From assembly GCA_012523465.1 (NCBI GenBank), contig JAAYIK010000005.1:62001-126000 (forward strand): 64,000 nucleotides of DNA, in the 5' to 3' direction. Made by a program: the position numbers and the translations under genes. This document shows, one piece after another, positions 1-64,000 of the stretch. The DNA is from Lysobacteraceae bacterium (GTDB taxonomy: Bacteria > Pseudomonadota > Gammaproteobacteria > Nitrococcales > AK92). The notes under the pieces are model-generated. The model was not told the DNA's origin and searched no databases. It saw only the letters and a list, made by a program, of their open reading frames with translations. Within the stretch, counting starts at the first letter, position 1, and each line of letters starts with the position of its first letter.

Positions 1-4
1 GGAC

Positions 5-406
5 ATGCTTCTGAAAATCAGCCAACACGGCCAACGACTGGCGGTCCGGCTGCTGTTCCGGCCCTCGTTCACGGTCGCCCTGGTGCTGGGCACCTTGCTC
101 GCCCTCATCGACGGCGCCGAGGCCGTCACCGGCAACGCCAACGACAGGATGCTGCACGCTGCCGGATTCGCCGGGCTGGCCTTTTTGCTCGACTACAGCT
201 GCCCCGCGCCGGCCGCGGCCTACTGGCGCTGGCAGCTGCCGGCCTTGCTGCTGTACGGTATCCTGATCGAGATCATCCAGGGCTTCCTGCCCCATCGCTT
301 GGCGGATCTGTACGACGCGGCTGCCGACCTGGCCGGCCTGCTCGCCTACGGCGCCATGCGCCCGCTGCTGGCTAGGATCTGGCGTCCGCGCTGGCTGCCA
401 ACCTGA
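5..406 (+). CDS. VanZ-like family membrane protein
   Basis: A 133-residue, mostly hydrophobic protein with about four membrane segments (near residues 22-36, 50-63, 75-90 and 103-117). The pattern of polar residues between helices, including an Asn-Asp-Arg-Met-His stretch near residue 46 and a Glu-Ile-Ile-Gln-Gly stretch near 88, matches the VanZ-like family of small integral membrane proteins. Named after a teicoplanin-resistance accessory protein, most members have no known substrate. The start lies four bases from the window edge, so an upstream start or operon partner cannot be excluded. The next gene begins 18 bases downstream on the same strand, so the two may be co-transcribed. Confidence 0.7.
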   Translation: MLLKISQHGQRLAVRLLFRPSFTVALVLGTLLALIDGAEAVTGNANDRMLHAAGFAGLAFLLDYSCPAPAAAYWRWQLPALLLYGILIEIIQGFLPHRLADLYDAAADLAGLLAYGAMRPLLARIWRPRWLPT

Positions 407-424
407 ACTCAACGACACTGCGCC

Positions 425-1489
425 ATGAACCAGCAACAGTCATTGCCGCCTTCCGCCACCCATGCGCGGCTGCTCGCCGAACTGCAAGAGCTCGCCCGTG
501 CCAGAGGGTTGGCCGCGGCCATGCGGGCGCTGTTCCGCCAGCAGGTCGAAGCCGGGTTCGTGCTGTTCGACCCAGCCGCCGCGGATGCGCTGGTCGAGCG
601 CCGCTTCGCCGCCGAAGGCGCCCTGCCGCCGCTGCGGCTGCAGTGGAATCCGCAGCGCGAGCTGCGACTCGACCCCCAGCTCCTGATCGAGCGCGGCGTG
701 ATCGCCGCCGACGTCGACCAGAGCCTGCTCGTTCATCGCGACGAGCGCGGCCGCGGCTGCTTCCTCTGCCGCCACAACATCGCCCTGCAGGCACCGGCTG
801 AGGTGATCTACCCGCTGGAGCTCGCCGGCGAGCCCTACTTCCTCGGCTGCAACTTCGCCCCGATCACCGACAACCACTTCACCGTCATCGTCGAGCAGCA
901 CCGGCCGCAGCGTTACCACGCCGGCATCCTGCGCGCCGGCTTCGCCCTGGCCGTGGCCACCGAAGGCCAGTTCCGGGTGCTGTACAACGCCCGCGCCGGC
1001 GCTTCCATCCTCGGTCACGAGCACCAGCACGCCACCGACGTCCGCCTGCCGCTGGAGGCCGTGCCGGCGGCGCCGCTGCTCCATCAAGGCGCCGGACTAC
1101 GCATCGCCCAGCCGACCTACTATCTGCCCGTCTGGCTGGTCGAGGGCGAGCGGCTGGAAGCCGTACTCCAGGCAGGCGACCGCCTGATCCAGGCCTGGCT
1201 GCAGCTGGACCCCGTCCACCACAGCCTCAACCTGCTGCAGAGCTACGATCCGGCCCCCGGCACCTTTCGGCTCTATGTCGTGCCGCGCGATCGGCGCCGT
1301 CTGACTGCTCCCGGTCGGCAAGCCGCCATGGGCAGCTTCGAGACGGCGGGCCTGGTCGTGTTCTCCCATCCCGAGGAGCGGGCCCTGTTCGACACGGTCG
1401 ATGCCGCCAGCGCTCCCCAGCTGCTAGCCTCCATCGCGCCGGCGTTACCGCCGGCCCAGGCCCTCGAGCGTGCCATGCTTGATTTTTAA
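425..1489 (+). CDS. DUF4922 / HIT-superfamily nucleotidyltransferase-like protein
   Basis: A 354-residue soluble protein. Its centre carries a Gly-His-Glu-His-Gln-His-Ala motif (H198, H200, H202), resembling the histidine triad of HIT-type enzymes such as galactose-1-phosphate uridylyltransferase, diadenosine tetraphosphate phosphorylase and GDP-glucose phosphorylase. Around residue 116 a Cys-Phe-Leu-Cys-Arg segment may bind metal. The length and the motif preceded by Asn-Ala-Arg-Ala-Gly-Ala-Ser fit the DUF4922 family. A phosphorylase or nucleotidyl-transfer reaction is an inference from the fold; the substrate is unknown. It follows the VanZ-like gene by 18 bases. The start has no strong ribosome binding site but agrees with family length. 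Confidence 0.6.
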   Translation: MNQQQSLPPSATHARLLAELQELARARGLAAAMRALFRQQVEAGFVLFDPAAADALVERRFAAEGALPPLRLQWNPQRELRLDPQLLIERGVIAADVDQSLLVHRDERGRGCFLCRHNIALQAPAEVIYPLELAGEPYFLGCNFAPITDNHFTVIVEQHRPQRYHAGILRAGFALAVATEGQFRVLYNARAGASILGHEHQHATDVRLPLEAVPAAPLLHQGAGLRIAQPTYYLPVWLVEGERLEAVLQAGDRLIQAWLQLDPVHHSLNLLQSYDPAPGTFRLYVVPRDRRRLTAPGRQAAMGSFETAGLVVFSHPEERALFDTVDAASAPQLLASIAPALPPAQALERAMLDF

Positions 1490-1714
1490 GCTGCCGCCAC
1501 CAAGTTCGCCGTATCGGCTGCAAGCGCCCGTTCCTGCTCCACCGCGCCTTCCTGCCTTCCGACCGCCCGCGTCTGCCGTGGGTGTCTTATCGACCGTTCA
1601 AGGCTATGATTCGGGGGCAAGCCGCCACCTGAGCAGAGGCATCGGCGATGCCCTCGATTCCAAAAAAGGCAAGAAGCGGCAGCAGGATCACCAACGATCG
1701 CTAGAGGGAGAACA

Positions 1715-3532
1715 ATGACGCAGAATCAAAAGCTTTTGGCCTGGGTCGACTCCATCGCCCGGCTGTGCAAGCCGGAGGCCGTCCACTGGGTCGACGGCTC
1801 CGCGGAAGAATACCAGGCGATGTGCGACCTCATGGTCAAGAACGGCACCGCCCGCCGCCTCGACGACGCCAAACGGCCCAACAGCTACTTAGTCCTGTCC
1901 GATCCCGCCGACGTCGCCCGCGTCGAAGACCGCACCTTCATCTGCTCCGAGCACGAGATCGACGCCGGTCCGACCAACAACTGGCGCGACCCCAAGGAGA
2001 TGCGCGCCACCTTGAACAGGCTGTTCGACGGCTGCATGAGCGGCCGCACCATGTACGTCATCCCCTTTAGCATGGGCCCGATCGGCTCGCCCATCGCCCA
2101 CATCGGCGTGCAGATCACCGACTCTCCCTATGTGGTCTGCAACATGCGCATCATGACGCGCATCGGCACGGCGGTGCTGGCGGCGCTTGGCAACGGCGAT
2201 TTCGTCCCCGCCGTGCACTCGGTCGGCATGCCGCTCGAGCCGGGCCAGAAGGACGTGCCCTGGCCCTGCAACAAGGACAACAAGTACATCGTCCACTTCC
2301 CGGAGACGCGGGAGATCTGGTCGTTCGGCTCCGGCTACGGCGGCAACGCCCTGCTCGGCAAGAAGTGCTTCGCCCTGCGCATCGCCTCCGTCATGGCCCG
2401 CGACCAGGGCTGGCTGGCCGAGCACATGCTCATCCTCAAGCTCACCAATCCCGAGGGCAAGAGCAAATACATCGCGGCCGCCTTCCCCAGCGCCTGCGGC
2501 AAGACCAACCTGGCCATGCTGACGCCCACCATTCCCGGTTGGAAGGTGGAAACCATTGGCGACGACATCTGCTGGATGAAATTCGGCGAGGACGGCCGGC
2601 TCTATGCCATCAACCCCGAGGCCGGCTTCTTCGGGGTCGCACCCGGCACCAGCATGGCATCCAACCCCAATGCCATGAAGACGCTCTGGGGCAACGTCTT
2701 CTTCACCAACTGCGCCCTAACCGACGACGGCGACGTCTGGTGGGAAGAGATGACGCCGGAGCCGCCACCGCACCTGATCGACTGGACCGGCCAGGACTGG
2801 ACTCCGAACAGCGGCCGTCCCGCCGCCCATCCCAACGCCCGCTTCACCGCGCCGGCGCACCAATGCCCGGTGATCGCACCCGAATGGGACGACCCGGCCG
2901 GCGTGCCCATCTCCGCCATTCTCTTCGGCGGTCGGCGTGCCTCAGTGGTGCCGCTGGTGAACGAGGCGCGGGACTGGCAGCACGGCACGTTCTTCGGCTC
3001 CATCATCGCCTCGGAGAAAACCGCTGCCGCCGCCGGCAGGATCGGCGAGCTGCGCCGCGACCCCATGGCCATGCTGCCCTTCTGCGGCTACAACATGGCC
3101 GACTACTGGAGCCACTGGCTGCGCATCGGCCAGCGTCCCGGCGCCAAGTTGCCCAAGATCTTCTACGTCAACTGGTTCCGCCGCGGCGAGGACGGCTCCT
3201 TTCTGTGGCCGGGCTTCGGCGAGAACAGCCGGGTGCTGAAGTGGATTTTCGAGCGCTGCGACGGTACCGCCGAGGCAGTGGAAACCCCCATCGGCCTGCT
3301 GCCCACCCGCGAGGCGCTGGATTTGACCGGCCTCGACATCAGCGACGAGGCGCTGGACATCCTGCTGGGCGTCGACGTCCGGGGCTGGCGCGAAGAAATT
3401 CCGCTGATCCGTGCCTTCTATCAGGAGTTCGGCGAGCGCATGCCAGCGGCGCTATTAGCCGAGCTGGACCAGCTGGAGAAGCGCCTGGCCGAAGCCGGCG
3501 GCGCGCGCAGCATACGCAAGGCGACAGCCTGA
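1715..3532 (+). CDS. pckG: phosphoenolpyruvate carboxykinase (GTP)
   Basis: A 605-residue cytosolic enzyme converting oxaloacetate plus GTP to phosphoenolpyruvate, GDP and CO2, the entry to gluconeogenesis. The length is normal for the GTP class, which is unrelated to the ATP-dependent PckA. The nucleotide loop Phe-Pro-Ser-Ala-Cys-Gly-Lys-Thr-Asn is present with the reactive cysteine C261 and K263. A conserved Cys-Gly-Tyr-Asn-Met segment lies near residue 455. The start follows a GGGAG ribosome binding site (about 1704-1709). A strong terminator sits right behind the stop, so the gene is probably monocistronic. A GTP-type enzyme suits an organism feeding acetyl-CoA and acids from the neighbouring catabolic genes into sugar synthesis. 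Confidence 0.97.
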
Positions 3533-3550
3533 AGACTTTGCTATCATGGA

Positions 3551-3585
3551 CGCACGCCCGGCCAGTCGCCGGGCGTGCGTTTTTT
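3551..3585 (+). terminator. rho-independent terminator of pckG
   Basis: A perfect 12-bp stem (3551-3562 with 3568-3579) closes a five-base loop and is followed by six T residues (3580-3585). It lies 18 bases after the pckG stop and before the chosen sufE start. This is why the longer upstream start at 3546 for sufE was rejected. Confidence 0.93.
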
Positions 3586-3650
3586 ATTGCTGCGCACCCC
3601 GCTTGATGGACGCAGGCGCCGGCGCAACATCTTCGTCATCGGGATCGCTT

Positions 3651-4061
3651 ATGCACATCGACGAACTGACCGAGACCTTCGAGCTGCTGACCGACTGGGA
3701 GGATCGCTACCGCCTCCTCATCGATCTCGGCCGCAAGCTCCCGCCCCTGCCGGACTCGGAGAAAACCGAGGAAAACCGGGTCCAGGGATGCACCAGCATG
3801 GTCTGGCTGGTGGAAGAAGTGGAGCCGACCGATCCGCCGCGCCTGCATTTCCGCTGCGACAGTGACTCCTTCATCGTCAAGGGCCTGCTGTCCATCATCC
3901 TGATGGTCTACTCCGGCCGCACGCCCCGGGAAATCATCGCCACCGACATCGACGAGATCTTCAGCCGCCTGGGCCTGGAGCAAAACCTCAGCCCCAACCG
4001 CCGCAACGGCTTCTTTGCCACCGTCGAGCGCATCAAGGCGCTGGCAGCCGCGCACGCCTGA
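3651..4061 (+). CDS. sufE: SufE family cysteine desulfurase activator
   Basis: A 136-residue protein of the SufE/CsdE family. SufE accepts sulfur from a SufS-type cysteine desulfurase on a conserved cysteine and passes it to Fe-S assembly. That cysteine is C47 within Arg-Val-Gln-Gly-Cys-Thr-Ser, matching the known active-site motif. An in-frame start at 3546 exists but lies inside the pckG terminator and would add 35 residues not found in the family, so 3651 was chosen. No sufS or csdA gene is visible in the window, so the partner must be encoded elsewhere. The gene appears to stand alone between a terminator and the Fur-regulated receptor gene. Confidence 0.92.
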   Translation: MHIDELTETFELLTDWEDRYRLLIDLGRKLPPLPDSEKTEENRVQGCTSMVWLVEEVEPTDPPRLHFRCDSDSFIVKGLLSIILMVYSGRTPREIIATDIDEIFSRLGLEQNLSPNRRNGFFATVERIKALAAAHA

Positions 4062-4334
4062 CGCCCTTCCCCGTCACCAACCAGCAACCGGCACCAACCC
4101 GCCGCCGACTGGGCACGGGACAGCGGCCGGATTCCCGTCAGCAAGGCAAGGGATTGCTTTCCTGCACCGACGATTTTCACCCTCGTCGGATCAACCTGGG
4201 CACCGCCGGCCCTCTGCCCCCATTCTCCCGATCCCGGCCTGCCCACGGCACCATCGCCAGGCGGCTGCAGCCGGCCAGCCCGGCGCCGCCAAGCCGCTCG
4301 TACCCGACGCATTCCGATTCGATTGGCTTGACGA

Positions 4335-4353
4335 GATAATGAGAATAGTTATC
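4335..4353 (+). promoter_or_regulatory. Fur box upstream of the TonB-dependent receptor
   Basis: GATAATGAGAATAGTTATC matches the 19-bp Fur consensus at 16 of 19 positions. It lies 46 bases before the receptor start codon, in an AT-rich strip within otherwise GC-rich DNA. The expected behaviour is repression by Fur-Fe2+ when iron is plentiful. The rest of the 4062-4399 gap contains no convincing gene. Confidence 0.9.
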
Positions 4354-4399
4354 ATTAACCACCTTAACAACATAAGCATCAATAACTCCGAGGTGCGCA

Positions 4400-6604
4400 A
4401 TGCGACCCTTTTCGCCAAACATCCTTACCGCTCAGCAGAACCGAAAGCGCCTCATTCGCTTGAGCCCGGTGCTGGCCGTGCTGCCGCTCGGCGTAGCCGT
4501 CGCTCAAACCGGCGGCAACGAGCCGGCACGCCTGACTCCGCTGGTGGTCACCGCGGCGGGCTTTGAACAGGAGGTCAAAGAGGCACCGGCCAGCATCACA
4601 GTCATCAGCCGGGAAGAGCTGGAGGAAAAAAGGGTTAGCAACATCGCCGAGGCACTGCGCGACGTCGAGGGCATCGACGTGGGCGCACCAACCGGCAAGA
4701 CCGGCGGCATGAACATCAGCATCCGCGGCATGCCGAGCGAATACACGCTGGTCCTCATTGATGGCCGGCGCCAGAACGTGGCCGGCAACGTGACGCCGAA
4801 CGGCTTCGGTGAGACCTCGACCAGCTTCATGCCGCCCATCTCGGCCATCGAGCGCATCGAGATCATCCGCGGCCCCATGTCCACCCTGTATGGCTCCGAC
4901 GCCATGGGCGGCGTGATCAACATCATCACCCGCAAGGTGGCGCGCGAATGGGGCGGCGAGGTCGGTGTCGAAAGCACCTTTCACCAGGACAACGACTTTG
5001 GCGACAGCCGCGCCGTCAACATGTATCTCAGCGGCCCGCTGGTCCAGGATCGGTTGGGCCTGCAGCTGCGCGGCCGCTACTTCCAGCGCGACGATTCAGA
5101 CTTGACGTTCACTGACGAGGCCGGCAACCAGATTCCGCTGTATACGCGCGGCTTCCATCGCGGCGCCAGTCCCGTGGAAGCCGACGTCTACAACGTCGGC
5201 GCCCGCCTCACGTTCACCCCCAACCGCGACCACGACCTCTGGATCGACGGCGAGATCAACCGCCAAGCGTTCGACAACTCCAAGGGCCAGCTGGGCAACC
5301 TCGACGATCCCAACGGCGTCATTTACGGCTACGCAGACGAACTACGCTTCGAGCGTGAGCAATTCGCCATCGGGCACACCAGCCGATTCGGAATTGGCAC
5401 GCTCGAATCCAGCTTGATGCGCAACACCACCGAAACCATCGGCCGCACGATTCCGGGCTCGCGGAGCGGCGGTGACTACGGGCAGCCGTATCCCGGCTTC
5501 CCGAACATGGTTATCGGCCACCCGCGCACGCTCGAAACCACCAACCTCGTCTTCGATACCAAGTTCGTCGCCCCGATCGGCGATCACGTCCTCACCGTCG
5601 GTGGCCAGTGGTGGGATGCCGAGATGACCGATGGCCTTGCCACCGAGGATTTCGAACAGACCACCTGGGCGCTGTTTACCGAGGACGAGTGGTTCCTGCG
5701 CGATGATCTCGCCCTCACCCTCGGCGCCCGCTACGACCGGCACGATGCCTTCGGCGGCCATTTCAGCCCGCGCGCCTATCTGGTCTGGTCGGTCACGCCA
5801 AACTGGACGATCAAGGGCGGCGTCGGCGCCGGCTACAAGACCCCGTCGCTGAACGACCTGCACGACGGCATCAACGGGGTCACCCGCCAAGGCGCGACCC
5901 TGACCATCGGCAACCCCGACCTGGAGCCGGAGAAGAGCATCAACAGCGAGATTGGCGTGCGCTATGACAGTCCCAACGGCTTCATGGTGAGCGCCACCGT
6001 CTTTCACAACGAATTCGACGACAAGATCGCCAGTGGCGGGGAGCGCGTGGTGACCGGCCACCCGTCCATCCCGGACGGCACCTATGAGCAGCTCGTCAAC
6101 ATCGACGAAGCGGTCACCCGCGGCCTTGAGCTCGCCACCCGCATCCCGCTGGCGCCGGCCTGGACCCTGTCGGCCACCTATACCTACACCGACAGCGAGC
6201 AAAAGAGCGGCCCCAACAAGGGCGATCCGCTCACCAATACGCCGGAGCATCAGCTCAACGCCACGCTGCGCTGGAACGTGACCGAGCGCTTCAACGCCTG
6301 GCTGAGCGGTGAATACGTCAGCGAGCGCTACCGCTCTCGCCAGCGCGCGCAGGGCGGCCCGACCCGGGACGAGCTGGGCGACTACAAGGCCTACGCGCTG
6401 TTCCACATGGGCGGCAGCTACCAGCTGAGCCCGCAGCTGACCCTCAGGGCGACGGTGTACAACCTGTTCGACAAGGACTTCATCGACTACCGGCGCTACG
6501 AGTATCTCGATAACAACAGCAATACGGTCGTCAACTACGCCAACGTCTACGCCAACGCCGAGCCCGGCCGCCGGCTCTGGCTCTCGTTGAGCTACAACTT
6601 CTGA
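4400..6604 (+). CDS. TonB-dependent outer-membrane siderophore receptor (FepA/CirA-like)
   Basis: A 734-residue outer-membrane transporter. The N-terminus has a signal peptide ending near residue 36 (Val-Ala-Gln). The plug domain follows, with the early segment Pro-Leu-Val-Val-Thr-Ala-Ala serving as TonB box, and the motif Ile-Ile-Arg-Gly-Pro-Met-Ser-Thr-Leu-Tyr-Gly-Ser-Asp-Ala-Met-Gly-Gly near residue 155. The rest is a 22-strand barrel ending in Tyr-Asn-Phe, the terminal aromatic signature for outer-membrane insertion. The plug most resembles FepA/CirA catecholate receptors. With the Fur box upstream, iron-siderophore uptake is the best call; the ligand itself cannot be read from sequence. 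No TonB, ExbB/D or ABC importer is nearby, so energy and inner-membrane steps must be supplied from elsewhere. Confidence 0.93.
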   Translation: MRPFSPNILTAQQNRKRLIRLSPVLAVLPLGVAVAQTGGNEPARLTPLVVTAAGFEQEVKEAPASITVISREELEEKRVSNIAEALRDVEGIDVGAPTGKTGGMNISIRGMPSEYTLVLIDGRRQNVAGNVTPNGFGETSTSFMPPISAIERIEIIRGPMSTLYGSDAMGGVINIITRKVAREWGGEVGVESTFHQDNDFGDSRAVNMYLSGPLVQDRLGLQLRGRYFQRDDSDLTFTDEAGNQIPLYTRGFHRGASPVEADVYNVGARLTFTPNRDHDLWIDGEINRQAFDNSKGQLGNLDDPNGVIYGYADELRFEREQFAIGHTSRFGIGTLESSLMRNTTETIGRTIPGSRSGGDYGQPYPGFPNMVIGHPRTLETTNLVFDTKFVAPIGDHVLTVGGQWWDAEMTDGLATEDFEQTTWALFTEDEWFLRDDLALTLGARYDRHDAFGGHFSPRAYLVWSVTPNWTIKGGVGAGYKTPSLNDLHDGINGVTRQGATLTIGNPDLEPEKSINSEIGVRYDSPNGFMVSATVFHNEFDDKIASGGERVVTGHPSIPDGTYEQLVNIDEAVTRGLELATRIPLAPAWTLSATYTYTDSEQKSGPNKGDPLTNTPEHQLNATLRWNVTERFNAWLSGEYVSERYRSRQRAQGGPTRDELGDYKAYALFHMGGSYQLSPQLTLRATVYNLFDKDFIDYRRYEYLDNNSNTVVNYANVYANAEPGRRLWLSLSYNF

Positions 6605-6950
6605 CAGGCCGCCTGCACCAACAAGGAGTCCCTCGATATGGCCCAAGGACGGGCCCCTTGCTCAAAGACCCTTCCCGCAACAAAACCGCATCCGCACGCC
6701 GCCTGGCGCGGGAACTCTGCCATGCTGCACAACCTCCGGCTCCGACTGCTCTCGCTCCTGGGCAGCGTGGACAGCATGGTGGCAAGCGCACCCGGGAGCC
6801 AGCCGTGCTTCGCGCACGGCCTCCTGCCCCTGCCCGACCGCGGCATCATGGCCGTCCAGCCGCTTGCGGCCGCACAGCGGCTGGACAACCGGCGCTGCCG
6901 GCGCAATGGTTACCGACCAGGCACAACACGTATGACGACGAGGGAACCCC
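6605..6950. other. gene-free stretch between the receptor and the cupredoxin gene
   Basis: About 346 bases without a convincing gene. A good ribosome binding site (AAGGAG near 6621) precedes an ATG at 6638. That reading frame, however, runs out of register through the cupredoxin gene, and its product resembles no family I know. It may be the remnant of a short gene or a leader. A GAGGGA-like site lies just before the cupredoxin start. Confidence 0.5.
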
Positions 6951-7457
6951 ATGCGATCGATCCGCTTGCTGCTGCCGTTTCTGCTGCTGCTTCCTTGCGG
7001 CGCCGCCCTCGCCCATGGCGACGACGACCACGATGCCATCGAGGTCCGCATCTTGATGGGCGAGATGTACTTTCAGGTCGACGGTCAAGCCAAAGGCGAG
7101 CCGCTGCGCCTGCAGGCCGGCCAGGATTACCAGCTGATCTTCGACAACGTCGGCGCAATGATCCACGAGGTCCTGATCGGCCGCGACCCGGTTGCAGAAA
7201 ACGGCCGCTACAGCGGCTACCGCAAGCACCTGCTGGCCAACGTCTCGGTCGAGATCGCCGCCGACACCGTGATCGACGGCCGCAAGCGCGCCATGAAAGC
7301 GGTCGCCTTCGGCCTCGAGGAGCTGTACGCCGATCCTGGGGTCAAGCTGGCACTGCGCTTCGAGCTGCCGGCAGAGGCCAAGGGCCGCTGGGAGATAGGC
7401 TGCTTCATCCCGGGCCACTACGAAGGCGGCATGAAGCTCGACGTCATCGTCGAGTGA
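6951..7457 (+). CDS. periplasmic cupredoxin-like copper protein
   Basis: A 168-residue protein with a signal peptide (cleavage after Ala-Leu-Ala, about residue 21) leading straight into a His-Gly-Asp-Asp-Asp-His metal-rich segment. The body looks like a cupredoxin beta-sandwich. H72 lies in Met-Ile-His-Glu-Val, and C151, H156 and M161 occur in a C-x4-H-x4-M arrangement. These are the four ligands expected of a type 1 copper site, with spacing like rusticyanin. Such proteins carry electrons or store copper in the periplasm. It lies 346 bases after the TonB receptor and 137 bases before a second exported protein. The partner and redox role are unknown; a link to iron uptake (ferrous/ferric redox) is only a hypothesis. 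Confidence 0.8.
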   Translation: MRSIRLLLPFLLLLPCGAALAHGDDDHDAIEVRILMGEMYFQVDGQAKGEPLRLQAGQDYQLIFDNVGAMIHEVLIGRDPVAENGRYSGYRKHLLANVSVEIAADTVIDGRKRAMKAVAFGLEELYADPGVKLALRFELPAEAKGRWEIGCFIPGHYEGGMKLDVIVE

Positions 7458-7594
7458 TTCCCCGCAGGCCGTCGCGGCGGCCTGCCAACCTCCGGAGCAG
7501 GCGGCGCGGCAAATCTTTATTGCCGCCCGCACTTCCCCCATTCATTGACGGTTGGCATAGCGCTGGTTCCCATCCAGCCCGGAGGTTAATCGCC

Positions 7595-8203
7595 ATGTGG
7601 ACATCCGCCTTCGCCGCGCTGCTGGCGGCAAGCTCGGCCGCCACGCCACCGCCCCCCACCACGCAGGTACAGGACTGGAAAGCCACCATCGCCGACGACG
7701 GCGCCGGCAGCCTGCTGTTTCGGGCCATGACGCTGGAGGAAACCGGCCTGGATGAGGACACGCTGGTGCTATCGCTCGACCGCGTACCGGGCAACTGCGA
7801 TCAGGTGCTGATCTCCATGGCCGTGGTTAGCCAGGAGCTGCACGGCCTGCCGGGCGGCATGCTGTCGCCCAGCTTCTTCGGCGAAATGCAGGTCGATCGG
7901 CTGAAGCCACGCCGCTTCGACTACCGGTTCCTGACCGACCCCCATTTCGACAACGTCATACTGGTTCAGCTGACCGGCTGGGAGCGCAGCGACGACGACC
8001 TCTTCGCCGAGCTGCGCCAAGGCCAGAAATGGAAATTCCGCTTCGTCGTCGACGGTGAAGAGCACCAGTGGCGCTTCTCGCTGATGGGCGTGACCAAGGT
8101 ACTCGATCTGACCCATCAGCAGTGCCTGGCCAAGAGCGAGGAGACAGGCAGCACGGAAAACGTGCTGGAGCAGGCCGCGCTCAGCGAGGAGTACGCGCTA
8201 TGA
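7595..8203 (+). CDS. secreted protein of unknown function
   Basis: A 202-residue protein with a short signal peptide (hydrophobic residues 3-16, Ala-rich cleavage region). The mature part is predicted mostly beta and acidic, with two cysteines that could pair (in Gly-Asn-Cys-Asp and Gln-Gln-Cys-Leu). The chosen ATG follows a GGAGG ribosome binding site at 7581-7585. I do not recognise a family. The position after the receptor and the cupredoxin, on the same strand, suggests a periplasmic or surface role in the same locus, but the 137-base gap leaves room for a separate promoter. Confidence 0.7.
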   Translation: MWTSAFAALLAASSAATPPPPTTQVQDWKATIADDGAGSLLFRAMTLEETGLDEDTLVLSLDRVPGNCDQVLISMAVVSQELHGLPGGMLSPSFFGEMQVDRLKPRRFDYRFLTDPHFDNVILVQLTGWERSDDDLFAELRQGQKWKFRFVVDGEEHQWRFSLMGVTKVLDLTHQQCLAKSEETGSTENVLEQAALSEEYAL

Positions 8204-8267
8204 GCGAAACGCGGCGGCCGCGCCGGCCGCCGCCAAGCAAAGGAAGGACACTGGCCGCAGGCGCACC

Positions 8268-9038
8268 TCAGGCGATGCTGGTGCCGCCGTCAACAGCCAG
8301 ATACTGCCCCGTCACATGCCGCGAAGCCTCGCTGGCGAAGTACACCACGGCGCCCTTGAGGTCCTCCTCACCGCCAAGGCGGCCCAAGGGAGTTGCGGCA
8401 ATGGCTTCCTCGGCAATTTTCTCCAGCACGCCGCGCGACATCTTGGAAGGGAAGAAGCCGGGGCAGATGGCGTTGACGTTGATGTTGTACTTGCCCCACT
8501 CTGCCGCCAGCGCCCGGGTGAAGTTCACCACCGCGCCCTTGCTAGTGTTGTAGGCGATGGTCTGCATCCGCTGCGAGCCGCGCAGGCCGGCAATGGAGGC
8601 GATGTTGATGATCTTGCCCGCGCGGCGGGGGATCATGCAGCGGCGGCCGACTTCCTGGGTCAGGAAGAATAGCGCATCGACGTTGAGGCGCATCACCTTG
8701 TTCCAGCCGTCCGCCGGATAGTCTTCCGCCGGGGCGCCCCAGGTGGTGCCGGCATTGTTGACCAGGATGTCGATGTCGCCGAAGCGCTCGACCACCTGCT
8801 CCACCAGGCCGGGGATGGTATCGAACTGCGAGAGGTCGCCCACGATGGGCAGCACCTCGATGTTGCGGGAACGCAGGTGGGCCGCCGCCTCTTCCAGCTC
8901 GCCCTGGCGACGGGCAGTGATCGCCACCTTGGCCCCCATCTCGCCCAGCGCTTCGGCCATCTGCAGCCCCAGCCCACGGGAGCCGCCGGTCACCAGAGCG
9001 ACCTTGCCGGTTAAATCGAACAGTTTCATCACACTCAT
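8268..9038 (-). CDS. SDR family NAD(P)-dependent oxidoreductase (RhlG/FabG-like)
   Basis: A 256-residue classical short-chain dehydrogenase. The cofactor motif Gly-Gly-Ser-Arg-Gly-Leu-Gly occupies residues 18-24, the Asn-Asn-Ala-Gly motif residues 94-97, and the catalytic S148, Y163 and K167 are all present. Such enzymes oxidise hydroxyacyl or other secondary alcohols, or reduce the ketones. A GGAG ribosome binding site lies eight bases before the start. The gene starts 16 bases after the stop of another SDR on the same strand, so the two form an operon. With the acyl-CoA dehydrogenase upstream, a role in fatty or branched acyl degradation is plausible; the substrate is not defined. Confidence 0.88.
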   Translation of the reverse strand: MSVMKLFDLTGKVALVTGGSRGLGLQMAEALGEMGAKVAITARRQGELEEAAAHLRSRNIEVLPIVGDLSQFDTIPGLVEQVVERFGDIDILVNNAGTTWGAPAEDYPADGWNKVMRLNVDALFFLTQEVGRRCMIPRRAGKIINIASIAGLRGSQRMQTIAYNTSKGAVVNFTRALAAEWGKYNINVNAICPGFFPSKMSRGVLEKIAEEAIAATPLGRLGGEEDLKGAVVYFASEASRHVTGQYLAVDGGTSIA

Positions 9039-9054
9039 GACGGATACTCCGTGG

Positions 9055-9912
9055 TTATTTGCGGTCGGCCAGGGTGTCGAACGCGGTTATTTCCTGATCC
9101 GCAGCTTCCGCGCGGGCCTTGATCAGGGCCTTGATCTTCTTGTGCGGGAACACGTAGAACTGGTTCTTCTCCACCGCCTCCAGGGTCATCTCGGCGATCT
9201 CGGCGGCGGAAATGCGGCCGCGTTGTACCGCATAGCGGACCCGCTCGTTGCGCAGGCGCCGCGCTTCCGTCATCGGCGCGGTATCGGCCAGCTCGGGCGG
9301 ACGGTTGCGCTCGGCATCGACGATGGCGGTCGGGAAGTAGGCCGGCGACAGGACCGTGACCCCGATGTTGTCGGCCCCGACGTCCTTGAGATCGAAGTAC
9401 AGTGTCTCCGAGATCGCCACCACTGCTGCCTTGCTGGCATTGTAGATACCGCTGCCCGGCGCGTACACCCAGCCAGCGGCCGAGGCGGTGTTGACGATGT
9501 GCCCCTCCCCTTGCTCCAGCATCAGCGGCACAAAGGCCTTGATGCCCCAGGCCACGCCGTTGAGATTGACCCCCAGCACCCACTGCCAGTCAGCCGCAGT
9601 GTGCTCCCATAGCGGACCGCCACAGCTCACGCCGGCGTTGTTGAACAACAGATGGGCTCCGCCGAAGCGCTCCCTGGCGCGCTGGGCCAGCGCCTCTACC
9701 TGTTCCAGCTTGGACACGTCGACCCGCATCACCTCGGTTTCGGTGCCAGGACTGGCCTCCTCCACCAGCCGCACCGTCTCGGCCATGCCGGGCTCATCGA
9801 CGTCGGCCAGCAGCAGGCGCATGCCGCGGCGGGCGCAGGACAGCGCCAGCTCCCGGCCGAGCCCGCTGCCGGCACCGGTGATCACGGCCACTTTGCCGCT
9901 CAGCTCTTTCAT
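9055..9912 (-). CDS. SDR family oxidoreductase
   Basis: A 285-residue short-chain dehydrogenase with the cofactor motif Gly-Ala-Gly-Ser-Gly-Leu-Gly (13-19), Asn-Asn-Ala-Gly (91-94) and catalytic S144, Y157 and K161. It has a longer C-terminus than its neighbour, about 30 residues rich in Lys and Ala. GAGGAG lies nine bases before the ATG. It is the first gene of a two-gene operon with the SDR at 8268-9038. A terminator for the upstream acyl-CoA dehydrogenase separates the pair from that gene, so the pair probably has its own promoter in the 40 bases before 9912. The substrate is unknown. Confidence 0.87.
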   Translation of the reverse strand: MKELSGKVAVITGAGSGLGRELALSCARRGMRLLLADVDEPGMAETVRLVEEASPGTETEVMRVDVSKLEQVEALAQRARERFGGAHLLFNNAGVSCGGPLWEHTAADWQWVLGVNLNGVAWGIKAFVPLMLEQGEGHIVNTASAAGWVYAPGSGIYNASKAAVVAISETLYFDLKDVGADNIGVTVLSPAYFPTAIVDAERNRPPELADTAPMTEARRLRNERVRYAVQRGRISAAEIAEMTLEAVEKNQFYVFPHKKIKALIKARAEAADQEITAFDTLADRK

Positions 9913-9953
9913 ACCAGATATCTCCTCGTGGTCGTTGGATGCAAACGCATTCT

Positions 9954-9998
9954 AAAAACTCAAAGGCGCCCGCTGCAGCCTTGCTGCGGGCGCCTTTG
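9954..9998 (-). terminator. rho-independent terminator of the acyl-CoA dehydrogenase gene
   Basis: A 13-bp perfect inverted repeat (9961-9973 with 9986-9998). On the minus strand it is followed by a T-rich run (AGTTTTTAG). It lies 27 bases beyond the stop of the acyl-CoA dehydrogenase gene. Confidence 0.85.
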
Positions 9999-10024
9999 GA
10001 CAGGTTACCGGTGGCCGCAGACCA

Positions 10025-11251
<1,227 letters not shown>

Positions 11252-11350
11252 GGCTCCTGACTCCATCTCGACGCGGCTTCGGCCGCTCTAAGAAAATCCC
11301 GTATCAGCACTATGCCGAGCGTGCTAAACTCCATCAAATCAATGTTTTAG

Positions 11351-12304
11351 TTGGCAACCATAAAAACCGTGGATATTCATCGCATCGACCTGAACCTGCT
11401 GGTGGTGCTGGAGGCGATATACAGCGAAGGCGGACTTACCCGCGCCGCGGCTCGCCTCAATGTCACCCAGCCGGCGGTCAGCTACAGCCTCGGGCGCTTG
11501 CGCGAGCTGCTAGGCGACCCGCTGTTCGTGCGCGAGGGGCATTCCATGACCCCAACCCCCTTCATGCGCAACATGATCGAGCCGCTGCGGCAGGCGCTGC
11601 GCGGCATCGAGACGGTGCTCAACAGCGCCAACCGCTTCGACCCGCAGACGGCCGAGCGGCGCTTCACCATCGGCTGCCGGGACACGCTGGAGTCGCTGGT
11701 GCTGCCGCGGCTCATGCGTCGCATCAGCCAAGCCGCGCCGCGTATCCAACTGACCACGGTGCGCTTCGGCCGCCAGGACTTAAAGGCCGATCTCTTCAGC
11801 GGCCAGCTGGATGCCGCGGCCGACGTCATCGTGCCCCGCTCGCGGCAGATCCGACATCAGCCGCTCAGCAGCGACCGGCTGGCGGTGGTGGTCCGCCGGG
11901 GGCATCCGGCCATTGCCGGCGAGCTGTCGCTGGAAACCTACCTGGCGCAGGGACACATCCTGGTCAGCTCCCGCCCCAGCGGCCCCGGCGTGGAGGACTT
12001 CGAGCTGAGCCGCCGTGGCATGCAGCGGCGCGTGGTGCTGCGCTGCCAGCATTACTTCGCCGCGCTGCGGGTGGTCGCCGAAACCGACCTCATCGTCACC
12101 ATGCCGCAGCGGCTGGCGCGCATCGTCAATCCGCAGTTCGATCACCAGATCCTGCCCTTCCCGCTGGAGATGCCGCGCCATCGGTACTACCTGCTCTGGC
12201 ACGAGAACATGGACGACGATCCGGGCCACCGCTGGCTGCGGGAGCAGATCGTGCAGTCCTTCGTCGAAGCCGAGAGCGGCGATCGGCCCGGAAGGGAGGC
12301 CTGA
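11351..12304 (+). CDS. LysR family transcriptional regulator
   Basis: A 317-residue LysR-type regulator. The winged helix-turn-helix is near residues 13-70, with the conserved Thr-Arg-Ala-Ala-Ala-Arg-Leu-Asn-Val-Thr-Gln-Pro-Ala-Val-Ser segment. A periplasmic-binding-protein-like effector domain occupies about residues 100-300. The first codon is TTG; a GTG six codons later is an alternative. The gene is divergent from the acyl-CoA dehydrogenase, the usual arrangement for a LysR regulator and its target. The effector-domain character resembles NodD/NahR-type members, which often sense aromatic or acyl compounds, but the ligand is unknown. Confidence 0.9.
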   Translation: MATIKTVDIHRIDLNLLVVLEAIYSEGGLTRAAARLNVTQPAVSYSLGRLRELLGDPLFVREGHSMTPTPFMRNMIEPLRQALRGIETVLNSANRFDPQTAERRFTIGCRDTLESLVLPRLMRRISQAAPRIQLTTVRFGRQDLKADLFSGQLDAAADVIVPRSRQIRHQPLSSDRLAVVVRRGHPAIAGELSLETYLAQGHILVSSRPSGPGVEDFELSRRGMQRRVVLRCQHYFAALRVVAETDLIVTMPQRLARIVNPQFDHQILPFPLEMPRHRYYLLWHENMDDDPGHRWLREQIVQSFVEAESGDRPGREA

Positions 12305-12311
12305 GAACGAA

Positions 12312-12346
12312 ACAGCCCGGGACGCGCCTGCGCACGCCCGGGCTGT
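12312..12346 (-). terminator. terminator hairpin between lysR and acetoacetyl-CoA synthetase
   Basis: A 10-bp perfect inverted repeat (12312-12321 with 12337-12346) sits between two convergent genes. A short T-rich stretch follows on the minus strand, so it probably stops the acetoacetyl-CoA synthetase transcript and may work in both directions. Confidence 0.7.
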
Positions 12347-12364
12347 CGGCGCGGGAACGCGGGC

Positions 12365-14338
12365 TTACTGCTGCAAGGCAGGCAGCGAGCCGATCTGATC
12401 CAGCACGTGCGGATTGGCCAGCGCTTCGCGGTTCTCCACCTTCTCGCCGCGCAGGATTTTAGCTACCGCCACCTCCACCTTCTTGCCACTGCGGGTGTAG
12501 GGAATCTCCTCCACCGCCACGATGCGCGCCGGGACATGGCGCGGGCTGGCGTTCTCACGGATGCGCCGCTTGATCTTGTCGATCAGCTCGTCAGTCAGCG
12601 CGTAGCCCTCGTTGAGCACTACCAGCAGCACTACCCGCTCGTCGCCCTGCCAGGGCTGGCCGACCACCAGGCTGTCGGCGATCTCCTCCAGCGTCTCGAC
12701 CTGGCGGTAGATCTCGGCCGTGCCGATGCGCACCCCGCCCGGATTGAGCGTGGCGTCGGAGCGACCATAGATCACGCAGCCGCCATGCTGGTTGAACAGG
12801 ACGTAGTCACCGTGGGCCCATACCCCGGGGAAGCGCTCAAAATAGGCCTCCCGATAGCGCTTGCCGTCGGGGTCGTTCCAGAAGAATACCGGCATGCTCG
12901 GCAGCGGCTGGGTGCAGACCAGCTCGCCCCGCTCGCCCACCACCTCGCGGCCTTGATCGTCGAAGGCCTTGACGTCGGCGGCCAGCATCTTGCACTGGAT
13001 CTCGCCGCGGCGGACCGGCTGGATCGGGCTGGCGCCGACGAAACAGGAGACGATGTCGGTGCCGCCCGAGATTGAAGCCAACAGCACCCGCGGCTTGACG
13101 GCGTCGTAGATCCAGTCGAAATCCTCCGGCAGCAATGGCGAGCCGGTGGAGAAGATCACCCGCAGGCTAGAGAAGTCATGCTGCTCGCCCGGCCGCAACC
13201 CAGCGTTGCGGCAATTGCCGATGAACTTGGCGCTGGTGCCGAAGTGCGTCATCCGCTTGCGCTCCGCCAGCGCCCACAGCACGTCGAGGCTGGGATGGCC
13301 CGGGTTGCCGTCGAACAGGACTAACTCAGCGCCGGTCAGCAGGCCCGAGGCCATCCAGTTCCACATCATCCAGCCGCAAGTGGTGAAATAGCAGAACACG
13401 TCGTCCGGGCGCAGATCGCCGTGCAAGATCAGCTCCTTGCTGTGCTGCAGCAGGGTGCCACCGGCGCCGTGGACGATGCACTTGGGCACTCCCGTAGTGC
13501 CGGAGGAGTACAGGATGTAAAGCGGCGTGGCGAAGGGCTGCGGTGTGAAGCTCGGCTGGGAGCCGGCGCCGCTGGCGAGCGCTTCGTCCCAGGCAACGAA
13601 GCCCTCGTCGGTCGGCAGGCCCAGCCCCGGCACGTTGTCGATCACCGCGACGGCCTTCACCGACGGCATCCGCGCCTTCAGCTCGCGCAGCTCGTTGAGG
13701 CGCGAGAACTGCTTACCACCGTAGATGTAGCCGTTGACGGCCACCAGCACCGTCGGCTCGATCTGCCCGAAGCGATCGTAAATGCCCGCCACGCCGAAGT
13801 CGGGCGACGCCGACGACCAGATCGCGCCCATGCTGGCCGCCGCCAGCATGGCGATGATGGCCTCGGGGGTATTGGCGACGATGCCGGCTACCCGGTCGCC
13901 CGGCTTGACACCGACCGAACGTAACCAGGCCTCAAAGGCACCCACTTGCGCCAGCAGCTCGCCACGGGTCAGGGAAAATTCGGACCGCGATTCGGAGACC
14001 GCGGTGATGGCGACCTTGTCCCGGTCACCGTGCAGCGCATGGCGCAGCAGGTTCTCGGCGAAGTTCAGCTCGGCACCCGGGAACCACTCGGGGCCGGGCA
14101 TTTCCTTGCGGCCGAGAACCCGTTCATGGGGCTTGACGGCGATAACGCCGGTATAATCCCAGATCGACTGCCAGAAGGCTTCCAGCTCGGTCACCGACCA
14201 GGCATGCAGTTCTTGGTAAGTCCGGAAGCGCCCATAACCTTGCTTTTCCAGCCAATGCATATACTTGGCCATGTTGGTCTGAGCGATGTCGTCGGCAGTC
14301 GGCGCGTACAGAACTGGAAAGTCACTGTTGTTATCCAT
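12365..14338 (-). CDS. acetoacetyl-CoA synthetase
   Basis: A 657-residue AMP-forming ligase that activates acetoacetate with ATP and CoA. The length and N-terminal region fit acetoacetate-CoA ligase rather than acetyl-CoA synthetase. The adenylation motif Tyr-Ser-Ser-Gly-Thr-Thr-Gly-Val-Pro-Lys lies near residue 280. The Gly-Gly-Val-Arg-Ile-Gly hinge lies near 535 and a C-terminal Ser-Gly-Lys-Lys-Val-Glu holds the acyl-adenylate lysine near 625. It is divergent from liuR, and HMG-CoA lyase in the neighbouring liu operon produces acetoacetate, so its job is very likely to recover that product as acetoacetyl-CoA. A similar role in ketone-body use or polyhydroxybutyrate turnover is also possible. 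Confidence 0.95.
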   Translation of the reverse strand: MDNNSDFPVLYAPTADDIAQTNMAKYMHWLEKQGYGRFRTYQELHAWSVTELEAFWQSIWDYTGVIAVKPHERVLGRKEMPGPEWFPGAELNFAENLLRHALHGDRDKVAITAVSESRSEFSLTRGELLAQVGAFEAWLRSVGVKPGDRVAGIVANTPEAIIAMLAAASMGAIWSSASPDFGVAGIYDRFGQIEPTVLVAVNGYIYGGKQFSRLNELRELKARMPSVKAVAVIDNVPGLGLPTDEGFVAWDEALASGAGSQPSFTPQPFATPLYILYSSGTTGVPKCIVHGAGGTLLQHSKELILHGDLRPDDVFCYFTTCGWMMWNWMASGLLTGAELVLFDGNPGHPSLDVLWALAERKRMTHFGTSAKFIGNCRNAGLRPGEQHDFSSLRVIFSTGSPLLPEDFDWIYDAVKPRVLLASISGGTDIVSCFVGASPIQPVRRGEIQCKMLAADVKAFDDQGREVVGERGELVCTQPLPSMPVFFWNDPDGKRYREAYFERFPGVWAHGDYVLFNQHGGCVIYGRSDATLNPGGVRIGTAEIYRQVETLEEIADSLVVGQPWQGDERVVLLVVLNEGYALTDELIDKIKRRIRENASPRHVPARIVAVEEIPYTRSGKKVEVAVAKILRGEKVENREALANPHVLDQIGSLPALQQ

Positions 14339-14417
14339 AGCCCTCTCCTAACCTCCTATCGGCTCCTCGAGGAAAATTCGGTTCAGCCATGATAGGGTTT
14401 GTCAAAAATCTTCAGAC

Positions 14418-14876
14418 ATGAGCCATTCTCAAAAAGTGAACATGCAAGCCACCCAACCGTCTCCATCCAACAGCGAGACCTTCTATACCATCGGCGAGCT
14501 TGCCCGTGAATTCGGTATCACCGCCCGCACGATCCGCTTCTACGAAGACAAAGGCCTGCTGTCGCCGCTGCGCGACGGTCAGAAGCGCCTCTACCGCCGC
14601 CGCGATCGCACCCGCCTGCGCCTCATCTTGCGCGGCAAGCGGCTCGGCTTCAGCCTACGGGAAATCCGCGAAACCTTCGATCTGTACGATCAGGTCCACG
14701 GCGAATCCAAGCAGCTGCGCTACTACCTGAAAGTCCTCGAGCAAAAGCGCGAGCAGCTGCTGCAGCAGCGCAAGGACCTAGAGGACGCGCTCGCCGAGCT
14801 GGAAGAATCCTACGCCGTCTGCAAGAAATTGCTCGCAGAGCAAGAGCAGCGGCAGAAGGAGCGGGAACAGGCCTGA
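14418..14876 (+). CDS. liuR: MerR family regulator of leucine catabolism (LiuR-like)
   Basis: A 152-residue MerR-type regulator. The winged helix begins at [11 protein letters not shown] near residue 25 and is followed by Arg-Phe-Tyr-Glu-Asp-Lys-Gly-Leu-Leu. A long coiled coil at about residues 100-150 forms the dimer. No cysteine ligand cluster for metal is present; the single cysteine is in the coil. That fits LiuR, which controls branched-chain amino acid degradation genes. An ATG eight codons downstream (14442) could be the true start. It is next to liuB-liuD-liuE, and a MerR-type operator lies in the 253-base gap before liuB. Confidence 0.85.
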
Positions 14877-15013
14877 GGCCTGCCCGCCCGATCCGTCTCC
14901 TCGCTCCCTCGTCGCCCCGCCTTTCCTTCCGCCAGAGCGGCTTGCGCGCCGCCCGAGTCGCTCTTTCCCCGCTCGCCGACCCGCTGCTTGGCCTTGGCAT
15001 CTATACAAGCAAG

Positions 15014-15035
15014 TTGACGTTTACGTAAAGTGCAA
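15014..15035 (+). promoter_or_regulatory. LiuR operator within a MerR-type promoter for liuBDE
   Basis: A near-palindrome with the perfect core TTTACGTAAA (15020-15029), flanked by TTGACG and TGCAA. It matches known LiuR sites built around TTTACGTAAA. TTGACG (15014-15019) may double as a -35 element. Nineteen bases on lies GACTTT, a weak -10; the long 19-base spacer is typical of MerR-controlled promoters. It ends about 95 bases before liuB. Confidence 0.75.
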
Positions 15036-15129
15036 TCAGACTTTCAGCCGAATTGATAGCCCAGGCGCGTCCCGAAAGCACGGGGTTGCGCTTGCCCGTA
15101 TACGCTCAGTCACGACGTTAGAGCCGGAC

Positions 15130-16737
15130 ATGGCAGTCATCAAAAGCAAGCTGAATACTCGCTCCGAGGAATTCCGCGCCAACAGCGCGGCCATGACTGA
15201 ACTGGTCGCTGACCTGCGCCGGCGGGTTGCCGAGGTCGAGCAGGGGGGCGGCGAAGCCGCACGGCAGCGCCAACTCGCCCGCGGCAAGCTGCTGCCGCGC
15301 GAGCGCATCCGCCGGCTGCTGGATCCGGGCTCGCCGTTCCTGGAGCTTTCCCAGCTGGCCGCGCACGGCATGTACGACGACGACGTGCCAGCCGCCGGCA
15401 TCATCACCGGCATCGGCCGCATCAGCGGCCGAGAATGCGTGCTGGTCGTCAACGACCCCACGGTCAAGGGCGGCACCTACTATCCGATCACGGTGAAAAA
15501 GCACCTGCGGGCCCAGGAGATCGCTCAGGAGAATCGCCTCCCCTGCATCTACCTGGTGGACTCCGGCGGCGCCAACCTGCCCAATCAGGACGAAGTCTTC
15601 CCCGACCGGGACCATTTCGGCCGCATCTTCTACAACCAGGCCAACATGTCCGCCCTGGGGATTCCGCAGATCGCGGTAGTCATGGGCTCCTGCACCGCCG
15701 GCGGCGCCTATGTGCCGGCCATGTCCGACGAATGCGTCATCGTCAAAGAACAGGGCACTATTTTCCTAGCCGGACCGCCGCTGGTGCGTGCAGCCACCGG
15801 CGAGGTGGTGACAGCCGAGGAGTTGGGCGGCGCCGATGTCCATTCCCGCATCTCAGGCGTCACCGATCACTATGCCCTCAACGACAACCACGCCCTGCAG
15901 CTGACCCGCCGCATCGTCGCCAACCTCAACCGCACCAAGCCCGTCAGCCTGGATCTGCGCGAGCCACGGGAGCCGCTGTACGACCCCGCCGAGCTCTACG
16001 GCGTGGTGCCCACCGACCTGCGTAAGCCCTACGACGTGCGCGAGGTCATCGCCCGCATCGTCGACGGCTCGGAGTTCGACGAGTTCAAGGCGCTGTACGG
16101 CACCACCCTGGTCTGCGGCTTCGCGCACATTTACGGTTATCCGGTCGGCATCCTCGCCAACAACGGCGTGCTGTTCTCGGAGTCGGCGCTCAAGGGCGCG
16201 CACTTCGTCGAGCTGTGCAGCCAGCGCGGCATCCCGCTGGTGTTCCTGCAGAACATCACCGGCTTCATGGTGGGGCGCAAGTACGAGGCCGGCGGCATCG
16301 CCAAGGACGGCGCCAAGCTGGTGACCGCGGTGGCGACCACCAAAGTGCCCAAGTTCACTGTCATCATCGGCGGCAGCTTCGGGGCTGGCAACTACGGCAT
16401 GTGCGGCCGCGCCTACTCGCCCCGCTTCCTGTGGATGTGGCCCAACGCCCGCATCTCGGTCATGGGCGGCGAGCAGGCCGCCAACGTCATGGCGCAGGTG
16501 CGGCGCGAGAGCCTGGAGCGGCGGGGCCTGTCGCTCAGCCCGGAGGAGGAGGAAGCCATCAAGCGACCCATCCTCGAGCAGTACGAACGCCAGGGGCACC
16601 CCTATTATTCCACTGCCCGGCTATGGGACGACGGCGTGATCGATCCGGCGCAGACCCGCATGGTGCTGGGGCTGGGCATCTCCGCGGCCCTGAACGCGCC
16701 CATCGAGCCCACCCGCTTCGGCCTGTTCCGCATGTAA
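15130..16737 (+). CDS. liuB: 3-methylcrotonyl-CoA carboxylase, carboxyltransferase (beta) subunit
   Basis: A 535-residue carboxyltransferase that moves the carboxyl group from biotin to 3-methylcrotonyl-CoA, the fourth step of leucine degradation. Length and motifs fit the methylcrotonyl branch: Gly-Ser-Cys-Thr-Ala-Gly-Gly-Ala-Tyr near residue 197 and the oxyanion-hole and CoA-binding segments Gly-Val-Leu-Phe-Ser-Glu-Ser-Ala and [10 protein letters not shown]. The stop is 11 bases before liuD, so both subunits are co-translated. The start has only a weak Shine-Dalgarno sequence. Geranyl-CoA carboxylase (AtuC) is a close relative; adjacency to liuR and HMG-CoA lyase favours LiuB. Confidence 0.95.
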
Positions 16738-16748
16738 CAGGAGGCCCC

Positions 16749-18785
16749 ATGGCGAGCAATCATCCCGAGAATATGCCCATGTTCGAAAAGGTCCTCATCG
16801 CCAATCGCGGCGAGATCGCCTGCCGCATCGCTCGCACTTGCCGGCAGCTGGGTATACGCACCGTGGCGGTGTACTCGGAGGCGGATGCCAATGCCATGCA
16901 CGTCACCGCCTGCGACGAGGCCTGGCTGCTGGGGCCGGCGCCGGCGCGGGAAAGCTACCTGAACATCGAGCGCATCCTCGAGATCGCGCGGCGCAGCGGC
17001 GCCCAGGCCATTCATCCCGGCTATGGCTTCCTGGCCGAGAATGCCGACTTCGCCCGCGCCTGCGAGCAGGCCGGCGTGGTCTTCATCGGCCCACCCGCCG
17101 CCGCCATCGAAGCCATGGGCTCCAAGAGCGCGGCCAAGGCCATCATGGCCGAAGCCGGCGTGCCCCTGGTGCCTGGCTACCACGGCGAGGAGCAGTCGGT
17201 GGAATTCCTCGCTGCCGTTGCCGAGGAGATCGGCTATCCGGTGTTGCTCAAGGCTTCGGCCGGCGGTGGCGGCAAGGGCATGCGCCGGGTCGACCGCCCC
17301 GCCGACTTCGCCGACGCCCTGGTGTCGGCCAAGCGCGAGGCCGCCGCCGCCTTCGGCGACGACCGGGTCCTGATCGAGAAATACCTGCTGCGGCCTCGCC
17401 ACGTCGAGATGCAGGTCTTCGCCGACCGCCACGGCAACGTCGTGCACCTGTTCGAGCGCGACTGCTCGGTGCAGCGCCGCCACCAAAAGGTGATTGAGGA
17501 AGCCCCGGCGCCGGGGCTGGCGGCCGCAACCCGCCAGCGCATGGGTGCGGCGGCGATCGCCGCGGCCCGCGCCATCGGTTACGTCGGCGCCGGTACGGTT
17601 GAGTTCATCATGGACGCCGAGGGCGGGTTTTATTTCATGGAAATGAACACCCGCCTGCAGGTCGAGCACCCGGTGACCGAGATGATCACCGGCCTGGACC
17701 TGGTGGCCTGGCAGCTAGAGGTGGCCGCCGGCCGCCCGCTCCCGCTCGCGCAGGAGGAGCTCGCCATGCGTGGCCACGCCTTCGAGGCACGCATCTACGC
17801 CGAGGACCCGCAGCGCGATTTCCTGCCGGCCATCGGCACCATCCGCTCCCTGCACATGCCAGAACCGGGGCCCCACGTGCGCATCGACACCGGGGTGCGC
17901 AGCGGCGACGAAATCTCCATGCACTACGACCCCATGATTGCCAAGCTCATCGTCTGGGGCGAAGACCGCGATCAAGCCCTGTTGCGGCTGCGCCAGGCGC
18001 TGGCCGCCTGCAGCATCACCGGCACCACCACCAACGTCGAGTTCCTCGCCCGCGTCGCCAGCCACCCGGCGTTCGCCGCCGGCGCGGTCGACACCCACTT
18101 CATCGACACCTACCGCGACGAGCTGCTGCCTCCCCCGCAGCCGGCCACCGATGCCGTCTTGGCCACAGCCGCCCTGCACCAGCTCTTGGCAATCCAGCAG
18201 CAAGCCGCCGCCCGCGCCCGCGCCTCCAACGATCCCTGGTCGCCCTGGCACGACTGCACCGGCTTCCGCCTCAACGGCAGCAGCTGGCACAGTCTGGAGT
18301 TCCGCGACGGCGAGCGCGAGCTCATCGTCATTGCCCACTTCCGCCCCGGCAGCTTCCTACTGGAGCTGCCGGGCGGGACGGTCGCGGCCAGCGCCCACCC
18401 GCAGCCCGACGGCCGGCTGCGGGTAGTGCTGGAAGAGCGGCAGTTCGACGCCTGGGTGCAGCGCGACGGGCAGCAGCTCACCATCCAGCTCGACGGCCAC
18501 AGGCACCAGCTGCTGCTTGCCGATCTCGACGCCGCCACCCTGCTGGAAGACGAACCAGCCGACGGCGGCCTGCACGCCCCGATGCCGGGCGTGGTCCGCG
18601 CGGTCTTGGTCGAACCGGGGCAGAAAGTCGAGGAAGGCGATGCCCTGCTGGTGCTGGAAGCCATGAAGATGGAGTACACCATCCGCGCTCCCAGCGCCGG
18701 CGTCATCGCGCGCATCGACTTCGCGGTCGGCGATCAGGTCAGCGAGGGCGCCGAGTTGCTGGCTCTTGCCCCGCTGGAGTCCTAG
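16749..18785 (+). CDS. liuD: 3-methylcrotonyl-CoA carboxylase, biotin-containing (alpha) subunit
   Basis: A 678-residue protein with a biotin carboxylase half and a C-terminal biotin-carrier domain. Seen in order: Ile-Ala-Asn-Arg-Gly-Glu-Ile-Ala near residue 15, the ATP-grasp loop Ala-Gly-Gly-Gly-Gly-Lys-Gly-Met near 172, [10 protein letters not shown] near 297, and the biotin site Ala-Met-Lys-Met with K640. It uses ATP and bicarbonate to carboxylate its own biotin for LiuB. The frame is open far upstream into liuB, but AGGAGG at 16739-16744 fixes the start at 16749; the later ATGs at 16773 and 16779 are less well placed. It lies between liuB and liuE with short gaps. Confidence 0.95.
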
Positions 18786-18802
18786 CGCACCAGGAGGCTG
18801 AC

Positions 18803-19708
18803 ATGTTCCCTGCATCCGTCACCATCGTCGAAGTCGGTCCTCGGGATGGGCTGCAGAACGAGCCCCAGGTCATCCCCACCGAGACCAAGATCGCGCTGAT
18901 CGAGCGCCTGGCGGCCACGGGCCTTCCGGTGGTCGAAGCCACCGCCTTCGTCTCGCCCAAGTGGGTGCCGCAAATGGCCGATCACGACGCCGTGCTGCGC
19001 GGCATCCGCCGCCGCCCTGGGGTGCGCTACCCAGTGCTCACTCCCAACATGAAGGGCTTCGAGGCCGCTGCCGCCGCCGGCGCCGACGAGGTCGCCGTCT
19101 TCGGTGCCGCCTCGGAGAGCTTTTCCCGCAAAAACATCAACTGCTCCATCGCCGAAAGCCTGGAGCGCTTCGCCCCCGTGGTGGAAGCGGCCAGGCAGCG
19201 CGGCATCCGGGTGCGCGGCTACATCTCCTGCGTGCTCGGCTGCCCCTACGAGGGCGAGATTGCCCCCAAGGCGGTCGCCGACGTGGCCGAGGCGCTCTAC
19301 CGCATGGGCTGCTACGAAATCTCGCTGGGCGACACCATCGGCGTCGGCACGCCGCTCAAGGCCAAGCGCATGCTGGAGGCGGTGGCCGAGCGCGTACCCA
19401 TCGAGAAGCTGGCGGCGCACTTCCACGACACTTACGGCCAGGCGCTGGCCAACCTCTATGCCGTGCTAGAGATGGGGCTGCGCACCATTGACAGCTCGGT
19501 AGCCGGCCTGGGCGGCTGCCCCTACGCCCGGGGCGCCTCCGGCAATGTCGCCACCGAGGACGTGGTGTACATGCTGAACGGCATGGGCATCGAAACCGGC
19601 GTGGATCTGCAGGCGCTGGCCGAGGTTGGCCGCTGGATCTGCCAGCAGCTGGGCCGCGAGCCGGCATCCAAGGTAGCGCAGGCGCTGCGTCCAGCCGCCG
19701 GCGCCTGA
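18803..19708 (+). CDS. liuE: hydroxymethylglutaryl-CoA lyase
   Basis: A 301-residue TIM-barrel enzyme that splits HMG-CoA into acetyl-CoA and acetoacetate, the last step of leucine catabolism. Hallmarks are [10 protein letters not shown] at residues 8-17, the Leu-Gly-Cys-Pro-Tyr-Glu-Gly segment with C147, the metal-binding His-Phe-His-Asp-Thr-Tyr-Gly near 209, and the catalytic loop Gly-Leu-Gly-Gly-Cys-Pro-Tyr-Ala near 235. AGGAGG precedes the ATG. It is the last gene of liuBDE, starting 17 bases after liuD. The genes for isovaleryl-CoA dehydrogenase (liuA) and methylglutaconyl-CoA hydratase (liuC) are not in this operon. Confidence 0.96.
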
Positions 19709-19717
19709 CGACGCGCC

Positions 19718-21553
19718 TTACGGCCGGAACGGGAACAGCAGCGGTACCAGCGCCACCGTCATCGCCAGCACGATGACGGCGAACGGCACACCCACCCGCA
19801 CGAAATCGATGAAGCGATAATTGCCGGGGCCGATTACCAGCGTGTTCACCGGCGACGACACCGGCGTCATGAAGGACGCCGAGGCGGCCAGCGCCACCGT
19901 CATGGCGAACGGATACGGCGACAGCCCCATCTCCTCGGCCACCGCCAGCGCCACTGGCGCCATCAGCACGGCGGTGGCGGTGTTGGAGATAAACAGCCCC
20001 GCCACCGCGGTAAGCACGAACAATGCCGCCAGCATGGTACGCGGCCCGGCATCGCCCACCGCCCCCAGCAGTGCCTCGGCCGCCATCGACACGCCGCCGG
20101 TGGCCTGCAGAGCCAGCGAGAACGGCAGCATGCCGGCGATCAGCATCAGGCTCCTCCAGTGAATCACGCCATAGGCGCTGTCCATGTCGATGCAGCGGAA
20201 CAGCCCGAGCAACAGACAGGCGATCAGCGCCGCCAGCACGTTTGGCACGACGCCCGTGGTCATCAGCAGCACCATCAGGGCCAGCGCTGCCAGCGCATGC
20301 GGAGCCCGGCCAGGCGCTGCCAGCACCTGCTCCGACTCCACCGGCATGTTGAGCACGATGAGATCGCGGGTGCGACCCTGCAAGGCCCGTATCGCCCGCC
20401 ACGGCCCTGCCACCAGCAGGGTATCGCCCAGCCTGAGCCGCTCGTTTAGCACCGACTCCGGATAGGCGGTGCGGCCGCGCTTGAGGCCAATCACCGAGAG
20501 TCCGTAGGTGGTGCGAAAGCTTGCATCGACCACGGTCTTGCCGATCAGGCTGGACTCCGCCGGGATCATCAGCTCCGCCATGCCGATAGCTTGGGCATGG
20601 TCGGCAAAATAGCTGCGCGGCAGCGGCAGCCGCTGCAGACCGTTGTGCTCGCACAGCGCCTGCAGGTCGAAGGCCGGCTCGCGCACATCGAGCAGCAGCA
20701 CATCGCCTACCTCCAGCTCGGTCTGCGCGTTCGGCTCGACGAGCACAGTCGCGAAAGGCTGCCGCCGCTCGATGGCAATCACGTTGACCCCAGCGGAGGC
20801 GCGTAGGTCGCGCTGCGCCAGCCGCTTGCCCACCCAGGGCGAGCGCGGCGAAAGCCGCAGCCGGTGCTCGCGCTCGGCCAGCCGGTACTCGGCGATCCAG
20901 TCCGCCACCCGGGGCCGTCCCGCCTCGGCGGCTTCCGCCGCCGGCCGCCGCCCCAGCCAGCGCCGCGCCAGCAGCATGTAGCCAATGGCCAGCGCCAGGA
21001 TGGGCACGCCGAACGGGGTGAAGGCGAAAAAGGCGAAGCCTTCGTAGCCAGCTCGTTGCAGCTCGCTGTGGATGACCACGTTTGGAGGCGTGGCAATCAG
21101 CGTCATCATGCCGCTGATGAGGCCGGCCACGCTCAGCGGCATCATCAGCCGCCCCGGAGCCAGCCCGGCACCGTGGGCGATGCGCAGGGCGACGGGAATG
21201 AAGATCGCCACCACCCCGGTCGAGCTCATGAAGGAGCCGATGCCGGCCACCATCACCATCAGCAGCGCGATCAGGCGGGTCTCGCTGCGCCCCGCCTGGG
21301 CGATCAGCCAATCGCCTAGCCGCTGCGCCACCCCGGTCCGCACCAACGCCTCGCCGATCACGAACAGCGCGGCGATGAGCACAATGCTGGGATCACTGAA
21401 GCCCGCCAGGGCCTGCTCCACGGTGATGACGCCGGTGAGCGGCAGCAGCGTGAGCATGATGAGCGCAACCGCGTCCATCCGGGGGCGGTTGAGCGCGAAC
21501 AGCACGATGGTCACGCCCAGCAGGACCAGGACGATCAGCAATTCCGCGCTCAT
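19718..21553 (-). CDS. SLC13-family permease with two RCK_C (TrkA-C) domains
   Basis: A 611-residue inner-membrane carrier of the divalent anion:sodium symporter family. About five transmembrane segments come first (residues 1-190), then two soluble RCK_C/TrkA-C domains (about 210-290 and 297-380), then a second membrane half (about 405-610). The repeated motifs Ser-Ser-Thr-Gly in the first half and Ser-Asn-Thr-Ala-Thr-Ala in the second mark the anion/sodium hairpins. Members carry sulfate, dicarboxylates or related anions; this domain order is common in bacterial members annotated as sulfate permeases, but the substrate cannot be assigned. It converges on liuE with a nine-base gap. Confidence 0.88.
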   Translation of the reverse strand: MSAELLIVLVLLGVTIVLFALNRPRMDAVALIMLTLLPLTGVITVEQALAGFSDPSIVLIAALFVIGEALVRTGVAQRLGDWLIAQAGRSETRLIALLMVMVAGIGSFMSSTGVVAIFIPVALRIAHGAGLAPGRLMMPLSVAGLISGMMTLIATPPNVVIHSELQRAGYEGFAFFAFTPFGVPILALAIGYMLLARRWLGRRPAAEAAEAGRPRVADWIAEYRLAEREHRLRLSPRSPWVGKRLAQRDLRASAGVNVIAIERRQPFATVLVEPNAQTELEVGDVLLLDVREPAFDLQALCEHNGLQRLPLPRSYFADHAQAIGMAELMIPAESSLIGKTVVDASFRTTYGLSVIGLKRGRTAYPESVLNERLRLGDTLLVAGPWRAIRALQGRTRDLIVLNMPVESEQVLAAPGRAPHALAALALMVLLMTTGVVPNVLAALIACLLLGLFRCIDMDSAYGVIHWRSLMLIAGMLPFSLALQATGGVSMAAEALLGAVGDAGPRTMLAALFVLTAVAGLFISNTATAVLMAPVALAVAEEMGLSPYPFAMTVALAASASFMTPVSSPVNTLVIGPGNYRFIDFVRVGVPFAVIVLAMTVALVPLLFPFRP

Positions 21554-21574
21554 CGACAGCCCCCGGAGACGCCG

Positions 21575-21598
21575 CAGGGGCGCCTCGCGGCGCCCCTG
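21575..21598 (-). terminator. terminator-like hairpin after the secreted-protein gene
   Basis: A perfect 10-bp stem (21575-21584 with 21589-21598) with the four-base loop TCGC. It lies between the stop of the secreted-protein gene and the start of the SLC13 gene. There is no T-run, so termination strength is uncertain. Confidence 0.55.
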
Positions 21599-21617
21599 GT
21601 CTGGGCCAGCTTCGGCT

Positions 21618-22112
21618 TCAGTAGACCCTGCTCTGCTGGAATATCGCCACGCAACCGTTGCCGACCGGCTTGAGGATCATCGTGATGCCGCCCTCGTTCT
21701 GGGTGAAGAACAGATCCAGCGTCTTGGCCTGGAGCTTGAAGGCCGGCATCTGGGCAGCCTGCTCGGCGCAGCTGTCGGTGGTCGTCAGCAGGACGGTGGA
21801 GGTGGCCAGACAGACATCGCCGCGGCGGCGGAATTCGGCTTCCAGAAAGATGGAGTCGCCGACATCGCCATAGGCGGCGGTGATCTTCAGCATGTCGTCC
21901 TCGAAGCCCGGGAAGGTTTCGGTGATCACGCGCATATCCGATCCGCCCGCCAGGCTGAAGGTCTCGCGCACCGCCTCGTCGCAGTGGGTGAAGCCCCGCT
22001 TGTGGGCCATGTTCACCACGAACTCGACGAAGTCTGGATCCGAACCCTGCACCGTCGCCGACAGCACACTGAGCAGGCCCGCGCAGGCAAGGGAAGCGAT
22101 TTTCTTGGACAT
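21618..22112 (-). CDS. secreted protein of unknown function
   Basis: A 164-residue protein with an N-terminal signal peptide (Lys-Lys, then a hydrophobic run, cleavage near residue 24). The mature protein has four cysteines, probably disulfide-bonded, and alternating short beta and polar stretches. It lacks motifs I can name. A longer frame starts at 22202 but would bury the signal peptide; the ATG at 22112 has a GAGG ribosome binding site five bases ahead. It lies between the recA terminator and the SLC13 gene, with no obvious functional link to either. Confidence 0.7.
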   Translation of the reverse strand: MSKKIASLACAGLLSVLSATVQGSDPDFVEFVVNMAHKRGFTHCDEAVRETFSLAGGSDMRVITETFPGFEDDMLKITAAYGDVGDSIFLEAEFRRRGDVCLATSTVLLTTTDSCAEQAAQMPAFKLQAKTLDLFFTQNEGGITMILKPVGNGCVAIFQQSRVY

Positions 22113-22264
22113 GGTTGCCTCGGTTGTTGTTGAGAGCGGATCGGCGAACCGGTTTCCGCCGCGTTTGGAATCAGCGCCCGCCGTCGGCGGGCGCAACATC
22201 ATAACGCCATGTCTTGGCGCCCGTCATGCCTTGCCTGCAGGACGCGCGGGCCGGCACCGGGCGT

Positions 22265-22298
22265 AAAAAAGCCGCGCCGGCAGTCGAGCCGGCGCGGC
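22265..22298 (-). terminator. rho-independent terminator of recA
   Basis: An 11-bp perfect GC-rich stem (22271-22281 with 22288-22298) and a six-base loop. On the minus strand it is followed by six T residues (the A-run 22265-22270). It lies 23 bases after the recA stop. Confidence 0.93.
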
Positions 22299-22320
22299 CG
22301 ATGGCAACGGTCGCCGTCGC

Positions 22321-23364
<1,044 letters not shown>

Positions 23365-23437
23365 TCGATTCCTCTATACGCGCTATGCGTGTTCGTGCCC
23401 TGCAGGATAGCGCAGGTGACACTCATGGGTTGGAAGA

Positions 23438-24004
23438 TTATTCCACAGTTGCGCCCGCCCCTCCTACAGCAGGCCCAACCTCCGTTCGCAACGGCCAGCG
23501 CTGCCTCACCAAATACTGCGACCCTTCTGGCCGCAGCACCGACTCTGCCAAGCAGAAATCGGTCACCGTCCAATGAATCGGGTCGATCGGGCGGGGCGCA
23601 ATCGTCGCCGCATCCCGCGCCAGGGTCACATGCGGACGGTAGCGCCGCGACTCCAGCGCCAATCCAACTTTCTGCGCCGCCGCCTTCAGCTGCCGGTGCA
23701 GGCTCAGGAGCGCTGGCGGCGCCTCGTCCAGGCCCAGCCAGGCGACCCGCGAGCGGGACCAGTAATCCAGACGCACCAGCCGCAACTCGAAGGGCGGCAC
23801 GATCACCGTGGCGGCCGCCTCCCTCAGCCGCCGGCTCTGCTCGACGTCGACCGAGCCCAGAAACAGCAGCGTAAGATGCAAGTTTTCCTCCGCGACCGAC
23901 CGGCCGACCGCAGGCCGCTGCGCGGCGATCCGACCCCGCACCGCGGCATCCGGCCACAACGCGAAAAAAAGCCGCGCCTTGCGGCGCTCCCATCCTTCCA
24001 TCAT
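23438..24004 (-). CDS. thpR: RNA 2',3'-cyclic phosphodiesterase (LigT/ThpR)
   Basis: A 188-residue 2H phosphoesterase. The two catalytic motifs are His-Leu-Thr-Leu (H43) and His-Val-Thr-Leu (H125), spaced as in LigT/ThpR. The enzyme hydrolyses 2',3'-cyclic phosphate ends of RNA and was first described as a 2'-5' RNA ligase. GAGGCGGC precedes the start; a second ATG follows at once. It lies 73 bases upstream of recA and 84 bases downstream of pncC on the same strand, so the three may share transcripts, although both gaps are long enough for promoters. A role beside recA is not established. Confidence 0.9.
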   Translation of the reverse strand: MMEGWERRKARLFFALWPDAAVRGRIAAQRPAVGRSVAEENLHLTLLFLGSVDVEQSRRLREAAATVIVPPFELRLVRLDYWSRSRVAWLGLDEAPPALLSLHRQLKAAAQKVGLALESRRYRPHVTLARDAATIAPRPIDPIHWTVTDFCLAESVLRPEGSQYLVRQRWPLRTEVGPAVGGAGATVE

Positions 24005-24088
24005 GCCGCCTCGTCTGTCGCGGGAGGCACTCTTGACAAAGACCCCTGTAGCTCCCGAAAGTTCCCCTGAAAAGATATAAATTTTCTC

Positions 24089-24625
24089 TTAAAATTCCTG
24101 TGCTTGCAATGACCTGACGAAGCCAGGCAGCAGCGCCCGGAGACGCTCCAGGGCATGTGCCACGGTCTGCCGCCGCACCGCCTCGCGATCGCCTGGGAAG
24201 CGCACGGTCTCGACCACCGTTTCGCTGCCGCGAGCGCTCCAGGCGAAGCAGACGGTGCCCACCGGCTTGTCGGCGCTGCCGCCACCCGGCCCGGCGATAC
24301 CGCTGACGGCCACTGCCACCTCGGCTGTCGAGCGTCGCAGGGCGCCTTCGGCCATCTGCCGGACCACCGGCTCGCTGACCGCGCCGAACTCGGCCAACGT
24401 CTCTGCCGCGACACCGAGTTCATCCTGCTTGGCGGCGTTGGAATACGTGACGAAGCCGCGGTCGAACCAGGCCGAGCTGCCGGCGATGTCGGTCACGGCC
24501 TTGGCGATCCAGCCGCCGGTGCACGACTCGGCCAGGGCAAGCCGCAGCCCGACCAAGCCGAGGCACTGGCCGACCTCGGCCGCCAGCGCCGTCAGCGCGG
24601 CATCATCTATCTGTACGCGTTTCAT
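24089..24625 (-). CDS. pncC: nicotinamide-nucleotide amidohydrolase (CinA C-terminal domain)
   Basis: A 178-residue stand-alone CinA C-terminal domain. PncC deamidates NMN to nicotinic acid mononucleotide, salvaging the pyridine product of NAD-dependent DNA ligase. The signatures are Ala-Glu-Ser-Cys-Thr-Gly-Gly (residues 30-36) and Gly-Ile-Ala-Gly-Pro-Gly-Gly-Gly (near 107). The N-terminal CinA domain is absent, as in many gammaproteobacteria. It is divergent from mutS with a 54-base gap and is followed on its strand by thpR and recA. Confidence 0.93.
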
Positions 24626-24679
24626 CGTCCCTCACACGCTAGAATAGGCGACCTTCGCCAACCCAAAAATTCGAGACCT

Positions 24680-27244
24680 ATGTCAGCACCACAAGCAGAT
24701 CTCAGCCAGCACACACCGATGATGCAGCAATATTTGCGCATCAAGGCCGAGCATCCCGACGTGCTGCTGTTCTATCGCATGGGCGATTTCTACGAGCTGT
24801 TTTACGACGACGCCAAGCGCGCCGCCAAGCTGCTCGACATCACCCTCACCAACCGCGGGCAGTCGGCGGGCCAGCCCATACCCATGGCTGGCGTCCCCTT
24901 CCATGCGGTCGAAAGCTATCTGGCCAAGCTGGTGCGCATGGGCGAATCGGTGGCGATCTGCGAGCAAATCGGCGACCCGGCCGCCAGCAGGGGCCCGGTC
25001 GAGCGCAAGGTGGTGCGCATCGTCACCCCCGGCACGCTGACCGACGAGGCGCTGCTGGACGAGCGGCGCAGCAACCTGCTGGTGGCCATCAGCGGGGCCG
25101 GGCAGCGCTACGGCCTAGCCTCGCTGGAACTCTCCAGCGGCCGCTTCGGCATCAGCGAGCTGGACGGCGTGGATGCCCTGCTTGCGGAGATCGAGCGGCT
25201 GCAGCCGGCGGAGATTCTGGTTAGCGACGATAGCAAGCTGCCGCCGGAGCTGAAACAGCGCACCGGCCTCACCCGCCGGCCGCCCTGGCACTTTGAGACC
25301 GACGCCTGCGAGCGCCTGCTCTGCCGCCACTTCGGCACCCGCGACCTAAGCGGCTTCGGCTGCGCCGAGATGAAGCTGACCATCCAGGCCGCCGGCAGCT
25401 TGTTGCAGTACGCCCTGGAGACCCAGCGCTCCGAGCTACCGCACATCCGCGGCATCAGCATCGAGCATCGGGACCAGGCCATCGCCATCGACGCCGCCAG
25501 CCGCCGCAACCTGGAAATCGAGGTCAATCTCAGCGGCGGCAGCGAGCATACCCTGGCCTGGGTGCTGGACACCGCCCGCACGCCCATGGGCAGCCGCTTG
25601 CTGCGGCGCTGGCTGAACCGGCCGCTGCGCGATCGTGCCGAGATCAACGCCCGCCTCGATGCCGTCACCCTGCTGCTGGAAACCCAGGCCTACCACGGCC
25701 TGCGCGATTGCCTGCACGGCATGGGCGACGTCGAGCGCATCCTGGCCCGCGTGGCGCTGCGCTCGGCCCGCCCGCGCGATCTGGTGGCCCTGCGTGAGGC
25801 GCTAGGTCGCCTACCGGAGCTGCAGCGCCAGCTGGCCGAGCTGGACACAGGGTTGCTGCGCCAGCTTGCTGCCGACATCGGTCAGCACCCTGAGACGCAC
25901 GCTCTGCTCCAGCGCGCCCTGGTGGACAACCCGCCCATGCTGGTGCGCGACGGCGGCGTCATCGCTGAGGGCTTCGACGCCGAGCTGGACGAGCTGCGCA
26001 CGCTGGCCAGCGACGCCGGCGACTTCCTGCTCAAGCTGGAGCAGCAAGAGCGGGAGCTCTCCGGCATCCCCACCCTCAAGGTGGGCTACAACCGCGTCCA
26101 CGGCTACTACATCGAGGTCACCAAGGCGCAGGCCAAGCACGCCCCGCAGCACTGGATACGCCGCCAGACCCTGAAAGGAACCGAGCGCTACATCACGCCG
26201 GAGCTCAAGGCCTTCGAGGACAAGGTGCTGAGCGCCCGGGAGCGTTCGCTGGCGCGGGAGCGCGAGCTGTACGAGCAGCTGCTGGACACCCTCAATGAGC
26301 AGCTGGGCCCGCTGCAGTTGTGCGCCCAGGCCCTGGCCGTGCTGGACGTGCTCGCCACCTTCGCCGAGCGCGCCGAGGCGCTGAACTACCAGCGCCCCGA
26401 GCTCACCGACGAACCCGGCCTGAGCATCCGCGGCGGGCGCCATCCGGTGGTCGAGCGGGTACTGGAGACGCCCTTCGTGCCCAACGACGTGGAGCTGACC
26501 GACAGCACCCGCATGCTCATCATCACCGGCCCCAACATGGGCGGTAAGTCCACCTTTATGCGCCAGACCGCGCTGATCACCCTGCTGGCTCACGTTGGCA
26601 GCTATGTGCCGGCAGACTCCGCCCGCATCGGGCCCATCGACCGTATCTTCACCCGCATCGGTGCCTCCGACGACCTCGCCGGGGGGCGCTCCACCTTCAT
26701 GGTGGAGATGACGGAAACCGCCAACATCCTCAACAACGCCACCCGCAACAGCCTGGTCCTGCTAGACGAGATCGGCCGCGGCACCAGCACCTTCGACGGT
26801 CTGGCCCTGGCGTGGGCCACCGCCGCCCACCTGGCCGGCAAGCTGGAGGCCTTCACCCTGTTCGCCACCCACTACTTCGAGCTGACCAGCCTGCCGGACG
26901 AATTTCCCAGTATTAGCAACGTTCATTTGGACGCGGTGGAACATGACGATAAAATCGTCTTCTTGTACGCACTCAAGGCCGGGCCGGCCAGCCGCAGCTA
27001 TGGCCTTCAGGTCGCGGCCCTCGCCGGCGTCCCGGACACTGTGATCCAGGCCGCGCGCCGCAAGCTGTCCGAGCTGGAGCGCAGCAGCACGAACAGCCGC
27101 CAGCAAGCAGATCAGCTGCCCCTCTTCGTCGACAGCGAGCCCGATCCCGCGCTGGATTATCTGGACACGCTGGACCCGGATTCGCTGAGCCCGCGCCAAG
27201 CGCTAGACGCCCTCTACGAGCTGAAGCGCCTGCGCAGCGGTTGA
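24680..27244 (+). CDS. mutS: DNA mismatch repair protein MutS
   Basis: An 854-residue MutS, which recognises mismatches and starts methyl-directed or MutL-led repair. The mismatch-reading Phe-Tyr-Glu of domain I lies in Gly-Asp-Phe-Tyr-Glu-Leu-Phe near residue 38. The Walker A motif Gly-Pro-Asn-Met-Gly-Gly-Lys-Ser begins at G617 and is followed by Asp-Glu-Ile-Gly-Arg-Gly-Thr-Ser (Walker B/signature) near 693 and a Thr-His-Tyr switch near 730. The open frame continues 525 bases upstream, antisense to pncC; the ATG at 24680 gives the family N-terminus. fdxA follows after 62 bases, as in pseudomonads. Confidence 0.98.
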
Positions 27245-27306
27245 TCGCCGGCTTCCCGGCGACTAGGATTAGCGCCCCTCTGGGCGTCTGCAATCGGAGT
27301 AGTTAA

Positions 27307-27951
27307 ATGACCTTTGTCGTCACCGAAAACTGCATAAAATGCAAATACACCGACTGTGTCGAGGTGTGCCCGGTTGACTGCTTTCATGAAGGTCCGAATT
27401 TTCTGGTCATCGACCCGGACGAGTGCATAGACTGCACGCTCTGCGAGCCGGAATGCCCAGCGGAAGCGATTTACGCTGAAGACGACCTTCCCGAGGACCA
27501 GATGCACTTCCTTGAGCTCAATGCCGAGCTCTCCAAGATCTGGCCCGTGATCACCGCGCGGAAGGATCCGCCCCCCGCCGCCGCGGAATGGGACGGCAAG
27601 CCGGACAAGCTCAAGTACCTGGAACGCTACGCCGCCTCGTCAGCGCGGCTCCGGCGCCTCGGCGCCGAGGTGTCACGGACGGGCCGCTGCAGCCCACCCC
27701 GGCCTGCCGCTGCCTTTATGCCTCCACCGCGTAGCGCTGCGCCATACGAACGGCGATGGCGGCCATCTCGTCGCGCAGCGAGGGCGGCCCCAGCACTTCG
27801 ACCTGGTCGCCGAAGCCAAGCAGCTACCAGCGCAGCTGCTGGGTATCGGCCACGGTGGCCTGCAAGCGCAGCCGGCCGTCTGCGTGCTGGGTCAGCTTCT
27901 GGTTGGCGCTCAGCGGCGTCTCCTGCAAATGCTGTCCGGCGCTCGGCGTGA
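27307..27951 (+). CDS. fdxA: 7Fe-8S ferredoxin FdxA with lost stop codon and 107-residue run-on tail
   Basis: The first 107 residues are a typical FdxA: C9, C17 and C50 for the 3Fe cluster, C21, C40, C43 and C46 for the 4Fe cluster, and an ending Lys-Leu-Lys-Tyr-Leu-Glu-Arg where the family normally stops. Here the next codon is TAC (27628-27630), one base from TAG, and the frame runs on to 27951. The extra 107 residues are rich in Arg, Pro, Ser and Ala, have no domain character and lie antisense to the decayed WYL gene. The encoded product is 214 residues. Either a stop-loss mutation has extended the protein, or the base is an assembly error. The core ferredoxin should still fold as a low-potential electron carrier. 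Confidence 0.9.
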
Positions 27952-28712
27952 ACAGCACGTTCAGGGCGATCTCCCCGCCAGCCGGATAATCGAAGTGGTG
28001 CGCCTGGATGTAGGCCGCCAGGCTGAAGCCGTCGGGCCGCTTGGCCGGCTCGTCCAGCAGATCCACTTCCAACATGCGGTGCAGCACCAGCTGCAACACG
28101 TCGTCGTAGTCGAACAGGGTGCAGACCAGGTAGATCACTTGCCCGCCGCAGCACCAGTCCCAGCGGATGGACGAGGTACTCCTTCTCCTCGCCGGACTTG
28201 GTGCGGTAGCGTGCCCGGAACTGCCTCTCCTCCAACACGGCTGTGTAGACGGCCTCCACGATCTCTTCGGGAATGCTGGGCTCCAGCAGACGCTGCCCGC
28301 GGGGGATGACACACACCTTCTCCGCCCAGCCGTGCAGCGGCCCCTTGACCTTGTCCAGCACCTCCCTGGCGCGAACGAAGTGCGGCTCCAGATGCCGCAG
28401 CGTTGAGCGCGGCATGAGCCGCTCCAGATACTGCTCGACTAGCTTGAAGCTCAGCGCCGTGGCCGGGTCCATACCCGGAATGTCCATCACCCGCGCCACC
28501 GAACTCCAGCGCCAGCCGTAGGGCTTGGAGTCCTTGCGCGAATCCAGCGGAAATAGCAGCTCCAGCTCTGCCAAATCCCGCTCCACGGTACGCTTATTGA
28601 CCTCGAATCCCTGTTCCGTAAGTCGCTCGTGCAGCTCGGCAGTGCTGCGGTAGGAATGGCGCGGAATCAACTGCAACAGCGCCCATTGACGCAACAGCGT
28701 AGAACGCGACAT
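27716..28712 (-). pseudogene. WYL-domain transcriptional regulator, disrupted
   Basis: The N-terminal two thirds read as a DeoR-like helix-turn-helix (Thr-Ala-Glu-Leu-His-Glu-Arg and Lys-Arg-Thr-Val-Glu-Arg-Asp-Leu near residues 23-48) followed by a WYL domain. Near 28141-28152 a one-base deletion shifts the frame. The correct sequence (Val-Ile-Tyr-Leu-Val-Cys-Thr-Leu-Phe-Asp-Tyr) resumes in another frame and is cut by a TAG at 27824-27826, where relatives would carry Trp. It then continues in that frame to a TAA at 27716-27718. Two independent lesions make it a pseudogene unless both are sequencing errors. WYL regulators respond to nucleic acids or DNA damage in several systems. Its 3' end underlies the fdxA run-on. 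Confidence 0.85.
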
Positions 28713-28848
28713 GGCCTTACCTTGATTCTTGCTATTTGGGCCTGATGAAACCTTTTTGCCGCCGGGGAAGCAAGAGGGACAATCCTGGCCAAATCCGGCA
28801 GCCGAAACCGGTTCGGGTGTGTTATGTTTGTCGAGGAAGGAAGGTCAA

Positions 28849-29205
28849 ATGAGTCTTTTGCTGTCCTGGCTGATCCTGTCTTTTGCGGTCTGGCTCACCG
28901 CGACGATACTGCCTGGCTTTCACGTCAAAAGCTTCGGCAGCGCCATACTGGTTGCTGCGCTCTTCGGCATCCTCAATTTCCTGCTCGGCTGGCTGCTGTT
29001 CGCCATTTTCACCGTCGCTACGCTGGGCCTAGCCTGGCTGCTGGCCTTCATCACCCGGCTGATCATCGACGCCATCGTGCTCAAGATCACCGACGGCTTG
29101 ACCGACCATTTGACCATCGACGGCTTCGGCTGGGCGCTGGGCGGCGCGCTGATGATGTCCCTGATCGGCACGCTCGGCGAGCGACTGCTGTATTCGCTGC
29201 TGTGA
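28849..29205 (+). CDS. phage-holin-family-IV-like membrane protein
   Basis: A 118-residue integral membrane protein with three to four hydrophobic helices (about 3-20, 28-45, 50-75 and 95-115) and no soluble domain. It fits the family listed as 'phage holin family IV / Mycobacterium 4-TMS holin' (PF04020), which is widespread on chromosomes and not tied to phage. Function is unknown. AAGGAAGG lies just ahead of the ATG at 28849; an upstream in-frame start at 28729 lacks such a site. The FtsH-type protease follows 79 bases later on the same strand, so both may share a transcript. Confidence 0.8.
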   Translation: MSLLLSWLILSFAVWLTATILPGFHVKSFGSAILVAALFGILNFLLGWLLFAIFTVATLGLAWLLAFITRLIIDAIVLKITDGLTDHLTIDGFGWALGGALMMSLIGTLGERLLYSLL

Positions 29206-29284
29206 GCTGGGCGCAGGCAGCCGCGCGCTGCACCGCTCTCGGCTCCGCGCCTGGTCGGCGGCAATGGCAGTCTTTGGAGTCACC

Positions 29285-31357
29285 ATGCCCTGGCAAAACC
29301 GAGAAACCCAACGCAACGACGGCACTCCCTCCCGCCCCACCAACCCGCGGAGCGGGTCCGATTCCAGCAATCGGCAGCAGGCCATGCCTCCGCGCCGCAC
29401 CTGGCTACTGTTCCTGCTGCTGCTGCTCGCCAACTATCTGCTGGTCGATCGCTTCTTCGCCTCGCCCGCGGCACCGGTGACGGTGCCCTATACGGTTTTC
29501 CGGACCCAGGTGATGGAGGGCAACGTCGCCGCCATCTACAGCCGCGGCGAGACCATCGAGGGCCGCTTCGAGCGGGAGGTGCTGCTGCCGCCACCGGACG
29601 GCGTGCCAAGCGCCGCGCCGCGCCCAGTGACCAACTTCGAGACCATCCTGCCCACCTTTCTCGACCCCGGGCTTGAGCAGCTGTTACTGGAGCATGGTGT
29701 GGAGATCCGGGCAGAGCCCATCCAGGTCGGCCCCAATCCGCTGCTCACCCTGCTGATCGGCTTCGGCCCGGCGCTGGCCATCATCGGCTTCTACATCTGG
29801 CTGTTCCGCCGCGCCGCCCGCCAGGGCGGTCCGCTGGGAGGCGGCCTGACCGGGCTCGGCAAGAGCCGGGCCCGCCGCTTCGACGTCGAGCGGGACATCA
29901 AGGTGACCTTCGACGATGTCGCCGGCATCGACGAGGCCGAGAACGAGCTGGTCGAAATCGTCGACTTCCTCAAGAACCCCGAGAAGTACACCCGCCTGGG
30001 CGGCACCGCCCCCAAGGGGGTGCTCCTGGTCGGTCCGCCCGGCACCGGCAAGACCCTGCTGGCCCGCGCCGTGGCCGGCGAGGCCGGGGTGCCGTTCTTC
30101 TCCATGAGCGGGTCGGAGTTCGTGGAGATGATCGTCGGCGTCGGCGCCGCGCGGGTGCGCGACCTGTTCCGCCAGGCCCGCGAGCACGCTCCGTCCATCA
30201 TCTTCATCGACGAGATCGATTCCATCGGCCGCGCCCGCGGGCAGTACACCATCGGCGGCGGCGCCAGCGAGCAGGAGCAGACCCTTAACCAGATCCTCAC
30301 CGAGATGGACGGCTTCTCCACCCAGGAAGGGGTCATCGTGCTGGCTGCCACCAACCAGCCCGAGGTACTGGACCGCGCACTGCTGCGGGCTGGGCGTTTC
30401 GACCGGCGCATCGTCCTCCACCTGCCGGACAAGAAGGGCCGGGAGGAGATTCTCAAGGTTCACACCCGCAAGGTGCCGCTGGCGCCGGATGTCGACCTCA
30501 AGGAGATCGCCGCCGCTATTCCCGGCCTCACCGGCGCCGACATCAAGAACCTGGTCAACGCGGCCGCCCTGCTGGCCGCCCGGCGCGATCAGGACGCGGT
30601 CTACCAGAAGGATTTCTTCGATGCGCTGGAGAAGATCATGCTCGGCCCGGAGCGGCCCATCGTGCTGAAGCCGGCCGACCGCGAGCGCATCGCCTATCAC
30701 GAGAGCGGCCACGCCATCCTCGGCCTGCTGGTGCCGGGCGCCGACCCGGTGCACCGGGTGAGCATCGTGCCGCGCGGCCAGGCCCTGGGCATCACCTACC
30801 AGCGGCCGCAGACCGAACGCTACAACTACCCCGAAGCCTATCTGCGGGCCAAGATCATCGGCATGCTGGGCGGCCGGGCAGCCGAAGAGATCGTCTACGG
30901 CGACCGCACCACCGGCGCCGAGAACGACATCGAGCAAGCCACCGCCATTGCCCGCAACATGGTCACCCGCTGGGGCATGAGCGACCAGGTCGGGCTGGTG
31001 CAACTGGCCCCGCGCGCCAATCCCTTCCTCGGCACTGTCGCCGGCTTCGGCCCCGACCGGCCGTTCAGCGAGCAGACCGCGCACCTCATTGACATGGAAG
31101 TCCACCGCATCCTCAACGAATGCTACGAGGAGGCCAAGCGGCTGCTGCGGCAGCACAGGCCGCAGCTGGATGCGCTGGTCAAGGCACTGCTGGAGCGCGA
31201 GACCCTGGAGGAGCAGGAAATCCTCGAAGTCACCGGTCTGCCGCCCGCTCCGGCCCTGCAAAGCCAGCCCTTGCCGCTGGTGCACGACGGCAGCAAAACG
31301 GCGCCCCGGAGCCAGGCCGGCGCCGCCCCCGGCGATAGCGCTGACGATCCGGCCTGA
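29285..31357 (+). CDS. ftsH: FtsH-family membrane-anchored ATP-dependent zinc metalloprotease
   Basis: A 690-residue AAA+ protease. Two transmembrane helices (about residues 34-55 and 152-172) flank a periplasmic segment. The AAA module has Walker A Gly-Pro-Pro-Gly-Thr-Gly-Lys-Thr (250-257), Walker B Ile-Ile-Phe-Ile-Asp-Glu-Ile-Asp (near 308), the pore Phe-Val-Glu-Met near 277 and the second-region Arg finger. The zinc motif is H472-E473-x-x-H476. It extracts and degrades membrane and regulatory proteins. GGAG lies five bases before the chosen start. The usual neighbours rlmE and folP are absent here, so this could be an additional paralogue; the genome would have to be checked. Confidence 0.92.
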
Positions 31358-31406
31358 GCGCGCCCGGCCGGATTTGAGTTCTCGCGGCAGAGCCCAATCT
31401 AGCTAG

Positions 31407-31434
31407 GGTCGGCCGGGCCGCAGCCCGGCCGACC
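31407..31434 (+). terminator. hairpin after ftsH
   Basis: A perfect 12-bp GC-rich stem (31407-31418 with 31423-31434) with the loop CGCA. It lies 50 bases after the ftsH stop and before the trehalose module. No T-run follows, so it may be a weak or rho-assisted terminator. Confidence 0.55.
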
Positions 31435-31470
31435 ACCAGTCCGGCGCAAGGCTCAGCGGCGAGAGAAGCG

Positions 31471-33030
31471 ATGACGTCCCCAGTCCGTGGCAGACCCTAT
31501 GCCTCTATTTTCGCTTTCCGGGCCGGCGTGTTCGACCTGGATGGCGTAATCACCCGCACTGCCGCACTGCATGCCGCCGCCTGGAAGCGGCTGTTCGACG
31601 ACTTTCTGCACCGGCGCGCCGCGCGCACGGGCACTCCCTTCCGCCCCTTCAGCAACGAAGACTACCGCCGCCATGTCGATGGCAAGCCCCGTCGCGACGG
31701 CGTGCGCGACTTTCTCGCCGCCCGCGGCATCGCTCTGCCGGAAGGCACTCCGGACGACCCGCCCGAGCAGGAGACGATCCACGGCCTCGGCGCCGCCAAG
31801 AACGCCCTTTTCCGTCAGCTGCTGGCCACGCAAGGCGTGGAGATCCACACCAGCTCGGTCACGCTCATCCACAAATTGCGCCGTGCCGGCCTCAGGACCG
31901 CCCTGGTCTCCTCCAGCAAGAACGCCGCGGCCGTGCTGGCTGCCGCCGGCCTCACCGAGCTGTTCGACGTCCGCGTCGACGGCGTCGAGGCTGCCCGGCT
32001 GGGGCTCGCCGGCAAGCCGGCACCGGACATCTTCCGCCATGCCGCTGCCGAGCTCCGGGTGGACCCGGCCGACGCCTTCGCGGTAGAGGATGCGCTGTCC
32101 GGGGTGGCCGCCGCCCGTGCCGCCGGCTACGGCCTGGTGATCGGCGTGGACCGCGCCGGTCAGGCCGCCGCCCTGCGCGAGCACGGCGCCGACGTGGTGG
32201 TGCCAGATCTCGCCGCCCTGCCCTTCGGCAGCGCGCCGCTGCCGGATGCGCTGGAGCGCTTTGCCGACATCGCGCGGCTACTGGCCGGCCGCCGCCCGGC
32301 CCTGTTCCTCGATTACGACGGCACCTTGACGCCTATCGTGGAGCGGCCCGAGCTCGCCGTGCTCGACGACGGCATGCGCGCCGCCCTGCGCGAGCTGGCC
32401 GCGCTCTGTCCGCTTGCCATCGTCAGCGGCCGCGACCGGGCCGACGTGGCGCGGCTGGTCGGCATCGACTCCCTGGTCTACGCCGGCAGTCACGGCTTCG
32501 ACATCGCCGGCCCCGACGGCCTGCGCCTGCAGCATGCCGAAGCCGCCGACTATCTGCCCGCCCTGGACCGCGCCGAGGCCTGGCTGCGCGCGCGTCTGGC
32601 CAGCATTCCCGGCGCCCTGGTGGAGCGCAAGCGCTACGCCATCGCCGTCCACTACCGGCTGGTGGCTGACGCTCAGGCGGCGGATGTCGAGGCGGTCGTG
32701 GACGCCGCCCTGGCAGAAGCGCCCGAGCAGCTGCGCAAAACCGGCGGCAAGAAGGTCTTTGAGCTTAGGGTGCGCTTGCCCTGGGACAAGGGCCATGCCG
32801 TGGACTGGTTGCTGGCGACCTTGCGGCTGGAGCGCCCGGATGTGCTGCCCATGTATCTCGGCGACGACGAAACCGACGAGGACGCCTTTCTCGCCCTGCG
32901 CCGGCGTGGCGGGCTCGGCATCCTGGTCGCGGCGGAGCCGGCGCTGCGCAGCGCGGCCCACTATCGCCTTGTCGACCCGGCCGCGGCCGGCCGCTTTCTG
33001 GGCATGCTGACGGAGTTGCTGCGGCCATGA
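31471..33030 (+). CDS. fused beta-phosphoglucomutase-like / trehalose-6-phosphate phosphatase
   Basis: A 519-residue protein with two HAD-type domains. Residues 15-245 form a beta-phosphoglucomutase-like domain with the nucleophile motif Phe-Asp-Leu-Asp-Gly (D22, D24). Residues 272-515 are a trehalose-phosphatase (OtsB) domain with Leu-Asp-Tyr-Asp-Gly-Thr (D281, D283), Ser-Gly-Arg-Asp near 327 and Gly-Asp-Asp-Glu-Thr-Asp-Glu near 467. Predicted activities are beta-glucose-1-phosphate to glucose-6-phosphate, and trehalose-6-phosphate to trehalose. The stop overlaps the start of the GH65 gene by four bases (ATGA), implying coupled translation. This reproduces as two genes the domain order of the mycobacterial OtsB1 protein. 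No trehalose-6-phosphate synthase is nearby. Confidence 0.9.
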   Translation: MTSPVRGRPYASIFAFRAGVFDLDGVITRTAALHAAAWKRLFDDFLHRRAARTGTPFRPFSNEDYRRHVDGKPRRDGVRDFLAARGIALPEGTPDDPPEQETIHGLGAAKNALFRQLLATQGVEIHTSSVTLIHKLRRAGLRTALVSSSKNAAAVLAAAGLTELFDVRVDGVEAARLGLAGKPAPDIFRHAAAELRVDPADAFAVEDALSGVAAARAAGYGLVIGVDRAGQAAALREHGADVVVPDLAALPFGSAPLPDALERFADIARLLAGRRPALFLDYDGTLTPIVERPELAVLDDGMRAALRELAALCPLAIVSGRDRADVARLVGIDSLVYAGSHGFDIAGPDGLRLQHAEAADYLPALDRAEAWLRARLASIPGALVERKRYAIAVHYRLVADAQAADVEAVVDAALAEAPEQLRKTGGKKVFELRVRLPWDKGHAVDWLLATLRLERPDVLPMYLGDDETDEDAFLALRRRGGLGILVAAEPALRSAAHYRLVDPAAAGRFLGMLTELLRP

Positions 33031-35474
33031 CCGGTGACGAATGGACCTTGCGCTACGACGGCTTCGACCCAGCCAGGGAGGGGCTACGCGAGGCGCTTTG
33101 CACGCTCGGCAACGGCTACTTCGCCACCCGCGGCGCCGGCGAGGAATCGGAGGCCGACGAGATCCACTATCCCGGCACCTATCTGGCCGGCGGCTACAAC
33201 CGTCTCAAGACCCACACCGCCGGCCGCACCATCGAGAACGAAGACCTGGTCAACATGCCCAACTGGCTGTGCCTCAACTTCCGCCCCGAGGACGGCGACT
33301 GGTTCAACCCGCTGGGCATGGAGCTGCTCGCCTACTGCCAGGAGCTCGACCTGCGGGCCGGCCTGCTGCGCCGGCAGATCCGCTTCCGCGATCGCCAGGG
33401 CCGGGAAACCCTGCTCGTCACCCGCCGCCTGGTCCACATGGGCAACCCGCACGTGGCGGCCATCGCCTGGACGCTGACCGCGCTCAACTGGTCCGGCACC
33501 ATCCACGTCCGCTCAGCGCTGGACGGCCGCGTCATCAACGCCGGCGTGCCGCGCTACCGGCAGCTGGCCAGCACCCATTTGACGCCGCTGGAAACCCGTC
33601 AGCTCGACGAGGACTCCATTCTGCTGGAGGTAGAAACCAACCAGTCGCGCCTGCGGGTGGCTGAGGCGGCCCGCACCCAGGTCTTTCGCGGCAGCGACCG
33701 GCTCGCGCCGGAGTGCCACCCGCTGGAGGAGACCGGCTACGTCTGCAAGGAGCTGCGCTTCGCCCTCACCCAGGGCGAGCCGGTGACGATAGAGAAGGTC
33801 GTGGCGCTCTACAGCGGACGGGATCACGCCATCTCGGAGCCGGCGCTGGCGGCGGAGCAGACCGTGCGGGACGCGCCGCGCTTCGAGCGGCTCGAGGCCA
33901 GTCACACCATGCGCTGGTCGCACCTGTGGCGCCGCTGCGACGTAGTACTGGAAGGCGACGTCCGTACCCAAATGATCCTACGCCTGCACATCTTCCACCT
34001 GCTGCAGACGGTCTCTCCACACAGCGACGACCTCGACGTCGGAGTGCCGGCCCGCGGTCTGCATGGCGAGGCCTACCGTGGCCACGTGTTCTGGGACGAG
34101 CTGTTCATCTTCCCGTTCCTCAACTGGCGCATCCCTGAGATCACCCGCAGCCTGCTGCGCTACCGCTTCCGCCGCCTCAATGCCGCCCGCCGGCTGGCGC
34201 ACGCGCGTGGCCTGCGCGGTGCCCTCTATCCCTGGCAGAGCGGCAGCGATGGCCGCGAGGAGACCCAGCAGCTCCACCTCAACCCCAAGTCGGGGCGCTG
34301 GCTGCCGGACAACACCCATCTGCAGTGGCACGTCAATTCCGCCATCGCCTACAACGTCTGGCGCTACTACCAGACCACCGGCGACCGCGAATTCCTGTCC
34401 TTCTACGGGGCCGAGATGCTGTTCGAGATCGCCCGCTTCTGGGCCAGCGCCGCGCGCTGGAACCCGGAGCGCCAGCGCTACGACATCTGCGGCGTCATGG
34501 GCCCGGACGAGTTCCACGACCAGTATCCCTGGCGCGACACGCCCGGCCTGGACAACAACACCTACACCAACGTCATGGCCGCCTGGGTATTGCAGCGGGC
34601 GCTAGAGACCCGGGATCTCATCGGCCGCAACCGCCGCGCCGAGCTGTGCGAACGGCTGGCGCTGGGCCAAGAGGAGTTCGCGCTCTGGGACGACGTCAGC
34701 CACCAGCTCTACATCTCCTTCCACGACGGCATCCCCAGCCAGTTCGAGGGCTACGAGCGGCTGGAGGAGCTGGACTGGGAGGGTTATCGGCGCAAGTACG
34801 GCGACATCCATCGGCTGGACCGCATCCTCGAGGCCGAGGGCGATAGCGTCAACCGCTATAAGGCTTCCAAGCAGGCCGACGTGCTCATGCTGCTCTACCT
34901 GTTCTCCATCGAAGAGCTGCGCCTCCTGTCCCGGCAGCTCAGCTATCCGGTCGACGAACACATGCTCCGGCGCACCATCGACTACTACCTGCAGCGCACC
35001 TCCCACGGCTCCACCTTAAGCAAGGTGGTTCACTCCTGGGTGCTGGCGCGCTCCGACCGGCCGCATTCGTGGGACGTGCTGAAGGAAGCGCTGGAGAGCG
35101 ACATCTCCGATGTCCAGGGCGGCACCACCCCAGAAGGCATCCACCTCGGCGCCATGGCGGGCACGGTCAATTTCGTCCAGGAAGCGCAGACCGGCTTCGA
35201 AATCCGCGATGGCACCTTGCGCATCAACCCCTGCCTGCCGGAACCCCTGCAGCGGCTGTGCCTGCGGCTGCGCTACCGCGGCCACTGGCTGGACCTCGAC
35301 TTCAACCGCGACAGCATGACCATCGCCGCGCCCGGCGGCTGGGCGGGGCCGCAGCAGCTGCTGGTGGGCAACCAGCGTTACCCATTCGGCCCGGGCCAAT
35401 CGTTGAAGATCCCCTGCACCCGCATCAATGGCGCCCGCCGCGCCGCCAGCGCCCCGTCCGGGGAGAGCGGCTGA
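33027..35474 (+). CDS. glycoside hydrolase family 65 phosphorylase (trehalose/maltose type)
   Basis: An 815-residue family GH65 enzyme. After an N-terminal beta-sandwich (about 1-270) comes the (alpha/alpha)6 barrel with the general-acid motif Gly-Pro-Asp-Glu-Phe-His-Asp, catalytic E495, followed by Asp-Asn-Asn-Thr-Tyr-Thr-Asn. A Lys-Gln-Ala-Asp-Val-Leu segment near 616 and Gly-Ser-Thr-Leu-Ser near 664 fit the phosphate-binding site, suggesting a phosphorylase rather than a hydrolase. Products would be beta-glucose-1-phosphate and glucose, the former fed to the mutase domain next door. Trehalose is the likely substrate by context; maltose, kojibiose or nigerose remain possible. It overlaps the preceding gene by four bases and the next by one. 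Confidence 0.9.
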   Translation: MTGDEWTLRYDGFDPAREGLREALCTLGNGYFATRGAGEESEADEIHYPGTYLAGGYNRLKTHTAGRTIENEDLVNMPNWLCLNFRPEDGDWFNPLGMELLAYCQELDLRAGLLRRQIRFRDRQGRETLLVTRRLVHMGNPHVAAIAWTLTALNWSGTIHVRSALDGRVINAGVPRYRQLASTHLTPLETRQLDEDSILLEVETNQSRLRVAEAARTQVFRGSDRLAPECHPLEETGYVCKELRFALTQGEPVTIEKVVALYSGRDHAISEPALAAEQTVRDAPRFERLEASHTMRWSHLWRRCDVVLEGDVRTQMILRLHIFHLLQTVSPHSDDLDVGVPARGLHGEAYRGHVFWDELFIFPFLNWRIPEITRSLLRYRFRRLNAARRLAHARGLRGALYPWQSGSDGREETQQLHLNPKSGRWLPDNTHLQWHVNSAIAYNVWRYYQTTGDREFLSFYGAEMLFEIARFWASAARWNPERQRYDICGVMGPDEFHDQYPWRDTPGLDNNTYTNVMAAWVLQRALETRDLIGRNRRAELCERLALGQEEFALWDDVSHQLYISFHDGIPSQFEGYERLEELDWEGYRRKYGDIHRLDRILEAEGDSVNRYKASKQADVLMLLYLFSIEELRLLSRQLSYPVDEHMLRRTIDYYLQRTSHGSTLSKVVHSWVLARSDRPHSWDVLKEALESDISDVQGGTTPEGIHLGAMAGTVNFVQEAQTGFEIRDGTLRINPCLPEPLQRLCLRLRYRGHWLDLDFNRDSMTIAAPGGWAGPQQLLVGNQRYPFGPGQSLKIPCTRINGARRAASAPSGESG

Positions 35475-35638
35475 TGGCCGGCTCCACCGTCACCGCCTTC
35501 GCCCTGCTCGTCGCCGGCCTCATCATGCTCACGGGCGGCTTTGTCATGCGAGCGGGCAAGGCCGGCGTCTACGTCATGCTCATCGGCATCGTGCTGGTGC
35601 TGGCCGGGGTCGCCTACTACATCCTAGTGGTCATCTGA
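35474..35638 (+). CDS. 54-residue membrane protein at the end of the trehalose operon
   Basis: A small protein with two hydrophobic helices (about residues 7-24 and 32-53) joined by a short basic turn (Arg-Ala-Gly-Lys-Ala-Gly). Its ATG overlaps the GH65 stop codon (TGATG), strong evidence that it is translated with the operon. I recognise no family. Base use matches its neighbours. It ends seven bases before the convergent yhhJ stop. A membrane anchor or regulator of the trehalose enzymes is possible but unsupported. Confidence 0.75.
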   Translation: MAGSTVTAFALLVAGLIMLTGGFVMRAGKAGVYVMLIGIVLVLAGVAYYILVVI

Positions 35639-35645
35639 GCCGTCC

Positions 35646-36758
35646 TCAGGCCAACGATTTGCGGAACTGCCCCAGCGAGAGCAGGAACAACGCCACGCCA
35701 ATCACGACCAGCGCCAGCAGCTGCGGCCACACCATCGAGAACTCTGCACCGCGGAACAGGATGGCCTCGGACAGGGCGATGTAATGCGTAGTCGGCGCCA
35801 CCAGCATAAGCTGCTGCACCAGCTCCGGCATGCTCTCGCGCGGCGTCATGCCGCCCGAGAGCGTCTGCATGGGCAGCATGGTCAGGATCAACAGCAGGCC
35901 GAACTGCGGCATGGAGCGGGCGACGGTGGCGAGGAAAATACCCAACGTGGTGCAGGCGAAGATGTGCAGCGCCGCCCCCAGCAGGAACAACCCGATCGAG
36001 CCGGCGACGGGCACCCCCAGCCAGCCCTCCACGACCACGGTCAGTGAGAAGGCAACGGCGACGAACACCACTAGGCCCATCGCCCAGATCTTGCTGACCA
36101 TGATCTCCGCCGGCGTCACCGGCATCACCAGCAGGTGCTCGATAGTGCCGTGCTCGCGTTCCCGGATCAGCGCCGCGCCGGCCAGGATGATGGCGATCAT
36201 GGTGACGTTGCTGACCACCTCGGCGATGGCGCCGAACCAGCCCTGCCGCAGCGCCGGGTTGAAGCGGTTGCGCAAGGCCAGCTCCACCGGCGCTGCGGCG
36301 CCGGCGCGATGGCGCCGCAGGAATTCCTCCACCTCGCCGCTGACGATGGCCTGCACGTAGCCGCTGCCGGTGAAGGCCTGACTGACCCGGGTGGCGTCGA
36401 CGTTGAGCTGGAGCTGCGGTCGCCGCCCGGCCAGCAGGTCGCGCTGGAACTCCGGTGGGATGACCAGCGCGAAGGTATCCAGGCCGGCATCCAGCCGAGG
36501 GTCCATCTCGGAATGCGCGATCAACGTCGGCGGTTGGAAATATGGCGGGTAGAAAGCGCCAGCGATGCGCCCGGACAGCGGCGACTGATCCTCGTCGACG
36601 ATGGCGATGGGCACTTCGTGCAAGGTCTCCGGCATCGCCGTCGCCGCGGTGTAGACTGACACCGTGAAGGCGAACAGAATCAGCGCGAACAGCAGCGGAT
36701 CGCGGGACAGGCTGCGCAGCTCCTTGACGCCCAGGTGCAGCACGTTGCTCAGTCGCAT
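35646..36758 (-). CDS. yhhJ: ABC-2 type transporter permease (YhhJ-like)
   Basis: A 370-residue inner-membrane permease. One N-terminal helix (about 20-40) is followed by a periplasmic domain (about 45-170) and five further helices (about 175-365), the ABC2_membrane_3 layout. It is the third gene of a yhiI-rbbA-yhhJ set known from Escherichia coli. The ATG at 36758 lies one base beyond the RbbA stop, with AGGAG inside the end of rbbA; a longer frame starting at 36800 lies within rbbA. It should pair with the ATPase and permease domains of RbbA to export an unknown substrate with the HlyD-like YhiI. Confidence 0.88.
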   Translation of the reverse strand: MRLSNVLHLGVKELRSLSRDPLLFALILFAFTVSVYTAATAMPETLHEVPIAIVDEDQSPLSGRIAGAFYPPYFQPPTLIAHSEMDPRLDAGLDTFALVIPPEFQRDLLAGRRPQLQLNVDATRVSQAFTGSGYVQAIVSGEVEEFLRRHRAGAAAPVELALRNRFNPALRQGWFGAIAEVVSNVTMIAIILAGAALIREREHGTIEHLLVMPVTPAEIMVSKIWAMGLVVFVAVAFSLTVVVEGWLGVPVAGSIGLFLLGAALHIFACTTLGIFLATVARSMPQFGLLLILTMLPMQTLSGGMTPRESMPELVQQLMLVAPTTHYIALSEAILFRGAEFSMVWPQLLALVVIGVALFLLSLGQFRKSLA

Positions 36759-36759
36759 C

Positions 36760-39479
<2,720 letters not shown>

Positions 39480-39483
<4 letters not shown>

Positions 39484-40553
39484 CGTGGCAGCTTGACCTC
39501 GAGCTCGGGCGGCCACTCGGCGGCCGGGTCGATGCGCACGTAGCCCATGCCCGGCAGACCGGCCTTGACGCTGCGCAGGTAGCGCCGCAGCAGCTCCGGC
39601 GGGATTTGCAGCCGCACCCGAAACATCAGCTTCTGCCGCTCCTCCACCGTCTCCACCGTCCTGGGCGTAAACTGGGCGACGTCAGCGACGTAGGAGACTG
39701 TGGCCGGCACCACGTACTGGGGCGCGGCGTCCAGCACCAGCCGGGCCTCGGCGCCGATGGACAGCCGCCCGGCCGCCTCGGTGGGCAGGAAGATGGTCAT
39801 GTAGACATCGGTGACGTCGATCAGGCTGACCACCGTACCGCCGGCGCCGATGACTTCGCCCGGGCGGGCCACGATGTACTGGATGCGGCCATCGCGCGGC
39901 GCGCGCAGGGTGCCGTCATCGATCTCGGCTTGCAGGCGCTCGATGGTGGCCTGCATGGCCTCCACGTTCGCCGCCGCGCCGATGACCTGGGACTCGGCGG
40001 TGATCACCGCCGCCTGCGCCGCCTGCAGCTGCGCCTCGGCCGCCGCCAGTGCAGCCCGGGCCTGATGGAAATCTGCCGTGTGGTCGTCGAGCTGCTGCTG
40101 GGGTACGGCGTCAGAGGCGGCCAGCCCCCGGGTACGCTCCAGCCGGCGCCGAGCGGCTTCGAGCTCCGCCTTGCGCTGGGCGATCAGCGCCTCGGCCGCG
40201 GCGCGCTCGCTCTTGCGCTGCACCACCTGGCTGCGCGCAGTCGCCACCGCGCTTTCTGCCTGCTTCAGCTGCGCCTGGGCCTGGCGCAACTGCGCTTCCA
40301 GCACGCTGGTGTCCATGCGGGCGATGACGTCGCCGGTGCTGACGAAATCGCCCTCCCTGACCAGCACCTCGGCCAGCCTGCCGGCGGTCTTGGTGGCAAT
40401 GTTGATCTCCACCGCCTCGATGCGACCGTTGCTCCCGGCGAACCCCGGCGGCAGCGCATCGCGCTGGAGCACGGGCTTGAACAGCATGGCCGCCACCGCC
40501 GCCATCACCACGACGACCGCCAGCCGCGACGCCCATTTCTTGCTTGCTTTCAT
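39480..40553 (-). CDS. yhiI: HlyD family periplasmic adaptor (YhiI-like)
   Basis: A 357-residue membrane-fusion protein. An N-terminal anchor helix (about 8-24) precedes a split lipoyl domain (near 45-90 and 210-250), a long alpha-helical hairpin (about 95-205, rich in Ala, Gln, Glu and Arg) and a beta-barrel end domain. It would bridge the RbbA-YhhJ pump to an outer-membrane channel, which is not encoded here. It is the first gene of the operon, and its stop overlaps the rbbA start. Relatives in E. coli and other gammaproteobacteria have the same order. The substrate is unknown; drugs or small hydrophobic molecules are usual guesses. Confidence 0.9.
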
Positions 40554-40599
40554 CGGCTCTCCATCATTGTTGTGCCGCAGGCCTGCCCGCCCGTGTGGG

Positions 40600-43344
40600 T
40601 CAGCGCGCCGCCGCCGTGGCCATGCCCGCTCCCCGGCCGAGGCGCCGAACCACGGCCTTCTCCAGCTCGGCGCCGAGGAACACCAGCAGCCCTGCCCCCA
40701 GTACCTTCAGCCACTGTAGCGGGGTCAGGCCGGCCGAACCGAAGATGGCCTGCATGGTGGGCGAGTAGGTGTAAAGCAGCTGCAGCGGGATGCAGCAGGC
40801 CATGGTCAGCGGGACGTAGTAGTTGCCGAACAGCCCCTTCCAGCTCAGCACCGAGTCGTAGATGTAGCGACTGTTGAGCAGATAGAAGGCTTCGCAGGCC
40901 ACCACCGCGTTGACCGCCATGGTACGCGCCACGGCAAGCTCGGCGCCCGACTCCAGCTCCCAGAGGAAGACGCCCAGCGCACCGATCATGAACAGCGCCG
41001 ACACCAGGCAGACGCGCCAGACGAAGAAGCCGGACAGCAGCTTCTCTTCCGGCGGCCGTGGTGGGCGCAGCATGATGCCGTGCTCGGCCGGCTCGAAGGC
41101 CAGCGCCAGCCCCAGCGTGGACGACGTCACCATGTTGACCCACAGCACCTGGGCCGGGGTCAACGGCAAGGTCAGCCCGAAGGCGATGGCGGCCAGCACC
41201 ACCAGCGACTCGCCGCCGTTGGTGGGCAGCATGAACAGGATGAATTTCTTCAGGTTGTCGTAGACGGTCCGCCCCTGGCGCACCGCCTCGGCGATGGTGG
41301 CGAAGTTGTCGTCGGCCAGCACCATGTCGGCCGCCTCCTTGGCGGCGTCCGTGCCCTTTAGCCCCATCGCCACGCCGACGTCGGCACGCTTGAGCGCGGG
41401 CGCGTCGTTGACACCGTCGCCGGTCATGGCCACCACCTGCCCGACGTCCTGCAGTGCCTGCACCAGCCGCAGCTTGTGCTCGGGACTGGCGCGGGCGAAG
41501 ACGTCGATCTCCATGGCCACGCGCCGCAGCTCAGCGTCGCTCATCAGCGCGATCTCGGCGCCGGTCAGGGCTGGCCTGCCGACACCGATGCCGAGCTGGG
41601 CCCCGATGGCCCGGGCGGTCTCGACATGATCGCCGGTGATCATCTTGACCCGGATGCCGGCCCGATGGCAGTCGCGCACCGCCTCGATGGCCTCCGTGCG
41701 CGGCGGATCGACGATGCCGAACAGGGCCAGCATGGTGTAGCCCGTCTCGACATCGGCAAGGTCCAGATGCAGCCCGCGGGGCGCCGTCCGCTTGCAGGCG
41801 ATGGCCAGCGTGCGCAGCCCATGGGCTCCGGTGTCGTTGGCCATGCGCCGCCAGTAGTCAACGTCCAGCGGCGCTGCGCCGGCATCGGTCAGCTGCTGCG
41901 AGCACATGTCGAGGATGCGCTCGGGCGCTCCCTTGACGAAGATCCACGGCTCGCCGTGGACGCTGCAGTGCTGGGTGGCCATGAAGCGGTGCTCGGAAGC
42001 GAAGGGGATGGAGTCGAGGCGCGGCAGCTCCTGGACCAACGCCGCACGGTGCAGTCCCGCCTTGGCGGCCAGGACCAGCAGGGCGCCTTCGGTGGGGGCA
42101 CCTTCCACCCACCACTGACCGTCCTCCATGCGCAGCTGGGAGTCGTTGCACAGCGCCCCACCCCGGATCGCCAGCCACAGCGCTGGTAAGCGCTGCGGAT
42201 CGATCTCCCGTCCCTCGCTGCTGAAGCTGCCTTCCGGCTCGTAGCCAACGCCGGCGACCTGCACCACCCGGTCAGCCGTCACCAGGCGCTGAACGGTCAT
42301 CTCGTTGCGGGTCAGGGTGCCGGTCTTGTCCGAGCAGATCACCGTCACCGAGCCCAGCGTCTCCACCGCCGGCAGCCGGCGCACGATGGCGTTGCGACGC
42401 GCCATGCGCTGCACGCCCAGCGCCAGCGTGATGGTCATGATGGCCGGCAGCCCTTCGGGAATGGCCGAGGCCACCAGTGCCACCGCCATCATGAACATGT
42501 CGGCCGCCGGCAGGCCGCGTCCCCAGGTCCCGAACGCGAAAATGAAAACGGCGAAGGCGAGAATAGCCACCGCCAGCCAGCGGCCGAAATGATCGATCTG
42601 CTGCAGCAGCGGCGTCTTGGTGCTGGGCAGTGCGACCAGCATGGCGTTGATCTTGCCCAGCTCCGTCTCGGCGCCGGTCGCCACCACCACGCCACGCGCC
42701 TGGCCGCCGATCACCAGCGTGCCAGAATAGGCCATGTTGAAGCGGTCGCCTAACGGAGCGTCCGGCGCAACCGGCGCGATGTCCTTCTCCACCGCCAGCG
42801 ACTCGCCGGTGAGCGCTGCCTCGTCGATGCGCAGATCGCGGACAGCGATCAAGCGCAGGTCGGCCGGCACCCTGTCGCCAGCGGCAAGCAACACCAAGTC
42901 GCCCGGAACCAACTCGGCGGCGTCGATCTCCTGCCGCCGGCCATCGCGGATCACCGTGGCATGCGGCGAGAGCATCCGGCGGATGGCCTCCAACGCGGCC
43001 TCCGCCTTGCCTTCCTGGATGAAGCCGATGATGACGTTGACGATGACCGCGCCCAGCAGCACGGCAGTGTCTATCCACTCGCCTAGGGCCGCCGTCACCG
43101 CGGCCGCCGCCAGCATGATGTACAACAAGGTATTGTGGAACTGCTGCAGGAAGCGCAGCAGCGGCCCGCGCCGCCTGGGCGGGGCCAGCCGATTGGGGCC
43201 ATGCTGCTCCAGCCTGGCCCGGACCTCCCCTGCGTCCAGTCCGCCCGGCCCGGTGCCCAGCGCCCGTTCGACCTCGGCACCGCTCCGGGCGTGCCAGGCC
43301 GGCGACGCGGGTTGCGGTTCTTGTTTTGCCAAGCCAGTCCTCAT
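40600..43344 (-). CDS. cation-transporting P-type ATPase (P2 class)
   Basis: A 914-residue inner-membrane pump with an N-terminal cation-ATPase domain, actuator motif Thr-Gly-Glu-Ser near residue 182, M4 motif Pro-Glu-Gly-Leu-Pro near 293, phosphorylation site Asp-Lys-Thr-Gly-Thr at D339, and hinge Thr-Gly-Asp-Gly-Val-Asn-Asp-Ala-Pro near 605. About ten membrane helices. The layout is that of P2A calcium pumps, but M6 reads Val-Asn-Met-Val-Thr-Ser-Ser-Thr-Leu-Gly, with Ser where calcium pumps have Asp. The ion is therefore uncertain (calcium, sodium, potassium or other). It starts five bases after the alcohol dehydrogenase stop, so the two are probably co-transcribed. Confidence 0.9.
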   Translation of the reverse strand: MRTGLAKQEPQPASPAWHARSGAEVERALGTGPGGLDAGEVRARLEQHGPNRLAPPRRRGPLLRFLQQFHNTLLYIMLAAAAVTAALGEWIDTAVLLGAVIVNVIIGFIQEGKAEAALEAIRRMLSPHATVIRDGRRQEIDAAELVPGDLVLLAAGDRVPADLRLIAVRDLRIDEAALTGESLAVEKDIAPVAPDAPLGDRFNMAYSGTLVIGGQARGVVVATGAETELGKINAMLVALPSTKTPLLQQIDHFGRWLAVAILAFAVFIFAFGTWGRGLPAADMFMMAVALVASAIPEGLPAIMTITLALGVQRMARRNAIVRRLPAVETLGSVTVICSDKTGTLTRNEMTVQRLVTADRVVQVAGVGYEPEGSFSSEGREIDPQRLPALWLAIRGGALCNDSQLRMEDGQWWVEGAPTEGALLVLAAKAGLHRAALVQELPRLDSIPFASEHRFMATQHCSVHGEPWIFVKGAPERILDMCSQQLTDAGAAPLDVDYWRRMANDTGAHGLRTLAIACKRTAPRGLHLDLADVETGYTMLALFGIVDPPRTEAIEAVRDCHRAGIRVKMITGDHVETARAIGAQLGIGVGRPALTGAEIALMSDAELRRVAMEIDVFARASPEHKLRLVQALQDVGQVVAMTGDGVNDAPALKRADVGVAMGLKGTDAAKEAADMVLADDNFATIAEAVRQGRTVYDNLKKFILFMLPTNGGESLVVLAAIAFGLTLPLTPAQVLWVNMVTSSTLGLALAFEPAEHGIMLRPPRPPEEKLLSGFFVWRVCLVSALFMIGALGVFLWELESGAELAVARTMAVNAVVACEAFYLLNSRYIYDSVLSWKGLFGNYYVPLTMACCIPLQLLYTYSPTMQAIFGSAGLTPLQWLKVLGAGLLVFLGAELEKAVVRRLGRGAGMATAAAR

Positions 43345-43348
43345 GCGC

Positions 43349-44404
43349 TCAATCGTTGCTGATGATTACCTTGAGCGCCTTCTCGCTGGCGGCATTAGCG
43401 AACACCTCGTAGGCCTGCATGAACTGTGCGAAGGTGAAGCGGTGGGTCACCAGCTGCTCCGGCCGCAGCTTCCCCGACTGCACGGTCTTCAGCAGCATGG
43501 GCGTGGTGTTGGTGTTGACTAGCCCGGTAGTCAGCGTGATGTTGCGGATCCACAGCTCCTGCAGCCGGAAGTCGACGCTCTTGCCATGCACGCCGATCAC
43601 GGCGATACGCCCACCGGGCCGGACGATGCGCTGGCACAGGTCGAAGGTGGCCGGCACGCCTACCGCCTCGATGGCCACGTCTACGCCATCCTTGGTGGAC
43701 TCCAGGATGCGCTTGGCCGCATCCTCCCTACCGCCGTTGATGACCTCGGTGGCCCCGAAGGTTTTGGCCATCTCCAGCCGGCCGTCGTCGAGATCAACCA
43801 TGACGACGCGAGCCGGTGAATAGAACTGCGCCGTCAGCAGCGCCGCGATCCCGATCGGCCCGGCGCCGACGATGACCACCACGTCGCCCGGCTTGACCGC
43901 GCCATACAACACGCCGATCTCGAAACCGGTGGGCAGGATGTCGCTGAGCATAACCAGCGCCTCCTCGTCCAGCCCCTCGGGAATGTGGTAGAGGCTGTTG
44001 TCGGCGTGCGGGATGCGCACGTACTGGGCCTGGGTGCCGTCAATCAGGTGCCCGAGTATCCAGCCGCCATCCTCGCAGTGGGAATACATCTGCCGCTTGC
44101 AGTACTCGCACTTGCCGCAGGAAGTAATGCAGGATATCAGCACCCGGTCGCCCGGCTTGAAATTGCTGACGCCCTCGCCCACCTGCTCGACCACCCCGAC
44201 GCCCTCGTGGCCGAGGATGCGGCCGCTCTCCACCGCCGGCACGTGGCCCTGCAGGATGTGCAGGTCGGTGCCACAGATGGTGGTCCTGGTAATGCGCACA
44301 ATGGCGTCGGTGGGGCGCTGGATGGCGGGCACCGGCACGCTTTCCAAGGACTTCTGACCCGGTCCCTTGTAAACAACAGCCTGCATCATCGTTGGCAAAG
44401 TCAT
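43349..44404 (-). CDS. zinc-dependent alcohol dehydrogenase
   Basis: A 351-residue medium-chain dehydrogenase. Catalytic zinc ligands C44, H66 and E67 are present. Structural zinc cysteines C96, C99, C102 and C110 sit in Cys-Gly-Lys-Cys-Glu-Tyr-Cys. The NAD-binding Gly-Ala-Gly-Pro-Ile-Gly lies near residue 177. It should interconvert an alcohol and an aldehyde or ketone with NAD(P). AGGAGG seven bases upstream fixes the ATG at 44404; the frame is open to 44476. The next gene, the P-type ATPase, follows after four bases. The reason for that pairing is unclear; butanediol, isopropanol or threonine dehydrogenase relatives share this architecture. Confidence 0.92.
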   Translation of the reverse strand: MTLPTMMQAVVYKGPGQKSLESVPVPAIQRPTDAIVRITRTTICGTDLHILQGHVPAVESGRILGHEGVGVVEQVGEGVSNFKPGDRVLISCITSCGKCEYCKRQMYSHCEDGGWILGHLIDGTQAQYVRIPHADNSLYHIPEGLDEEALVMLSDILPTGFEIGVLYGAVKPGDVVVIVGAGPIGIAALLTAQFYSPARVVMVDLDDGRLEMAKTFGATEVINGGREDAAKRILESTKDGVDVAIEAVGVPATFDLCQRIVRPGGRIAVIGVHGKSVDFRLQELWIRNITLTTGLVNTNTTPMLLKTVQSGKLRPEQLVTHRFTFAQFMQAYEVFANAASEKALKVIISND

Positions 44405-44618
44405 CGCGACCTCCTGTGTCGTCCAAGAGCTGAGGGATGTCAGCAACGCCATCCGATATAAGGCACGGCCGGCCACTTCCCGAGCCGCGGCCCCGGCGCG
44501 TGCAACCTGCCACCGTCTACTCTAGGCCTGCGCCGAGGCAACGTTCCCTGAGCTTGGTCAAGTGCCGATGCGATTTCCCCGCCCCGCAAGCTGCCGCGCT
44601 GGTGCCGGCGCTGGGCCG

Positions 44619-45399
44619 TCAGCCGTCAAAGCGGCCGTGCCGGCCCGCGCCTGCGACGAAGCACTGCGCGCCTTCCAGCGCCTCCTCAAACACCACCGGA
44701 TAGCCGCCCGCTGCTTCCGCGCACAAGGCCTCGGCCAGGTCGAGATCCCACTGGCGATAAGCCGAAGCACAGTCGACCAGCAAGCGCTGCGGGAACCTGG
44801 CGATCTCGGCCACCAGCGCCTCCGCCGCCTGGCGAGCCTGCCCGTCCGGCACCACCCGGTTGGCCAGTCCCATATGCAGCGCCTCGTCTGCCGGTATCGC
44901 CGACCGGTGAGAATCATGTCCAGCGCCCTGCTCTGCCCGATCAACCGCGGCAGCCGCACCGTGCCGCCGTCGATCAGCGGCACGCCCCAGCGGCGGCTGA
45001 ACACCCCGAATACCGCCGACGCCTCCGCCACCCGCAGATCGCACAGCAGCGCAAGCTCTCCAGCCCGCCGGCAACCGCGTAGCCCGCCACCGCGGCGATC
45101 GCCGGCTTGGACAGCATCATGCGCGTCGGCCCCATCGGCCCCGGCCCACAGCCTTCCGGGTCTATCTCGTTGCGCTTGTCTGGGTCGTGCAGCGCCGACA
45201 GATCCGCCCCCGCGCAGAAATTTCCGCCCGCGCCCCACTGCACCGCCACCCGCAATGCATCGTCGCGCTCGAAGGCCTCGAAGGCCGCTCACAGGGCATC
45301 GGCCATTTCCCTGTCGACGGCATTGCGCTTCTCGGGATGGTTCAAGATGATCGTGCAGACCGCTCCCCTCACTTCGGTGATGACCGGCTCTTGCGCCAT
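44619..45399 (-). pseudogene. enoyl-CoA hydratase/isomerase family gene, disrupted
   Basis: Three reading frames together spell a crotonase: Met-Ala-Gln-Glu-Pro-Val-Ile start, oxyanion-hole Phe-Cys-Ala-Gly-Ala-Asp-Leu, the Val-Ala-Gly-Gly-Leu-Glu-Leu-Ala-Leu-Leu-Cys-Asp-Leu-Arg segment and a normal C-terminus. Lesions: a TGA at 45289-45291 after codon 36, an apparent two-base insertion near 45055-45062 (GAGAG for GAG) and a one-base deletion near 44898-44903. With the frames joined the product would be about 260 residues, the normal length. The family hydrates enoyl-CoA in fatty or amino acid breakdown; a liuC-like role before decay cannot be proved. Confidence 0.88.
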
Positions 45400-45460
45400 G
45401 TTGCCTCCTCGGACAAGCTCGATCACGCATCTTTGGAAAGTAAAGTCACAAAGACATTCC

Positions 45461-45498
45461 AAAAACAAAAAAGCCGGGCCTTGATCGCAGGCCCGGCT
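45461..45498 (-). terminator. rho-independent terminator of the lipase gene
   Basis: A 9-bp perfect stem (45472-45480 with 45490-45498). On the minus strand it is followed by a long T-rich run (complement of 45461-45471). It lies 18 bases after the lipase stop. A-rich sequence on the other side suggests it may act in both directions. Confidence 0.92.
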
Positions 45499-45515
45499 CA
45501 AAAATGCTTGAATCG

Positions 45516-46919
45516 TTACTGGATATAGTCATTGAATATCACGCTTATCCTGTGCTGCGAAGAAGCCCAGTTAGGAACGTTGATGACCTGCTTTTTGGAC
45601 TCATCACCGCGCGGCGTGCTGACCAGCGTGATCACGCCATCAGGCGGAGTTGCAGCCGGCATGTAAACGTCCAAACCATACTGGAAGGGCTGTTCGACAA
45701 AATACTCTATGGGAGCAAGCGTGGTCTGGGCTGGAGAATCTGCCGTATCATGCACGTGGATTCCGATGATCCCGTTCCCCATGTCAGGGACGATGATGTT
45801 GCCAGAGGCTTCAACGGTTCCGCCGTCTCTACTGACGCTGATCTCGAGAATGTCGTTCTGCCCGCTGGGGTGATCCCCCCACCACTCCATATCCCGGGTG
45901 ATGATCAGCGTCGCATGATTGGGACCGACATGCGTATTCTGCTCGATCGCGGAACCTTCCGGTGACGTGTTCAAGCGCACCAAGCTGCTGCTGCGCAGAA
46001 AGGGCTGGCGGTAGAAATGGTGTTCGGCACGTTCTGGACGAATCAAATGCAGCTCGTAATGGGCCTGCGGGTTCAGCTCGACCGGCCCCCAGTTGCCGCT
46101 GCTGTCGATCGTAAACGTAGCAACTGGCTTGTCCTCGGCCCTGGCCCCCGTTTCCGGATTTACTCGCCAGATGCTCAATGCCGTTCCATCCGCCCCCTCA
46201 TTGGCGGGGAAGTAGACGACACGCCCTGAAATCTTGACCCGACCCTCCTGCGGAAGGATTTGGGTACGCTCAGGGTCTACGCCTGTCAAAAATCTGAACT
46301 GGCCGGCGAAGGAGGCCTCTGACGTGGCCACTTGGACATGAGCCTCGCTTGGCAGGTGGAGATTGTTGCCTCCCAGGGTATTTTCCGGTGAAACGAATAC
46401 ACCCATGCAAGGGACATCGCCAGGGCAAGAATCCCCCGTAATGCCGTCGATGGCAATGTACTTGGCCACCTTCATCGCCCGTTCCGGGTCGGAAAGATAC
46501 TGGCTGCACACCTGGGTTCCGAGGGAGTGACACACCAGATAAACCTGATCGCTTTCGAACCTCTCCCGCTGAGTATCAACAAATTGATCAAGCGTCTCGT
46601 TAAGCCCCCCTGTTGCTGCTCTGATCACGGCGGCACGGCCATCAGTGCTGTATTCAAAGGCCACAATCCGATCATCCGGATAGCCATTGCTGGCAAACCG
46701 CATCGCCTGCGTCTGGTACTGCGAAGCCGAGCCGGCCAGCCCATGCACAAAAATGATTGGCCGGATTACCTCTTCAGGTATGTCCGGCATGGTCGGTCCA
46801 GGCGTAAGTCTTGGGCCGGAGCTAGACGAACCACCACATCCAGCAAGCCCAGTCAAGACAGCGGCTGCGACACCAGCGCCACGCCACCAATTCGCCAACT
46901 GATTACGCGCACGAATCAT
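45516..46919 (-). CDS. lipoprotein alpha/beta-hydrolase (lipase-like)
   Basis: A 467-residue exported esterase or lipase. The signal peptide ends in a lipobox Leu-Ala-Gly-Cys (C28) followed by a Gly/Ser linker, so it is a lipid-anchored envelope protein. The oxyanion strand Phe-Val-His-Gly is at 57-60. The nucleophile elbow is Cys-His-Ser-Leu-Gly with S132, Cys replacing the usual first Gly. The second half (about 250-467) is predicted beta-rich and resembles the C-terminal barrels seen on some archaeal and bacterial lipases. The GGGGAGGG site fits the ATG at 46919 better than that at 46925. Lower G+C than its neighbours and an AT-rich upstream region hint at acquisition. Confidence 0.82.
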   Translation of the reverse strand: MIRARNQLANWWRGAGVAAAVLTGLAGCGGSSSSGPRLTPGPTMPDIPEEVIRPIIFVHGLAGSASQYQTQAMRFASNGYPDDRIVAFEYSTDGRAAVIRAATGGLNETLDQFVDTQRERFESDQVYLVCHSLGTQVCSQYLSDPERAMKVAKYIAIDGITGDSCPGDVPCMGVFVSPENTLGGNNLHLPSEAHVQVATSEASFAGQFRFLTGVDPERTQILPQEGRVKISGRVVYFPANEGADGTALSIWRVNPETGARAEDKPVATFTIDSSGNWGPVELNPQAHYELHLIRPERAEHHFYRQPFLRSSSLVRLNTSPEGSAIEQNTHVGPNHATLIITRDMEWWGDHPSGQNDILEISVSRDGGTVEASGNIIVPDMGNGIIGIHVHDTADSPAQTTLAPIEYFVEQPFQYGLDVYMPAATPPDGVITLVSTPRGDESKKQVINVPNWASSQHRISVIFNDYIQ

Positions 46920-47331
46920 TTGCATACCCTCCCCACTCTTGTCGTTATCGTTGTGCAGCTTGATCAACGGCCGCCATAGGAATCGCGTCTGCTGCTTACG
47001 GCAGACAGGCAGACCCTTGCAGGAGGCAAGTAGAGGCCCTAGGCCTATTGATACGAATATAGATAAAGACTCACAGAGACTCAAATATAAAAAAGATACA
47101 TTGAAGATATAATTATATCGATAGAACTTAAATGAGGCGAAAGAAAAAATAACAAGACTTCAGGCCAAGCGTCGACTTTGCTGCTTGCTGGAACTACACA
47201 GGGAAGAACGACAAGCTACCGTGTCTGACTCGGCTCAGGAGCCGCATGGAGGGGACTCGCGCTCTCCCACTTGGCTGAGGACGATTGGCGCACAAGCAAG
47301 ACGGCTTCCTCCGGAGGCCGCATAGCTGGCG
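46920..47331. other. AT-rich gene-free stretch upstream of the lipase gene
   Basis: About 410 bases with no convincing gene. Bases 47040-47160 are strikingly AT-rich (runs such as ATATAATTATAT), in sharp contrast to the surrounding DNA. This is likely the lipase promoter region. The open frame extending upstream from the lipase through here lacks a ribosome binding site and family similarity. Confidence 0.55.
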
Positions 47332-48694
47332 TTAGTTCACATTCAAAACTTGCTCCACCGCCTTGGCGACGGACAGCAGGAGGGCGTCGTGTAGGGTGGG
47401 CGCGGTCAGCATGAAACCGACCGGCAGCGGCACGTCGGTCGAGGCCGGCAGGGAGATGGCGCAAAGGTCGAAGAAGTTGGCGATGGAGGTGTTGCGAACC
47501 AGCAGGCGGTTGGCCCTGAGAAACGCCTCGGGCTCTTCGAGATCGGCTTGCCTGGGCGCGAGCAGGGGCACGGTGGGCATCACCAGCACGTCGACCGCGC
47601 GCATGGCGGCAGCGAAGCTGCGCTTCAGCTGCCCCCTGCCCCTGATGACCGCCAGATAGTCTGGCGGCGCTGATGGCGGCGCCCGCAGCAAGCCGCTCCC
47701 CGATCACCCTTTCGGTTTGGCTTTTGATCTCCTCGATCTCGTGCCGCAGGTGCGTATAGGCCTCCGCCAGGATGATGCGAGAAACCCCACCCTGCGCAAA
47801 CATCGCTTCGATCTCAGGAGCCTTCAGCGTCCGGATCTTGGCGCCCCGGCGCGAGAGCAGCGCGAGCGAAAGGTCGAAAGCGGCTGCCACCGCCGGCTCC
47901 AGCTCGTCCAGAACGATGCGGTCCGGCACGCCGATGCGCAAACCGTCCAGCTAGGCAGGCATCAGCTCCGCGTACCGCTCGCCGGCCATGACGCAGTCGG
48001 CCGCATGGCAGCAATCCACAGTAGTGGCGATGGGGCCGACCGAATCCAAGCTCCAGGACAGCGGCCGCACCCCTTCCAGCGGGATTCGGCACCGGGAGGG
48101 CTTGAAGCCGACCAGCCCGCAAAGCGCTGCCGGTATCCGCACCGAGCCGGCAGTGTCCGAGCCAATGGCCACTGTCGCCATGCCGGCTGCCACCGATACC
48201 GCCGCGCCCGAGGAGGAGCCGCCCGGAATGCGGCTGCGTTCGTGGGGATTGCCCGGTGTGCCATGGTGGCGATTGCTGCCTACGCCGGAGAAGGCGTAGG
48301 CCGCCATGTTGGTGCGGCCGACGATCACGGCCCCCGCCGCCCGCAGCCGCTGGACGACGACCGCATCCTGTTCGGCCGGCCCGTCCGGGTTGGGTACCGG
48401 CGAAGCGGAGCGGGTCTTCTCGCCCGCCACGTCGAAAAGATCCTTGATGGAAATGGGGATGCCCGCCAGCGGAGACAGCGGCGGCAGTGCGCCCAGCAGC
48501 GCATCTTGCGCCCTGGCTTCGGCACGCGCCGAATCGACATAGACGCGGGGAAAGACCCGCCCGCCCTGCTCCGGATCCGCCTCGATCCGCGCCAGCGCCA
48601 GCTCGAGCAGGGCGTTGCTGGTCGTGTCGCCGCTGTCGAGCCGCCGGCGCAGCGGCGCGACCGGAAGGTTGATCCGCTCCGGCATCATGATCAC
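47332..48694 (-). pseudogene. amidase (amidase-signature family), disrupted
   Basis: The reading begins at a GTG (48694) and carries the amidase signature with catalytic Lys in Ile-Ser-Ile-Lys-Asp-Leu-Phe and the Gly-Gly-Ser-Ser-Ser-Gly-Ala and Gly-Ser-Asp-Thr-Ala-Gly-Ser motifs that hold the cis-Ser and Ser nucleophile. A TAG at 47951-47953 interrupts it, probably a former CAG. The same frame continues about 95 codons to a frameshift near 47658-47664, after which the C-terminal 115 residues resume in another frame to 47332. Joined, it would give about 450 residues, normal for the family, which hydrolyses carboxylic amides. The substrate is unknown. Confidence 0.88.
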
Positions 48695-48820
48695 TCCACC
48701 TCACTCCAGGCGACGGCCGCGCCGCTACCGAAGACCAGCGCCCGTCCGCGCCCGGCGGCTGGCTCGACGGCGTCTCCCAAAGACACGGCACGGCTGCCAA
48801 AGCACCGTCACGGCACGCTC

Positions 48821-49711
48821 CTACAGCGCTCGCATCCACTCTGGCCGCAGGTTGGCCAGCTCGGGCGCCTCGATGGCGGTGCGGACCTGGGCCAGCAGGC
48901 GCTCCTTGTCCTTGTTGAGCACGCCCTTGAGCACCAGGTAGTTGGAGGCATGGTCGGAGCGGAAGATGGTGCTCTCCAGTTCCAGCTCGCTCAAAAAGCG
49001 CTCCATCTCCTCGAACAGGCCGCGCTGGTCCAGCGGCTCGAAGTCGGGATAGCGGGCTTTGAAGCGCTCCATGCCCCTGGGGAAGCTCACCACCAATGTG
49101 GCGAGATACTCGGGCTGGGTAGCGTTGATGAGGCGGGCGGAGTTGACGGCGTGCTGCGCGGTCAGGGAGCGGCCGCCGAGTCCGTTGAGGATCATCACCG
49201 AGCGCTTGATTCCGGCCTCGCCGGCTTTGAGCAGCGCTTCCCGGGTGGTCTCATGGGTCTCGCCCTTGTTGACGCGCCTGAGCACCTCGTCGTCGCCTGA
49301 CTCGGCGCCGACGTAGATCAAGGCAAGCCCCACCTCGCGCAGCCGCTCCAGGTCCTGCACCGTCTTGCGCTTGAGGTTGCGCGGCAGGCAATAGGAGGAG
49401 ACCCGCTCTACGCTCGGCATGTGCTCGCGAATCGCCTCTAGGATGCGCAGGAGGCGGTGGGTGGGCAGCACCATGGCGTCGCCGTCCGCCAGGAACACCC
49501 GGCGGGGCGCGAACAGCTCGCCGCAGCGGCGGATCTCCTCCAGCACCTCGGCCTCGTCGCGGGCACGGAATTTCTTCTGCGGCGCGGTGTACATCTCGCA
49601 GAAGGTGCACTTGTTCCAGGAGCAGCCGTTGGTGACGGGAAGGATAAGGGAACGCGCTTCGCTGGGCGGACGGAATACCGGTTCGATGTAGCAAATCGGG
49701 ATTTGCAGCAT
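48821..49711 (-). CDS. radical SAM protein with a CX4CX2C cluster motif
   Basis: A 296-residue radical SAM protein. The [4Fe-4S] cysteines are C30, C35 and C38 (Gly-Cys-Ser-Trp-Asn-Lys-Cys-Thr-Phe-Cys), a CX4CX2C spacing rather than the usual CX3CX2C. A Gly-Ala-Glu-Ser-Gly segment near 138 fits the SAM-binding region of the TIM barrel. The family has many members annotated only as radical SAM proteins and I cannot name the reaction. The ATG at 49711 was chosen because family-like sequence (Met-Leu-Gln-Ile-Pro) begins there; the frame is open to 49900. No maturase, precursor peptide or methyltransferase gene sits beside it. Confidence 0.85.
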   Translation of the reverse strand: MLQIPICYIEPVFRPPSEARSLILPVTNGCSWNKCTFCEMYTAPQKKFRARDEAEVLEEIRRCGELFAPRRVFLADGDAMVLPTHRLLRILEAIREHMPSVERVSSYCLPRNLKRKTVQDLERLREVGLALIYVGAESGDDEVLRRVNKGETHETTREALLKAGEAGIKRSVMILNGLGGRSLTAQHAVNSARLINATQPEYLATLVVSFPRGMERFKARYPDFEPLDQRGLFEEMERFLSELELESTIFRSDHASNYLVLKGVLNKDKERLLAQVRTAIEAPELANLRPEWMRAL

Positions 49712-49900
49712 GCTGACAACGACTCTCGACGCAAATCGAAAACTCGACTGGCAGAACATGTTAGCGCCGCGAGGGCGAAACGGCACCCCGGGCACCTGCG
49801 TCCGCGACACTGCCGACAGCGTCGCGCCGGACCAAGCGCTGACACGCCCGTCCCGGCCCGCTGCAGGAAGAGCGGGAAAGCGACGGGACGAGATGGGCAC

Positions 49901-49936
49901 AAAAGGCCCGGAAGCGGATTCCAGCCGCTTCCGGGC
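49901..49936 (-). terminator. rho-independent terminator of yghU
   Basis: A 12-bp perfect stem (49906-49917 with 49925-49936). On the minus strand a TTTT run follows (complement of 49901-49904). It lies 65 bases after the yghU stop. The rest of the 49712-50001 gap has no clear gene. Confidence 0.82.
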
Positions 49937-50001
49937 AAGACGTGGCTGGCCTCAGGGAAGCGGTCTGCCGCGCTCAGGCGGCAGACCGGGAAGCCGCCGC
50001 C

Positions 50002-50886
50002 TCACTCGACGTTTTCCTGAGTCGGATTCAGCTTGTCCTGGGTCTTGGTCTCGAAGTCGCTGGCATCGTGGCGCTCATGCAGCTGCTCGGACGGATCGCC
50101 CCAGGTGCGGTTGACCATGCGCCCGCGCTTCACCGCCGGCCGCTCGGCGATCTCCTTGGCCCAGCGGAGCAGGTTCTTGTAGGTGTGCGCCTCCAGGAAC
50201 TCCGCCGCGCCGTAAACTTCGTTCAGTACCAGGCCGCCATACCAGGGCCAGATCGCCATGTCGGCGATGGTGTACTCCTCGCCAGCGATGTACGCCACCT
50301 CGGCCAGCCGACGGTCGAGCACGTCCAGCTGCCGCTTGGTCTCCATGGTAAAGCGGTTGATCGGGTACTCGTACTTCTCCGGCGCGTAGACGTAGAAGTG
50401 CCCGAAACCGCCGCCGACATAAGGCGCGCTGCCCATCTGCCAGAACAGCCAGTTCAGGCACTCAGTGCGCCCGTGCAAGTCCTTGGGAAGGAAGGCCCCG
50501 AACTTCTCCGCCAGGTAGAGCAGGATGGAGCCCGACTCGAAGATGCGGACCGGGGGATCGACGCTGCGGTCCACCATGGCTGGAATCTTGGAGTTGGGGT
50601 TCACCGCCACGAACCCGGTGCTGAACTGCTCGCCCTCGCCGATGCGAATGAGGTGCGCATCGTACTCGGCGCCCTTGTGGCCGAGCGCCAGCAACTCCTC
50701 CAGCATGATGGTGACCTTGACCCCGTTGGGCGTAGCTAGGGAGTAGAGCTGCAGCGGGTGCTTGCCGACCGGCAGCTCCTTCTCGTGCGTCGGGCCGGCG
50801 ATCGGGCGGTTGATGTTGGCGAACTTGCCGCCGCTCGGCGCCTCCCACTTCCAGACCCGAGGCGGCGTGTAACCCTTTTCTGCCAT
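50002..50886 (-). CDS. yghU: glutathione S-transferase family disulfide-bond oxidoreductase (YghU-like)
   Basis: A 294-residue cytosolic protein with an N-terminal extension (about 1-45), a thioredoxin-fold GST domain (about 46-130, with Thr-Pro-Asn-Gly-Val-Lys-Val at the glutathione site and Glu-Ser-Gly-Ser-Ile-Leu near 117) and an all-helical C-terminal domain. The extension and length match YghU/Nu-class glutathione transferases, which reduce disulfides and hydroperoxides. AGGAGG precedes the ATG at 50886 at ideal spacing. A strong terminator follows. It appears to be a single-gene unit. Confidence 0.92.
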   Translation of the reverse strand: MAEKGYTPPRVWKWEAPSGGKFANINRPIAGPTHEKELPVGKHPLQLYSLATPNGVKVTIMLEELLALGHKGAEYDAHLIRIGEGEQFSTGFVAVNPNSKIPAMVDRSVDPPVRIFESGSILLYLAEKFGAFLPKDLHGRTECLNWLFWQMGSAPYVGGGFGHFYVYAPEKYEYPINRFTMETKRQLDVLDRRLAEVAYIAGEEYTIADMAIWPWYGGLVLNEVYGAAEFLEAHTYKNLLRWAKEIAERPAVKRGRMVNRTWGDPSEQLHERHDASDFETKTQDKLNPTQENVE

Positions 50887-51096
50887 GAAAGCCTCCTGTA
50901 GAGCCAAACCAGGACTCAAACCCTACCATTAGCCTACCTGCTTTGCGGCAGCGCTGCTGCGCCCGGCGGGCAAGCGAGCCCGTGACCGGCGGTGGAGCCG
51001 AGGCGATGGCCTGCTCGGCGAGGAAGCAAGCGAGGGCCGGCGCTCCCGGCCCCTGGCAACAGGCGCTTGCGGCCGGCCTCCTTCCGAGGCCGGAGC

Positions 51097-51375
51097 TTAC
51101 CTGTCGTCCAGCTCGATCTCGCGCGCCAGATGACGGCCATCGCGATAGTCGAAATCGACCTCGACCCGCTGACCGACCTGCAGGTCGTCGAAACCCTTCA
51201 GCCCGTCGTCGTAGTCGGTGGAGTCATCGACGTAGAAGGTGATTCCCTGCACCACGAAAGAGCGCTCGCCCTTGTCGATCGACTCGATCTTGCCTTCGAT
51301 GTCGTCGGCCAGCGCGACGCCCGAGAACAGCGACAGGGAAGCGGAGAAGCAAAGCAGCCGGAGCCAGTTCTTCAT
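51097..51375 (-). CDS. small exported OB-fold-like protein (DUF5666-like)
   Basis: A 92-residue protein with a signal peptide (hydrophobic residues 4-20, cleavage after Ala-Leu-Ala). The mature domain of about 70 residues is acidic and beta-rich, with the pattern Ile-Glu-Gly-Lys-Ile-Glu-Ser-Ile-Asp, Gly-Gln-Arg-Val-Glu-Val-Asp, typical of small periplasmic OB-fold proteins such as DUF5666. Function unknown. GAGG lies before the ATG at 51375; the longer frame to 51468 would hide the signal peptide. A hairpin (51073-51080 with 51086-51093) just beyond the stop may end the transcript. Confidence 0.7.
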   Translation of the reverse strand: MKNWLRLLCFSASLSLFSGVALADDIEGKIESIDKGERSFVVQGITFYVDDSTDYDDGLKGFDDLQVGQRVEVDFDYRDGRHLAREIELDDR

Positions 51376-51498
51376 ATCGGACCTCGTTTTACGTTGGAGT
51401 TGATCAATCCTTTGCAACGGAGCGCATCGCGACCTGGTAGAACTGCGGCTATAGCGGCTGCGGGACAAGGGCTGCGGAACTTGCCCCTCCCGGTTCCA

Positions 51499-52405
51499 TC
51501 AGCGCCGCCGGCGCAGCAACATGTCACTGACATAGATGGCGACGGCGGCCCAGATCAGGCAGAACGCGTACAACCGCACTCGTGAGAATGCTTCCTCGAA
51601 GACCAGCACGCCAAGCAGGAACTGCAGCGTTGGATTGAGATAAAACAGCAACCCAAGGGCTACCAGCGACAGCCTGCGCGCTCCGGCCACATGCCAGAGC
51701 AGCGGCAGCGCGGTAACCACGCCGGAACCGAGCAGCAGCAGGTCGGTGGAGAAATTTATACTGCAGCAGGTCGGTGGAGAAATTTATACTGAGGAAAGCT
51801 GAACGCCCGCTGACCAGCAGCTGGAACAGCCAGCCGAGGAATAAAGGCAGCAGCAAGGCGGTCTCGACGAATAGCCCGACCGCGGCATCGGCCCGCACGT
51901 GCTTGCGCAGCGCGCCGTACAGCCCGAAGCTGAACGCCAGCGCCAGGCTCACCCAAGGCAGCAAGCCCTCGCCGATCAGGATCAGCGCAACGCCCGCCGT
52001 GGCCAGCATGATCGCCAGCCACTGCAATGGCTTGGGCCGCTCGCCAAAGGCCGCCAAGCCCAGCAACACGGTCACCAGCGGCGTCAGGTAATAGCCGAGA
52101 CTGGCCTCCAACATCCGCCCGTTGGTCACTGCCCAGATGTACAACCACCAGTTGAGCGCGATCAGCAGCGCCGTAGCCGCCAGCACCAGCATGGTGCGCG
52201 GCCGCCGCAGCAGCCCGGCCAGCTCGTCCCACTGCCGCGCCAGCCCCACCATCGCCGCAGCGAAAGGCAGCGTCCAGATTACGCGATGCGCCAGCACCTC
52301 GACCGGACTGACATGGCGCAGCAGCGCCCAATAAAGCGGCAGAATCCCCCAAGCGGCATAGGCGGCCAGGGCAAACAACAAGCCGGTCAGGTAAGCGCGG
52401 TTCAT
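51499..52405 (-). pseudogene. rarD: rarD (EamA-type transporter), frameshifted by a 28-bp tandem duplication
   Basis: The N-terminal 215 residues are a clear RarD-type transporter of the drug/metabolite superfamily: Ala-Tyr-Ala-Ala-Trp-Gly near 17, His-Arg-Val-Ile-Trp near 40 and eight hydrophobic helices so far. At 51735-51790 a 28-bp unit is repeated twice in tandem; 28 is not divisible by three, so the frame shifts and the last two helices are read wrongly. Deleting one copy restores Ile-Asn-Phe-Ser-Thr-Asp-Leu-Leu-Leu-Leu-Gly and a normal C-terminus ending at 51499. The family is linked to chloramphenicol sensitivity in E. coli. As written, the product has an aberrant tail of about 75 residues. 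Confidence 0.9.
51735..51790. repeat. two perfect tandem copies of a 28-bp unit
   Basis: Copy one is 51735-51762 and copy two 51763-51790, identical. The unit lies inside the rarD coding region and is the cause of its frameshift. A short GCAGCAG run at the start of each copy may have aided slippage. Loss of one copy would restore the gene exactly. Confidence 0.95.
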
Positions 52406-52551
52406 TGGTTGTGTGGTCCAGCAGACGGCTCGCCTCGAGCCAGGGAAGCAGCGCGCATACTAACATCAGCCAGCGCATCAAGATCCCCTCCCCGCTGCCG
52501 CCGGCCGAGTGGCGGGCAATATCGTCCCGCGCGCCATCGATCACCCCGCTC

Positions 52552-52830
52552 ATGCACGACGGCATCACCGACCTTGCCGCCTTCATCGTCGGCACCATCG
52601 TCATCGTGCTCCCGTCGGGCCGAACGTGCTGTACGACATGACCGCCGCGTCCTGCCACGACATCCGCCGCCGGCCATCACGGCGCGCTCGGCATTCTGAC
52701 CGGCGACACCACGCTCATGCTGCTTGCCGCAGGCGGCGCCTCGTTATTGCGGCCCCCGGCGCTCTTCCGCAGCCCCAGGTGCGCCGGCGCGGCCTATCTT
52801 TCCTGCCTCGCCCAGGGAATTCCCTTGGGT
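52552..52830 (+). pseudogene. LysE/RhtB-type amino acid exporter, truncated and frameshifted remnant
   Basis: Three frames in succession match the N-terminal half of a LysE-family exporter: Asp-Leu-Ala-Ala-Phe-Ile-Val-Gly-Thr-Ile-Val-Ile-Val-Leu, then the hallmark Pro-Asn-Val-Leu-Tyr with a degraded Thr-Ala-Ala-Ser-Arg-His-Gly-like stretch, then Thr-Leu-Met-Leu-Leu-Ala-Ala-Gly-Gly and Gly-Ala-Ala-Tyr-Leu-Ser. The C-terminal half is missing and the next gene begins 150 bases later. The conserved Leu-Pro-Gly-Pro-Asn is altered to Leu-Pro-Ser-Gly-Pro-Asn by an indel. The rest of 52406-52980 holds nothing else. An old, decayed gene. Confidence 0.7.
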
Positions 52831-52980
52831 CACGCTCCGGCGCATCTGCCCTGGTTCACCACAGGTTTGACGACGTCATGCGACTACCCTGTCAATTGCC
52901 GCCCAAGGACATGGCGGCTCCAGGCGGGGGACGCCGGCGTCCCTCGGATCGAACAACAACAACGAATGGGAAGACGTCTC

Positions 52981-54438
52981 ATGGAAGATAGCAAGCTGAT
53001 CTATCTCGCCTATACTTCGCATACCCGCAGCCACATCGAAGGCGCCCGAGAACACCTTCGCAACGACTCGCCGCTGCTGCGTCAATGCTCGCCTGAGCAG
53101 GTGCTCTACCACGAGTACGTGGAGGCCGGCTCGCCCCATGGTCCGGTGCTGTATGCAGTCAAGGGCGAGCGCTGGAATGGTGTCAGCCCGGGCTTCCTGG
53201 AGTTCCTCAACAGGTTCCAGCACCGCCGCGAGTTCGTCGGCTACGCCGAGTGCGGCTACGGCATCCAGAAGCATCGTGACTTCATGCGCCGGCTGATCAT
53301 CTGCGAGCACGACCTCGGCACCCGTCGGGCTCCCAGCGCCCTGGACATCGACGTCGGCTGCCTGGCCATGACCACCCGCATGGCCATGTACGACCTGGCC
53401 AAGGTGGCGATGCGCCACTCGCGCGCCCTCTTTCCCGAGAAGCGGCCGGTGGCCTTGGTTCCTACGCCCTCCTGGGACTACCGCGGCATCTTCAAGGACG
53501 TCGGCTTCGAGATCGTCTACCTACCGATCCGGCCGAGCAACGGCTGGCTGCCGAACCTGAGCGAGTGGGCCGAGATCATCCGCAGCATACTCGAGCGCAA
53601 GGACCGTCACATCGCGCTCGCCGTGAGCAACCCGCAGCACAACCCCACCGGCATGCAGTGGCCGGTCGACGTCACCCTTCACCTGCTGGAGCTGTGCGCG
53701 CGGGAATCGGGCTATCTGCTCATCGACGATGCCTACTACAATGTGCACGACCCGCGGGTGCCGGTGGTCAACCATCTCAAGGCCGTGCTAGACTTGTTCG
53801 ACCGCAACGGCGGCGACAACTTCCTGACGCGCTCCGGTATGTTCGAGCGCTGGATGGCGACCCGCCCCTTCGGCAAGCAGTTCAGCTGCAACAGCATGGG
53901 CGTGACCGCCATCACCACCTCGCCACTGCTGCTGGCCCAGCTCAACCGCGAATCCTGGATCAACCGTTACCACTGCAACACCCACAACGCCGAGGTGATG
54001 TGCGCCTGGCTAGCCCAGCCGGAGGCAGCCGATTGGACGCTGGAGACCGGCCTGCTCTACACCCGACAGAAGGAGCGCGTGCGCGATGCACTGGTAAGAC
54101 GCATGGGGTGGCCGGAAAGCAGCGTTTGCGTCGGGCCGTCCACTTCCTACATGCTGTTCGAAGTGCCGCGGGTGTATCAGTCGCCGGATGCCGGCATCGA
54201 TCGTTTCCGCGACGACCTGTTCTATGCCACCGGTACCCTGTTGTGCGCCTCGCTGTTCAATCAGGCGGCCCCGGCACCCTACGTGCGCTTGCATCTTGGC
54301 AGCCACCCGGACGTGATCGAGGAATTCCTCCGCCGTTGGGAGGCTGCGGGCTTGCACTACGACCAGCCAGCTCTGTTCCCGGGCAAGCGGGCGTTGCAAC
54401 GTCCGGTGCCGGCGCAGGGCTACCGCGAACTGGCCTGA
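52981..54438 (+). CDS. PLP-dependent aminotransferase, class I/II fold
   Basis: A 485-residue fold-type I pyridoxal-phosphate enzyme. The sequence Ser-Asn-Pro-Gln-His-Asn-Pro-Thr-Gly near residue 220 holds the cofactor-binding Asn, and Asp-Asp-Ala-Tyr-Tyr near 247 the Asp that pairs with the pyridine nitrogen. The Schiff-base lysine is probably in Pro-Phe-Gly-Lys-Gln-Phe-Ser near 300, where the usual Ser-x-Ser-Lys is not seen. It is longer than standard aspartate or tyrosine aminotransferases (about 400) and its substrate is not recognisable. The frame is open to 52717, but Met-Glu-Asp at 52981 gives a sensible N-terminus; its ribosome binding site is weak. It follows a decayed exporter. Confidence 0.82.
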   Translation: MEDSKLIYLAYTSHTRSHIEGAREHLRNDSPLLRQCSPEQVLYHEYVEAGSPHGPVLYAVKGERWNGVSPGFLEFLNRFQHRREFVGYAECGYGIQKHRDFMRRLIICEHDLGTRRAPSALDIDVGCLAMTTRMAMYDLAKVAMRHSRALFPEKRPVALVPTPSWDYRGIFKDVGFEIVYLPIRPSNGWLPNLSEWAEIIRSILERKDRHIALAVSNPQHNPTGMQWPVDVTLHLLELCARESGYLLIDDAYYNVHDPRVPVVNHLKAVLDLFDRNGGDNFLTRSGMFERWMATRPFGKQFSCNSMGVTAITTSPLLLAQLNRESWINRYHCNTHNAEVMCAWLAQPEAADWTLETGLLYTRQKERVRDALVRRMGWPESSVCVGPSTSYMLFEVPRVYQSPDAGIDRFRDDLFYATGTLLCASLFNQAAPAPYVRLHLGSHPDVIEEFLRRWEAAGLHYDQPALFPGKRALQRPVPAQGYRELA

Positions 54439-54449
54439 GCGCCCCCTCC

Positions 54450-54482
54450 GGAGCCGGAGCAGACGCAGACCGCTCCGGCTCC
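54450..54482 (+). terminator. hairpin after the aminotransferase gene
   Basis: An 11-bp perfect stem (54450-54460 with 54472-54482) and an 11-base loop. It starts 12 bases after the aminotransferase stop, between convergent genes. No T-run follows, so it is only a likely terminator. Confidence 0.5.
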
Positions 54483-54571
54483 ACTCCACGCCGATGCGAC
54501 GTCGCAAGGTGCCGCCTCGGAGCTGGACGGAGGACTCCGCTTTCCGGCCGAAGGCGCCTGCTCCGGCAGCC

Positions 54572-55283
54572 TCAGCGCTGCCGGAGCTCTTCCAGGGCGC
54601 TCAGCAGCTCCCGCGCCACCAGCGGCACCGAGGCCGGATTCTGGCCCGTCACCAGCCGGCCGTCGCGCACCACCTTGGGCTGGAAGTTGGGCGCGCTCTC
54701 GAATTTGGCGCCGAGCTCACGCAACCGGCTCTCGAGCAGGAACGGCACCGTCTCGGCCAGCCCCACCGCCAGCTCCTCGGCATCGGTGAAGCTGTTGATG
54801 CGCAGTCCCTCCACCAAGCGGCCTGCCGTCGGCGCGCCGCGCGCCTACCAGCCCGGCTGGGCCGTGGCAGACGGCGCCGATCACCGCGCCGCGCTCGTAG
54901 GCGCGCCCGATCGCCTCCGCCAGCGCCTCGCTCTGCGGGAAGTCCCACATGGTGCCGTGGCCGCCGGGCAAGAACATCACGGCATAGCGGTCCGGATCCA
55001 CGTCCGCTATCGGCAGGGTGTTCCGGATCTTCGCCATCGCCGCCGGAGCGGTCAGGAAGCGCGTCACAGCGGGCGGGCGCTTGCCGGGGTCGTCGGCAAG
55101 ACTCCCCGGGTCGTGTGGTGCGGCGCCGCCCTGGATGGAGGCGATGTCCACCGCCAGGCCGACGTCGACCAGCGCCCAATACGGATGCGCCATCTCGTCG
55201 AAGTAGAAGCCGGTCTTGCGCCCGGTGTTGCCGAGCTGGTCGTGCGAGGTCACGACGATCAATGCCTTCATGTCGCTGCTCAT
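54572..55283 (-). pseudogene. DJ-1/PfpI-type glutamine amidotransferase-like gene, frameshifted
   Basis: The first 155 residues match the DJ-1/PfpI superfamily, Hsp31-like branch: Met-Lys-Ala-Leu-Ile-Val-Val start (55271), Leu-Pro-Gly-Gly-His-Gly-Thr near 100, and nucleophile elbow Ala-Val-Cys-His-Gly-Pro-Ala with the catalytic cysteine. An extra base near 54815 shifts the frame. The true C-terminus (Val-Glu-Gly-Leu-Arg, Asn-Ser-Phe-Thr-Asp-Ala-Glu-Glu) continues in another frame to 54572. Without the extra base the protein is about 230 residues, normal for the group. Members detoxify methylglyoxal or act as chaperones. Divergent from a LysR gene, which may be its former regulator. Confidence 0.87.
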
Positions 55284-55381
55284 GCTGCTGCCTCCTTCGA
55301 ACGTCCGGATGTGCTCCTTGCCGGTACGGCAGCAAGCATGCTTTCATCGAAACAGATTTGAAAATTGGATTTTTATACCAG

Positions 55382-55399
55382 ATAAATAAGTTTATTTAT
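55382..55399. promoter_or_regulatory. perfect AT palindrome touching the lysR start codon
   Basis: ATAAATAA-GT-TTATTTAT is a perfect 8-2-8 inverted repeat made almost wholly of A and T. Its last two bases are the first two of the LysR start codon. It lies between the divergent DJ-1-like gene and lysR. It could be a binding site for autoregulation or a shared operator; no T-N11-A core of the standard type is obvious. Confidence 0.6.
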
Positions 55400-56297
55400 G
55401 ATCAGCCTCGACTTGCTGCGCACCTTCCTGGCGGTCTACCGGCTCGGTTCGGTCACCAAGGCGGCCGCCCAGCTCTCGATCACGCAGCCCGCCGCCAGCG
55501 GCCGGCTACAGGCGCTGGAGAACTCCCTGCGGCGTCCCCTGTTCGTGCACGCCGGCCGCCGCCTCAGCCCCACCGCGGCGGCGCACGACTTGGCGCGGGC
55601 CATCGGCCCCTACCTGGACGGCCTGGAGGCCGTAGTCTCCTCCACGCTCGTCCACGGCAGCAAACTCGCTGGCACCGTGCACCTGGGCGGCCCGGCAGAG
55701 TTCATGAGCGCGCGGGTGCTGCCGGCGCTGGCGCAGCTAGGAGCGCTCGGCATTCGGCTGAGCGTACGGCTGGGGCTCGCGCAGGATCTGATCACGGCCC
55801 TCGCCACCGGCGAACTGGACCTTGCCATCGCCACCGTGCGCATCCCGCACGAGGCCATCGAGTACCGGCAGCTCTTTCGGGAGGAGTTTGTGCTGGTGGG
55901 CGCGCCGAAATGGGCGGCGCAGCTCGCCGGGCAGAGAGGCGCGGTCGCGGAGCGCTTGGCGACCTTCCCGCTGCTGGCTTATGCCGAGGATCTGCCCATC
56001 GTGCGCTGCTACTGGCGCGAGGTGTTCGGCGAGGAACCGGGCTTGCGGGCCTCGCTTCTGGTGGCCGACCTGCGCGCTCTGATCCGGGCGGCGGCCGCCG
56101 GTGCCGGCATTACCGTGGTACCCCGCTACCTCTGCGAAGCTGAGCTTGCCGACGGCAGCCTGGCGCACCTCCACCGCCCGCCCAGGCCGCCGCACAACAC
56201 CATCCATCTGGCCTGGAACAAGTACGCCCTGCGCCACCCCAGGAACGCCTTCGTGCGCGACGCGCTTCTGAACGCCGCCCGCGGCTGGGCAGCCTGA
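55398..56297 (+). CDS. LysR family transcriptional regulator
   Basis: A 299-residue LysR-type regulator. The helix-turn-helix (residues 1-60) contains Phe-Leu-Ala-Val-Tyr-Arg-Leu-Gly-Ser and Ala-Ala-Ala-Gln-Leu-Ser-Ile-Thr-Gln-Pro-Ala-Ala-Ser. The effector-binding domain spans about 90-290. The ATG is the family-typical start (Met-Ile-Ser-Leu-Asp-Leu-Leu-Arg-Thr-Phe) and its own 5' end is part of an AT palindrome. No ribosome binding site is visible, so the transcript may be leaderless or translation may be kept low. The divergent frameshifted DJ-1/PfpI gene is the probable original target. Confidence 0.9.
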   Translation: MISLDLLRTFLAVYRLGSVTKAAAQLSITQPAASGRLQALENSLRRPLFVHAGRRLSPTAAAHDLARAIGPYLDGLEAVVSSTLVHGSKLAGTVHLGGPAEFMSARVLPALAQLGALGIRLSVRLGLAQDLITALATGELDLAIATVRIPHEAIEYRQLFREEFVLVGAPKWAAQLAGQRGAVAERLATFPLLAYAEDLPIVRCYWREVFGEEPGLRASLLVADLRALIRAAAAGAGITVVPRYLCEAELADGSLAHLHRPPRPPHNTIHLAWNKYALRHPRNAFVRDALLNAARGWAA

Positions 56298-56327
56298 GAC
56301 GAGAGCGCGCAGGTCAGGCCGCGACGG

Positions 56328-56552
56328 TTACGACTGCTGCAGCCGCCCCCAGACCCAGCGCACCAGCCAGGCCGGCAGGATGAGCACCGCCAGCCAGCCG
56401 AGGGCAAGGACGAAAGGCTTCGTCCAGGACGGCAGCAGGCCACCGTGCGGCCCGGCTAGGATCAGCACGGCGAGGATGGCCGCAACCGCCACCGCGACCA
56501 GCGTCACGGCATACGCAAGGGCCGCTGCCAGCAGCCTCGATGCACGCCACAT
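56328..56552 (-). CDS. small two-helix membrane protein
   Basis: A 74-residue protein with two hydrophobic helices (about residues 8-31 and 45-67) and basic ends. GGAAGGGG sits six bases ahead of the ATG at 56552; an in-frame start at 56600 lies inside the CBS gene. No family recognised. It begins 31 bases after the CBS-domain gene on the same strand, so the two are probably co-transcribed and may act together, which is inference from position only. Confidence 0.65.
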   Translation of the reverse strand: MWRASRLLAAALAYAVTLVAVAVAAILAVLILAGPHGGLLPSWTKPFVLALGWLAVLILPAWLVRWVWGRLQQS

Positions 56553-56583
56553 CGGCGCCCCTTCCGTCGGTTCCCGCGCGGCA

Positions 56584-56997
56584 TCATTCCGCCGGCCCAC
56601 CCGCGCGGATGATCTCGATCAGCGCATTCAGCGCATCGGTGGCGGTGAAGATGCCGAGCAGCTTGCCGCCGTTCTCAAGCACCATGACGCTGCCGATCTT
56701 GTGCTGGTGCATCAGTTCCGCCACGTCGTCGATGGGCGTATCGGCCCGCACCGTCACCGGATCGGCCGCCATGATGTCGCCCGCGCAGATCAGGAACTTC
56801 TCGGCTTCGCTCAGCCCCCGGGCGATGCGCACGTCCCGATCGCTCACCATGCCCACGACCTTGCCGTCACGGAGAATGGGCAAATGGCGCACGCCGAACT
56901 CGTCCATCAATATCTGCAGCTGGTCGATCGACATGTCCTCGGTGGCCGTGATCGGATCCGGGGTGGTGTATTCCTCTACCGGCACTTTCATCGCCAT
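56584..56997 (-). CDS. CBS-domain protein
   Basis: A 137-residue protein made of two CBS motifs (about 10-62 and 75-130), with the typical Gly-Val-Arg-His-Leu-Pro-Ile and Gly-Met-Val-Ser-Asp-Arg-Asp pattern in the first and Lys-Ile-Gly-Ser-Val-Met-Val and Gly-Ile-Phe-Thr-Ala-Thr-Asp-Ala in the second. Paired CBS motifs bind adenosine nucleotides and sense energy state. As a stand-alone protein its partner is unknown. AGGAGG, six bases before the ATG at 56997, fixes the start. A small membrane protein follows in the same direction. Confidence 0.9.
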   Translation of the reverse strand: MAMKVPVEEYTTPDPITATEDMSIDQLQILMDEFGVRHLPILRDGKVVGMVSDRDVRIARGLSEAEKFLICAGDIMAADPVTVRADTPIDDVAELMHQHKIGSVMVLENGGKLLGIFTATDALNALIEIIRAGGPAE

Positions 56998-58250
<1,253 letters not shown>

Positions 58251-58486
58251 GCGGCCTTCGCTTCTCGATGGCGAAAAGCCGAGCGAGCGTGCTATAACGG
58301 CACTTTCGTCAATCGCGGGGGTGGGGAGCGTCAGCCTCCCCTACCCCGCGCCCGCCGAGAGCGTCTTCGTATGCCTGACACCCGTTTCGACTTCGAACGG
58401 CGCGGCGCCGGGTGCCACCGCCTTGTGCTTGGAATGCAGCGGCTTGGGCTGCAAATGGCCAGTAACCTACCTGCAGGAGCGAGGCG

Positions 58487-59695
58487 ATGAGCACGCTGGG
58501 ACGGCGCGCAATCCTGGTGCTGATTCTCGGCAGCCTGGTGGTCACGCTAGCCATGGGCCTGCGCCACGGCTTCGGGCTGTTCCTGGAGCCGATGAGCAGC
58601 GACCTGGGCTGGGGCCGAGGCGTGTTCGCCTTTGCCCTGGCGGTGCAGAACCTGATGTGGGGGCTGAGCCAGCCCGTTGCCGGCGCGATCGCGGACCGCT
58701 TCGGCGCGGCTCGCACCATCGTGGCCGGTGGCGTTCTTTACACGCTGGGGCTGCTGTTCATGGGGTTGTCGGAGTCAGCGCTGGGGATGACGCTTTCCGC
58801 CGGCGTCCTGATCGGCCTCGGGCTATCTGGGACCACCTTCTCGGTGGTGCTGGGCGCGGGGGGGCGCGCCGGGGCGCCGGAGAAGCGCAGCCTGGCCATG
58901 GGCATCGTGAGCGCGGTCGGCTCCTTCGGCCAGTTCGCCATGCTGCCAGGGACGCTGGGGCTGCTGGAGTGGCTGGGCTGGTCGACGGCGCTCCTGGTGA
59001 TGGGCGCGATCGCCGCCCTGATGGTGCCCTTGGGAGCGTTCCTGTACGACCGCCCCGAGCCAGCTACCGGCAGCGAGCTGTCGCAATGGGCGGCGCTGGA
59101 GGAAGCTGCCGGCCACCGCGGCTTCTGGCTACTGTGCATGGCCTTCTTCGTGTGCGGCTTTCAGGTGATCTTCATTGCTGTGCATCTGCCCGGCTATCTC
59201 ACCGACCACGGTATCGCGGTGAGCGTGGCCAGCACCGTGCTGGCGCTGGTGGGGCTGTTCAACATCTTCGGCACCTACATCGCCGGCTGGCTGGGCGGGC
59301 ACTACTCCAAGACGCGCCTGCTATCCGGGCTGTATCTGGCCCGCAGCGCGGTGATCGTGCTGTTTCTGGCCGCCCCCCTCTCGCCGCTGAGCGCCTATCT
59401 GTTCGGCATCGCCATCGGCCTGCTGTGGCTCTCCACCGTGCCGCTGACCAACGGCATCGTCGCCACCGTGTTCGGTGTGCGCCATCTATCGATGCTGGGC
59501 GGAATCGTGTTTCTGTTCCACCAGCTCGGCTCCTTCGCGGGCGTCTGGCTGGGCGGGTACATCTATGACCTCGCCGGCAATTACGATATTGTGTGGGTGC
59601 TGAGTATCCTGCTTGGCGTGGTGGCAGCCGTGCTGCACTGGCTCATCAGCGAGCGGCCTCTCGAACGCCCGACGCTCAGCGAGGTACGCGCATGA
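58487..59695 (+). CDS. MFS transporter (oxalate/formate antiporter-like)
   Basis: A 402-residue major facilitator with 12 predicted helices. The N-terminal Arg-His-Gly-Phe-Gly-Leu-Phe and loop 2-3 motif Gly-Ala-Ile-Ala-Asp-Arg-Phe-Gly-Ala mark the family, and the sequence resembles monocarboxylate and oxalate:formate antiporter members. A weak GGAGCGAGG ribosome binding site lies before the ATG. Its stop overlaps the start of a 43-residue membrane protein by four bases, so the two are co-translated. Substrate unknown; a carboxylate is the best guess. Confidence 0.87.
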   Translation: MSTLGRRAILVLILGSLVVTLAMGLRHGFGLFLEPMSSDLGWGRGVFAFALAVQNLMWGLSQPVAGAIADRFGAARTIVAGGVLYTLGLLFMGLSESALGMTLSAGVLIGLGLSGTTFSVVLGAGGRAGAPEKRSLAMGIVSAVGSFGQFAMLPGTLGLLEWLGWSTALLVMGAIAALMVPLGAFLYDRPEPATGSELSQWAALEEAAGHRGFWLLCMAFFVCGFQVIFIAVHLPGYLTDHGIAVSVASTVLALVGLFNIFGTYIAGWLGGHYSKTRLLSGLYLARSAVIVLFLAAPLSPLSAYLFGIAIGLLWLSTVPLTNGIVATVFGVRHLSMLGGIVFLFHQLGSFAGVWLGGYIYDLAGNYDIVWVLSILLGVVAAVLHWLISERPLERPTLSEVRA

Positions 59696-59823
59696 CACCG
59701 GCCAAACGCATCCTGCTCGTCCTGGCGGTCCTCGCCGTCGCTGCCCTTGCCTTGAGCCTGGCTTGGTGGAGCTGGCTGGCCAGCGACCCCGGCATGCTGC
59801 TGTTCGGCGTCCGGCTCTGCTGA
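59692..59823 (+). CDS. 43-residue single-helix membrane protein coupled to the MFS gene
   Basis: A small protein with one hydrophobic helix (about residues 8-27), a Trp-Trp-Ser-Trp belt and a short C-terminus ending in Cys. Its ATG overlaps the MFS stop (ATGA), so translation coupling is expected. No family recognised. Small membrane subunits that modulate larger transporters are known in bacteria; whether this is one is untested. Confidence 0.65.
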   Translation: MTPAKRILLVLAVLAVAALALSLAWWSWLASDPGMLLFGVRLC

Positions 59824-60168
59824 GTCGGCGCCCGCTAAAACCCCGCCTTTTTCGCAGGCCCGCCACCTTCTCGTCCGCTTCCGGGCTGGTCTCATATCCA
59901 CCGCTGCGGCTGGCGCGTACGCTTGCGCGCCAGCCGCTCGACGAAGATCACGCAGCGCCCAAGACCCGACCGAAACCCGCCCACAGACTCCTTGTAAATC
60001 AATCGGATAGACGAACGATCGGAAAGCTTGCGAAAAATTGGCCGAATCCGCGCAAGCTCGGTCCGGCGTCGCTTTCGCGACTTTATCCACAGGCTTGCCC
60101 ACAGAAAATGTGGATAACGCCGGCAGGCGTCGGCCCCCGTGCGGCGGCGGCATGCCGCCGGCCTTACC
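59824..60168. other. gene-free stretch containing DnaA boxes
   Basis: About 345 bases without a gene, between a plus-strand operon and a minus-strand gene that converge here. It contains two perfect DnaA boxes in opposite orientation and a weaker third between them (listed separately). There is no T-run terminator of note and no AT-rich unwinding element. Confidence 0.6.
60083..60117. promoter_or_regulatory. inverted pair of perfect DnaA boxes
   Basis: TTATCCACA at 60083-60091 and its inverted copy TGTGGATAA at 60109-60117 both match the strict DnaA 9-mer. They are 17 bases apart, with a weaker TTGCCCACA (60095-60103) in between. Three boxes in 35 bases is far above chance in such GC-rich DNA. 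No dnaA, dnaN, gidA or other origin gene is near, so a DnaA-titration or regulatory locus is likelier than the chromosomal origin. Confidence 0.75.
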
Positions 60169-60696
60169 TCAGTGGATCTGCCGCAAGGTCAACTTGTCGC
60201 CCCGCTGGGTGAATTCGAGCTCGCGCAAGAAGCTCATCCCCAAAAGTACCTTGTCGCTGTCGGTGTTGGGGTTGATGCTGCCGCGGACGTCGCGCAGCTC
60301 AATGTCGCCCAGCGCCACGCTGTCAAGCCAGGTGGTATAGCCGTAGACAATGCCGTTGGCCGTCTGGAAGCTGACCTGGCGGCCACGCTCGAGGCCCAGG
60401 CGGTCGGCCAGATGCAGCGGCACGGACACGTCGCTGGCGCCGGTGTCGAGCAGGAACACCACGTCGTGGCCGTTGATGCGGCCGCTGGCCACATAGTGGC
60501 CATAACGGTTGCGCTCCAGCACGACCTCGCTGTAGCCCGCCCCCGTGCGCGTCACCAGCTGCTGGTTGGGATTCAGCTGGCGCTCGTTCCAGCGGTCGAA
60601 GAACAGGGTGTGCAGGCCCAGCATCACCGCCCAGAAGGCGACGCACATCCAGCGCGTGATGTGGGCGTTTTCATTGGCGGGAGCTGGTGAAGTCAT
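60169..60696 (-). CDS. membrane-anchored retropepsin-like aspartic protease (TIGR02281 family)
   Basis: A 175-residue protein with one N-terminal transmembrane helix (about 15-33) and a retropepsin-like domain. The catalytic motif Leu-Leu-Asp-Thr-Gly-Ala-Ser holds D84, followed by a flap-like region and Leu-Gly-Met-Ser-Phe-Leu near 155. One motif per chain means it must dimerise to be active. This bacterial group is widespread in proteobacteria, but substrates are mostly unknown. The ATG at 60696 gives the expected length; the frame is open to 61056. It faces the DnaA-box region. Confidence 0.85.
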   Translation of the reverse strand: MTSPAPANENAHITRWMCVAFWAVMLGLHTLFFDRWNERQLNPNQQLVTRTGAGYSEVVLERNRYGHYVASGRINGHDVVFLLDTGASDVSVPLHLADRLGLERGRQVSFQTANGIVYGYTTWLDSVALGDIELRDVRGSINPNTDSDKVLLGMSFLRELEFTQRGDKLTLRQIH

Positions 60697-60865
60697 CTCT
60701 TGTTGCTGCTCATGATGCGGTCCGATCACCCCAAAACGAACATCAAACGATGCATTGATGACAATGGCATCATCTTGCCAGAAATTCATCCAAGCAGCGC
60801 CGGCGGTGCGGCCCCGGCAGCCGATCTGGAGCCAGGGCTCGGCTTGAGGTACGGTGCTGGGCGTG

Positions 60866-62413
60866 ATGAAGCGTCTCGTACTCGCCCCGCTTTGCCTGAT
60901 TCTTGCGCTGGCCACTGCGATGCTGCCGGCCGGCTGCGCGCGGCTGCCGCCGCTCGATGCCCGCACACCGTCCCGGGCTTTCACCGACACCGCCGACACC
61001 AGCCTTGGGCGCGCCATCGCGCCCATGGTGGAAGCCCATCCCGGCAAGTCCGGCATCGTCGCGCTGACCGACGACCTGGACGCCTTTGCCGTGCGCGTCC
61101 TCCTCGCCCAGGCCGCCGAGCGCTCGCTTGACGTACAGTACTACATCTGGCAGCAGGACCTGTCCGGCACCCTGCTGCTCGAGGCCCTGCACCGCGCCGC
61201 CGACCGCGGCGTGCGGGTGCGGCTGCTGCTGGATGACAACAACACCCGCGGCCTCGACAAACTGCTGGCCGCGCTCGACGCCCATCCCAACATCGAGGTG
61301 CGGCTGTTCAATCCGTTCCTACATCGCCGCTGGCGAGCGCTGGGCTACTTGAGCGACTTCGCGCGACTGAACCGGCGCATGCACAACAAGTCGTTCACGG
61401 CCGACGGCCAGGTCACCATCATCGGCAGCAGCAACATCGGCGACGAGTACTTCGGCGCCGGAGACTTTTTGTTCGCGGACCTGGACGTGCTGGCCATCGG
61501 TCCCGTGGCGGCGGATGTGGCGCAGGATTTCGATCGCTACTGGAACAGCCCCTCCAGCTATCCGGCCGCGCTCATTCTCGATCCGGCGGAGGCGGCCGCT
61601 CTGGCCGAGCTGGGCGCTGGCGCCAACCTGATCGCGCGCGACCCGGCGGCGGCCGAATACATGCGCCAGCTTGCCACCTCGCGGCTGGTGCAGGAGCTGC
61701 TGTCAGGCCGGCTCCAGTTCGAATGGGCCGTCACCCGCATGCTCAGCGACGATCCGGCCAAGGGCCTGGGACAGGCCACCGAGGACATGCTACTGCCCAG
61801 CCGCCTGTCGGAGGTGCTGGGCACCCCGCAGAAGGAACTGCTGCTGGTCTCGCCCTATTTCGTCCCTACCGCCGCCGGCGTCGCAGCACTGGCCGACCTG
61901 GCGCGGCGCGGCGTGGCCGTCAGCGTCTTCACCAACGCCCTGGAGGCGACCGACGTGGCCGTGGTGCACGCCGGCTACGCCAAGCGGCGCAAGGCGCTGC
62001 TGGAGGCGGGCATCCGCTTGTACGAAATGAAGCGCGAGATCGCCTCACCCCGCATCCGTGACCGCGGCCTGACCGGCAGCTCGGCCTCCAGCCTGCACGC
62101 CAAGACCTGCGCAGTCGATCGTCAGCGCGTTTTCATCGGCTCTTTCAACTTTGACCCGCGTTCGGCCCGGCTCAACACCGAAATGGGCTTCATCATTGAC
62201 AGCCCACGGCTGGCCGAGGCCATGGCGGAAGCCTTCGCCAGCGCCATCCCGGAACTAGCTTACGAGGTGCGCCTTGCCCCCGACGGCAAGCTGGTATGGA
62301 TAGAGCGCCAGGATGGAGAAGAAAAGGTCCTCGCGCGCGAGCCGGGCACCCGCTTCTGGCAGCGGCTAGCGGTGCGGCTGATCGGCTGGCTGCCCATCGA
62401 GTGGCTGCTGTAG
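60866..62413 (+). CDS. phospholipase D-family lipoprotein (cardiolipin-synthase-like)
   Basis: A 515-residue protein with a lipobox (Leu-Pro-Ala-Gly-Cys, C24), so it is a lipid-anchored envelope protein. Two HKD motifs are complete: H173-K175-D180 (His-Asn-Lys-Ser-Phe-Thr-Ala-Asp) and H411-K413-D418 (His-Ala-Lys-Thr-Cys-Ala-Val-Asp). They are followed by Gly-Ser-Ser-Asn and Gly-Ser-Phe-Asn. The architecture is that of ClsC-type cardiolipin synthases and phosphatidyltransferases, which exchange phospholipid head groups. The ATG at 60866 is preferred to a GTG at 60854; the ribosome binding site is weak for both. Phospholipase D activity is an alternative. Confidence 0.9.
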   Translation: MKRLVLAPLCLILALATAMLPAGCARLPPLDARTPSRAFTDTADTSLGRAIAPMVEAHPGKSGIVALTDDLDAFAVRVLLAQAAERSLDVQYYIWQQDLSGTLLLEALHRAADRGVRVRLLLDDNNTRGLDKLLAALDAHPNIEVRLFNPFLHRRWRALGYLSDFARLNRRMHNKSFTADGQVTIIGSSNIGDEYFGAGDFLFADLDVLAIGPVAADVAQDFDRYWNSPSSYPAALILDPAEAAALAELGAGANLIARDPAAAEYMRQLATSRLVQELLSGRLQFEWAVTRMLSDDPAKGLGQATEDMLLPSRLSEVLGTPQKELLLVSPYFVPTAAGVAALADLARRGVAVSVFTNALEATDVAVVHAGYAKRRKALLEAGIRLYEMKREIASPRIRDRGLTGSSASSLHAKTCAVDRQRVFIGSFNFDPRSARLNTEMGFIIDSPRLAEAMAEAFASAIPELAYEVRLAPDGKLVWIERQDGEEKVLAREPGTRFWQRLAVRLIGWLPIEWLL

Positions 62414-62558
62414 ACGGCGCGACAAAACTTCAAGAACAAATCGCAACAATCTGAAAATTAATCGCTTTTTACTCTGCAGGCCACAGACGGCCGATGACGA
62501 GCTTGGAAGCCTGCCGCTTGGCGTCAAGAATCGCAAGCAAGCAATTGATTTTCCAGCA

Positions 62559-63794
62559 TCAACCCTCTTCCTTAGCCAGTCCGCTCGCCTTGCTCACGCC
62601 CCGCAGCCGATGCAGACCGAAGGCTCCCGCCGCGCAGACCAGCATCGCCCCCGCCAGCGGCAAGGCGCTCGGTACATGCCAGAGGCTGACCAGGGTTGCG
62701 GCGGCGGTGCCGAGCAGGAATTGCAGAGTGCCCATCAATGCCGACGCCGAACCGGCCTCTGCGCGCTCCACCTGCGCCAGTGCCAGCGCCGTGGTGTTGG
62801 GGCCGATGAAGCCAAGGCTGGCGATGAAACCGAACAGCCCCAGCATCATCAGCACCAAGCTGCGCGAGCCGCTCAGCGCAGTAACCAGCATCAACAACCC
62901 AGCCAGGAGCGGAAACCAAATGGAACGCAGCAGTATGGTCTCCGGTGCCCAATAGTGCAGCAGACGGGCGTTGACCTGCGAGGCGCCGATCAGCCCCAGC
63001 GCGTTAAGTCCGAACAGCCAGCCGAAGTGCTGCGCGGGCACGCCGTAGAGCTCGATCAGCACATGGGGCGAGGCGGCGATGTAGGCGAACATGCCGGCAA
63101 AGGCCAGGGCGCCACACAGGGCATGGATGAGGAAAGGGCGGTTGCGGATGAGCGCGGCATAGCCGCGCAGCACCTCGCCCGGACCGAGCGAGGCCGAGCG
63201 CTCCCGCGGCGCGGTCTCGCGCAGCCACAGGCGCACCGCGATCAGCAGCGTCACGCCAAAGGCCGCCAGCAACCAGAAAATCCCGCGCCAGCCGGCCACT
63301 ACCAGCACCCAGCCGCCCAGCAGCGGAGCCAAGATCGGCGCCAGCCCCATCACCAACATCAGCAGTGAAAACGCCCGCGCTCCTTCCTGCGCCGTGGTAC
63401 GGTCGCGCACCACGGCGCGGCTGATGACGGTGGCCGCGCTGCCGCCCAGGGCCTGCAGGAAACGCCAAATCGCCAGCGCCCCGACGTCATGGGTAAGCGC
63501 GCAGCCGACCGAGGCCGCGACATAAATCATCAGACCGATGTACAAGGCCGGCTTGCGGCCGATGTGGTCGCTGAGCGGGCCGTGGACCAGCTGCCCCAGC
63601 CCCATGCCAATGAGGAACACAGCCAAGGTCAGCTGCACGTTGGCAACAGAGCTGCCTAGGCTGTCGGCAATAGCCGGGAAGCCGGGCAAGTACATGTCGA
63701 TGGACAGCGGCCCGATAGCGGTCAGCGCGCCGAGCAGCCACAACCAGGCAGGCACTCGCCTGCCGAGCGCAGAATCAGACTGGGATGCTTGCAC
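62559..63794 (-). CDS. Bcr/CflA-type multidrug efflux MFS transporter
   Basis: A 411-residue major facilitator with 12 helices. Family marks are Ser-Ile-Asp-Met-Tyr-Leu-Pro-Gly-Phe-Pro near residue 31 and Gly-Pro-Leu-Ser-Asp-His-Ile-Gly-Arg-Lys-Pro near 72 (motif A), with Ala-Pro-Ile-Leu-Ala-Pro-Leu-Leu-Gly-Gly near 152. Bcr/CflA carriers are proton-driven exporters of drugs such as bicyclomycin, chloramphenicol or florfenicol, and also of amino acids or dipeptides. It appears to be a single gene, with AT-rich DNA (62414-62558) downstream. The substrate is not defined by sequence. Confidence 0.92.
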   Translation of the reverse strand: MQASQSDSALGRRVPAWLWLLGALTAIGPLSIDMYLPGFPAIADSLGSSVANVQLTLAVFLIGMGLGQLVHGPLSDHIGRKPALYIGLMIYVAASVGCALTHDVGALAIWRFLQALGGSAATVISRAVVRDRTTAQEGARAFSLLMLVMGLAPILAPLLGGWVLVVAGWRGIFWLLAAFGVTLLIAVRLWLRETAPRERSASLGPGEVLRGYAALIRNRPFLIHALCGALAFAGMFAYIAASPHVLIELYGVPAQHFGWLFGLNALGLIGASQVNARLLHYWAPETILLRSIWFPLLAGLLMLVTALSGSRSLVLMMLGLFGFIASLGFIGPNTTALALAQVERAEAGSASALMGTLQFLLGTAAATLVSLWHVPSALPLAGAMLVCAAGAFGLHRLRGVSKASGLAKEEG

Positions 63795-63924
63795 GAAAGA
63801 CGTCCTCGACCAGCGCAGGTCGCAAGGTTCGGAAGTCAGAGGGAAACGCGGCGCAGCATGATACCTTCAGCCGCGGCCGGTTTGCAGCTGATTTGTGCAT
63901 GCCCCGCACCGGGCGCCGAACGGC

Positions 63925-64000
63925 TCAAGAGTCCGGCTGCCTGCGCTCGATCCCGAGCTCGGCCAGGGCCTTGACCATGTCCTCGGCCGAGGTCTCCGGC
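63925..64000 (-). CDS. C-terminal end of a gene running off the window
   Basis: Only the last 24 residues are visible, reading from the window edge to a TGA at 63925-63927: Pro-Glu-Thr-Ser-Ala-Glu-Asp-Met-Val-Lys-Ala-Leu-Ala-Glu-Leu-Gly-Ile-Glu and a basic tail. The acidic, helical character and codon use match a real gene, but the fragment is too short to name. It is followed by a 130-base gap before the start of the efflux gene. Confidence 0.5.
   Translation of the reverse strand, partial: PETSAEDMVKALAELGIERRQPDS

Follow-up and report, generated by a model that had tools for sequence, protein, structure and literature searches.

A two-gene beta-phosphoglucomutase, trehalose-phosphatase and GH65 module predicted to act on trehalose 6-phosphate in a Lysobacteraceae genome

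Genes at the locus and their predicted enzymes

The window, by which we mean the whole stretch of 64,000 nucleotides that was analyzed, carries three consecutive open reading frames (ORFs) on its forward strand (Table 1). The first encodes a beta-phosphoglucomutase (beta-PGM) domain followed by a trehalose-phosphatase (TPP) domain, the second a GH65 protein and the third a small two-helix protein. On recheck, the lengths, coordinates and overlaps that the original prediction gave for these ORFs of 519, 815 and 54 residues all held. Its further claim, that the three domains of OtsB1 occur here in the OtsB1 order and in tightly coupled genes, was confirmed by domain models and by a survey of other genomes (below).

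Table 1. Coordinates of the features of the locus within the window
Feature	Position	Strand	Basis or remark
beta-PGM-TPP fusion gene, 519 aa	31471..33030	+	ORF list, domain models
beta-PGM domain, residues ~16-250	31516..32220	+	FDLDGV catalytic motif and VED motif; PDB 8h5s, 3e-64
TPP domain, residues ~273-514	32287..33012	+	DYDGT and GDDETDE motifs; apparently the genome's only intact TPP
ATGA overlap, likely translational coupling	33027..33030	+	4-nt overlap between fusion gene and GH65 gene
GH65 gene, 815 aa, predicted trehalose-6-phosphate (T6P) phosphorylase	33027..35474	+	
Fingerprint D73 (CsKP 64)	33243..33245	+	pairwise and MAFFT alignments
R383, candidate 6-phosphate ligand	34173..34175	+	inference
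Fingerprint Q404, G406, Q414 (CsKP 392, 394, 402)	34236..34268	+	pairwise and MAFFT alignments
Fingerprint D428 (CsKP 416)	34308..34310	+	pairwise alignment; MAFFT puts 416 at W425
W434	34326..34328	+	R in 99/104 relatives
General acid E495 (GPDE motif)	34509..34511	+	sequence
R596, candidate 6-phosphate ligand	34812-34814	+	inference
Fingerprint E604 (CsKP 585)	34836..34838	+	pairwise and MAFFT alignments
Phosphate-site K615	34869..34871	+	alignment
Phosphate-site S662 T663	35010-35015	+	Thr replaces second Ser, as in 9lb6
Phosphate-site H706	35142-35144	+	alignment
Two-helix ORF, 54 aa	35474..35638	+	start overlaps GH65 stop by one base (TGATG)

The beta-PGM domain passes the PGMB-YQAB subfamily model TIGR02009 (residues 17-220, 161.8 bits, cut-off 153.35), and the protein of its best solved relative, 8h5s, is named beta-phosphoglucomutase. 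The strict beta-PGM equivalog TIGR01990 is not passed (102.6 against 189.4 bits), which counts against the explanation that we prefer. The TPP domain passes the T6PP equivalog TIGR00685 (residues 273-514, 171 bits, cut-off 68), and the Pfam model Trehalose_PPase (PF02358), also searched genome-wide, matches the fusion protein at 4e-50. The equivalog model and the DxDGT and GDDxTDE motifs predict a T6P phosphatase. In the window proteins the catalytic motifs of the TPP, beta-PGM and GH65 domains are all intact.

The GH65 protein contains the N, m and C domains of the family (PF03636, PF03632 and PF03633) above the Pfam cut-offs (1e-69, 2e-134 and 6e-13). It has the residues of a phosphorylase rather than a hydrolase, namely a general acid Glu and a phosphate site of Lys, His and two Ser, the second being Thr here. 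According to De Beul et al. 2021 (PMC8537180), GH65 enzymes can be sorted by specificity at six positions, which we number by CsKP as 64, 392, 394, 402, 416 and 585. In a phmmer alignment to the kojibiose phosphorylase 3wiq, the window protein reads DQGQDE at these positions (D73, Q404, G406, Q414, D428 and E604); CsKP 416 sits in a variable-length loop and is alignment-dependent, and the other five positions are the same in both alignments used. CaGP, a DQGQDE enzyme of GH65 subgroup 22, gave T6P from beta-glucose-1-phosphate and glucose 6-phosphate (G6P) when assayed (PMC8537180). Because the window protein has this fingerprint, T6P is its predicted substrate, and we infer that it is very probably a T6P phosphorylase (EC 2.4.1.216). 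The enzymes of that class in subgroup 22 (Lactococcus lactis, Ca. Kuenenia and Caldithrix abyssi CaGP) share with it DQGQDE as well as the catalytic Glu and the phosphate-site residues. The original prediction had considered trehalose, maltose and kojibiose as substrates, and by the alignment and the published fingerprint T6P is likelier than any of them. Trehalose, maltose and kojibiose phosphorylases are disfavored because their motifs (TRIGPP, KV[MF]NES and EEAPxx, respectively; PMC8537180) differ from the window reading. Other GH65 proteins in the same class have an EEAP-like reading and form a separate cluster.

The predicted structure of the GH65 protein (mean pLDDT 87.8) matches 9lb6 of Weissella ceti best (Z 48.0), followed by kojibiose phosphorylase (44.6). 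9lb6 carries the same fingerprint, and we count against our explanation that this solved structure bears contradictory depositor names. The entries 9lb6 and 9lb7 are labeled T6P hydrolase or phosphatase although their sequence is that of a GH65 protein; the label is probably wrong, because the sequence fits a T6P phosphorylase. R383 and R596 occupy positions where all 104 clade members, and 9lb6 as well, have a basic residue, unlike at least nine of ten other GH65s, so they may bind the 6-phosphate of the substrate. W434, in place of an almost invariant Arg, calls for caution and also counts against our explanation.

The genome's only GT20 gene (otsA) lies on contig C1, away from the locus, in agreement with the earlier statement that no otsA is adjacent and that T6P comes from elsewhere. 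TreS, TreY and TreZ are also present. The PF02358 search found two places in the genome, the window fusion and a TPP beside otsA. The latter ORF (L001:819-1466, minus strand, contig C1 of G000) is shortened, ends before the GDDxTDE motif and has DYDTA in place of DxDGT and SRL in place of SGR. This otsA-side TPP looks decayed, so the window fusion would carry the only intact copy. A genome of the same genus (G369) shows the reverse, with an intact TPP beside otsA and none in the beta-PGM gene. The pair points to reciprocal TPP loss within one genus, with G369 being only 78% complete.

One could argue that the TPP domain acts on some other sugar phosphate, so that a TPP without OtsA need not mean T6P synthesis. 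HAD phosphatases are promiscuous, which would favor this reading. Moreover, OtsB1 of Mycobacterium tuberculosis (1327 aa), a protein of unknown function whose deletion has no obvious phenotype, is reported to lack TPP activity (PMC11046441). However, the window fusion passes a curated T6PP equivalog model with all catalytic motifs present, its TPP domain is encoded next to the predicted T6P-producing enzyme, and the equivalent TPP in the same genus sits beside otsA instead. We therefore regard another substrate as quite improbable.

Layouts, neighbors and relation to OtsB1

Scanning genome contigs with a GH65 alignment confirmed at least 586 relatives, the best 80 of which span many phyla. These 80 and six relatives from the class made up a layout set of 86 loci. 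Nearly all relatives surveyed have the fingerprint D-Q-[GA]-Q-D-E. The commonest layout, found in many phyla, is that of the window, with beta-PGM-TPP and GH65 as two genes (44 of 86 loci, among the best 80 and the six). Twelve loci have beta-PGM-GH65 chains without a TPP, nine have three separate genes and seven have three-domain chains; the remainder are incomplete or truncated at a contig end. This survey of split and fused forms, which had been suggested together with the original prediction, found the genes together in most loci and no broad separation. Where GH65 is a gene of its own (54 loci), 19 loci have an overlap of exactly 4 nt, and in 45 the genes overlap or are at most 20 nt apart. 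As dozens of loci that lie far apart phylogenetically share this domain order and coupling, their occurrence in the window locus is not due to chance.

The original prediction had left it between a chain that was split and one that was never fused. A FastTree tree requires seven changes between fusion and separation of GH65, and it groups the window copy with unfused copies from Modicisalibacter, Aquibium and alphaproteobacterial plasmids (Indioceanicola and Croceicoccus). Because the two-gene form is the majority, fusions arose repeatedly and the window copy falls inside split lineages, it is more likely that the window lineage was never fused. Recent splitting of a fused ancestor is disfavored, the nearest copies all being unfused.

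The module or its beta-PGM-GH65 form also occurs on large, partly conjugative alphaproteobacterial plasmids (L155, L156 and L160), and the copies L155 and L156 are close in sequence to that of the window. Plasmid carriage suggests that the module is mobile. Elsewhere (L041:1377-3041, minus strand), a beta-PGM-TPP fusion 50-56% identical to that of the window lies near an EEAP (kojibiose-like) GH65 and not near a T6P phosphorylase.

OtsB1 (Rv2006) shares with the window locus its three domains and their order, and the total lengths are nearly equal (519 + 815 = 1334 residues in the window against 1327), but it joins beta-PGM, TPP and GH65 in one chain where the window has two ORFs. Our comparison was drawn from actinobacterial OtsB1-like fusions and Rhodococcus plasmids, in place of the Rv2006 sequence. 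Fourteen actinobacterial loci, of which 11 encode three-domain chains, keep the catalytic residues of GH65, with a fingerprint of DQGQDE, SQGQDE or a P variant; the three-domain relatives fit [DS]QG[QP]DE. Four three-domain chains (L195, L197, L201 and L206) lack the nucleophile-bearing end of beta-PGM, and one of them, L197, also lacks the nucleophile of its TPP; the window proteins retain all of these. Since GH65 is the most constant part of these fusions, we predict T6P phosphorylase activity for the GH65 domain of OtsB1.

The 54-residue protein had been proposed to tether a complex to the membrane. No comparable small ORF follows GH65 in six gammaproteobacterial relatives. In G369, a homolog 51% identical is a separate gene 1.6 kb from GH65, after a PfkB kinase and an OsmC-like ORF (recognized by eye), and adjoins an ABC transporter that also follows the small protein in the window. 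From these comparisons, the ORF is a real gene of the ABC-transporter neighborhood and outside the trehalose module; membrane tethering is therefore without support, and we rejected it as the protein is not conserved with the module. Tethering belonged to a broader idea, in which a trehalose, maltose or kojibiose phosphorylase channels beta-glucose-1-phosphate to the mutase within a membrane-bound complex. Gene coupling and recurrent fusion are compatible with a complex, but the specificity residues are unlike the motifs of all three phosphorylases and the small protein does not travel with the module, which makes this idea highly unlikely.

Downstream of the module, the window contains HlyD, ABC-2 and P-type ATPase genes. 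HlyD-ABC-ABC2 recur beside the module in L049 and L105, and an ABC-2 gene in L148. In 16 of 103 loci, a homolog of the P-type cation ATPase (40600-43344, minus strand) lies no more than ~6 kb away from the module; PfkB recurs beside the module in 12 of 103. Some plasmid copies adjoin annotated universal stress proteins, a DosR/DosS-like regulator pair, phosphoketolase or polyphosphate kinase 2. These surroundings fit a stress or low-energy setting, and they do not fix the direction of the pathway. Upstream in the window, a MutS ORF (24155-27244, plus strand) has ~185 residues before the MutS_I domain, which may reflect a misplaced start or an additional domain.

Source of trehalose 6-phosphate and direction of the pathway

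In the pathway that we propose, the GH65 protein would act as an inverting phosphorylase (T6P + Pi <-> beta-glucose-1-phosphate + G6P), the beta-PGM domain would interconvert beta-glucose-1-phosphate and G6P, and the TPP domain would irreversibly hydrolyze T6P to trehalose. The sum would be 2 G6P -> trehalose + 2 Pi, with neither a nucleotide sugar nor otsA. Like the OtsA-OtsB pathway, this route would have T6P as its intermediate and a TPP to finish it; it would differ in using beta-glucose-1-phosphate and G6P instead of a nucleotide sugar and OtsA. In the window organism, the fusion would also have to finish the T6P made by OtsA, and the phosphorylase would link the T6P pool to G6P. The equilibrium of beta-PGM favors G6P, which we count against the synthetic direction.

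OtsA (GT20) is absent from 16 of 64 module genomes (most do have it), though the 16 include several drafts or MAGs, whose gaps weaken single cases, and the genomes are not independent samples. Examples include G242 (estimated completeness 100%, 2 contigs), G372 (99%), G004 (97%) and Kineobactrum sediminis. Fourteen of the 16 have exactly one TPP, and it is located in the module. The two OtsA-less genomes whose module lacks a TPP have no TPP at all. Among the 369 genomes sampled from the class, a TPP without OtsA was found in three of seven genomes with the module and in two of 44 without it (Fisher p 0.015, ignoring relatedness); the latter two are one weak match and one genome that is 75% complete. 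Import of T6P by a PTS was rejected, as no EIIC was found in 17 genomes tested, OtsA-less module genomes included. As a TPP is kept in the absence of both OtsA and a PTS, the phosphorylase running in reverse would be the simplest source of T6P in these genomes. This retention is seen in 14 relatives, whereas the window genome itself has OtsA.

Two chains of beta-PGM and GH65 (L105 in G433 and L116 in G439) occur in genomes with neither OtsA nor any TPP. The proposed pathway does not explain a phosphorylase without a TPP in these genomes, and we count them against it. No shared phosphatase was found beside TPP-less beta-PGM-GH65 fusions, the HAD-IIB neighbor in Nitrobacter being absent from the other loci.

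In vitro, the T6P phosphorylase of L. lactis gives a 93% yield of T6P, in a step called nearly irreversible (PMC13121652). Its own pathway degrades T6P, whereas the enzyme predicted in the window is coupled to TPP and beta-PGM. An in vitro system that makes T6P from maltose through maltose phosphorylase, T6P phosphorylase and beta-PGM (Taguchi 2020, as cited in PMC13121652) resembles our proposal in that T6P phosphorylase works towards synthesis alongside beta-PGM; as described there, it differs in being engineered, taking maltose as glucosyl source and having no TPP step.

The module may instead salvage T6P: OtsA would make T6P, the module would remove the excess by phosphorolysis, giving two equivalents of G6P, TPP would serve as an alternative outlet to trehalose, and the net direction would be catabolic, as in Lactococcus. 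Reviews describe T6P phosphorylase as degradative only, and it is absent from the trehalose biosynthesis routes listed (PMC12125463, PMC3518184). Salvage would also suit the otsA genes directly after the module in L097, L113 and L095, glycolytic neighbors such as PfkB and glucokinase (the latter in five loci), and the phosphoketolase and acetate kinase beside the module in Nitrobacter. However, it offers no source of T6P in the genomes that lack OtsA and PTS and still keep the module TPP. On balance we consider salvage rather unlikely.

We lean towards the view that the gene pair is a T6P unit able to make trehalose from G6P, with the synthetic direction favored. That this direction, which we infer from gene content, is the main role of TPP-containing modules is somewhat better than an even call, and we think that it was also their ancestral use. 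More tentatively, and at somewhat less than even confidence, beta-PGM, T6P phosphorylase and TPP may constitute a natural trehalose route, free of both OtsA and nucleotide sugars and widespread across phyla, with OtsB1 as its fused descendant. Among open-access papers, we found no natural biosynthetic route through T6P phosphorylase.

For OtsB1, the question of function would come down to whether its GH65 domain acts as a T6P phosphorylase. If the module is synthetic, it would be a new trehalose route that saves one nucleotide triphosphate per trehalose, which would be useful under energy limitation, and it would account for the many genomes that keep a TPP without OtsA.
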